The notes under the pieces are model-generated. The model had not been told where the DNA came from, made no database searches, and worked only from the letters and a program-made list of their open reading frames with translations. From Clostridiales bacterium (GTDB lineage: Bacteria; Bacillota; Clostridia; Lachnospirales; WQUN01), in assembly GCA_031282635.1 (NCBI GenBank), contig JAITDJ010000071.1:1-34350 (forward strand): a stretch of DNA of 34,350 nt, written 5' to 3'. Of the stretch, positions 1 through 34,350 are shown piece by piece. Every line of letters starts with the position of its first letter. Position 1 is the stretch's first letter. The position numbers and the translations under genes are program-made.

Positions 1-320
1 AATTTTTCCTTAATTGTTCCGACAAGGTTTTTATCGACGGGTTCAGGTTCGTATGTGTCCGACACAAAAATATCATTCCAATTTAAATCAAACTCCGACG
101 CGCCAGATGATGTGCACAACCCGTGCGCCATTAAATCGCTTGCGGTGGCTGCAAGCCTCCCGCCGATATTGTATGTTTGTATCGGAAAACCATTAATGTA
201 TGCCACAATGTCGCTGTAAAGCACGGTTGCCGTCTTTTTATCAGATTCCGGACCGCTGGCCCTGACGCTAACCGCACAAATCAGAACAGCTAAGACATGA
301 ATCGAAAATTTTTTTATCAT
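1..320 (-). CDS. Secreted protein, stalk/copper-amine-oxidase-like N-terminal domain, partial (3' end outside window)
   Basis: Reading leftwards, an ATG at 320 opens a frame that runs off the window edge after 106 codons. An AAAGGAGGATGAT-type ribosome binding site lies just upstream (about 331-341). The protein begins MIKKFS followed by a hydrophobic stretch ending near residue 22, a plausible signal peptide. The mature part has LYSDIVAYINGFPIQTYNIGG, a pattern I associate with the YSDIvAYINg-PI-sYNIgG proteins of Gram-positive bacteria that sit near copper-amine-oxidase-like stalk domains. The likely role is at the cell surface, but the function is unknown. Only the first third or so can be seen, so the downstream domains are not known. 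The family assignment is from memory of the motif; the reading frame and signal peptide are direct observations. Confidence 0.75.
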   Translation of the reverse strand, partial: MIKKFSIHVLAVLICAVSVRASGPESDKKTATVLYSDIVAYINGFPIQTYNIGGRLAATASDLMAHGLCTSSGASEFDLNWNDIFVSDTYEPEPVDKNLVGTIKEK

Positions 321-370
321 TTGATATCATCCTCCTTTTTACGCCTTATTGCGTTTAGTTGCATAGATAG

Positions 371-399
371 ATTATAACACGAGAGAACGCCGGCATAAA
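371..399 (-). promoter_or_regulatory. Promoter for the leftward secreted-protein gene
   Basis: On the minus strand a TATAAT (plus-strand 371-376) is preceded by TTTATG (plus-strand 394-399) with a 17-base spacer. It lies about 50 bases upstream of the ATG at 320. The -10 is perfect and the -35 is weak. Confidence 0.5.
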
Positions 400-410
400 C
401 AAGCCTGCAT

Positions 411-870
411 TTTATTTCCTCCAAGTTCTTTATACCATGTTTCTTTTATAGTAGAATTTTATGTCGTTATAGCGACTGTTAATCTGGCTCTCCGTCATAT
501 TGAGCTTGATTGTATTTGAAGCGAATCAATATGACCGAATTGCCTTCATACGCTTCCGGAATGGACGTCATTCCGTTCGGCATACAGTTTGCCTCCCCGC
601 CATATGACCGCCGACACAGGCATAATAGCACAATCGGGCGCAACAAGCAACATCGGCGCGAAGAGCCGTCATAATATTTACGCCAGCAATTTATGCCGTC
701 GCAACCGTGCAAAGGCGCTTTGCGCCCCTGCCCGTGAAGATTTATTTCACATATGCTGTGACGCTTCTTATTACAACCCAATTTCATATGATCGTTTGCC
801 TTGTTGCGGCTCATCCACGCGAGTAATGATCTTAAATTACTTCCGTATTCCTTGCTGAACAGCCTGCTCA
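411..870. other. Stretch of about 460 bases without a convincing gene; possible degraded coding sequence
   Basis: Open frames exist on both strands (minus 479-871; plus 589-858), but the translations are rich in Cys and Arg, have no ribosome binding site and match no family I know. On the minus strand two frames look partly protein-like: one ends ...NQAQYDGEPD at 479, and another carries LLVAPDCAIMPVSAVIW. This would fit a small frameshifted, decaying gene, but the support is weak. Confidence 0.3.
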
Positions 871-875
871 CCGGA

Positions 876-905
876 GAAACGGCGTAGCCGAAGCTACGCC
901 GTTTC
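876..905. terminator. Perfect 13-bp hairpin
   Basis: GAAACGGCGTAGC and GCTACGCCGTTTC pair perfectly around a CGAA tetraloop. There is no run of T on either side, so this is not a standard terminator by itself. It lies 84 bases past the glnN stop and could block exonucleases or act with the hairpin at 933-960. Confidence 0.55.
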
Positions 906-932
906 CCGAAAACAATCTGATGCTGTTTTATT

Positions 933-960
933 GAGCCGCCATTGAATTCGGCTCTTTTTT
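933..960 (+). terminator. Rho-independent terminator, plus strand
   Basis: GAGCCG (933-938) pairs with CGGCTC (949-954), followed directly by TTTTTT (955-960). The orientation is plus, yet no convincing plus-strand gene lies upstream. It may shield against read-through into glnN antisense, or be left over from a lost gene. Confidence 0.6.
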
Positions 961-991
961 GTCTGATTATGGGTACGTCCTATTCGATTAA

Positions 992-3073
992 TTAATTCAG
1001 CACAGAAAACAGCATATCGCCATACGACGGATACGGCCAAAACTTTTTCGAGACAAGCTGTTCCAATTCGTCTGCAACAGCCCGCAATTCGCTCATAAGG
1101 CTGAATACGGTATATCTGTAGAAATTCGCGAGCGCCAGGCTGTCTTCCCCGCCCTTAGCTTCCAGCAGACTGTTATCCAGGGCCTCAAGTTTCTTATACA
1201 GACAGCCGGCGAGCTCGGAAATCTTACCCAAAATTATATCTTCCGGAGAAGCGGAATAACCGCCCGCTTTTTTCTTTTCAAATAAATTGACCAGTTCAGA
1301 TTCATACGCGAATATAGCCGGAATAATCTCCTGCTTGACCATATCCAGCATGGTCAGAGCCTCAATATGGATGGTTTTGCTGTAGTTATCCAGCACGATT
1401 TCATAGCGTGAACGTATCTCTTCCTCCGTTAACACGTTATGTTTGGTTAAAACAGCAATATTCTTAGGATCGATAAACGTCGGCAGAGCCTCGACAGTAG
1501 TCTTCAAATTGGAGAGCCCGCGTTTTTCCGCTTCAATAACCCAGTCTTCCGAGTAGTTGTTGCCGTTATATATAATACGGTCGTGAGCAATCACGGTTTC
1601 TTTGATAAGCGCCGAAAGCTCAATGTGGAAATCATCGGCCTTTTCGAGCCTGTCGGCAAATTCCGATAAAGATTCCGCGACTATTGTGTTGAGAACAAAA
1701 TTAGGGCCGGCTATTGAAAACGAAGAACCTACCATACGAAATTCAAATTTATTGCCGGTAAAGGCAAATGGCGACGTACGGTTACGGTCGGTGGTATCTT
1801 TAGGAAAATGAGGCAGTACTTTGGCGCCAATCTCCATTTGCGTCTTGCCGCGGCTATGATATACAATGCCGTTTTTGATGGAATCCAATATTTCGGTCAG
1901 CTCGTCGCCCAGGAATACTGAAACTATGGCAGGCGGGGCCTCATTGGCGCCCAGACGATGATCATTAGCCGCGTTGGCGACGGAGACGCGCAGCAGATCC
2001 TGATATTCGTCCACAGCACTGATGACAGCGGCCAGGAACAGCAGGAAACGCTCGTCAGGGTTATCCGATGGGTCTAGCAGGTTAATACCCGTGTCTGTGG
2101 CCAGCGACCAGTTATTATGCTTCCCGCTGCCGTTGACGCCGGCGAACGGCTTTTCATGAAGCAGGCAAGCCAGGCCGTGCTTACCGGCTATAATCTTCAT
2201 CAGTTCCATAGCCAATTGGTTGTGATCCGTGCCTACATTGGTTGACTCGAAAATAGGCGCCATCTCATGCTGCGCCGGCGCAACTTCATTGTGCTTGGTT
2301 TTAGCGGGAATACCCAGCTTCCATAGTTCTTCGTCAAGTTCTTTCATGAAAGCCGAAACCCTCGGCTTAATGGTAACGAAATAATGATCCTCCAGTTCCT
2401 GGCCTTTGGACGGTCTGGAACCGATCAGCGTGCGCCCTGTATACATCAAATCCGGCCTTTTAAGGAACATTTCTTTATCGATCAGGAAATATTCCTGTTC
2501 GGGGCCGACTGTGGTTATAACGCGTTTTGACTCTGAATCGCCGAACAAGCGGAGAATACGCAGCGCCTGCGTGCTTAAGGCATCCATAGAACGCAGGAGC
2601 GGCGTCTTTTTATCCAGCGCCTGGCCGCCGTACGAGCAGAACGCTGTGGGGACGCAGAGGGATCCGTCTTTTATAAAGGCGTATGACGTGGGATCCCATG
2701 CGGTATACCCGCGGGCTTCAAATGTGGCGCGAAGCCCGCCGGACGGGAAACTGGAAGCGTCAGGCTCGCCGCGCACCAGTTCTTTGCCGGAGAATTCCAT
2801 TATAACCTTGTCGTCTATCGGGGATATAAAACTATCGTGCTTTTCGGCGGTTACACCTGTCATCGGCTGGAACCAATGGGTAAAATGTGTGGCGCCATGT
2901 TCGACAGCCCATTCTTTCATGGCGCTGGCGACTACATTGGCTACATCCAGTTCTAAATGCGTGCCTTCGGAAATGGTCTTACGCAGCGCTTTATATGTGT
3001 CTTTTGGAAGCCTGGCCTGCATAACCGCGTCATTAAACACCAAGCTTCCATAAATTTCCGGAATGCTTTTCAT
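992..3073 (-). CDS. glnN: Glutamine synthetase type III
   Basis: ATP-dependent ligation of ammonia to glutamate in the cytoplasm, the entry step of nitrogen assimilation. At 693 residues it has the length of the GSIII (GlnN) family, which is much longer than GSI. Family-typical stretches are clear: the N-terminal block MKSIPEIYGSLVFND, the ATP/glutamate region GVNGSGKHNNWS, a PPAIVSVFLG block, and NRTSPFAFTGNKFEFRM. I chose the ATG at 3073 rather than the longer frame from 3121. It has a GGGGGT ribosome binding site about 8 bases upstream, it gives the canonical GSIII N-terminus, and the longer start would lie inside the leader hairpin. The gene stands alone with its own promoter and leader. 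A GSI or GSII copy may exist elsewhere. Confidence 0.95.
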   Translation of the reverse strand: MKSIPEIYGSLVFNDAVMQARLPKDTYKALRKTISEGTHLELDVANVVASAMKEWAVEHGATHFTHWFQPMTGVTAEKHDSFISPIDDKVIMEFSGKELVRGEPDASSFPSGGLRATFEARGYTAWDPTSYAFIKDGSLCVPTAFCSYGGQALDKKTPLLRSMDALSTQALRILRLFGDSESKRVITTVGPEQEYFLIDKEMFLKRPDLMYTGRTLIGSRPSKGQELEDHYFVTIKPRVSAFMKELDEELWKLGIPAKTKHNEVAPAQHEMAPIFESTNVGTDHNQLAMELMKIIAGKHGLACLLHEKPFAGVNGSGKHNNWSLATDTGINLLDPSDNPDERFLLFLAAVISAVDEYQDLLRVSVANAANDHRLGANEAPPAIVSVFLGDELTEILDSIKNGIVYHSRGKTQMEIGAKVLPHFPKDTTDRNRTSPFAFTGNKFEFRMVGSSFSIAGPNFVLNTIVAESLSEFADRLEKADDFHIELSALIKETVIAHDRIIYNGNNYSEDWVIEAEKRGLSNLKTTVEALPTFIDPKNIAVLTKHNVLTEEEIRSRYEIVLDNYSKTIHIEALTMLDMVKQEIIPAIFAYESELVNLFEKKKAGGYSASPEDIILGKISELAGCLYKKLEALDNSLLEAKGGEDSLALANFYRYTVFSLMSELRAVADELEQLVSKKFWPYPSYGDMLFSVLN

Positions 3074-3107
3074 ACCGATACCCCCATATACTATAATAAT
3101 ATCAAAA

Positions 3108-3134
3108 GGCGCTGCGAACATAGTTCACAGCGCC
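3108..3134 (-). promoter_or_regulatory. Hairpin in the glnN leader, possible attenuator
   Basis: In the glnN transcript GGCGCTG pairs with CAGCGCC, and within it GAAC/GTTC extends the stem across one mismatch to a 3-base loop. On the minus strand the stem is followed by TTTT (plus-strand 3104-3107). It begins right after the predicted transcription start and ends about 30 bases before the glnN start. This could be a weak intrinsic terminator used for attenuation, or a dyad bound by a repressor. Confidence 0.5.
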
Positions 3135-3148
3135 CTTGCCGTACTAAC

Positions 3149-3176
3149 AGTATACCATATTAAAAACGAACGTCAA
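3149..3176 (-). promoter_or_regulatory. glnN promoter
   Basis: On the minus strand TTGACG (plus-strand 3171-3176), a 16-base spacer and TATACT (plus-strand 3149-3154). Transcription would start near 3142, giving a leader of about 70 bases that contains the hairpin. Confidence 0.75.
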
Positions 3177-3251
3177 GTGTTTGCGTGTTTACATATATTA
3201 ATATGTTAATTTATTTTGCTCCGCCTCCAAACCCGGGCTTCCTCTCCGCAG

Positions 3252-3821
3252 CTAGACGGCCGTTACCATTATTTCCTCCGGCGTTTCCGAATTCTTGTAA
3301 AAAAACATTCGCTCATACTGCCGTACAGCCATTATCATGCCCGATACGTTCCGAGTCTCATCCCGCTCTGACAATTCTCTCAGCTGCTCGATAACGCTCT
3401 CCGCGACTTCCCGAGAAACCTCCACGCCTTCAAATTCGGCCTTTGTCAGTCCTTTGATCATGGCTGTCTGTTCATCCATGTTCAGCAGACCGTCGCCGTC
3501 CGCGTCATATCTGCGCATAACCGCGCCCGCGTCCAGCGCGCCGCCTGTGTTCCTTTCTATCAAATCCACAAATCGCGACACAGCGAATTGATCCCACGAG
3601 CCGTCCAACTCCGTGTATCCCACGCGTTTGATCAGTTTCGAGGGGTATCGGTTTACAAACAGCCCGCCGCGCGCGGCCGCCTCATTGTCCGAAATGCCCG
3701 GAAGGGCTCGCGCATTATCCCGCGCAGCCGCGGCCTGATTGCGTTGCGCGGGGTTTGCCCGTGCAAGGCCGCGCGCCGGATATGAATAATTATTATATCT
3801 GGCCAAAAAGGAAACATTCAT
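3252..3821 (-). CDS. Small protein with one EF-hand calcium-binding loop
   Basis: 189 residues with no signal peptide or membrane segment. Residues 106-117 form a textbook EF-hand loop: acidic residues at D106, D108 and D110, glycine at 111, and E117 at position 12 (DADGDGLLNMDE). The N-terminal 50 residues are rich in Ala, Arg and Asn and look disordered; the rest is mostly helical. No second loop is visible. The start is supported by GAGGTGAT about 7 bases before the ATG. It is divergent from the permease gene to its right. It may bind calcium in the cytoplasm or associate with a larger complex; the actual role is unknown. The motif is seen directly; calcium binding follows from the motif. 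Confidence 0.75.
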   Translation of the reverse strand: MNVSFLARYNNYSYPARGLARANPAQRNQAAAARDNARALPGISDNEAAARGGLFVNRYPSKLIKRVGYTELDGSWDQFAVSRFVDLIERNTGGALDAGAVMRRYDADGDGLLNMDEQTAMIKGLTKAEFEGVEVSREVAESVIEQLRELSERDETRNVSGMIMAVRQYERMFFYKNSETPEEIMVTAV

Positions 3822-3965
3822 ATTATCACCTCAACATTATTTTTTTCCCTTTTAATTCATTTATACAATCCTGATAATGCCAGGGCTTTTCTTTTGATGC
3901 GTCTTCGTGTATACTTTATTGAATGTTTGCGTTGGAAGGGGATAACAACGAATATCTTCAGATCC

Positions 3966-4871
3966 ATGCTGTTCAGTATCATTTCACTCCTGGTGTGTCT
4001 TACCGCAGGATATATCTGCCGCCGCGCGCGTATCCTGAATGACGGCGCAATCGCGGCGCTTACTGAGTTACTGATAAAAATCAGCCTGCCATGCACCATC
4101 TACACGACAATGCTGCGCCCATTCTCAATGGAATTGTTTACTGAGAGCATACTCGTGTTAATCATCTATTTCATTGCGCATTTTTGGGGTATGCTGGCAG
4201 GCTTCCTGACCGCAAAGCTGTTACGCGCGAGTCCCGGTGAAAAACGCGTATGGATATTCGCTGTCGCGTTTGCAAACGTCGGCTTTATGGGTTATCCGGT
4301 AATAAATTCCGTTTTAGGTGAAGAAGCCATGATCTACGCGTCTATGGCCAATATCAGCTTTAATGTTTTAGCTTATAGTATCGGCCCGTATATGATGGAG
4401 TCGAATAGAGCCCATATGAGGTACGGATGGCGCCGAATCTTCCTGACGCCTGTCATGATAGCCACTGTCTTGGGAATTGTCTGTTTTGTGACGTCGATCA
4501 GGCCGCCTGATCCCATTACAGACGGCGTTCGGTACATTGCCGATATGACCACTCCCGTGTCCATGCTGCTATTGGGGTCTATTCTGGCAAAAAGCGATAT
4601 CCACGGCGTTTTCGCCGGATGGAAGATTTATGTTGTGCTGTTTGTCCGGCATTTTGTAATACCATTGACAATGCTTGCTATCCTGAAGCCTTTCATACAT
4701 AATCATATGGTATTGAGCGTCATCGTACTGCTCTGCGCCATGCCCTCGGCTTCACTGACAGCAATTCTCGCGCAAAAATACAATACAGACGCGGATTCGG
4801 CGTCACGTCTGGTTTTTATTTCGACAGTCGCCTCAGTGTTTACCGTGCCTGTCATCACACTGTTTTTATAA
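3966..4871 (+). CDS. AEC-family (auxin efflux carrier-like) permease
   Basis: About 301 residues, almost entirely hydrophobic, with roughly ten membrane segments. The opening block (AGYICRRARILND...ALTELLIKISLPCTIYT) and a central GFMGYPVINSVLG are characteristic of AEC/membrane transport protein family members, which export or import organic acids such as malate in bacteria. The substrate cannot be told. The frame extends upstream to a TTG at 3894, but a TATACT box near 3909-3914 lies inside that extension and family members normally start only a few residues before the first membrane segment. I therefore prefer the ATG at 3966. The ribosome binding site is not convincing for either start. 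It is followed 13 bases later by tldD, probably as one transcript. Confidence 0.8.
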   Translation: MLFSIISLLVCLTAGYICRRARILNDGAIAALTELLIKISLPCTIYTTMLRPFSMELFTESILVLIIYFIAHFWGMLAGFLTAKLLRASPGEKRVWIFAVAFANVGFMGYPVINSVLGEEAMIYASMANISFNVLAYSIGPYMMESNRAHMRYGWRRIFLTPVMIATVLGIVCFVTSIRPPDPITDGVRYIADMTTPVSMLLLGSILAKSDIHGVFAGWKIYVVLFVRHFVIPLTMLAILKPFIHNHMVLSVIVLLCAMPSASLTAILAQKYNTDADSASRLVFISTVASVFTVPVITLFL

Positions 4872-4884
4872 AGGAGGAAGTTTT

Positions 4885-6267
4885 ATGTTAAGTAAACAGC
4901 TGGTTTACGACATACTGACCGCCGCGTTGCAAAGCGGAGGGGATTTTGCTGAAATCTTCGTAGATAACAACGAAAAAAACAGCATATCTATGATAAACGG
5001 CGCTGTGGAAAAGGCCCTGTGGGGAGTGGATTATGGGTGCGGCATCCGCGTATTTTCGGGTTACGGCGCGGTTTACGCATACACCAGCGACACATCACGT
5101 GACAATCTGCTGAAAGTGGCGCGCAATGCCTCACAGGCGGCGCGAAACGGCAAAAATGGGGCCTGTTTGGAGTTACAGAAAGCCTGTTTCGAGAATATAC
5201 ATCCCGTACGGATTTCACCCGCGTCAGCTTCGAAGAAGATCGCCGCCGAAAAACTACGTATAGCCTCGGATGCGGCATTCGCGTACAGCGCCCGGGTTTC
5301 TCAAACGTCGGGCGGCTTTTTGGGATATGTTCAGGACGTGTTAATCGCCAATTCAGACGGCCTATGGGCGGAAGATCGTCGGACACGCACGCGTATTCTG
5401 TTTGAGGCGGTGGCTTCGTCCGACAATGAAAAGCAGGTCGGGTATACGGGCCCCGGCGCCCATATGGGTTTTGAATTTTTAGATACGCTGGATTTCAAGG
5501 AAATGGGTTTTGAATGCGCGCGGATCGCCATAACCATGCTGGATGCGGAACTTTGCCCCAGCGGCCGCATGCCTGTCATAATAGACAACGGATTTGGAGG
5601 CGTTGTCTTTCATGAGGCCTGCGGGCACAGCTTGGAAGCCACGTCCGTGGCGATTAAAAGTTCCGTATTCAGCGACAGCCTGGGCAAGCGAATTGCGTCC
5701 GATAAAGTGACGGCCATAGACGACGGCGTTATGCCAGGCGAATGGGGTTCGCTGAATATAGACGACGAAGGTACAAAAACCCGGCGCAATGTGCTGATCG
5801 AAAACGGTATCTTAAAGTCATTTCTGATAGACCGGCTGAACGGACTGCGCATGGGCATGGCGTCTACCGGTTCTTCACGCAGGGAATCATACAAATTCGC
5901 GCCAACTTCGCGCATGACCAATACCTTTATCGCGGCCGGCAATGACCGCGCCGAAGATATAATAGCGGATACCGAATACGGCCTGTACGCCAAAAAGATG
6001 GGCGGCGGCTCGGTTCAGCCCGCTACCGGCGAGTTTAACTTCGCGGTAACGGAAGGGTATATGATCCGCGGCGGGAAAATAACAGAGCCTGTCCGCGGGG
6101 CGACGTTGATTGGGAGAGGTTCGGAAGTGCTGCTTAACGTTGATCGTGTGGCGGATAACCTGGCTCTGGCGCAAGGCGTGTGCGGCTCGCTGAGCGGCAG
6201 TGTGCCTACGGACGTCGGGCAGCCGATGATACGTGTTAAGGAATTGACTGTGGGAGGCGGACGCTGA
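4885..6267 (+). CDS. tldD: TldD-type metalloprotease subunit
   Basis: Catalytic half of the TldD/PmbA (TldE) heterodimeric zinc protease, which degrades unfolded peptides and matures some ribosomally made peptides in the cytoplasm. The zinc motif HEACGH lies at residues 243-248 (H243, E244, H248), with a conserved later GVCGSLSG cysteine near the C-terminus. At 460 residues it is of usual length. The start has an excellent AAGGAGGAAG ribosome binding site. Its stop codon overlaps the ATG of pmbA, the standard arrangement of the partner genes, which indicates translational coupling and 1:1 production. Confidence 0.95.
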   Translation: MLSKQLVYDILTAALQSGGDFAEIFVDNNEKNSISMINGAVEKALWGVDYGCGIRVFSGYGAVYAYTSDTSRDNLLKVARNASQAARNGKNGACLELQKACFENIHPVRISPASASKKIAAEKLRIASDAAFAYSARVSQTSGGFLGYVQDVLIANSDGLWAEDRRTRTRILFEAVASSDNEKQVGYTGPGAHMGFEFLDTLDFKEMGFECARIAITMLDAELCPSGRMPVIIDNGFGGVVFHEACGHSLEATSVAIKSSVFSDSLGKRIASDKVTAIDDGVMPGEWGSLNIDDEGTKTRRNVLIENGILKSFLIDRLNGLRMGMASTGSSRRESYKFAPTSRMTNTFIAAGNDRAEDIIADTEYGLYAKKMGGGSVQPATGEFNFAVTEGYMIRGGKITEPVRGATLIGRGSEVLLNVDRVADNLALAQGVCGSLSGSVPTDVGQPMIRVKELTVGGGR

Positions 6268-7622
6268 TGGAATTCAGGGAATTTAGGGATAAATGTTTTA
6301 TCGCCGCCGCGCGCAGCGGGTTTGACTGCTTCGAGCTGTATTACGCGAAGTCGTCCAATTTCAGCGTACGCGTCAGAAACGGTGAAATAGCCGAGTATAA
6401 AAATTCCAGCCAGACAGGCTTGAGTTTCAGAGGTATTTATAACGGAAAAATGGGGTACTCGTTCACCGAACGTCTGGATGACGATCTGATGGTCGCGCTG
6501 TTGAGCAAAGCCGCGGAAAACGCGCGAATTATTGATTCAGAGGATGAGGAAAAACTCTTCCGGGAAAAAGCGGCGTATCCGGAAGCGGATTTATATAATC
6601 CCGCTTTGGATGAAATTTCCGGCGCCGACAAGACTCAAATGGCGCTTAGTATGGAAAAAGCCGCGTTGGAGGCGGACAGCCGCGTGAAAGCCGCTGATTA
6701 CTGTACTGTTTTAAGCGGCGAAGGCGAGGTCTTTATCTCAAATTCTTACGGTTTGGATCTGTCGCATAAATCCAACCTGTTCCGCGCGTATCTACAGGCT
6801 AAGGTCGAGGAGAACGGCGTCGTAAAAACCTGGTTTGATTTTTGGTACGGCAGGGATCTGTCCGCGTTCTCGCCGAAAAAGCTGGCGGAAAGGACTGTGC
6901 GAACCGCACTGTCATATCTGCCGGCGAAAACCATTCCTTCCGGCGAGATGACCGTGCTGTTTTCCCCGCTTGCCGCAGCCGATCTGTTTAACGCGTTTGT
7001 CGGTGTATTCTTCGCTGAACGCGTACAAAAAGGTTTTTCCATGCTTAAAGACAAAGTCGGCGCGGCTATAGCCAGCCCCGTCGTGACCATACGCGACGAC
7101 GGCATATGCGAGCGGAGCGTTTTCGGATCCGCGTTTGATTCGGAAGGCGTACCCTGCCGCGGCAAGATCATTATCGACGGGGGTGTTTTGCGAACCCTTT
7201 TATATAATCTCAAATCGGCCGACAAAGACAAAACCAGGAGCACGGGCAACGGATTCAAGCATAATTTCCGAGCGCCCGTGGAAACGGCCTGTACAAATTT
7301 TTATATAGAGCCTTCGGATATTCCCCCCAGGCAAATGATTTCCGGCGTAATGTACGGCGTTAAAATAACCGATCTGGCAGGCTTGCATTCCGGCGCGAAT
7401 TCTATAACAGGAGACTTCTCGCTGTCGGCTTCGGGCTGGTTAATAGAAAATGGTCAAATCACCCGTCCTGTGGAACAGATCGTGGTTTCAGGGAACTTTT
7501 ATGATTTACTGCATAATATTAGATCAGTGGGTAATGACCTGCGTTTCGGTATGCCGGGATCGCTGGGAACCATAGGTATGCCTTCCATCCTGGCCGATAA
7601 ATTAAATATTGCTGGAGAGTGA
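6267..7622 (+). CDS. pmbA: PmbA/TldE-type partner of TldD
   Basis: 451 residues, homologous in layout to TldD but without HExxxH, as expected for the non-catalytic partner that forms the closed dimer. Family blocks include GYSFTERLDDD near the N-terminus, STGNGFKHNFRAPVE in the C-terminal half, and the closing FGMPGSLGTIGMPSI. The ATG overlaps the tldD stop as TGATG. Together the two genes are expected to make the soluble protease complex. No bacteriocin or microcin precursor gene is visible next to them, so a general peptide-clearing role is the default. Confidence 0.93.
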   Translation: MEFREFRDKCFIAAARSGFDCFELYYAKSSNFSVRVRNGEIAEYKNSSQTGLSFRGIYNGKMGYSFTERLDDDLMVALLSKAAENARIIDSEDEEKLFREKAAYPEADLYNPALDEISGADKTQMALSMEKAALEADSRVKAADYCTVLSGEGEVFISNSYGLDLSHKSNLFRAYLQAKVEENGVVKTWFDFWYGRDLSAFSPKKLAERTVRTALSYLPAKTIPSGEMTVLFSPLAAADLFNAFVGVFFAERVQKGFSMLKDKVGAAIASPVVTIRDDGICERSVFGSAFDSEGVPCRGKIIIDGGVLRTLLYNLKSADKDKTRSTGNGFKHNFRAPVETACTNFYIEPSDIPPRQMISGVMYGVKITDLAGLHSGANSITGDFSLSASGWLIENGQITRPVEQIVVSGNFYDLLHNIRSVGNDLRFGMPGSLGTIGMPSILADKLNIAGE

Positions 7623-7626
7623 TGAT

Positions 7627-8121
7627 ATGTCAGGCGCACGGGAAGATATACTGGCGCTGTTGGAAAGCAACAGCCGGCTTTTGCCGGAGGATCTCGCGGA
7701 ACGGCTGGGGCTGTCCGCCGAATTCGTATCGGGTGAACTGGGCCGGATGTGCGATGAGCAGGTTATATGCGGCTACAATACGCTGATCAACTGGGAAAAA
7801 ACCAACAAAGAGCTTGTCACCGCCCTTATAGAAGTGAGGGTTACGCCGCAGCGCGGCCTGGGTTTTGACAAGATTGCCGAGCGGATCTACCTGTTCGACG
7901 AGGTTAAGGCGGTATACCTGATGTCGGGAGGGTTCGATTTAACGGTCATAATAGAAGGCGGCAATATAAAGGATGTGGCGTATTTTATTTCCGACAAGCT
8001 GGCGCCAATGGAATCCGTGCAGAGTACAGCCACGCATTTTGTGCTGAAGAAGTATAAGGATCATGGCATTGTACTCGAAAAACAGCGCAAAGATGATGAA
8101 AGGATGATTGTTTCACCGTGA
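7627..8121 (+). CDS. Lrp/AsnC-family transcription regulator
   Basis: 164 residues with a winged helix-turn-helix at about residues 5-55 (SRLLPEDLAERLGLSAEFV...) followed by the ligand-sensing RAM domain (VEVRVTPQRGLGFDKIAERI; YLMSGGFDLTVII). Such proteins assemble as octamers and sense amino acids. I chose the ATG at 7627, which has GGAGAG 10 bases upstream, over the frame start at TTG 7609. The stop overlaps the next gene as GTGA. An Lrp-type regulator directly upstream of an aminotransferase matches the Bacillus subtilis alaR-alaT pair, so it may control the neighbouring gene in response to an amino acid. That function is inferred from context. Confidence 0.88.
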   Translation: MSGAREDILALLESNSRLLPEDLAERLGLSAEFVSGELGRMCDEQVICGYNTLINWEKTNKELVTALIEVRVTPQRGLGFDKIAERIYLFDEVKAVYLMSGGFDLTVIIEGGNIKDVAYFISDKLAPMESVQSTATHFVLKKYKDHGIVLEKQRKDDERMIVSP

Positions 8122-9296
8122 ATCGGAACTTTGTGGCGGATGCAATCAAAAACATGCCTTTCTCTGGTATACGCAAATTTTTCGACGTAGCCAAACAGAT
8201 CGAAGACGTGGTGTCGCTGGGCATCGGCGAGCCCGATTTTGATACGCCTTGGAATATCCGCGAGGAAGCGATCTATCAGCTGGAGCGCGGCAACACGATT
8301 TACACGTCCAACGCTGGTCTGATGGAACTGCGCGAGGCCATATCCGTTTATATGCGCAATAATTTCTCGCTGTATTACAGGCCGGCCGATCAGATCCTGG
8401 TGACGGCCGGCGCCAGTGAGGATATAGATATTTCGCTGCGCGCCATAGTCAACCCGGGCGACGAGGTGCTGCTGCCCGAGCCGTGTTTTGTCGCGTATAA
8501 GCCCTGTATACTGATGGCCGGCGGCGTCCCCGTGGTTATTGAGACAAAAGCGGAGAATGATTTCCGTTTAACACCCGGCGATATTCTGCCGCGTGTTACG
8601 AACAAAACCAAGGCTATTCTGCTGTCGTACCCCACAAACCCCACCGGCGCGGTGATGGAAAAAACCGACTATGAGCGCATAGCGAATATTTTTCTCGAGA
8701 GGGACATATTGGTCATAAGCGACGAGATCTACGCTGAACTGACGTACGGTTCCAAACATATCAGCATCGCGGCTTTGCCGGGCATGGCTGAACAAACGAT
8801 CGTAATAGGCGGTTTTTCGAAAGCGTTTTCTATGACCGGCTGGCGGTTGGGCTATAGCTGCGGACCCGCAGAGATCATTAACGCCATGCTGAAGATCCAC
8901 CAGTATATACTGATGTGCGCCCCCACCGTAAGCCAGTACGCTGGCGTGGAAGCCCTTGCCGGCGGCATGGCCGGAGTCAGGCGCATGCGCGAGGAGTATA
9001 ACGCCCGCAGACGCGTAATGGTAAACGGCTTTCGCGCGATGGGGATGGACTGTTTCGAACCCAGAGGCGCGTTTTATGTATTCCCTTCCATAAAAAAGAC
9101 CGGCCTTTCCAGCGAGGAATTCTGTACACGGCTGCTGTTTGAGGAAAAAGTGGCCGTGGTGCCGGGAAACGCCTTCGGCGCAAGCGGCGAGGGCTTTGTC
9201 CGCTGCTCATACGCGGCTTCAATGGAAAACCTGCGCGAAGCGCTGCGCCGTATAAAATCATTTTTGCGTAAACTTGCCAACGAGCACGGGCAATAA
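8118..9296 (+). CDS. PLP-dependent class I/II aminotransferase
   Basis: 392 residues, fold type I. The Schiff-base lysine is K235 in SKAFSMTGWRLGY. Other conserved blocks are the N-terminal GIGEPDFDTP, YPTNPTGAV with the cofactor-ring contacts, SDEIYAELTY, and the C-terminal VRCSYA substrate-carboxylate arginine. It transfers amino groups between an amino acid and a keto acid in the cytoplasm. Likely substrates are alanine, aspartate or aromatic amino acids, but the sequence does not decide between them. The start is GTG at 8118, overlapping the regulator's stop, so the two are translationally coupled. The pair resembles alaR-alaT in Bacillus, which would favour alanine. Confidence 0.92.
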   Translation: MNRNFVADAIKNMPFSGIRKFFDVAKQIEDVVSLGIGEPDFDTPWNIREEAIYQLERGNTIYTSNAGLMELREAISVYMRNNFSLYYRPADQILVTAGASEDIDISLRAIVNPGDEVLLPEPCFVAYKPCILMAGGVPVVIETKAENDFRLTPGDILPRVTNKTKAILLSYPTNPTGAVMEKTDYERIANIFLERDILVISDEIYAELTYGSKHISIAALPGMAEQTIVIGGFSKAFSMTGWRLGYSCGPAEIINAMLKIHQYILMCAPTVSQYAGVEALAGGMAGVRRMREEYNARRRVMVNGFRAMGMDCFEPRGAFYVFPSIKKTGLSSEEFCTRLLFEEKVAVVPGNAFGASGEGFVRCSYAASMENLREALRRIKSFLRKLANEHGQ

Positions 9297-9322
9297 AAAT
9301 ATTGAAATTGCAGATAATATTG

Positions 9323-9351
9323 TTGACGTTAATGACGAATATGTGTATTAT
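9323..9351 (+). promoter_or_regulatory. rpsU promoter
   Basis: TTGACG (9323-9328), a 17-base spacer and TATTAT (9346-9351). The predicted leader of about 95 bases before the GTG at 9451 is G-rich and can fold (for example GCGGC near 9412 with GCCGC near 9430). I recognise no named riboswitch or ribosomal-protein leader. Confidence 0.8.
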
Positions 9352-9450
9352 AGTTGAGAAGGAAGACTCTCGCCGCATGGGGCGTGGGGGGCTTATTCTT
9401 GTCAGTTAAGCGGCTGAACGTCCGCATGGCCGCCGGAGGGAGGGAGATTT

Positions 9451-9627
9451 GTGTCAGAAGTAAAGGTTAAAGAGAATGAAACCTTGGACAGCGCGCTTAA
9501 ACGTTTTAAAAGGAGCTGTGCCAAAGCCGGAATAATGGGTGAAGTACGCAAAAGGGAACATTATGATAAACCCAGCGTCCGCCGGAAAAAGAAATCCGAG
9601 GCCGCAAGAAAACGTAAATTTAATTAA
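9451..9627 (+). CDS. rpsU: 30S ribosomal protein bS21
   Basis: A 58-residue protein starting with GTG after a strong GGAGGGAGGGAG ribosome binding site. The translation ([19 protein letters not shown]..., then [20 protein letters not shown] and a Lys/Arg-rich tail with [13 protein letters not shown]) is unmistakable for S21, a small-subunit protein that helps initiation on mRNAs with Shine-Dalgarno sites. It has its own promoter and terminator, so it is a single-gene unit. In many Firmicutes rpsU is linked to a yqeY-type gene; here it is not. Confidence 0.97.
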
Positions 9628-9708
9628 GGCTTATGAACACACTTCCGTTTCGCGTCGGTCGCGTACGGAGCATAATTCCTTGTGCGACCGTGCGTATAAT
9701 AGAAGAAT

Positions 9709-9756
9709 GCGCCCATCAAACAGTCCGGCTGGCCGGACGCTGACGGGCGCGTTTTT
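9709..9756 (+). terminator. rpsU terminator
   Basis: Two-tier hairpin: GCGCCC (9709-9714) with GGGCGC (9745-9750), and inside it GTCCGGC (9723-9729) with GCCGGAC (9732-9738), followed by GTTTTTATTTT. This is a strong intrinsic terminator for rpsU that reaches almost to the convergent membrane-protein gene. Confidence 0.9.
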
Positions 9757-9759
9757 ATT

Positions 9760-11724
9760 TTACTGATTGTTCCTAAGAACATTGATTACGGCAGTATTAA
9801 ACGCTTCAACATTTTCTTTGGGGATATCCAATATGTATATTAAATTATTTACACCGTCAAGCTCTTCACTGTATTTTCCTGCCTGCCCATAGTGTTCAGC
9901 CGATTCAACAGCCGAAAGCACATCGCTGATCTTCTCGCCTTGTTGAATAATTACGCGTAAATCTTTGGAATAATCCGTGAATTTTTCAAGATTATTTATC
10001 GTATACTCTATGATGGCTTCCGGGGGTTCCGCGTTATACCAGGTTTTGCTTGCCAAATAGCTGACATTTTCCTTTGGAAAATCCATCAGATACAGAGCCG
10101 CTACCCCGAACGCCGATTCGGGCGCTATGAGATAATTCTTCAGCAATGGTCTTGATATGTCCTTACGTTTGAATTCATCACGTTTCATTTTCGCTGACGG
10201 CGGATTAATCCCTATAATCGCGTCCTGTATCATCCGCATGGCGCCAACGTCATTACGCCTGTTTAAGTATTGAGACCTTGGGTTTGAGGTTACCTTCACC
10301 ATATCTCTGAAGCCTGTCGCGGCGCCTGCCGTGATCATGACTAAAATGACGCCTATTGCCGTAATTCGTATATATTTTGATCTGTCGGCGTTGATTTTTA
10401 AAATTACGTCAACGGTGTATACAACAGCCAAAATCCAAACAGGCGTGGAAATATAAAGCCTGTAATCATAAAAAGGCACAATAACCAACGACGCGGCCGG
10501 CAACAGGCACATGATAAATATATCATAGCGTTTGCGTATAAACGCCGCCGTCATACCGGCAAAAACCAAACCCGAGTGCCATGGGCTAATCAGCGGATAA
10601 CCCGCCATGTATTGCTTACCATCCCCTTTTGAGGTAAAAACCGCCGCCAAAAAATTTTGCATATTACTTAACAGGAGGGAAAAACCGCCGTTGCTAAAAT
10701 TTTTAAAAAAATTCTTGATCAGCTCACCCTCACGTGAATCATAGACATTGGGAAATGCTGCTATAAACGCTAAAAATGGTGTAAACCCTATGAGGAAGCC
10801 TCCTAAAAACCATGCTGGAAGCGAAAATTTTTCTTTTATTTCATGAACACTTTTTATTTTTAATCTCTTCAGATTAAATAAAATATAAAGTACAGCTGCG
10901 GCGATTATCCCATAAACATACTGCTTGCCGGTTTTTCCGCTGCCGGCGCACAGGGCTGTGAACACACCCGCGAGACCGGCTTTTGCCGCGGATTTTTCCT
11001 GCGTCGCGCAGCAGGTAATAAAATAAATCGAAATAATCATAAGCGTAGGCGCCATGGCGTACCTTTCGCCCATATAGGTATGCGCGAAATGATACGGATT
11101 CAATGTAAGCAACATACCCGCCAGCAAAGCCAAATCGTAAGACTTGAACAGACGCCTCGCGGTCAGCGCTGTGAATATTACGGCAATATAACCTAATACC
11201 GCGCAGGCAAAATTAAGTATAAGAGCGTTATACCCTAAAATCTGAAAAAACGGCAGAAGATACCATCCAAATAACAATTCCCGCACATTACCCAGTACAA
11301 AATCATCATACATTACAACCTGTACCTGCGGAAGAGCGGATTGCACATAACGCCTCATGTAATACACATCCCAAGCGGCGTCGTCATAATAGCCGTTTTC
11401 ATTCCATGGGGATATGGGATAATTCATATATCTTATAAGAAAATAAAATATTGTCAATCCGCCGATCAGATACAGCATTTTCTTCCATTCTCGTTCCATA
11501 TTCTGGCTAAAGAATTTTTTGTCAGAATTCTCCGATAACGCATCTCTTCTGTACGCGGTTATAAAAAGCGCCGACATTGACGCTATCCAAAATATCCATG
11601 AATCCCTGTCCTGCAGAATGCTCCCTTTAAAATACAAATGGGCTATCAGAAAAGCGCCGGCGGCCAGTATTCCCGTTATTATGAACGCGATACGCTTTCT
11701 AGCCCAAGATATCATTTTATTCAT
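9760..11724 (-). CDS. Polytopic membrane protein, GT-C glycosyltransferase-like
   Basis: 654 residues. After two N-terminal membrane segments comes an extracytoplasmic loop with acidic residues (YYDDAAWDVYYMRRY, about residue 115), then about nine more hydrophobic segments to about residue 460, and a soluble C-terminal domain of about 190 residues. The membrane block followed by an outside domain, with an Asp-rich first loop, resembles GT-C transferases (ArnT/PMT/GT39-like) that use lipid-linked sugars. I cannot identify a specific family, so donor and acceptor are unknown. The start has AGGAGC 8 bases upstream. It is transcribed alone, convergent to rpsU and divergent from ispF. Confidence 0.55.
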   Translation of the reverse strand: MNKMISWARKRIAFIITGILAAGAFLIAHLYFKGSILQDRDSWIFWIASMSALFITAYRRDALSENSDKKFFSQNMEREWKKMLYLIGGLTIFYFLIRYMNYPISPWNENGYYDDAAWDVYYMRRYVQSALPQVQVVMYDDFVLGNVRELLFGWYLLPFFQILGYNALILNFACAVLGYIAVIFTALTARRLFKSYDLALLAGMLLTLNPYHFAHTYMGERYAMAPTLMIISIYFITCCATQEKSAAKAGLAGVFTALCAGSGKTGKQYVYGIIAAAVLYILFNLKRLKIKSVHEIKEKFSLPAWFLGGFLIGFTPFLAFIAAFPNVYDSREGELIKNFFKNFSNGGFSLLLSNMQNFLAAVFTSKGDGKQYMAGYPLISPWHSGLVFAGMTAAFIRKRYDIFIMCLLPAASLVIVPFYDYRLYISTPVWILAVVYTVDVILKINADRSKYIRITAIGVILVMITAGAATGFRDMVKVTSNPRSQYLNRRNDVGAMRMIQDAIIGINPPSAKMKRDEFKRKDISRPLLKNYLIAPESAFGVAALYLMDFPKENVSYLASKTWYNAEPPEAIIEYTINNLEKFTDYSKDLRVIIQQGEKISDVLSAVESAEHYGQAGKYSEELDGVNNLIYILDIPKENVEAFNTAVINVLRNNQ

Positions 11725-11755
11725 ATTAACGCTCCTATCGTGTATATTCGTTAAT

Positions 11756-11783
11756 ATTATACATCTTATTCAAAAGCGATCAA
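11756..11783 (-). promoter_or_regulatory. Promoter for the membrane-protein gene
   Basis: On the minus strand TTGATC (plus-strand 11778-11783), a 16-base spacer and TATAAT (plus-strand 11756-11761), about 32 bases from the ATG. It abuts the 14-bp direct repeat at 11783-11812. Confidence 0.6.
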
Positions 11784-11812
11784 TGGAAATTTATATTCAT
11801 GGAAATTTATAT
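11783..11812. repeat. Perfect 14-bp direct repeat in a divergent promoter region
   Basis: ATGGAAATTTATAT occurs at 11783-11796 and again at 11799-11812 (period 16). It touches the -35 box of the leftward promoter. This may be a regulator binding site or simple A/T-rich duplication. Confidence 0.6.
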
Positions 11813-11893
11813 AGATTTCCAAAAACGCATTTTTTCCTTGTAAGGCTGAACACGGTATGATAAACTCTACTTACTTGATATAGAGGTGACTTT

Positions 11894-12391
11894 ATGCGCA
11901 TTGGCAACGGATATGACGTACATCGGCTTCTTTCGGGACGCAGGTTAATATTGGGCGGTGTGGAGATACCTCACCCAACCGGATTGTCAGGCCATTCCGA
12001 CGCGGACGTTCTCGTTCATGCGATAATAGACGCATGCCTGGGCGCGGCTGGTCTGGGCGATATCGGCGTGCACTTCCCTGACGACAGCCTCGCGTACGAG
12101 GGCATATCCAGTCTGACATTGCTTGAACGCGTACGGGACAAGTTGTCCCTCAACGGCTTTGAAATAGTGAATATTGATTGTGTAATAGTCGCCGAACGCC
12201 CCAAACTTTCGCCTTTTATACCCGAAATGCGCGAAAATATTTCCCTTTGCCTTAAAACAGAGGAATCACGGGTTAATATCAAAGCGACGACTGAGGAGGG
12301 CCTGGGGTTTACCGGCGCGGAAGAAGGCATTTCGGCATGGGCTGTCTGCCTGCTGGATACCGCGCCTTATTGGAAGGCCGCCTCTGAATGA
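11894..12391 (+). CDS. ispF: 2-C-methyl-D-erythritol 2,4-cyclodiphosphate synthase
   Basis: Fifth step of the non-mevalonate (MEP) isoprenoid pathway, acting as a soluble homotrimer with zinc. 165 residues, the usual length. Zinc ligands D8, H10 and H42 are visible in GYDVHR and GHSDADVLVHAI, and the substrate-binding KATTEEGLGFTG is intact. The start has GAGGTGAC 5 bases upstream. Its stop lies 24 bases before the cysS start. In Bacillus ispF lies in the same neighbourhood (ispD-ispF-gltX-cysE-cysS); here gltX and cysE are absent. Confidence 0.97.
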   Translation: MRIGNGYDVHRLLSGRRLILGGVEIPHPTGLSGHSDADVLVHAIIDACLGAAGLGDIGVHFPDDSLAYEGISSLTLLERVRDKLSLNGFEIVNIDCVIVAERPKLSPFIPEMRENISLCLKTEESRVNIKATTEEGLGFTGAEEGISAWAVCLLDTAPYWKAASE

Positions 12392-12414
12392 GGCGGCTTA
12401 TTTTGGAGGATTCT

Positions 12415-13809
12415 ATGAAAATATACAATACCATGTCCAGGAAAAAGGAGGATTTTCTGCCTCTTATAGAAAATACCGTAAATATGTACGTCTGCGGACC
12501 TACCGTTTACGATCTGATCCATATCGGGAATGCGCGCCCGATGGCTGTATTTGATACGGTTCGCCGGTATTTTATGTACAAAGGCGTTAGAGTGAATTAT
12601 GTACAGAATTTCACTGATGTAGACGACAGAATCATCAACCGAGCCAACAAACTGGGAGTTTCCTCCGAATCCGTGGCGGAAGCGAATATAGCGGAGGCCG
12701 TTACGGACATGCGCGGGCTTAACTGCCTGGAATCGACGGTCGCGCCGCGTGTGACGCGAGAAATGGACGGCATTATCGAAATGATCCGGACGTTGATTGA
12801 CAAGGGGTACGCCTATGCCCTTAACGGCTCGGTATATTACAGCACCCGTTCGTTTGAGCGGTATGGTGTCCTGTCCGGCAAGAACATAAACGACTTAACC
12901 GCCGGGGCGCGCGTTGAGATAAACGACGAAAAGCGAGACGTTATGGATTTTGTGCTTTGGAAACCATATAAACCCGGCGAGCCCAAGTGGGATTCGCCTT
13001 GGGGCCCCGGTCGGCCGGGATGGCATATCGAGTGCTCGGTTATGGCTAAGAAATACCTGGGCGATACATTTGATATACACGCCGGTGGAGAGGATCTCAT
13101 ATTCCCGCACCATGAAAATGAAATCGCGCAGAGCGAGGCGGCTAACGGAAAGACCTTTGCCCGTTATTGGATGCATGTGGGCTATATTAATATAGATGAT
13201 ATAAAGATGTCTAAATCTCTGGGGAATTTTTTTACACTGCGCGAAGTGGCTAAAGCTTTTTCATATGAGGTTGTCCGTTTTTTCATTCTAAGCGCGCATT
13301 ACCGGAGTCCCATTAATTTCAGCGACAGCTTGCTGCAAGCCGCGAAAAACGGGCTTGAACGCCTGAAAAACAGTGCGAGACTGATAAAATACGCTGTGGA
13401 AAACGGTAATGAAACGCCTTTAAGCGGTGAAGACGCGGTTAATTACGAAATCGCGGAATTTGTCCGGCGCTTTGAAGAAAGCATGGACGATGACTTTAAT
13501 ACCGCCAACGCCATTACAGCCATTTTTGATTTAGTTACTTTTGCCAATACACAAGTTTCCAAGCCTGTCTCAAAAACCCGCGCTATGTCGCTGCTTGACA
13601 CACTGACCCAATTATGCGGCATTTTAGGCCTGAAGCTGTTAAATGACACCCAGGCGGACACATCCGAGATCGATGCTTTAATTACAAAACGGCAGGAAGC
13701 GCGCAAGGCAAGGGATTTTAAAACAGCCGACGCTATACGCGAAACGCTGTCGGATAAGGGCGTTGTGCTGGAGGACAGGCCGGACGGCGTTCGATGGTCG
13801 TTTAAATGA
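12415..13809 (+). CDS. cysS: Cysteinyl-tRNA synthetase
   Basis: Charges tRNA-Cys in the cytoplasm. 464 residues, class I synthetase. Zinc ligand C27 sits in CGPTVYD, the HIGH signature appears as HIGN (36-39), the further zinc ligands are in ECSVM and GGEDLIFPHHENE, and the second signature KMSKS is K264-S268. The preferred start is the ATG at 12415 with TTGGAGGA 5 bases upstream, rather than the longer frame from 12388, which would overlap ispF and add nine unconserved residues. The stop overlaps mrnC (ATGA). Confidence 0.97.
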   Translation: MKIYNTMSRKKEDFLPLIENTVNMYVCGPTVYDLIHIGNARPMAVFDTVRRYFMYKGVRVNYVQNFTDVDDRIINRANKLGVSSESVAEANIAEAVTDMRGLNCLESTVAPRVTREMDGIIEMIRTLIDKGYAYALNGSVYYSTRSFERYGVLSGKNINDLTAGARVEINDEKRDVMDFVLWKPYKPGEPKWDSPWGPGRPGWHIECSVMAKKYLGDTFDIHAGGEDLIFPHHENEIAQSEAANGKTFARYWMHVGYINIDDIKMSKSLGNFFTLREVAKAFSYEVVRFFILSAHYRSPINFSDSLLQAAKNGLERLKNSARLIKYAVENGNETPLSGEDAVNYEIAEFVRRFEESMDDDFNTANAITAIFDLVTFANTQVSKPVSKTRAMSLLDTLTQLCGILGLKLLNDTQADTSEIDALITKRQEARKARDFKTADAIRETLSDKGVVLEDRPDGVRWSFK

Positions 13810-14198
13810 GGCCGGAAGAGTATTCGCCGTTGAACCTGGCGTACCTGGGAGACGCCGTGTTTGAACTGATGGTGAGAGAAACCCTTGTCGCGGGCAGCTC
13901 GGAAAACGTATGCGGTTTGTTTCGCAGAGCCAAAGCCTATGTCTGCGCGTCCGCTCAAAGCCAGTCTTATTTTCGCCTGTTTGATCGGCTGTCGCCCAGC
14001 GAACAGCGCGTAGCCAAGCGCGGACGCAACTCAAAACCCGGCGGTAAGGCGAAAAACGCCAGCGTGATGGAATATCAGCACGCTACCGGTCTGGAAGCAT
14101 TATTCGGCTATTTATATTTATCCGGTAAGTCGGACAGGTTAAAAGAACTTTTCGCGATGTGTGTTCCGACTGAGGTGGAATCGAATGAAAAACAATAA
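13806..14198 (+). CDS. mrnC: Mini-ribonuclease 3
   Basis: 130 residues, an RNase III catalytic domain without the RNA-binding domain. It matures 23S rRNA ends in Firmicutes. The catalytic block LAYLGDAVFELMVRE is near the N-terminus, and the second block EALFGYLYLSG near residue 100 supplies the second metal-binding acidic position. The start overlaps the cysS stop. The placement between cysS and rlmB is the conserved Bacillus/Clostridium order (yazC). Confidence 0.94.
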   Translation: MRPEEYSPLNLAYLGDAVFELMVRETLVAGSSENVCGLFRRAKAYVCASAQSQSYFRLFDRLSPSEQRVAKRGRNSKPGGKAKNASVMEYQHATGLEALFGYLYLSGKSDRLKELFAMCVPTEVESNEKQ

Positions 14199-14970
14199 GA
14201 GGCGTGATGACGCGAAGGAAACGCCCCAATTAATACTGACAGGGCGCAACGCTATCCTGGAAGCCCTTAACCATGAAAAGCCCATAGATAAGATATTATT
14301 AAGGCGCGGCAATGTTGAGGGCACTCTGCGCGTCATAGCGGCAAAAGCCCGCGAACGCGGCATTGTACTCCAGGAAGTAGATAAAATAAAACTGGATGAG
14401 CTCTCCGAATCCGCCAGCCATCAGGGCGTGGTAGGCGTATGCCCGGCTAAAGGGTATGTTGAAATAGAAGAAATACTGAATTACGCCGAATCCAAAAGTG
14501 AAGACCCGTTTGTCATTCTGTTGGACGGCATAATGGATCCGCGTAATCTGGGCGCCATACTGCGTTCCGCGGAGGCTGCGGGCGTACACGGCGTCATTCT
14601 GCCTAAACGCCGTGCGGTCGGCCTAACATCCGTCGTGGCGAAAACATCTTCCGGCGCCATCGAACATATTTTGATCAGCCGGGTCACGAACCTGTCCGAC
14701 ACGGTGACGCAGTTAAAAAAACGTGGTCTCTGGATTGCCTGCGCGGATATGAACGGCAATGATCTGTATACCGCGGATTTATCGGGTCCTATCGCGCTGA
14801 TAATCGGTTCAGAGGGAACCGGCGTGGGCCGCCTGCTTGCTCAAAATTCCGACTTTACCGTTAAAATCCCCATGCATGGGCATATTGACTCACTAAACGC
14901 GTCTGTGGCGGCGGGTATCCTGATGTATGAAATCGTCCGCATCCGCAGGTTCAAGAGCTCGGCCCCGTGA
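14185..14970 (+). CDS. rlmB: 23S rRNA (guanosine-2'-O-)-methyltransferase, RlmB/TrmH type
   Basis: SPOUT-class methyltransferase that modifies 23S rRNA with S-adenosylmethionine. About 261 residues: an N-terminal substrate-binding domain (ILTGRNAILEAL) and the knotted catalytic domain with LDGIMDPRNLGAILRSAEA, IIGSEGTGVGRL and the C-terminal IPMHGHIDSLNASVAAGI. I chose the ATG at 14185, with TGAGGTGG 6 bases upstream. It begins 14 bases inside mrnC, so the genes overlap. The stop overlaps the next gene (GTGA). It corresponds to yacO in the Bacillus cluster. Confidence 0.95.
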   Translation: MKNNKRRDDAKETPQLILTGRNAILEALNHEKPIDKILLRRGNVEGTLRVIAAKARERGIVLQEVDKIKLDELSESASHQGVVGVCPAKGYVEIEEILNYAESKSEDPFVILLDGIMDPRNLGAILRSAEAAGVHGVILPKRRAVGLTSVVAKTSSGAIEHILISRVTNLSDTVTQLKKRGLWIACADMNGNDLYTADLSGPIALIIGSEGTGVGRLLAQNSDFTVKIPMHGHIDSLNASVAAGILMYEIVRIRRFKSSAP

Positions 14971-15491
14971 GCAGGCGCTCGGAATACCTGTTGGTGGACG
15001 GTTATAATGTTATTTTCGCGTGGAACGACCTGCGCGTGGCCGCCGAAGCGTCGCTGGAGGACGCGCGGATTAAGCTGCTGGATATTCTATGCGATTACCA
15101 AGGATATAAACAGAATTATGTGATCGCCGTATTCGACGCGCATCAGGTGCGAGGCGGCGTGGGGTCTGTCGAGGCTTATAATAATATACAGGTTGTTTTT
15201 ACAAAGGAGGCGGAAACCGCGGACAACTTTATTGAGCGGACGGCGGCCGCGCTGGCCAAACGCGATAAGGTGCGCGTAGTCACTTCCGATTACACAGAAC
15301 AAATTATTATTATGGGGCGAGGGGCTATACGCGTTTCCGTCAACGACTTTCGGCGGGAGGTTGAAACGCTGCGTTCGGATGCCCAAAAACGATTCTTAAA
15401 CAAAAGGCCCGTAAAGGCGAACCCGTTAATGGATCTGCTGGACGAAAAGACCGCCAAGCTGCTTGAACAGATGAGGCGCAATCAGGAGTGA
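14967..15491 (+). CDS. rae1: NYN-domain ribosome-associated mRNA endonuclease (YacP/Rae1)
   Basis: 174 residues with a PIN/NYN fold. Acidic catalytic positions are visible in LLVDGYNVIFAW near the N-terminus and in TKEAETADNFIERT and VTSDYTEQ in the middle. In Bacillus the orthologue (Rae1/YacP) enters the ribosomal A site and cuts specific mRNAs. The GTG start overlaps the rlmB stop and the stop lies next to sigH, the conserved gene order. Function is assigned from family and position. Confidence 0.92.
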   Translation: MSRRSEYLLVDGYNVIFAWNDLRVAAEASLEDARIKLLDILCDYQGYKQNYVIAVFDAHQVRGGVGSVEAYNNIQVVFTKEAETADNFIERTAAALAKRDKVRVVTSDYTEQIIIMGRGAIRVSVNDFRREVETLRSDAQKRFLNKRPVKANPLMDLLDEKTAKLLEQMRRNQE

Positions 15492-15493
15492 TT

Positions 15494-16054
15494 ATGACCG
15501 ACGAAGAGGTAATAGAAGAAATAAAGGCCGGCAGTTCCCCCGCGACCGACGCGCTGATCACGAAATATAAAAGCCTGGTAAAAATAAAAGCCGGCGCATA
15601 TTTTATTGTCGGCGCCGACAAGGAGGATATCATACAGGAGGGTATGATTGGGCTTTTTAAATCTATCCGTAATTTCGACCCCGCCAGGGGGATTCCGTTC
15701 AGGGTATTCGCGGAAATATGTATCAACCGTCAGATAATCGCGGCGGTAAAAGCCGGCGCGCGTCAGAAGCATATACCGCTGAACTCAAGTATGCCATTGA
15801 GCCGGACCGCGGCCTTATCTAAAAAGTGGATCGCGGATCCGGAACAAATGCTGATATGCCGAGAAGACAGGAATTACATAAAAGAGCGTCTGCTATCCGC
15901 GTTAAGCGCGATGGAGCTGCGTATTCTGAGCCTGCGTTTGTCCGGATTAAGCTATGCCGAAATTGCAGGCCGCATTAATTGCGGAGTTAAATCTATAGAC
16001 AACGCGTTGCGGCGCGTAAGGCGTAAAGCGGAGAAACTATTGAAAAGCGAATAA
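15494..16054 (+). CDS. sigH: RNA polymerase sigma-H factor
   Basis: 186 residues, sigma-70-like, with region 2 (ADKEDIIQEGMIGLFKSIRNFDP, core binding and -10 recognition) and a C-terminal region 4 helix-turn-helix (LSGLSYAEIAGRINCGVKSIDNALRRVRRKAE). The position right after rae1 identifies it as Spo0H/SigH, which switches on stationary-phase and early sporulation genes. I chose the ATG at 15494, with CAGGAG 5 bases upstream; GTG 15488 is an alternative in the same frame. In Bacillus the next genes are rpmG, secE and nusG. Here the cluster ends at sigH. Confidence 0.94.
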   Translation: MTDEEVIEEIKAGSSPATDALITKYKSLVKIKAGAYFIVGADKEDIIQEGMIGLFKSIRNFDPARGIPFRVFAEICINRQIIAAVKAGARQKHIPLNSSMPLSRTAALSKKWIADPEQMLICREDRNYIKERLLSALSAMELRILSLRLSGLSYAEIAGRINCGVKSIDNALRRVRRKAEKLLKSE

Positions 16055-16243
16055 TTGAATTGCTAAATAAAACAGGCCGATAGTCCAAAAGGCTGGTATA
16101 CGCCCGTTCCGCTCTGCCTAAAAGTTACTATCGCCGCGCGTAAGCGAGGCGGGCGTACGCCGAGTGAGGGAATCGGGAATCCGATTCCCGACGGGCTCTT
16201 GGGACGCGGCCGGGGCGCGGCCCCTGCGTCTGGCCATCGCATA
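16055..16243. repeat. GC-rich intergenic stretch with dyads between sigH and the JetC-like gene
   Basis: Between the convergent genes lie TCGGGAAT-CCG-ATTCCCGA (about 16168-16186) and a GC-rich stem in which GACGC pairs with GCGTC around GGGGC/GCCCC (about 16202-16230). No T-run follows, so neither is a clean terminator. The dense dyads resemble dispersed extragenic repeats and sit exactly where the JetC-like frame breaks off. Confidence 0.45.
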
Positions 16244-19200
16244 TTAGGCCATAAGCCGGAACACATCCAAAATAGTCTGATCATCCACGCCCGCGAATAC
16301 CTCATCCAATAAGATTATCCTCGGGGCGTCACTCCGCGCGGCTTCGTACTTCGCCGCGATGGAACAGAACATTGGCGCGTAAATGGACATAGCCTTTTCA
16401 GCGTCGGAAAACTGTGAAAAAACTTTATCGGTCAATTCACGCCTGGACTCGCCGGTTTTAACGTAAGATAGCCGGAAATCAAACCACTTGCGGTAATCAA
16501 AAATCTGGCCCAGCGTGAAGTGCAGGCTTTGCTGCCCGTCGCTGGCCTCTATGGCTTTGCGCGCCTGCCTGATCCGCGATCTGAAACGCGCAGAAATTTT
16601 TTCAAAATCCTCGTCGTTACGCGTTTTAGCGTCTATCTTCAGTAGTTCAGCCAATTCCCTGGCGTCTATCTCTTCTTCCGTTTCCACTGCGCGGCTGACC
16701 CATGCCAAGCCAAACGCCAAGCCGCCGGGTATATTTATGTTTTTCATGATCTGATCTGTTTTCCTGACCCAGTCGTCGCACCGATAAATCTTATTGGATA
16801 TTTTCAGGGCCATATTCCGGCCCAACGCTTCCTCGAACAGCTTCCGATCCGATTCCTCAATCAGCCCGCGCTGAATTTCGATTTTCCTTTCCAGCAGTCT
16901 GTAAAGCGCGTCAATGCCTGTCTTTCGGCCTTCGGCCACGCATGTGATATTCAGACGATTTATTTTCAAGACCATTTCCGGATTCCGCTCAAATAATTCT
17001 TCCTCTTTCGGCTCGTACTCCCAAAGGTATCGCAAATTGTCCGATAACCGGTTATGTACCTCTTTCTCCATGTCTTCGGCGCTTCTGCCGACAAAATTAC
17101 GCTTGCCCAATTCCAGTCGATTCAGCGCCTTACTGACGCTGCCACGATCGTCCGTGTTCAAATCCTGTATATCCGTAAACCGCAGCGCCGCTTCGTCTTC
17201 CAACGCGTGCTTAACAAATGCCATTTCGCGTTCTTTTGCGGCTTTTACCTGGCCCGCTGTTTCGGTATCCGCAATCAACCTCGACAATTTGGATTCCAGC
17301 GCGCCGGAAGTTTTCCGCAATATATCCAGGCTGTTCTTAATCTCTTCCATTCGATGCCGCCTGGCCCCGATAGTCCGCACAACCTCCTCATAGCCCGAAG
17401 CGCAGAGCCGCTCCTCAACGCTGTTGATCTCTGCGTTGACGCCATTCTGACGGCGCTCCAGCTCAACCGTGTCATATAATAAGTTATCCAAATCTATTTT
17501 CAACGCCTCAAGCCTATCTATCTCATCAGCGGTTTTTGTGACGTTTGCCAGCAAGCTGTTATGCTCGTCAATAAAATCCGCCAAATCAAAGCTGTATTGA
17601 CGCATATTTTCCAGCGCGGCTTTATATGCCTTAATATCGGCGGGCAGACCGATTTGATCGCCCAGCGCCGCGGCTTTCGCGTTCAGACGATCTATCTCTT
17701 TTTTTATGGGAACAATACGACTGTTCAGGCTCTCGTATTCGCTTTTGGCGATCTGAATTCCAACGTCCAGGCCGCGCATGAACCCGGCGGCTTCAGTCAG
17801 CGCGTCCGTACCTGGCATACGTTTATATTCTCCCATCAGTTCGGCGGTTTCAGACTTCAATTCCTTTATTTCCGTTTCGTATAAAACTATCCGCTTGACC
17901 AAGCCCTCTATTTCCACCTGCAACGCGTGAATCGCGGCCTGACGGCTGCGCTCGCGCGCCGCTGCGCCAATGAATTTTGAAATATACTCTCCCGACGCCG
18001 TACCGGTGATCGCCCCGATACGAAACGAGCCCGAAGCGTTAACCGCGGTATGCGACTCTACGCCATAGTAAACGGCTTTAAGCGCGTTATCCGCGAGGAT
18101 TTTTAAGCCGGTTTCCCCATCCACTTCCAATATGCCGGCAAGGTCATAATCCTTGTCCAGTTTCGGCAGTTTATCAAAGACAAACATATATTTATCAGCC
18201 AGACCGGGGTTATCTTCCGCGGCTTTTAAAACCGTCTCCCGATACTTTTCCGGTATAACTATCGCGTCAAGTATGCCCATCCGCCATAAGGCCTCTTCAA
18301 CGCGGTTCGCGGACGTTTCGCTCACATCCGGTTTAAAGCGTGACAGCTTGTAAAACGGCGCAAACGGAATACCGTGTTCTTGTAAGTATTCACGCGCCCG
18401 TACGGTCTCCGGCAAACGTTCCGGCTCAATTTCCTTTGCCTCGCGCAGTCTTCTTATTTCGGCCTGCCTATTGTTTTTTTCTTCTTGAAGCCAGCTCATC
18501 TGAAGTTTTTTGGCCCCGATCCTCTGATCGATCGCACCGCGCAGCGCGGATAGCAGCTCATCTGTAAAAGGCGTAAGATGCAACCGTTCATCCGTATATT
18601 TAAACGCCTTTATAGCGTTATGGATGCCCTCCATCATGTCCGGCAAAACTGTCAGCCGCGTGTTCCCCACCGCCCACTCGTCTATAGCCTGTGTTAAATT
18701 TGACTTAATATCAAAAAAGTCCGATTCCGCTTTAGAAAACTCTTCGTTTTTGTCTTTCAGAACTTTACCGCTTTCATCCAACTTTTTATTCAGCTCGTCC
18801 CCTTCCGCATACAGCCGGGCTAAATTTTCAAGCAGATCCACGCCTTCACGCAAAGCTTCATCATGCCTCTTCAGCCCTTCTTTTATCAGAAGGAAATCGA
18901 ATTCCTCACACTCCGCAAAAGACTCTGTCATCAATTCATGTTCCTCAAACGCGGCTTCGTCAGCCAAGCCTTCCAATACCTTCAGCGCGCCGTCAATGCG
19001 GCTCATACGCCATCGCGCTTCCGCTTCCAGTGTTTTTATCGCTATATCGCTTTGACTAATGCGCGTCCTTTTCACAAGCGTATCTTTATTCTTTTTTCTC
19101 AGGGAATCGGCGTAATTTTCCGATTCAAACCTTAAACGCGTCAATCGTTCCATGGCTTCGGCTTCAGCCTCATGCCGCTCGCTTAACGCGCTGATTGTTT

Positions 19201-20146
19201 GCTCACACTCAATATTATCGCCGCACAGCCGCTCTATCGTTTCATTATTAAGCGTAATGTCGTTTTCTGTCTCAACTTTATTCGCCATTAGCTTCTCGTA
19301 TTCTTCGGCGGCTCTGTCAAATTCGCGGACGGACGCGATATACGCGCGCAGTTTGCCTGTCATCATAAGACGGTTATAATACCTGTATGCTTCCAATATA
19401 CGCCCGACCGCGTTAAAACTCTCTGTTATGGCCGTCAGCCGATTCTGTTGATTATCTATATTCTCAACAGCCTCGGTAAGCGGCCTCAGATCAGCGTCCG
19501 TCAGCGACGGAAGCGAATCCGACAGTATTTCCAGCATCACGCTGGGCTTAAAGTCCTTCGAGAGTGCAGGTCCGCACAGCTTGTCAATAAGTTCCAACAG
19601 TTCTTTATAGTTTTCAATCGATGGGAACCCAAACAACCGGCGGTTTACTTCTTTTATGTATTCCCGCTGAGAATCGAACACCAGACCGTCCGCGCCTAAT
19701 TCTGCGCACAGCTCCGCCCTTGTCAAACCATCCAATTCTCGAGCCTTTTTAACCAAACACAGGTTCCGGCCAACAGCGCGGTTTTCCGCGCAAAAATACC
19801 ACACGTCATGATTCCGGCGCTTTCGGGCGCGTGTACCTAATCCTACAGTCACAAGCTCGTCATTTTTGACAAATTCCATATACAGGTATCCGATACGCTC
19901 CTCGCGTTTGCCGCCTTCCCCCCGTATATCCAGCCGCCCGTCCCTGTCCCGAAACGTACTGAGCCATGCGAGGCCGCTATCTTCGTCCGTCAGCAGCGGC
20001 AGAAACATCCTCGTGATTACACGCTTGCCCGAACCGTTTATACGGCAGGGCAGCGGTCTGCCGTTTTTCCAAAAAAATTCCTGACTGCCATAATACCAAA
20101 AATTTATAAAGCCCGTACGTTTAATATCCCATCTGCCATCAACCAC
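16244..20146 (-). pseudogene. SMC-like ATPase, TIGR02680 / Wadjet JetC type, orphan with degenerate ATPase motifs and cut-off C-terminus
   Basis: 1300 residues in one open frame. The N-terminus (RTGFINFWYY, LTRAELCAELG, EVNRRLFGF, LSKDFKPSVMLEILSDSLP) matches the TIGR02680 family, the MukB/SMC-like subunit of a Wadjet anti-plasmid system whose partners carry DUF2397, DUF2398 and DUF2399. Long coiled coils fill about residues 270-1100. Key motifs are damaged: the P-loop reads RINGSGKR (R35 replaces the first Gly, R42 the Ser/Thr), and the ABC signature reads FSDAEKAM (1246-1253) instead of FSGGEKAM. Walker B LLDEVFAGVDD (D1281, E1282) is intact. The frame stops right after FRLMA, where the family normally continues for several dozen residues. 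No partner gene is adjacent. The GTG start has GGGGAG upstream. It is probably a decaying remnant; a repurposed protein is the alternative. Confidence 0.75.
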
Positions 20147-20340
20147 AACTTAACTCCCCCTGTTCACCGCGCCGGCCGGCGGCGAAATGAGCGCCGCGTC
20201 ATGCTTTTTTAGCATATCATATTGGAAGGGGTTGGCGCAAATTTTTTCCGCCGCCGGGCCGCGCGGGGCACGCCCTTCCGTCGATTTCTTTATTCGCGTT
20301 CATTGAGCCTTTTTTGAAAAAACACGTTTTTGAAAAAAGC

Positions 20341-20369
20341 TTGACACAGCGGGCGAGCTTAATTATAAT
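20341..20369 (+). promoter_or_regulatory. Consensus promoter for tRNA-Arg
   Basis: TTGACA (20341-20346), a 17-base spacer and TATAAT (20364-20369), both boxes perfect. The only plus-strand gene downstream is the tRNA at 20442, so the transcript would have a leader of about 65 bases. Confidence 0.88.
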
Positions 20370-20385
20370 ACTTTTAGGCGTTACG

Positions 20386-20417
20386 TTGACCTCCCCACGG
20401 CTAAAGCCGGGGGATTC
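20386..20417 (-). repeat. Hairpin resembling an IS200/IS605-family right end
   Basis: On the minus strand the order GAATCCCCCGGCTTT-AGCCGTGGGGAGGTCAA resembles the imperfect hairpin plus TCAA boundary at right ends of IS200/IS605 (tnpB-type) elements, as I remember them. The stem is CCCCACGGCT/AGCCG-GGGG with a 2-base loop. No tnpA or tnpB frame is nearby, so at most this is a remnant or a small non-autonomous copy. It sits between the tRNA promoter and the tRNA. Confidence 0.4.
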
Positions 20418-20441
20418 ATTCAGCAAGGTAAAGACTCTTAA

Positions 20442-20499
<58 letters not shown>

Positions 20500-20515
<16 letters not shown>

Positions 20516-20898
20516 GTTGAAAAACCCCCGGAAACATCACGTTTTTAAAACTTTGTTCGGTGTCTTGAGTGTGAACGGTGGCACATTTAGTGGCACAAAG
20601 GGAACTGAGTTAAAACCCGAAAAAGGCTTAAAAATGAGAAACTGAGGCCTAAAGCTAAAACGGTTAAAAGGACAAAAGGTAAAAAATATAGTAAAAAAAT
20701 GGAACGGCGGATGTCATTTTACATGAAGCCGCTATTCCTTTTTTGTAGGTTAATATGTTCGGTGGCACGTCGAAACACCACGCTTATTCCGGATCTGCGG
20801 TATTGCTTTGCCCTCTTTTTTTTGAACCCTTTACATACGCGGAAATGTAACTCTCCGGTTAATGTCAACATATTTTATTTTTCCGTTGAGGTGGTTTT
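20500..20898. other. tRNA-proximal stretch without a gene; probable attachment region
   Basis: No convincing gene lies between the tRNA and the Xre gene. The T-arm GGGGGTTCAA (from about 20490) is mirrored by TTGAAAAACCCCC at about 20517-20529, so the tRNA 3' half can pair with its own flank. GTGGCACA occurs at 20578-20585 and 20590-20597 (12-base spacing), and GTGGCAC again at 20762-20768. Such short directly repeated boxes beside a tRNA look like arm-type integrase sites. A purine-rich run occupies 20610-20700. Confidence 0.45.
20831..20850. promoter_or_regulatory. Dyad upstream of the first Xre gene, candidate operator
   Basis: Perfect inverted repeat TTACAT-N8-ATGTAA, ending 48 bases before the Xre start codon. 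The position and size fit a repressor operator used for autoregulation. Confidence 0.5.
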
Positions 20899-21162
20899 AT
20901 GAGCGGGTTTAGTGACAGATTAAAGAAGCTCCAAAATGAGCATAGTCTTTTAAAAAAGGACGTTGCACTGGCAGTTGGTATCTCAACGGTTGCTTATTAT
21001 TACATTGAAACTGAACGAAAAAGGCCATCAACGGATACAATTATCAAGTTAGCCCGTTTCTTCAACGTATCAACCGACTACCTGCTCGGCTTATCTAGAG
21101 ATCCAACTATCCACGATCCCGTCACCGACGAGGAAGCCGCCGCGTTGGAGCAGCCAATATAA
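20899..21162 (+). CDS. Xre-family helix-turn-helix regulator
   Basis: 87 residues consisting almost only of an HTH_3/Cro-CI domain (FSDRLKKLQNEHSLLKKDVALAVG...YYIETERKRPSTDTIIKLARFFNVSTDYLLGLS). The start has GAGGTGG 7 bases upstream. It is likely the island's repressor, binding DNA as a dimer, with the TTACAT-N8-ATGTAA dyad as its candidate operator. There is no cleavage or oligomerisation domain, so SOS-type self-cleavage is not expected. A second paralogous regulator follows. Confidence 0.88.
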   Translation: MSGFSDRLKKLQNEHSLLKKDVALAVGISTVAYYYIETERKRPSTDTIIKLARFFNVSTDYLLGLSRDPTIHDPVTDEEAAALEQPI

Positions 21163-21191
21163 GCATTTCGCCTCCGCCCTCTGGCGGCGTA

Positions 21192-21228
21192 TACATCGTG
21201 TACAGGCTTGTCCTTCCCGCACGATGTA
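21192..21228. repeat. 9-bp inverted repeat between the two Xre genes
   Basis: TACATCGTG (21192-21200) and CACGATGTA (21220-21228) are separated by 19 bases. It lies 24 bases before the -35 box of the second Xre gene and may be an operator or a terminator stem without a T-run. Confidence 0.45.
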
Positions 21229-21251
21229 ATAAAATGGAACAAAATAGGTCA

Positions 21252-21280
21252 TTTACGTTTTTTTTGGTCTGTGGTATAAT
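21252..21280 (+). promoter_or_regulatory. Promoter of the second Xre gene
   Basis: TTTACG (21252-21257), a 17-base spacer that is T-rich at its start, and TATAAT (21275-21280). The leader to the ATG at 21347 is about 60 bases. Confidence 0.65.
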
Positions 21281-21346
21281 GATTTTGCTTACTTCGAATA
21301 TAATTGTAAGTCTTATTAAGACTATTGTCAATAGGATGATCTATAT

Positions 21347-21598
21347 ATGAATAAAATAATTTTTTCGACTAGATTAAGAGCTTTAAGAAAAGCAACAGGC
21401 TTGACGCAAGCAGATCTAGGGAGAGTTCTTGGAGGCACGCAGAGCTTTATTAAGCATTTAGAAATGGGCGATAGTTTTCCGAATATAGATAATTTCCTTG
21501 CCATTGCCGAATATTTTCACGTAACTACCGACTATTTATTCGGCCGCACCGACGATCCGCACCACACCGACATAAACCCTGCCATAAGAACCGCATAG
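21347..21598 (+). CDS. Xre-family helix-turn-helix regulator, second copy
   Basis: 83 residues with a Cro/CI HTH (FSTRLRALRKATGLTQADLGRVLGG...IKHLEMGDSFPNIDNFLAIAEYFHVTTDYLFGRTDDP). It is clearly of the same type as the Xre protein at 20899, sharing the TDYL-G end of the domain, but is not a recent duplicate. It has its own promoter and a terminator after it, so it is a separate unit. The ribosome binding site AGGATGAT is moderate. It probably controls the island. Confidence 0.85.
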   Translation: MNKIIFSTRLRALRKATGLTQADLGRVLGGTQSFIKHLEMGDSFPNIDNFLAIAEYFHVTTDYLFGRTDDPHHTDINPAIRTA

Positions 21599-21628
21599 TC
21601 AATTTCATTAATTTGTTCACCCAGTATA

Positions 21629-21658
21629 AATCCCCAGTTATTTTTATGGGGATTTTTT
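21629..21658 (+). terminator. Terminator after the second Xre gene
   Basis: AATCCCC (21629-21635) pairs with GGGGATT (21648-21654) around a 12-base loop, followed by a T-run to 21658. Confidence 0.8.
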
Positions 21659-21755
21659 ATTTACTCCATATTCCATATAGAAAATCCTCAGCATTGGTTA
21701 AACTATTACCATCAACTCTGGGGCAGCATATACAATGTCATAAGCAGAAATTCTT

Positions 21756-23165
21756 TTGAAAAAGACATGGTACAAAATTTTAGAATCCCCGTACTTTATT
21801 ATTGTCATAGCTTTTATCTCGGTTTTCAGCCCATTTGCGGTACGCCTTGTTTTAGGTGTTCTTCTGGCGGCGCTTAAAGCCGGGCATGAAATAAACATTC
21901 ATGAACTTAAAGATTCATTTGAAAAGTTAAAAACTGAATATGAAACTCAAGTTCTCCATCAGGATGAGTCACTAGAATATGAATTTAACAAAAAGTATAA
22001 TGAGCTTTCTGATAAATTTGATATTATGAGGTCTAAATATGATAAAGAGATCAGCGAATTGCAAATTAAGAAATCTGAATATGATAATGAAATCAGCCAA
22101 TTAAAAAATGAGATCAATATGCTTGAAGGTCAAGCGATGGTATCCGCGTATAATTTTTCTGATTATGCCGCGATTAGTTCGGAAGAATGCCGCAACCGTT
22201 TGTCCATGTTAAAAATAAATGAGCAGGAAATAATAAAGAGTTTTCTTGAATCTCACTCAAAGGCTCCAAAAACATATAAAAATAATATTAAGCAGATTAT
22301 TCGGTGTTTCAATGCGGAAACTGATAATATCATGTTGAATCTAACGGTTAAATCGATAGAATCCTGCCGTAATAAAGTTATAAAATCTTTTGAATCCCTT
22401 AATAAAATTTTTGAGACAGACGATATTGTCATCAATAAAAAGCTATTAAAGTATAAACTAGAAGAATTAAATCTTGTTTATACAGCGCAGCTGAAACGAG
22501 AAGAGGAAACCGCGACACGAAAGGTAATCCGCGAGCAAATGCTGGAAGAAGAAAAAGTCCGCCGTGAAATTGAACGGGAAAAAGCTAAGCTTGATAAAGA
22601 AACAGCTCAGTTTCAAGCGGAAGTTTCTAAACTTATGAGTTATATGCAAAAAGCGACCAGTGATATTGATAAACAGCTTTACGCTGATAAAATTAAGGAA
22701 TTGGACGAAAAAATAAAGGATATTGAGATAATAAAACAAGACGTATTAAACCGTGAGCAGAATACGCGCGCCGGTTTTGTTTATATCATATCCAATATTG
22801 GCTCCTTTGGTGAGGATGTATACAAAATCGGCATGACACGCCGGCTTGAGCCGATGGATAGGATTAATGAATTAAGCGGCGCGTCAGTTCCATTTCCCTT
22901 TGACGTTCATGCCATGATATTCTCTGAGGACGCGCCGGCGTTGGAAACAATCCTGCACCAGTATTTCAAAAACTGGGGCAAAGAGATCAATAAAGTTAAC
23001 CCGCGCAAAGAATTTTTCCAAGTAAACATAAAGGTTATAAAAGAGCTGGTTAAAGAAAACCACAACGCGACTGTAGTGTTTACGGATATTCTCGACGCAA
23101 GCCAGTACCGCCGTTCCCTTGAGCTCGCCAAAGCCTTAATAACGGAAGATGATCTGGTCATCTGA
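21756..23165 (+). CDS. DUF4041 / T5orf172 (GIY-YIG-like) protein with N-terminal membrane segment
   Basis: 469 residues. Order: a hydrophobic segment at about residues 12-42, a Lys/Glu-rich coiled coil at about 45-130, a middle helical DUF4041-like region, a second coiled coil at about 245-345, and a C-terminal T5orf172/GIY-YIG-like domain (FVYIISN...DVYKIGMTRRLEPMDRINELSG...ALETILHQYF). Such proteins are frequent in phages and islands; the C-terminal domain is nuclease-like. The start is an uncertain TTG at 21756, chosen because it keeps the whole hydrophobic segment; the next in-frame Met is well inside the coiled coil. The ribosome binding site is poor. The Leu/Glu/Lys-rich, lower-GC sequence differs from the housekeeping genes. 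A membrane-anchored nuclease role, perhaps defence, is inference. Confidence 0.75.
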   Translation: MKKTWYKILESPYFIIVIAFISVFSPFAVRLVLGVLLAALKAGHEINIHELKDSFEKLKTEYETQVLHQDESLEYEFNKKYNELSDKFDIMRSKYDKEISELQIKKSEYDNEISQLKNEINMLEGQAMVSAYNFSDYAAISSEECRNRLSMLKINEQEIIKSFLESHSKAPKTYKNNIKQIIRCFNAETDNIMLNLTVKSIESCRNKVIKSFESLNKIFETDDIVINKKLLKYKLEELNLVYTAQLKREEETATRKVIREQMLEEEKVRREIEREKAKLDKETAQFQAEVSKLMSYMQKATSDIDKQLYADKIKELDEKIKDIEIIKQDVLNREQNTRAGFVYIISNIGSFGEDVYKIGMTRRLEPMDRINELSGASVPFPFDVHAMIFSEDAPALETILHQYFKNWGKEINKVNPRKEFFQVNIKVIKELVKENHNATVVFTDILDASQYRRSLELAKALITEDDLVI

Positions 23166-23172
23166 AACGCCA

Positions 23173-23202
23173 AAGCCGGAGGCGTCAAGGCGTCTCCGGC
23201 TT
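23173..23202. terminator. Hairpin after the DUF4041 gene
   Basis: AAGCCGGAG (23173-23181) pairs perfectly with CTCCGGCTT (23194-23202), 8 bases after the stop codon. No T-run follows. It shares its GCCGGAG core with the hairpins at 23980 and 25535. Confidence 0.6.
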
Positions 23203-23305
23203 CCCGGTATTCCCGCAAAGGGTCTCCATGACCCCATAATCGGTTTGTTTGTATTATTATAATATATCAATTCCGCGTCCCCGGCTTTTGGGCGTGTTCC
23301 ATGCA

Positions 23306-23659
23306 TCACACGCTCAATTTGTATAACGCGTACTGGTTCAGTGATACGCCTTCCTTTTCCGCCTCAACAGATAGCTTAAAATGCAATGACTTTGGTATTC
23401 TGATTACAAACTTGCCGCTGTAATCACTATTTTGGATGGGTTCAGGAATTTCAAAGCCATTCTGCAGCTTGGCTTCAATATACCCCTCCATTGCCTCAAG
23501 CAAAGAAGCATACGCATCATTAAAAGTTTCGCCCGTACTCTGGCAGCCGTCCAATTCCAAAACACGCCCATAAAAATAATCCCCGTTCCCGTCGCGCATG
23601 GGTTGAATGATGTAGTTGTAAGGCAAAGACATATAATAGCGAGCAGTCTTATTTTCCAT
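23306..23659 (-). CDS. hicB: HicB-family antitoxin
   Basis: About 117 residues. The N-terminal half is the HicB fold (YNYIIQPMRDGNGDYFYGRVLELDGCQSTGETFNDAYASL), and the C-terminal half is a ribbon-helix-helix DNA-binding domain (SGKFVIRIPKSLHFKLSVEAEKEGVSLNQYALYKLS). It neutralises HicA and represses its own promoter. The start is uncertain: I use the ATG at 23659, while the open frame reaches a TTG at 23671. It follows hicA by about 30 bases in the same transcript. Confidence 0.9.
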   Translation of the reverse strand: MENKTARYYMSLPYNYIIQPMRDGNGDYFYGRVLELDGCQSTGETFNDAYASLLEAMEGYIEAKLQNGFEIPEPIQNSDYSGKFVIRIPKSLHFKLSVEAEKEGVSLNQYALYKLSV

Positions 23660-23691
23660 ATACTCAGGCAAGCGCGCCGCAGAACCGGGAA

Positions 23692-23916
23692 TTATTTCCC
23701 GATTCTGCTCAGAATGCTGCGGACATACACAGCTTTCAGCGGATCCTCATCTTTTATGGTTATCACATCGCCAAACTTGTTTATGTACTGGCGGTGAGAG
23801 CCGTTTTGCCGGTCCAGGCGATAACCGTAATGCCGCAATACTTTGTCCGCCTCCGCCATTCTGATTCCGTGCGGCTGATTTTGCATTTTTTCAATCAGCT
23901 TACCGGCGCTTGCCAT
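23692..23916 (-). CDS. hicA: HicA-family mRNA interferase toxin
   Basis: 74 residues with a double-stranded-RNA-binding-like fold. The catalytic His is H41 in NGSHRQY, followed by the usual FGDVITIKDEDPLKAVYVRSIL end. It cleaves mRNA when free of HicB. The start at 23916 has GGGAGGTGAT upstream, and the predicted promoter sits just before it; the longer frame to 23964 would run through that promoter. The toxin-first order (hicA-hicB) is typical. The pair probably stabilises the island. Confidence 0.92.
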   Translation of the reverse strand: MASAGKLIEKMQNQPHGIRMAEADKVLRHYGYRLDRQNGSHRQYINKFGDVITIKDEDPLKAVYVRSILSRIGK

Positions 23917-23935
23917 TATATCACCTCCCGACAAT

Positions 23936-23964
23936 ATAGTATCATATACAGTATCATATGTCAA
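23936..23964 (-). promoter_or_regulatory. hicAB promoter with two direct operator repeats
   Basis: On the minus strand TTGACA (plus-strand 23959-23964), a 17-base spacer and TACTAT (plus-strand 23936-23941). The spacer is filled by AGTATCATAT repeated at 23938-23947 and 23950-23959 (12-base period), overlapping both boxes. This fits HicB ribbon-helix-helix binding for autorepression. Confidence 0.8.
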
Positions 23965-23979
23965 GAGTCTTTTGAAAAA

Positions 23980-24009
23980 GCCGGAGGCCTAATCGCCCTC
24001 CGGCTTTTT
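23980..24009. terminator. Bidirectional terminator upstream of hicA
   Basis: GCCGGAGG (23980-23987) pairs with CCTCCGGC (23997-24004), flanked by A-run and T-run (GAAAAAG before, TTTTT after), so it can act in both directions. It isolates hicAB from the integrase side. Confidence 0.8.
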
Positions 24010-24036
24010 CCGCCAGCCCTTATACTTTCCAACCAG
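23989..24036 (-). pseudogene. Tail of an excisionase-like HTH protein, remnant 1
   Basis: On the minus strand the codons before a TAG at 23989 read VGKYKGWRKKPEGD. This matches the C-terminus of remnant 2 (SGKYKGWRKKPEV) and the usual IKSGKY end of clostridial excisionase-like HTH proteins. Nothing upstream in frame is homologous. It overlaps the terminator stem. Confidence 0.55.
23997..24030. repeat. Direct repeat flanking the integrase, copy 1
   Basis: A 34-base stretch from CCTCCGGCTTTTTCC to TATACTTTCC recurs at 25552-25585 with only a few differences. The two copies lie on either side of the small RNA and integrase block. Confidence 0.7.
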
Positions 24037-24051
24037 CATTCTATCACCATT

Positions 24052-24079
24052 TTGCCTTTTTGCTTTACTCTGATATAAT
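24052..24079 (+). promoter_or_regulatory. Promoter of the small-RNA candidate
   Basis: TTGCCT (24052-24057), a 16-base spacer and TATAAT (24074-24079), preceded by TGA so that it forms an extended -10 (TGATATAAT). Confidence 0.7.
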
Positions 24080-24085
24080 GACTAA

Positions 24086-24186
24086 GGGAAAGCAGGGGCG
24101 GTAAGGCTCGCCCCTTGCTATTTGAGTAAGGCGGCTTCCGTGATGGGGTGGCCGCCGTTCTCACCCAGCCCCAAGGGCTTTTTTTA
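24086..24186 (+). ncRNA. Candidate structured small RNA of about 100 bases
   Basis: A short unit between a good promoter and an intrinsic terminator, with no start codon that opens a credible protein. Stems: AGCAGGGGCG (24091-24100) with CGCCCC-TTGCT (24109-24119); GGCGGC (24130-24135) with GCCGCC (24151-24156); and the terminator AGCCC (24167-24171) with GGGCT (24175-24179) plus seven T. It stops 28 bases before the integrase promoter. It might be an antisense regulator of the integrase or a type I antitoxin RNA; no family is recognised. Confidence 0.55.
24167..24186 (+). terminator. Terminator of the small-RNA candidate
   Basis: AGCCC-CAA-GGGCT followed by TTTTTTTATTT. A short, strong intrinsic terminator. 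Confidence 0.8.
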
Positions 24187-24213
24187 TTTCCCCATTCCCG
24201 CCACTTCCCATTG

Positions 24214-24242
24214 TTGACACGGCCCGATTTATCCGATATTAT
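24214..24242 (+). promoter_or_regulatory. Integrase promoter
   Basis: TTGACA (24214-24219), a 17-base spacer and TATTAT (24237-24242), 36 bases before the integrase start. Confidence 0.75.
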
Positions 24243-24277
24243 AAATGCCGTTTAAAAATTATGTCTGAAAATGGGAG

Positions 24278-25384
24278 ATGGTTTATTTGACAAGGCTCAA
24301 AAAACGCTCCGACGGGCGCTATCAAAAATTTATCAGATACACTGACAGCGATGGAAATTCAAAACGCAAACCCGTATATGGCAGAACGCTGAGGCAGCTT
24401 GAGGAAAAGGTCCAAAAGGCCATCGAGGAGGAAAAGTGCAAACCCGGATCATGCGGAGGCCTTACAGTAGGCGAATGGGCGCGCACATGGCTTAAAACCG
24501 ACAAACCGGATATTTCCTACAATACAAGGAAAATGTATGAAATTGTGATAAATACTTATATCGTACCGGCCATTGGGCATCTGCCGCTGGCGCTCGTACA
24601 GCTTGACGATATTCAAGAACTGTTAAACGCAAGCAGCGATAACGGCCATAAACGTACGGCGCAGCAAATATACATCACACTGCGCCAGATATTTGAAAGG
24701 GCGCGCAAAAGGAACTATATCATCAAGAACCCCACGCTGGACGCGGAAAGGCCGCTGTACAAAAAGCCGGATAAGCGATCGCTGTCAGACGAAGAAGTTC
24801 AGATGGTAAAGCAAGCCCCTATGCTGTTGAAAGAAAAAACTTTTATATTGCTTCTGCTGCATACAGGCCTGCGCCGAGGGGAGGCGCTCGCCCTTACCCG
24901 CGCGGATCTGGATATGAAGAATAACTGTATAAACGTCCATAAAAGCCTGTATTTTGAAATAAACCGACCGTTTATTAAACCGCCGAAATCAAAATCAGGC
25001 ACCCGCAAAGTCCCAATTATTAACGAACTGAAGCCCATACTTGCGGAATACCTGCTATCACAGAATGGGAGCGTGCTTTTTCCGTCCGCCTCTGGGGAGT
25101 TTATGTCGCAGACTGCTTTCAGGCGCTTCTGGGTAAAAATTATTAAAAGCCTGAACGAGGCGGGCGCCACGGCTTCCGATATCACCCTGCATATCTTCAG
25201 GCACACGTTTTGCTCATGTCTGGTAAGAACCGGCGTTGCTATAAAAGACGCCCAGTATATCCTCGGCCACGCTTCGGCCCGCATAACATTAGATTGGTAT
25301 ACCCATTTCGATCCAAAAGCGACCGAAAACGTCAGAAACCGGCTTAATCAGCATGTAGTCAAAAATGTAGTCAATGGCCTATAA
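24278..25384 (+). CDS. int: Tyrosine-type site-specific integrase
   Basis: 368 residues. The N-terminal 60 residues (LKKRSDGRYQKFIRYTDSDGN) form the AP2-like arm-binding domain typical of Tn916-type integrases, followed by the SAM-like core-binding domain (about 65-165) and the catalytic domain. All active-site residues are present: R199 (TGLRRGEAL), H305 and R308 (HIFRHTF), H331 (LGHASA) and nucleophile Y341 (DWYTHF). It should integrate and excise the island by strand exchange at tRNA-Arg. ATG 24278 sits very close to its GGGAG site; TTG 24287 is an alternative with better spacing. Its excisionase partner survives only as fragments. Confidence 0.95.
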   Translation: MVYLTRLKKRSDGRYQKFIRYTDSDGNSKRKPVYGRTLRQLEEKVQKAIEEEKCKPGSCGGLTVGEWARTWLKTDKPDISYNTRKMYEIVINTYIVPAIGHLPLALVQLDDIQELLNASSDNGHKRTAQQIYITLRQIFERARKRNYIIKNPTLDAERPLYKKPDKRSLSDEEVQMVKQAPMLLKEKTFILLLLHTGLRRGEALALTRADLDMKNNCINVHKSLYFEINRPFIKPPKSKSGTRKVPIINELKPILAEYLLSQNGSVLFPSASGEFMSQTAFRRFWVKIIKSLNEAGATASDITLHIFRHTFCSCLVRTGVAIKDAQYILGHASARITLDWYTHFDPKATENVRNRLNQHVVKNVVNGL

Positions 25385-25546
25385 AAGCCAGTAAAATCAA
25401 TGTGGAGCTGCTGAGTATCTATCAACCACCACCGGCAAGTGCCATATCGCGTCTTGGAGCCGCAATCATATGTATTATATCGTTGTTTATTGTACTTGGT
25501 TTTTGGTTACTTGATCCCGCAAAAAACAAATAAAGCCGGAAGGCAG
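25385..25546. other. Short gene-free stretch after the integrase
   Basis: No supported gene. It contains a bidirectional-terminator-like hairpin at its end (GCCGGAAGG...CTCCGGCTTTTT, about 25534-25565). One AGTGCCAT near 25438 is the inverse of the GTGGCAC boxes beside the tRNA, but a single short match is weak. Confidence 0.4.
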
Positions 25547-25696
25547 TCACACCTCCGGCTTTTTCCTCCAGCCCTTATATTTCCCGCTTTTCACCCGCCG
25601 GTCCTCCGGGCGCGGCGTGTCCGCAGGGATCACCCAATGATTGCCAACCTTAACAGCCGGAATTACTCCAAACTTTGCATAGCGGTATATCCGCTT
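25547..25696 (-). pseudogene. xis: Excisionase-like HTH protein, 5'-truncated remnant 2
   Basis: On the minus strand an in-frame run before TGA at 25547 reads YRYAKFGVIPAVKVGNHWVI, then PADTPRPEDRRVKSGKYKGW. This is the C-terminal half of the HTH/excisionase proteins common in clostridial mobile elements (R-P-A-KvG-W-IPaDaekP-D-RikSGKY). The N-terminal recognition part is missing and there is no start codon: directly upstream in the same frame lies the TAG of the next fragment. It is unlikely to make a functional excisionase. Confidence 0.7.
25552..25585. repeat. Direct repeat flanking the integrase, copy 2
   Basis: Counterpart of 23997-24030 (CCTCCGGCTTTTTCC...CCAGCCCTTATATTTCC), with two substitutions and one missing base. 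Both copies encode the same excisionase-like tail. Confidence 0.7.
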
Positions 25697-26139
25697 CTAT
25701 TCATCCTCAATCGTCAAAACTGCTTTAGGCCGTATCCATTTTAACATAGCCAGGTCTACTATTGCAGTTAATATTTCTTCTTCCGCCCCTGCCCACTGCT
25801 TTTTCCAGTTAAGCACGTACTCCAGTATATCCTTGTCAGAAACATCTTCCTGCGCCTTTATAAGCATGTCATAAGCATAAAGTGCTGTCGCCGATATTTC
25901 GGCCTGTGCGGTAGAACGGATACGGCTAAATAAATCTATCGTTTTTTCCGTGGCGTCAATTTCAAACTGGCTATACTTAGAAAAATCCAAATTAAACTCA
26001 GATGAAACAACAGTTTCCAGCATTTTGTCGCCTACCCGGCATTCTGTCATGAGGTTCGCGTTGGAAAACGCTGTTATCGCTTGTTTAGCCTCTTCCGAAT
26101 AAGGCCCATAAGCGCCCTTGCGAAAAACAAAGCCAGTGT
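25697..26139 (-). pseudogene. Winged-helix-type protein of unknown function, 5' part removed by the Tn7-like insertion
   Basis: On the minus strand about 147 codons read TGFVFRKGAYGPYSEEAK... to ...MLKWIRPKAVLTIEDE before TAG. The YGPYSEE block is reminiscent of the winged-helix region of DUF4065/SocA-type proteins, which often belong to toxin-antitoxin or phage-related loci, but I cannot assign the family firmly. The frame continues past 26139 only into the A/T-rich transposon end, so the original N-terminus and promoter are gone. Hence the island gene was probably interrupted by transposition. Confidence 0.6.
26135..26139. other. Predicted 5-bp target site duplication
   Basis: AGTGT directly precedes the proposed transposon terminus. 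Tn7-like elements duplicate 5 bases; the matching copy would lie beyond the window. Confidence 0.4.
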
Positions 26140-26146
26140 TGTAGAT

Positions 26147-26282
26147 GCACATTAAAGTTATATAATTACGATGTATAGTTCCATAAAATACATTATAGTT
26201 ATATAATAATCCTTGCACAAGATATTATACAATAAAGTTCAATAAAACAATTGATAGCCGAACAACAAAGTTGTATAATAGT
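26147..26282 (+). repeat. Five TnsB-binding-site-like repeats
   Basis: Copies of the pattern ACAnTAAAGTTnnATAAt have their GTT at 26157, 26178, 26198, 26237 and 26270. The first three abut (spacing 21 and 20), the last two are further apart (39 and 33). Copies: ACATTAAAGTTATATAAT, ATGTATAGTTCCATAAAA, ACATTATAGTTATATAAT, ACAATAAAGTTCAATAAA, ACAACAAAGTTGTATAAT. The same orientation throughout is expected for a Tn7-type end. Confidence 0.8.
26251..26279 (+). promoter_or_regulatory. Promoter of the tns operon
   Basis: TTGATA (26251-26256), a 17-base spacer and TATAAT (26274-26279), starting transcription about 15 bases before tnsA. TnsB-like site 5 covers the spacer and the -10, so TnsB bound there would be expected to repress the operon. 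Confidence 0.8.
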
Positions 26283-26299
26283 TGTGTGAGGTGGTGCAT

Positions 26300-27112
26300 A
26301 TGGCAAAACATCGGCGTGTATGGAATGGTTCCGTATTCAACAGATACCTGCGCGAAGGACGTGGACAAGGGACAGGGATAAATTATAATCCTTGGATTCA
26401 TATACAGGACTTTCCCTCTCTTGGCATGGTATCACGGGTATCAGGTACAACAACGGGTCGCATTCATCACTTGATGTCAAACCTTGAGCTTTCCCTATTT
26501 TATCTGTTGGATTGGTCAGATGATATAACAGATATACGCGAGCAGTACCCGTTGATTGATTTAACGCAAGCGATTGAGATAGCGGAAAAAGCAAACATTC
26601 GGTATCCATATGACTCAAAGAGCGGCTTCCCATATGTTTTGACGAGTGATTTTTACATTGAAACAAAGCAAGGAACGATAGTTGTTTCGGTCAAACCATC
26701 GTCAGAACTTGGGAAGCCGCGAGTTCGCGAAAAACTGGAAATAGAGCGCCGCTATTGGAACATGCGTGGCGTCCAATGGAACATTATGACTGAGAACGAG
26801 ATAAGTCACACAAAGGCACACAACATTGAATGGTTGTCGCAAGCAAAAGATTTAGCAGTTTTCGGATTGTCAAAAGCAATTCAGGATGCTTGCTGTGAAT
26901 ACTTTTTGGAGTCATATAGCACCATCCGTTCTTCCCTTGCCGTCTTGTTCAAGACAGTTGAGATGGCGTTTGGATTGGTCGCCGGTATGGGACTGAATAT
27001 CTACAAACATTTGGCTTATTGGAAACGAATAGCTTTTAATGCCGATGAGACGGTAAATTTGACAGAGTTTTCGCACACGTTCAATTTATGTTACGCCGGA
27101 GGTGCGGTGTGA
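26300..27112 (+). CDS. tnsA: TnsA-like endonuclease of a Tn7-like transposon
   Basis: About 270 residues. TnsA cuts the 5' ends of the transposon so that, together with TnsB, the element moves by cut-and-paste. The restriction-enzyme-like active site is complete: E63 (SNLELSLFYLLDW), D117 (LTSDFYIET) and K132 (VVSVKPSSE). A C-terminal winged-helix half that contacts TnsC follows from about residue 165. I chose the ATG at 26300 with GAGGTGG 6 bases upstream; the frame also extends to TTG 26282. Its stop overlaps the tnsB start (GTGTGA). Confidence 0.93.
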   Translation: MAKHRRVWNGSVFNRYLREGRGQGTGINYNPWIHIQDFPSLGMVSRVSGTTTGRIHHLMSNLELSLFYLLDWSDDITDIREQYPLIDLTQAIEIAEKANIRYPYDSKSGFPYVLTSDFYIETKQGTIVVSVKPSSELGKPRVREKLEIERRYWNMRGVQWNIMTENEISHTKAHNIEWLSQAKDLAVFGLSKAIQDACCEYFLESYSTIRSSLAVLFKTVEMAFGLVAGMGLNIYKHLAYWKRIAFNADETVNLTEFSHTFNLCYAGGAV

Positions 27113-29193
27113 GTATTAGCATTAACACAATTATATTTGACGTTAACACAGGAGCGCAGTATTTAGTCCTTTGGATTGATCGGGACGGCAAATACGGCTA
27201 CTGGCACAATCTGTCGGGTACATCACGAACACCGGTAAAATTCAGGAGTGCAGAAGTTCACGTAAACATTACAAATGGTAGCTACGAAACAGACATATTT
27301 AAGGCGCAATTGCGTACAGAAGAAACACTTAGCCTAAAAGAACGAGAGCATCGTGATAAGCAATGGGGTTTAATCCAGTCGTTGGTTGAACGCGAGCCGG
27401 AAATATATGAGAAAAGCCAACGTTGGCAAATGCTCTGTGAGGTTTCTGAACAAAACGGTATTAAAGTTAACAACATATATGCTTTGTTAGACCGATATTG
27501 GCGTTCCGGTAAAAGTAAGAATGGATTATTGCCATTGTATTCAAACTGTGGTTCAAAAGGCAAGCCAAGAAAGAATTATTCCGAAAAGCCCGGAGTCAAG
27601 GCTGAAAGTGGCAAACCATTATCTGATACCGACCGCACGAACTTTGAAAGCACTATCCGAAAATACTATCTTACACAGCAAAAACGAAGTCTTAAGTCAA
27701 CTTATGAGAAACTGTTGCAAGATTTTTACACACGTAGAACTGGCGACGGCAGGCTAAAGCTGTTTGAGCCGTCTGAGATTCCAACATTCCGGCAGTTTCA
27801 ATATTGGTATTACGCAAATACTGACATAGTCAACGAGAAGAAAAAGCGCGATGGCGAAAGAGAGTTTGAACTAAACAGCCGTGCTGTTCTCGGTAAATCC
27901 GACTACGGTTTGATGGGCCCGGGGGCGCAGTTTCAAGTTGACGCCACAGTCGGTGACGTATATTTGGTGTCGCAGTTTGACCGTTCTAATATTATTGGCC
28001 GCCCTGTGCTGTATTTTATCGTTGACGCTTTTAGCAGAATGATTGTTGGGATGAGCGTTGGATTGGAAGGGCCGAGTTGGAACGGATTAGCGGCGGCGAT
28101 AACTAATATGGCGGCGGATAAAGTCGTGTTTTGCAAACAATATGGTGTGGATATTTCCGAAAGTGACTGGCCGTGCCGTTATGTTCCGGCGTCATTGCTC
28201 GGTGATAGAGGCGAGTTAGAAAGCAAAAACGCAGATAACCTTGTAAATATGTTTGGTATCCGTATAGTAAACGCTCCGCCATATCGTGCCGACCTGAAAG
28301 GCATTGTTGAGCAGCATTTCCGTACAATCAACACCAATGCGGTCGCGCTGCTACCCGGAAGTGTAAAACCGGATATGAGTAAACGTGGAGGACACGATTA
28401 CAGGCTTGACGCAATACTTGACATCAGGCAACTTACTCAAATTATAATCAAAAGTGTGCTGTATCACAACAAATTTCAATATATGGAGTCTTTTGCAAAA
28501 AGCGAAGCAATGATGGTGGCGGGTGTCAATGCTATTCCAATAAAGCTGTGGGAATGGGGCATAGAAAACTGCTCCGGCGCATTGCGAGTATTTCCGGAAG
28601 AAACAGTTAAATTTGCCGTGTTACCAACCGAAAAAGCAACTGTAACCGAGAAAGGGATACGGTTCAAAGGCCTATACTACTTGTGCGACCGTGCCAAGGA
28701 GGAGATGTGGTTTGAGAAAGCGCGGGCAAAAAAATATTGGTCAATCACTGTTTCATATGACCCTCGTGAAATGACCAATATTTACATTTGGGATGCAGCC
28801 TCCAAGAAGTATGATACCTGTTATTTATTGGATTGGAACAGCAAAAACGCAGAAAAAGCGCTTGCTGAAATTGTCTATGAACAGCAAAAAGAAAAACTTG
28901 AAGGAAAACGGCTCAATGCTACGGCAACGGAGGCGAAAGTAAATCTAAACGCGGATATTGACTCAATCGTTGCCGAGGCGAAGCGGATGAGCAAATCCAC
29001 TTCTGTAAAAAGCAAAAGCGAACGAATTTCCAATATTAGGGATAATCGCATTGCCGAACGCACGAGAATACAAAGCGGCGCAACTCCAGAATCCGAAGTC
29101 TCGTTCCCCACCGCGTTGCAAAACAAACCAGAAGAAGAACTGTCGCCCGTACTTCGTTTGATTAAAGCAAAAGCAGAGGAGAAATTGAAATGA
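27109..29193 (+). CDS. tnsB: TnsB-like DDE transposase
   Basis: 694 residues, the retroviral-integrase-type transposase that binds the end repeats, cuts the 3' ends and joins them to the target. Catalytic triad D278 (FQVDATVGDVYL), D366 (LLGDRGELESK) and E401 (KGIVEQHFRTINT) is intact. An N-terminal DNA-binding part (about 1-260) precedes it, and a basic C-terminal tail with a TnsC-contact role follows. The start is GTG 27109 with GGAGGT upstream. Its last codon overlaps the ATG of the ATPase-TOPRIM gene, so the two are translationally coupled, which is unusual. Confidence 0.95.
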   Translation: MSISINTIIFDVNTGAQYLVLWIDRDGKYGYWHNLSGTSRTPVKFRSAEVHVNITNGSYETDIFKAQLRTEETLSLKEREHRDKQWGLIQSLVEREPEIYEKSQRWQMLCEVSEQNGIKVNNIYALLDRYWRSGKSKNGLLPLYSNCGSKGKPRKNYSEKPGVKAESGKPLSDTDRTNFESTIRKYYLTQQKRSLKSTYEKLLQDFYTRRTGDGRLKLFEPSEIPTFRQFQYWYYANTDIVNEKKKRDGEREFELNSRAVLGKSDYGLMGPGAQFQVDATVGDVYLVSQFDRSNIIGRPVLYFIVDAFSRMIVGMSVGLEGPSWNGLAAAITNMAADKVVFCKQYGVDISESDWPCRYVPASLLGDRGELESKNADNLVNMFGIRIVNAPPYRADLKGIVEQHFRTINTNAVALLPGSVKPDMSKRGGHDYRLDAILDIRQLTQIIIKSVLYHNKFQYMESFAKSEAMMVAGVNAIPIKLWEWGIENCSGALRVFPEETVKFAVLPTEKATVTEKGIRFKGLYYLCDRAKEEMWFEKARAKKYWSITVSYDPREMTNIYIWDAASKKYDTCYLLDWNSKNAEKALAEIVYEQQKEKLEGKRLNATATEAKVNLNADIDSIVAEAKRMSKSTSVKSKSERISNIRDNRIAERTRIQSGATPESEVSFPTALQNKPEEELSPVLRLIKAKAEEKLK

Positions 29194-30818
29194 ATAAAAC
29201 TATTAAGTTTCCTCATGGTGAAGATGTCACGTTTGAGGGCGGCAAGCCGATTGTAATACTCGGAGCTAATGGAGCCGGGAAGACGCGATTTGGAGTGAAA
29301 ATAGAGGAACTGAACGACAAACGTGTCAACTATTCAAGTGTTGGTGTCGATGAAATGCTTGTCCACAGAATATCAGCACAAAAATCACTGAACATATCTG
29401 ACACCATTTTGCTAATGGATTACAATAGTTCTCAAAGAGCTGTCTACTTTGGGGATGCATACAGCAACTCAACAAAAAGTGGGCATAGATATGGCCGTCA
29501 ACCCGCAACATTTCTTCTTAATGATTATGATAAGGCACTCGCATATCTTTTTGCCAAAGAAAACAAAGAGCTTCAAGATACGCATATAGCAGAGGTAAGC
29601 GCTAACGCAAAAGGAGAACCCCGTCCTGCGATAATAACAACCATCCGAGAGACAGCAACAGAAATATGGAATAATTTATTACCTAAACGTAAGATTGATT
29701 TGACGGGCAATGCGGTACATGCATTAAAAGGCGAAGAAAAATATCACGGAAAAGAAATGAGTGATGGCGAACGTGTAATGCTGTACATGATTTGCCAAGT
29801 ATTACTCTTGCCACCCAAGAGTGTTATTATTATTGATGAACCTGAACTTCATATACATAAAGCAATAGTGAAAAAGCTGTGGGACAAACTCGAAACGTCA
29901 CGCAATGACTGTGTGTTTATGTATATAACTCACGATTTAGATTTTGCAGCCTCAAGAAATATCGAAAAAGTCTTGTGGATAAAAAGTTATGATGGTTCAG
30001 ATTGGGAGTATGAATTTCTTAATATAAGAGATTACGCCGAATTACCACAGGAGCTTTTATTCGAGGTGATTGGAACTCGGAAAAAAGTGCTTTTCGTTGA
30101 GGGAGAGCGGAATAATTATGACTACGATCTTTATAATGAGTTTTTCAAAGATAAAGGTTATCATGTCATCCCTTGCGGCGGATGCCAAGAGGTTGTGAGG
30201 ATTTACAAGGCAAAGAAAGCATATGAAACTCTAAGCGGAATAGAGGCTCACTGTATTATTGACCGCGATTTTCGAACGGATACTGAGATTACGGCACTAA
30301 AAAATGATGGCGTGAACTTTTTGGACGTTGCGGAAGTTGAAAACCTATTTGTTGTTCCTGCACTACTCGACATAATGGAGAAACAGCTTGGTTGTGACAC
30401 TGGTTCGGCTCAAAACGCAAAAGATTTTATTTCCGGCTTGTTCAACAGTAATAAAGATAATCAGATTAAAGAAGCGTTCCTTAAAGAAGTCAATCATCAG
30501 TTGACTCTGTTGAATTACGACGACAACAAATTAACTCCACAGGACATTCACTGTGATATTGCTGATAAATTCAGTGAGGAAAATGTAAAAGCGTACTTTG
30601 AAGGAAAAGAAGGCGCATTCGGAACCGTCACAGATATTACCGGCATATTACGAGTATTTAACTTTAAGGAACTTAGTGGGAAAATCGGCTCAAGATTTGG
30701 ATTGCACGGCTATATGGAATATCCCAAACGTGTCATTAACCTATTGAAGTCAAATCAAGATGGTGTTAGGAAGCGTATTTTAGATGCGTTAAAGCCTTAT
30801 ATTCCTGATTTGCCATAA
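29190..30818 (+). CDS. PARIS-like fusion: AAA (AriA-type) ATPase + DUF4435/TOPRIM (AriB-type) nuclease
   Basis: 542 residues. Part one is an ABC-class ATPase of the AAA_15/AAA_21 type: Walker A GANGAGKT (25-32), signature MSDGER (190-195), Walker B IIIDEPELHIH (D216, E217) and the switch histidine H248 in YITHDLDFA. Part two from about residue 295 is a DUF4435 TOPRIM-like domain: E304 in LFVEGERNNYDYDLY, D358-R-D360 in CIIDRDF, and E382/E384 in VAEVENLFV. This order matches AriA followed by AriB of the PARIS phage-defence system, where AriB is a tRNA-cutting nuclease released on sensing anti-restriction proteins. The ATG overlaps the tnsB stop; tnsC follows 54 bases later. OLD/GajA-like nuclease is the alternative. 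All motifs are intact. A role in transposition rather than defence is possible. Confidence 0.8.
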   Translation: MNKTIKFPHGEDVTFEGGKPIVILGANGAGKTRFGVKIEELNDKRVNYSSVGVDEMLVHRISAQKSLNISDTILLMDYNSSQRAVYFGDAYSNSTKSGHRYGRQPATFLLNDYDKALAYLFAKENKELQDTHIAEVSANAKGEPRPAIITTIRETATEIWNNLLPKRKIDLTGNAVHALKGEEKYHGKEMSDGERVMLYMICQVLLLPPKSVIIIDEPELHIHKAIVKKLWDKLETSRNDCVFMYITHDLDFAASRNIEKVLWIKSYDGSDWEYEFLNIRDYAELPQELLFEVIGTRKKVLFVEGERNNYDYDLYNEFFKDKGYHVIPCGGCQEVVRIYKAKKAYETLSGIEAHCIIDRDFRTDTEITALKNDGVNFLDVAEVENLFVVPALLDIMEKQLGCDTGSAQNAKDFISGLFNSNKDNQIKEAFLKEVNHQLTLLNYDDNKLTPQDIHCDIADKFSEENVKAYFEGKEGAFGTVTDITGILRVFNFKELSGKIGSRFGLHGYMEYPKRVINLLKSNQDGVRKRILDALKPYIPDLP

Positions 30819-30872
30819 CGCTATGAGTGTGTGCAAACTATACCGACGCCTTCAGTAGAAAGGGTTTATAAA

Positions 30873-32423
30873 ATGACCGAACAGCAAGCGATATACACCG
30901 AGCAGGAGTTCTTGCCTGAGTATAAAAACAATCCATTGATTGAAGCGTTACCTCCGATTTTGGAAGATAGCGGCAAGGTCATTGACATGCTCTCGCATAA
31001 CGATGGACATCACGATGGTGAGCGTCAATTAAGCTCGCAACATCGTATGCACTGCGTTCTGAGACTGTTCAGATATTTTCAACCGTTAGAGCAGCATATT
31101 GATATTGAACAGCGGTTTTCTCTTTGCATCCGGCAAGGTTATCTGCATCGCAGCCCGCTTTCCCCGGATTACGCTATGGCTTTAGCTGATGGTCACAAGG
31201 TTATAAAAAGCGGGAGCTATATCTTGCCGATTGAGTACAATCCGACCGGTTCGGGATTCACGATAATCGGGTTATCCGGGATAGGAAAAACTTCGGCAGT
31301 TACACGGGTGCTGAATCTGTATCCACAGGTTATTGTACATTCGCGCTATCACGATACGCCGCTCATATTGAAACAGATTGTATGGCTTAAACTGGAGTGT
31401 CCTCACGACGGTTTAGTGAAGGGGCTGTGTATGGAGTTTTTCGGAGCTGTTGATCGCGCCGCCGGAACCAATTATTTTGAGATGTACGCAAAGCGCGCGT
31501 CTACTATTGATATTTTGATGCTGAGAATGGAACAGATAGCGCGGCTTCATTGTGTAGGCGTACTCGTAATTGACGAGATACAACACCTAACCCTCGCAAA
31601 AGGCGGCGGGTCTGAAAAAATGCTGAACTTCCTTGTTACGCTTGTAAATAAAATAGGCATCCCAGTTGTTCTTATCGGAACCACGCTCGCAATGGAGGTT
31701 CTGCAAAGCAAGTTCCGCCAAGCGCGGCGCAGCAGCGGCCATCAAGGGGATTTGTTATGGGACAGAATGAAAAATGATACCTCGTGGGATATTTTTGTAT
31801 CGACTATGTGGAAAAATCAATGGACTCGGCAAATAGTACTGATAAATGACGAGTTTAAGAATGCGCTTTACTATGAAAGTCAGGGCATAGCTGACATTGC
31901 CGTGAAACTATATGCCATGGCACAGATTCGGGCTATCGGATTGCAGACGGATATAATTACCCCGGATGATTTTCACATTGTCGCTTCCGAAAAGCTTGGA
32001 CTGGTGAAACCCGCGCTTGACGCCCTGCGCTCCGGCGACAAGAAGCGAATAGCGGCAATCGGTGATATTGCGCCGATTAGTATAGAAGATTATTATATGG
32101 CATATTTATCCATGCTGCCGCCGGCAACAGAGAGCGTTCCCGAAAAACGCACTGAAATTACTCTGTCGGAGCAAGTTGTGCTAAAACTGTTGGAGATGGG
32201 CATTGAGCCAACGCAGGCGAAAAGGCTTGTCGGAAAGGCTATGGCAGGAAACACAGGCAAAAAAACGCTCGCCGGGTTAATACTCAAAGCGGTTACGCTT
32301 TACGCATCCGAATCTGAAAATACAAAACAAGACTCCGATGATGGTGGAGCACCTAATGATGTCCGTGAAGCAAGCGGTTATGATGGCATGAAAGCTGCCG
32401 GGTTGGTCGGCAAGCCGTTGTGA
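30873..32423 (+). CDS. tnsC: TnsC-like AAA+ regulator of transposition
   Basis: About 516 residues. TnsC polymerises on target DNA in an ATP-dependent way, linking TniQ/TnsD to the TnsAB transposase. Walker A GLSGIGKT (133-140, K139), Walker B LVIDEIQHL (D234, E235) and sensor 1 VVLIGTT are present, within a region typical of the TniB/TnsC AAA_22 family. The N-terminal 110 and C-terminal 180 residues are longer than the core and probably contact TniQ and TnsAB. The ATG at 30873 has AGAAAGGG 8 bases upstream; a GTG at 30831 is possible but lacks a site. The stop overlaps the tniQ GTG. Confidence 0.94.
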   Translation: MTEQQAIYTEQEFLPEYKNNPLIEALPPILEDSGKVIDMLSHNDGHHDGERQLSSQHRMHCVLRLFRYFQPLEQHIDIEQRFSLCIRQGYLHRSPLSPDYAMALADGHKVIKSGSYILPIEYNPTGSGFTIIGLSGIGKTSAVTRVLNLYPQVIVHSRYHDTPLILKQIVWLKLECPHDGLVKGLCMEFFGAVDRAAGTNYFEMYAKRASTIDILMLRMEQIARLHCVGVLVIDEIQHLTLAKGGGSEKMLNFLVTLVNKIGIPVVLIGTTLAMEVLQSKFRQARRSSGHQGDLLWDRMKNDTSWDIFVSTMWKNQWTRQIVLINDEFKNALYYESQGIADIAVKLYAMAQIRAIGLQTDIITPDDFHIVASEKLGLVKPALDALRSGDKKRIAAIGDIAPISIEDYYMAYLSMLPPATESVPEKRTEITLSEQVVLKLLEMGIEPTQAKRLVGKAMAGNTGKKTLAGLILKAVTLYASESENTKQDSDDGGAPNDVREASGYDGMKAAGLVGKPL

Positions 32424-34350
32424 CGGGTGGATTCTTCCCGACTCCGTACCCTGACGAGTGTTTATATAGTGTTTTGTGCAGATACTACGTCCGCTGTGGG
32501 GGCGCGGGATATGAAATTGTATGTAAAATGCTGTTTAACGGGCTTCAAAATCTCATGGGGACTATATATTTGCCTATAAAATCAGAACGCACAGACTATT
32601 GGGCATCGCCGGAATCCGGCGTTACCCGTTCCGTCATTGCCATTAACCATACCCTGTATCCATACTTTGCAATATCGTATACGCCGGAATTACGTGTAGA
32701 AATTGAAAAGGTGCTAAACGGCGGAGTTCCTGCTTTAACATACGACCGCATAATGGTATTGAAAAGCAGACGTTCGTGGCTGAAGTATTTACGCTACTGC
32801 CCATTGTGTGCCGCAGAAGATATTGCCGAGCACGGAGAAACTTACTGGCATCGCAAACACCAAATTCCCGGTTCCTATTTTTGTACTAAGCACCAAATCC
32901 GGCTTGTCAACTCGCACATAACGACTAAGCAGGCTACATCAGGATTCTATCCTGCTTCAAGTGAAACGCAAGTCGGCACTGCATACACCGTCGCTGATAT
33001 ATTTGATAAGCACAAAGACAAATGCTTGAAAATAGGTCGGGAAAGCGAATGGCTTCTCGAAAACGGCTTGTCGGTTGACTGGTCGGAAAACGGGCGTGAT
33101 AAATATTTGAAGTTATTTCGCGACAAGGGAATAGCGTCAGTCCACGGAGTCCGATGCGATTCAAATGCCTTAAACGATGCCGTAAATGATTATTGGAGCC
33201 AAGAATTTCTCGGCGGGCTCTTTTCAGAAACCCCGATTTTTTCTGAATGGCTCTCTCAAATCCATAGGAATATGATGAGTAGGTTCTTACCGTTGCAACA
33301 TATATTGCTGATGTGCATTGCAAAAGGTTCTGTTGTTGATTTTGTAAACAGTGGCGTTTCGGAAAATCCTTTCGGAGCAGCACCGTTCATTTGCGAAAAT
33401 CCGATTTGTGATCATTATCATATTGATGGTGCGGTTTGCATGGAAGTCCGCAACTTTAACAGCAGAGCGGTCGGATATTTTTGTTGCGAGCATTGTGGTA
33501 TGCGGTACAAAATCAGTAAATCCAAGAGTTTGCGCGGAATACCGGTAATTTTGGATTATGGGCATTTGTGGACAAGTGAGCTAATCCGGTGCAGTCATGA
33601 TAAAAATGTCAGCATTACCAAAACGGCAGAAATTCTGAGATGCGATAAAAGCATAATAATGTTACAGAAGAAAAAGCTCGGACTATTGCGCACTCCGCAG
33701 TATGACATTGAACTCGGCCCCGAAGAATATTACAAATCCAAAGTTGTTTCTCTTATTGAAGAATACGGTGAGGTTACATATTCGCTTTTACAGGAGAAAG
33801 CACCCGGAGCATATGATTATCTCTGCGACCATCATAAGGAATGGCTCAATGATCATTTGACTTTGAGATGGGAAACGGCTGAAAGACGTATGTACGCAGA
33901 ATGTGCACAGAAAAAAGTACAGCAGGCAATCGCACATATCACTGCCAATCCTCCGGATAGACAGATTTCTTACGGATATATTGCGGAGGTTACAGGGCTA
34001 ACACGGGATAATCTGCGTTCAAATCAGCGGATTCGTGCTTGTGTCGATGTTATCGTTGAGAACCGGGAAGATTGGTATTGGCGGCGTATGACAACGATAT
34101 ATCGCAGCAAACCCATTGAGGGCAGACCATATACTGCCGTTGAAATATGCCGCGCGGCATCCATTGAGATGAAAACGTATAAAAAGTATCGAGAACTCTT
34201 TGAGGAGGTGGTGAACGAGTTAAACGCAAACAGAGGGCGTATAGCAGACCGTGTAAATGGGAATAATTTCCACAAGAAACAAGAAGGAGATGTTCCCCAT
34301 GACACAACTAAACGAACAAGAACGCGCCCTCATCAATCTGATCGCGGAAG
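32420..34350 (+). CDS. tnsD: TniQ/TnsD-like target-selection protein, 3' end outside window
   Basis: The frame opens at GTG 32420, overlapping the tnsC stop (GTGA), and stays open for more than 640 codons to the edge. The TniQ domain starts GGFFPTPYPDECLYSVLCRY, with zinc-binding C127/C130 (YCPLC), H147 (RKHQIPGSYFC), C155 and H158 (CTKHQIRL). A second Cys cluster follows (ICENPICDHYHI; CCEHCGMRY, about residues 325-365), as in TnsD. The C-terminal 250 residues contain helix-turn-helix-like segments. It should choose the insertion site; because the element sits inside an island gene, its target may not be glmS. No separate ribosome binding site is seen, which suggests coupling to tnsC. Confidence 0.88.
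   Translation, partial: MTGGFFPTPYPDECLYSVLCRYYVRCGGAGYEIVCKMLFNGLQNLMGTIYLPIKSERTDYWASPESGVTRSVIAINHTLYPYFAISYTPELRVEIEKVLNGGVPALTYDRIMVLKSRRSWLKYLRYCPLCAAEDIAEHGETYWHRKHQIPGSYFCTKHQIRLVNSHITTKQATSGFYPASSETQVGTAYTVADIFDKHKDKCLKIGRESEWLLENGLSVDWSENGRDKYLKLFRDKGIASVHGVRCDSNALNDAVNDYWSQEFLGGLFSETPIFSEWLSQIHRNMMSRFLPLQHILLMCIAKGSVVDFVNSGVSENPFGAAPFICENPICDHYHIDGAVCMEVRNFNSRAVGYFCCEHCGMRYKISKSKSLRGIPVILDYGHLWTSELIRCSHDKNVSITKTAEILRCDKSIIMLQKKKLGLLRTPQYDIELGPEEYYKSKVVSLIEEYGEVTYSLLQEKAPGAYDYLCDHHKEWLNDHLTLRWETAERRMYAECAQKKVQQAIAHITANPPDRQISYGYIAEVTGLTRDNLRSNQRIRACVDVIVENREDWYWRRMTTIYRSKPIEGRPYTAVEICRAASIEMKTYKKYRELFEEVVNELNANRGRIADRVNGNNFHKKQEGDVPHDTTKRTRTRPHQSDRG
34299..34350 (+). CDS. Start of a further gene, product unknown, partial
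   Basis: ATG at 34299 is preceded by a strong AAGGAGATG ribosome binding site at the right distance. Only MTQLNEQERALINLIAE is visible, so the product cannot be named. It overlaps the tniQ/tnsD frame by at least 52 bases in another frame. Confidence 0.55.
   Translation, partial: MTQLNEQERALINLIAE

Follow-up and report, generated by a model that had tools for sequence, protein, structure and literature searches.

Single-gene fusions of an ATPase with a DUF4435 domain have already been counted as PARIS (Rousset 2022, PMC9122126). PARIS has also been found embedded in BREX operons, both in Salmonella D23580 (PMC11341690) and in a survey of BREX systems (PMC12839542). PARIS nested in the core operon of a Tn7-like element was not found in the literature searched. 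Here we describe such a locus in a 34,350 bp contig of a Clostridiales bacterium (JAITDJ010000071.1, the window), where a gene of this kind, ariAB, stands between tnsB and tnsC.

The ariAB gene (29190-30818, + strand) starts with ATG and encodes 542 amino acids without an internal stop. The protein is composed of an OLD/ABC ATPase (about residues 1-280), a DUF4435/Toprim nuclease domain (about 297-440) and a helical C-terminus. Residues 8-540 match the PADLOC AriAB model PDLC02982 (E 6.5e-122) and residues 297-440 the AriB model PDLC02983 (E 7e-13). With Pfam, AAA_21 and DUF4435 (PF14491, E 1.1e-13) were both found above the cut-offs. The ATPase carries a Walker A motif GANGAGKT with K31, the signature SDGE at 191-194, a Walker B region DEPE at 216-219, and H248. 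In an alignment of 18 AriAB sequences, K31, S191-D192-G193-E194, P218-E219, H248, E304, D360, E382 and E384 are invariant and D216, D358 and N385 are near-invariant. All conserved catalytic residues are present in the window protein, which is 25-42% identical to the aligned homologues. The original prediction of an intact ABC-class ATPase joined to DUF4435/TOPRIM in one chain was correct in its ORF coordinates and domain calls, and sequence profiles support the assignment of the gene as a fused PARIS-type AriAB.

Comparison with solved structures, which had been proposed with the original prediction, gave a mixed result. The AF2 models were confident, with a mean pLDDT of 85.9 for the whole protein and 93.7 for the second half alone. 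Foldseek searches with the whole model returned PtuA, OLD 6p74 and GajA, which are general ABC-ATPase, OLD and Gabija relatives, with low TM-scores. When the second half alone was compared with the PDB, the top match was again the OLD nuclease 6p74 at E 0.044 and nothing was significant. A single AriAB sequence found no solved structure, and no convincing PDB sequence match to the second domain was observed. Profile A4 reached the solved AriA structures 8v45 and 8ux9 weakly (E 2e-4). As the fold comparison gave no significant match for the second half, PARIS membership rests on the sequence profiles.

The surrounding genes form a Tn7-like operon on the + strand. They are tnsA (26300-27112, Pfam TnsA N and C domains), tnsB (27088-29193, Mu-transpos_C, with the C-terminal tail retained), tnsC (30873-32423, TniB/AAA_22) and a tnsD/tniQ target selector (32420-34348, TnsD and TniQ), which is open at the contig end. 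Relatives have the same gene order. The start of tnsC was set by alignment to these relatives at the ATG at 30873 and not at the mechanical GTG at 30831, which would give TnsC 14 extra residues that are absent from the nearest relatives. With this start, 54 bp separate the ariAB stop from tnsC. Upstream of tnsA lies the inferred right end of the transposon (26137-26282, + strand) with four direct repeats resembling TnsB sites, at 26149, 26190, 26229 and 26262. Their spacing of 41, 39 and 33 bp is identical in the relative L028. DNA similarity to L028 begins near 26140, and the tip at 26137 was read from the sequence. The left end lies beyond the contig, and a repeat-pattern search of the window's own genome yielded chance-level sites only. 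L028 has end-like repeats in opposite orientation (53-129) immediately ahead of its right end, an arrangement that resembles an abutting left end in a tandem or minimal element.

Two other reading frames of the window were noted. An ORF on the minus strand (25697-26218) runs across the transposon right end at about 26137. Pfam gave no match for its body, and 40 related genomes contained no relative of it. The transposon may have been inserted into this gene. Further upstream, a gene of the JetC type (Wadjet II, MukB-like) encodes 1,300 amino acids (16244-20146, - strand). No jetA, jetB or jetD was recognised beside it among neighbours that were partly examined.

The insertion point was defined by comparison with the nearest transposons, L028 and L029, whose TnsB and TnsC are 73-76% and 77-79% identical to those of the window. 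In both relatives tnsB and tnsC overlap by 8 bp with no gene between them. In the window, ariAB separates the two genes and its ATG overlaps the tnsB stop in a shared ATGA at 29190-29193, both as originally described. The blastn alignment to L028 stops at 29190 and restarts at 30870. The insert is clean, measures 1,683 bp and has AAATGA at either end, at 29188-29193 (left boundary, set against the L028 and L029 junctions, which are empty) and at 30871-30876 (right boundary, from the sequence and the blastn break). This pair could have arisen by chance, as such letters are common near start codons, or could reflect microhomology between the two start codons. The GAGGAG ribosome-binding site at 29176-29181, which precedes and serves tnsC in L028 and L029, has been taken over by ariAB, and the insert supplies a new site for tnsC, AGAAAGG at 30857-30863. 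Compared with its two nearest relatives, TnsB has lost only its last two residues (alignment A2). The GC3 of ariAB is 0.356 versus 0.442 for tnsB and 0.494 for tnsC. Taken together, the exact boundaries, the intact neighbours and the lower GC3 point to a recent, precise and non-disruptive capture.

To see how often this arrangement occurs, tnsB-tnsC junctions were surveyed in an order sample of 295 genomes, 38 genomes of the family and a class sample of 391 genomes; these are samples and not all genomes. Only one of 34 distinct junctions, that of the window, bears AriAB. In 32 of the other 33 readable junctions the genes overlap or are separated by less than 100 bp, and in one the gap is 365 bp; none contains AriAB. 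Tabulation of the neighbours in these samples bears out the arrangement in the window and finds it nowhere else. A conserved tnsB-ariAB-tnsC family is rejected by these 33 junctions, which include those of the two nearest elements. Within everything searched the arrangement occurs in one genome only, an outcome that the original prediction had named as counting against it. Among viral contigs, no relatives of TnsC were found. A genome scan with the AriAB profile, a method of low sensitivity, found two loci, neither adjoining tns genes. Found in a single genome among those searched, the locus seems to represent a defence passenger at an unusual position and not a novel type of transposon.

The singleton arrangement would also be expected of a neutral or decaying passenger, that is, a chance insertion tolerated as it left tnsB and tnsC unbroken and having no selected function. 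In addition, ariAB has no close relative usable for a selection test, and a single-sequence genome scan of low sensitivity found no close relatives. However, the 542-codon frame has stayed open and retains residues conserved in distant homologues, and ribosome-binding sites are present for both ariAB and tnsC. We therefore consider a functionless passenger unlikely.

AriAB homologues elsewhere were found alone, on plasmids and also on viral contigs, as well as next to other systems. In genome G405 (L058, 6134-7750) the gene is flanked by type III mod and res, at distances of 27 and 14 bp, in G759 it follows an HpaII-type endonuclease by 21 bp, and in G284 it follows brxC by about 8 bp. In G444 (L061, G444:C34:56000-75049) it belongs to a different Tn7-like element, where tnsD ends 106 bp upstream of it and several arrays of left-end-like repeats lie downstream. 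This element has a truncated tnsA start, beyond which the sequence resembles another mobile element. G024 encodes nearly the same TnsB as G444, and its tnsD-adjacent cargo includes a Lamassu LmuB-like gene instead. These near-twin transposons with different defence genes indicate that defence genes are exchangeable cargo there. AriAB kin thus form a portable family, found also in or tightly behind R-M, BREX and Tn7 operons, and operon nesting is habitual for PARIS-type genes.

The window protein is placed in the AriAB tree beside a lone copy from G638 (support 100/99), and the AriAB of G444 branches elsewhere. In the TnsB and TnsC trees L028 and L029 are the neighbours of the window, and G444 is distant. 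Common descent with the Tn7-borne AriAB of G444 is therefore unsupported. By the comparison of the three trees, which the original prediction had proposed, the Tn7 associations of the window and of G444 are best read as independent captures. This G638 copy (L056, 5949-7385), the nearest neighbour in the AriAB tree, is a shorter protein in which much of the ATPase mid-region is missing but the catalytic motifs are kept.

A promoter for the operon is predicted at 26251-26279 (+ strand, TTGATA-17-TATAAT), where it overlaps the innermost repeat resembling a TnsB site. It has 11 of 12 consensus matches, and such matches are no commoner in the region than in shuffles. At the same place L028 and L029 have TTGACA-17-CATAAT and TTGACA-17-TATAAT, respectively. 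TnsB might control this putative promoter. Expression of ariAB with the transposase, as had been claimed, is supported by operon anatomy alone.

This anatomy might also reflect a nuclease coupled to transposition that guards or regulates the transposase. AriAB expression could rise with tnsABC once TnsB repression ends, for example upon entry into a new cell, or the nuclease could fire when a foreign protein blocks TnsB or TnsC. The location of ariAB inside the operon, the translational chaining kept on both sides and the likely promoter overlapping a TnsB-site-like repeat favour such coupling, and sensing of anti-restriction proteins by tRNases has a precedent in PrrC and PARIS (PMC12409349). 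On the other hand, 33 other elements, the two nearest among them, manage without ariAB, the AriAB family is found elsewhere alone or beside unrelated systems, and E. coli PARIS needs no guarded partner (PMC9122126). Coupling thus seems distinctly unlikely, and the guard and regulator roles raised in the original prediction are possible but unsupported. It is very unlikely that a tRNA-cutting PARIS nuclease, expressed together with the transposase and controlled by TnsB, has joined the Tn7-like transposition programme, in which case each round of transposase expression would arm a switch for defence or against competitors, or interference with the transposase would set it off. Finally, although the draft genome comprises 263 contigs, an ariAB fragment wrongly joined into the tns operon is hardly credible because the insert lies exactly at the stop/start point between two intact neighbours and the TnsB and TnsC flanks show similar levels of match to the same relatives.

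The locus is probably explained by a single-chain PARIS abortive-infection gene that was captured once, recently, at the stop-start point between tnsB and tnsC and is co-expressed as defence cargo. As cargo, ariAB would ride on a tnsA-B-ariAB-C-D message from the right-end promoter, and its translation would start from the ribosome-binding site once used by tnsC. On the model of characterised PARIS (PMC12409363), the AriA-like sensor ATPase would keep the AriB-like Toprim ribonuclease inactive, and binding of a phage protein, for example an anti-restriction DNA mimic, would release it. The released nuclease would then cut host tRNA and stop growth, which would protect the population carrying the transposon. 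The seat inside the transposase operon and outside the usual cargo zone is not by itself explained by a plain cargo account. If AriAB is active, immunity would be tied directly to transposase expression. As only one lineage is involved, the reach of the finding is modest.

Compared with known systems, the window gene resembles the single-gene form of PARIS (PMC9122126) in joining ATPase and DUF4435 in one chain, in matching the PADLOC AriAB model over nearly its whole length and in belonging to a family that occurs on plasmids and viral contigs, but differs in standing between tnsB and tnsC. Like defence cargo of Tn7-like elements (Benler 2021, PMC8649781), it is a putative anti-phage gene on such an element, comparable to the AriAB behind tnsD in G444, but unlike such cargo it interrupts the core operon. 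With BREX-embedded PARIS, and with the G284 copy directly behind brxC, it shares the placement of a PARIS-type module inside another multigene operon. In contrast to those, its host operon is a transposase and not a defence operon, and so AriAB has no obvious functional pairing. A further comparison is PrrC, whose nuclease is not known to be a Toprim domain. Within the EcoprrI type I R-M operon (PMC12409349), PrrC is, as predicted for AriAB, a tRNA-cutting nuclease encoded with another system; it is held by its R-M partner, whereas the window AriAB gives no sign of such holding. The transposase operon is a new address for PARIS-type genes and joins the operons known to house them, BREX and, at loci seen here, R-M. 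The window thereby provides an example of a Tn7-like core operon that can take in a predicted toxic defence gene with reading frame and translation signals retained.
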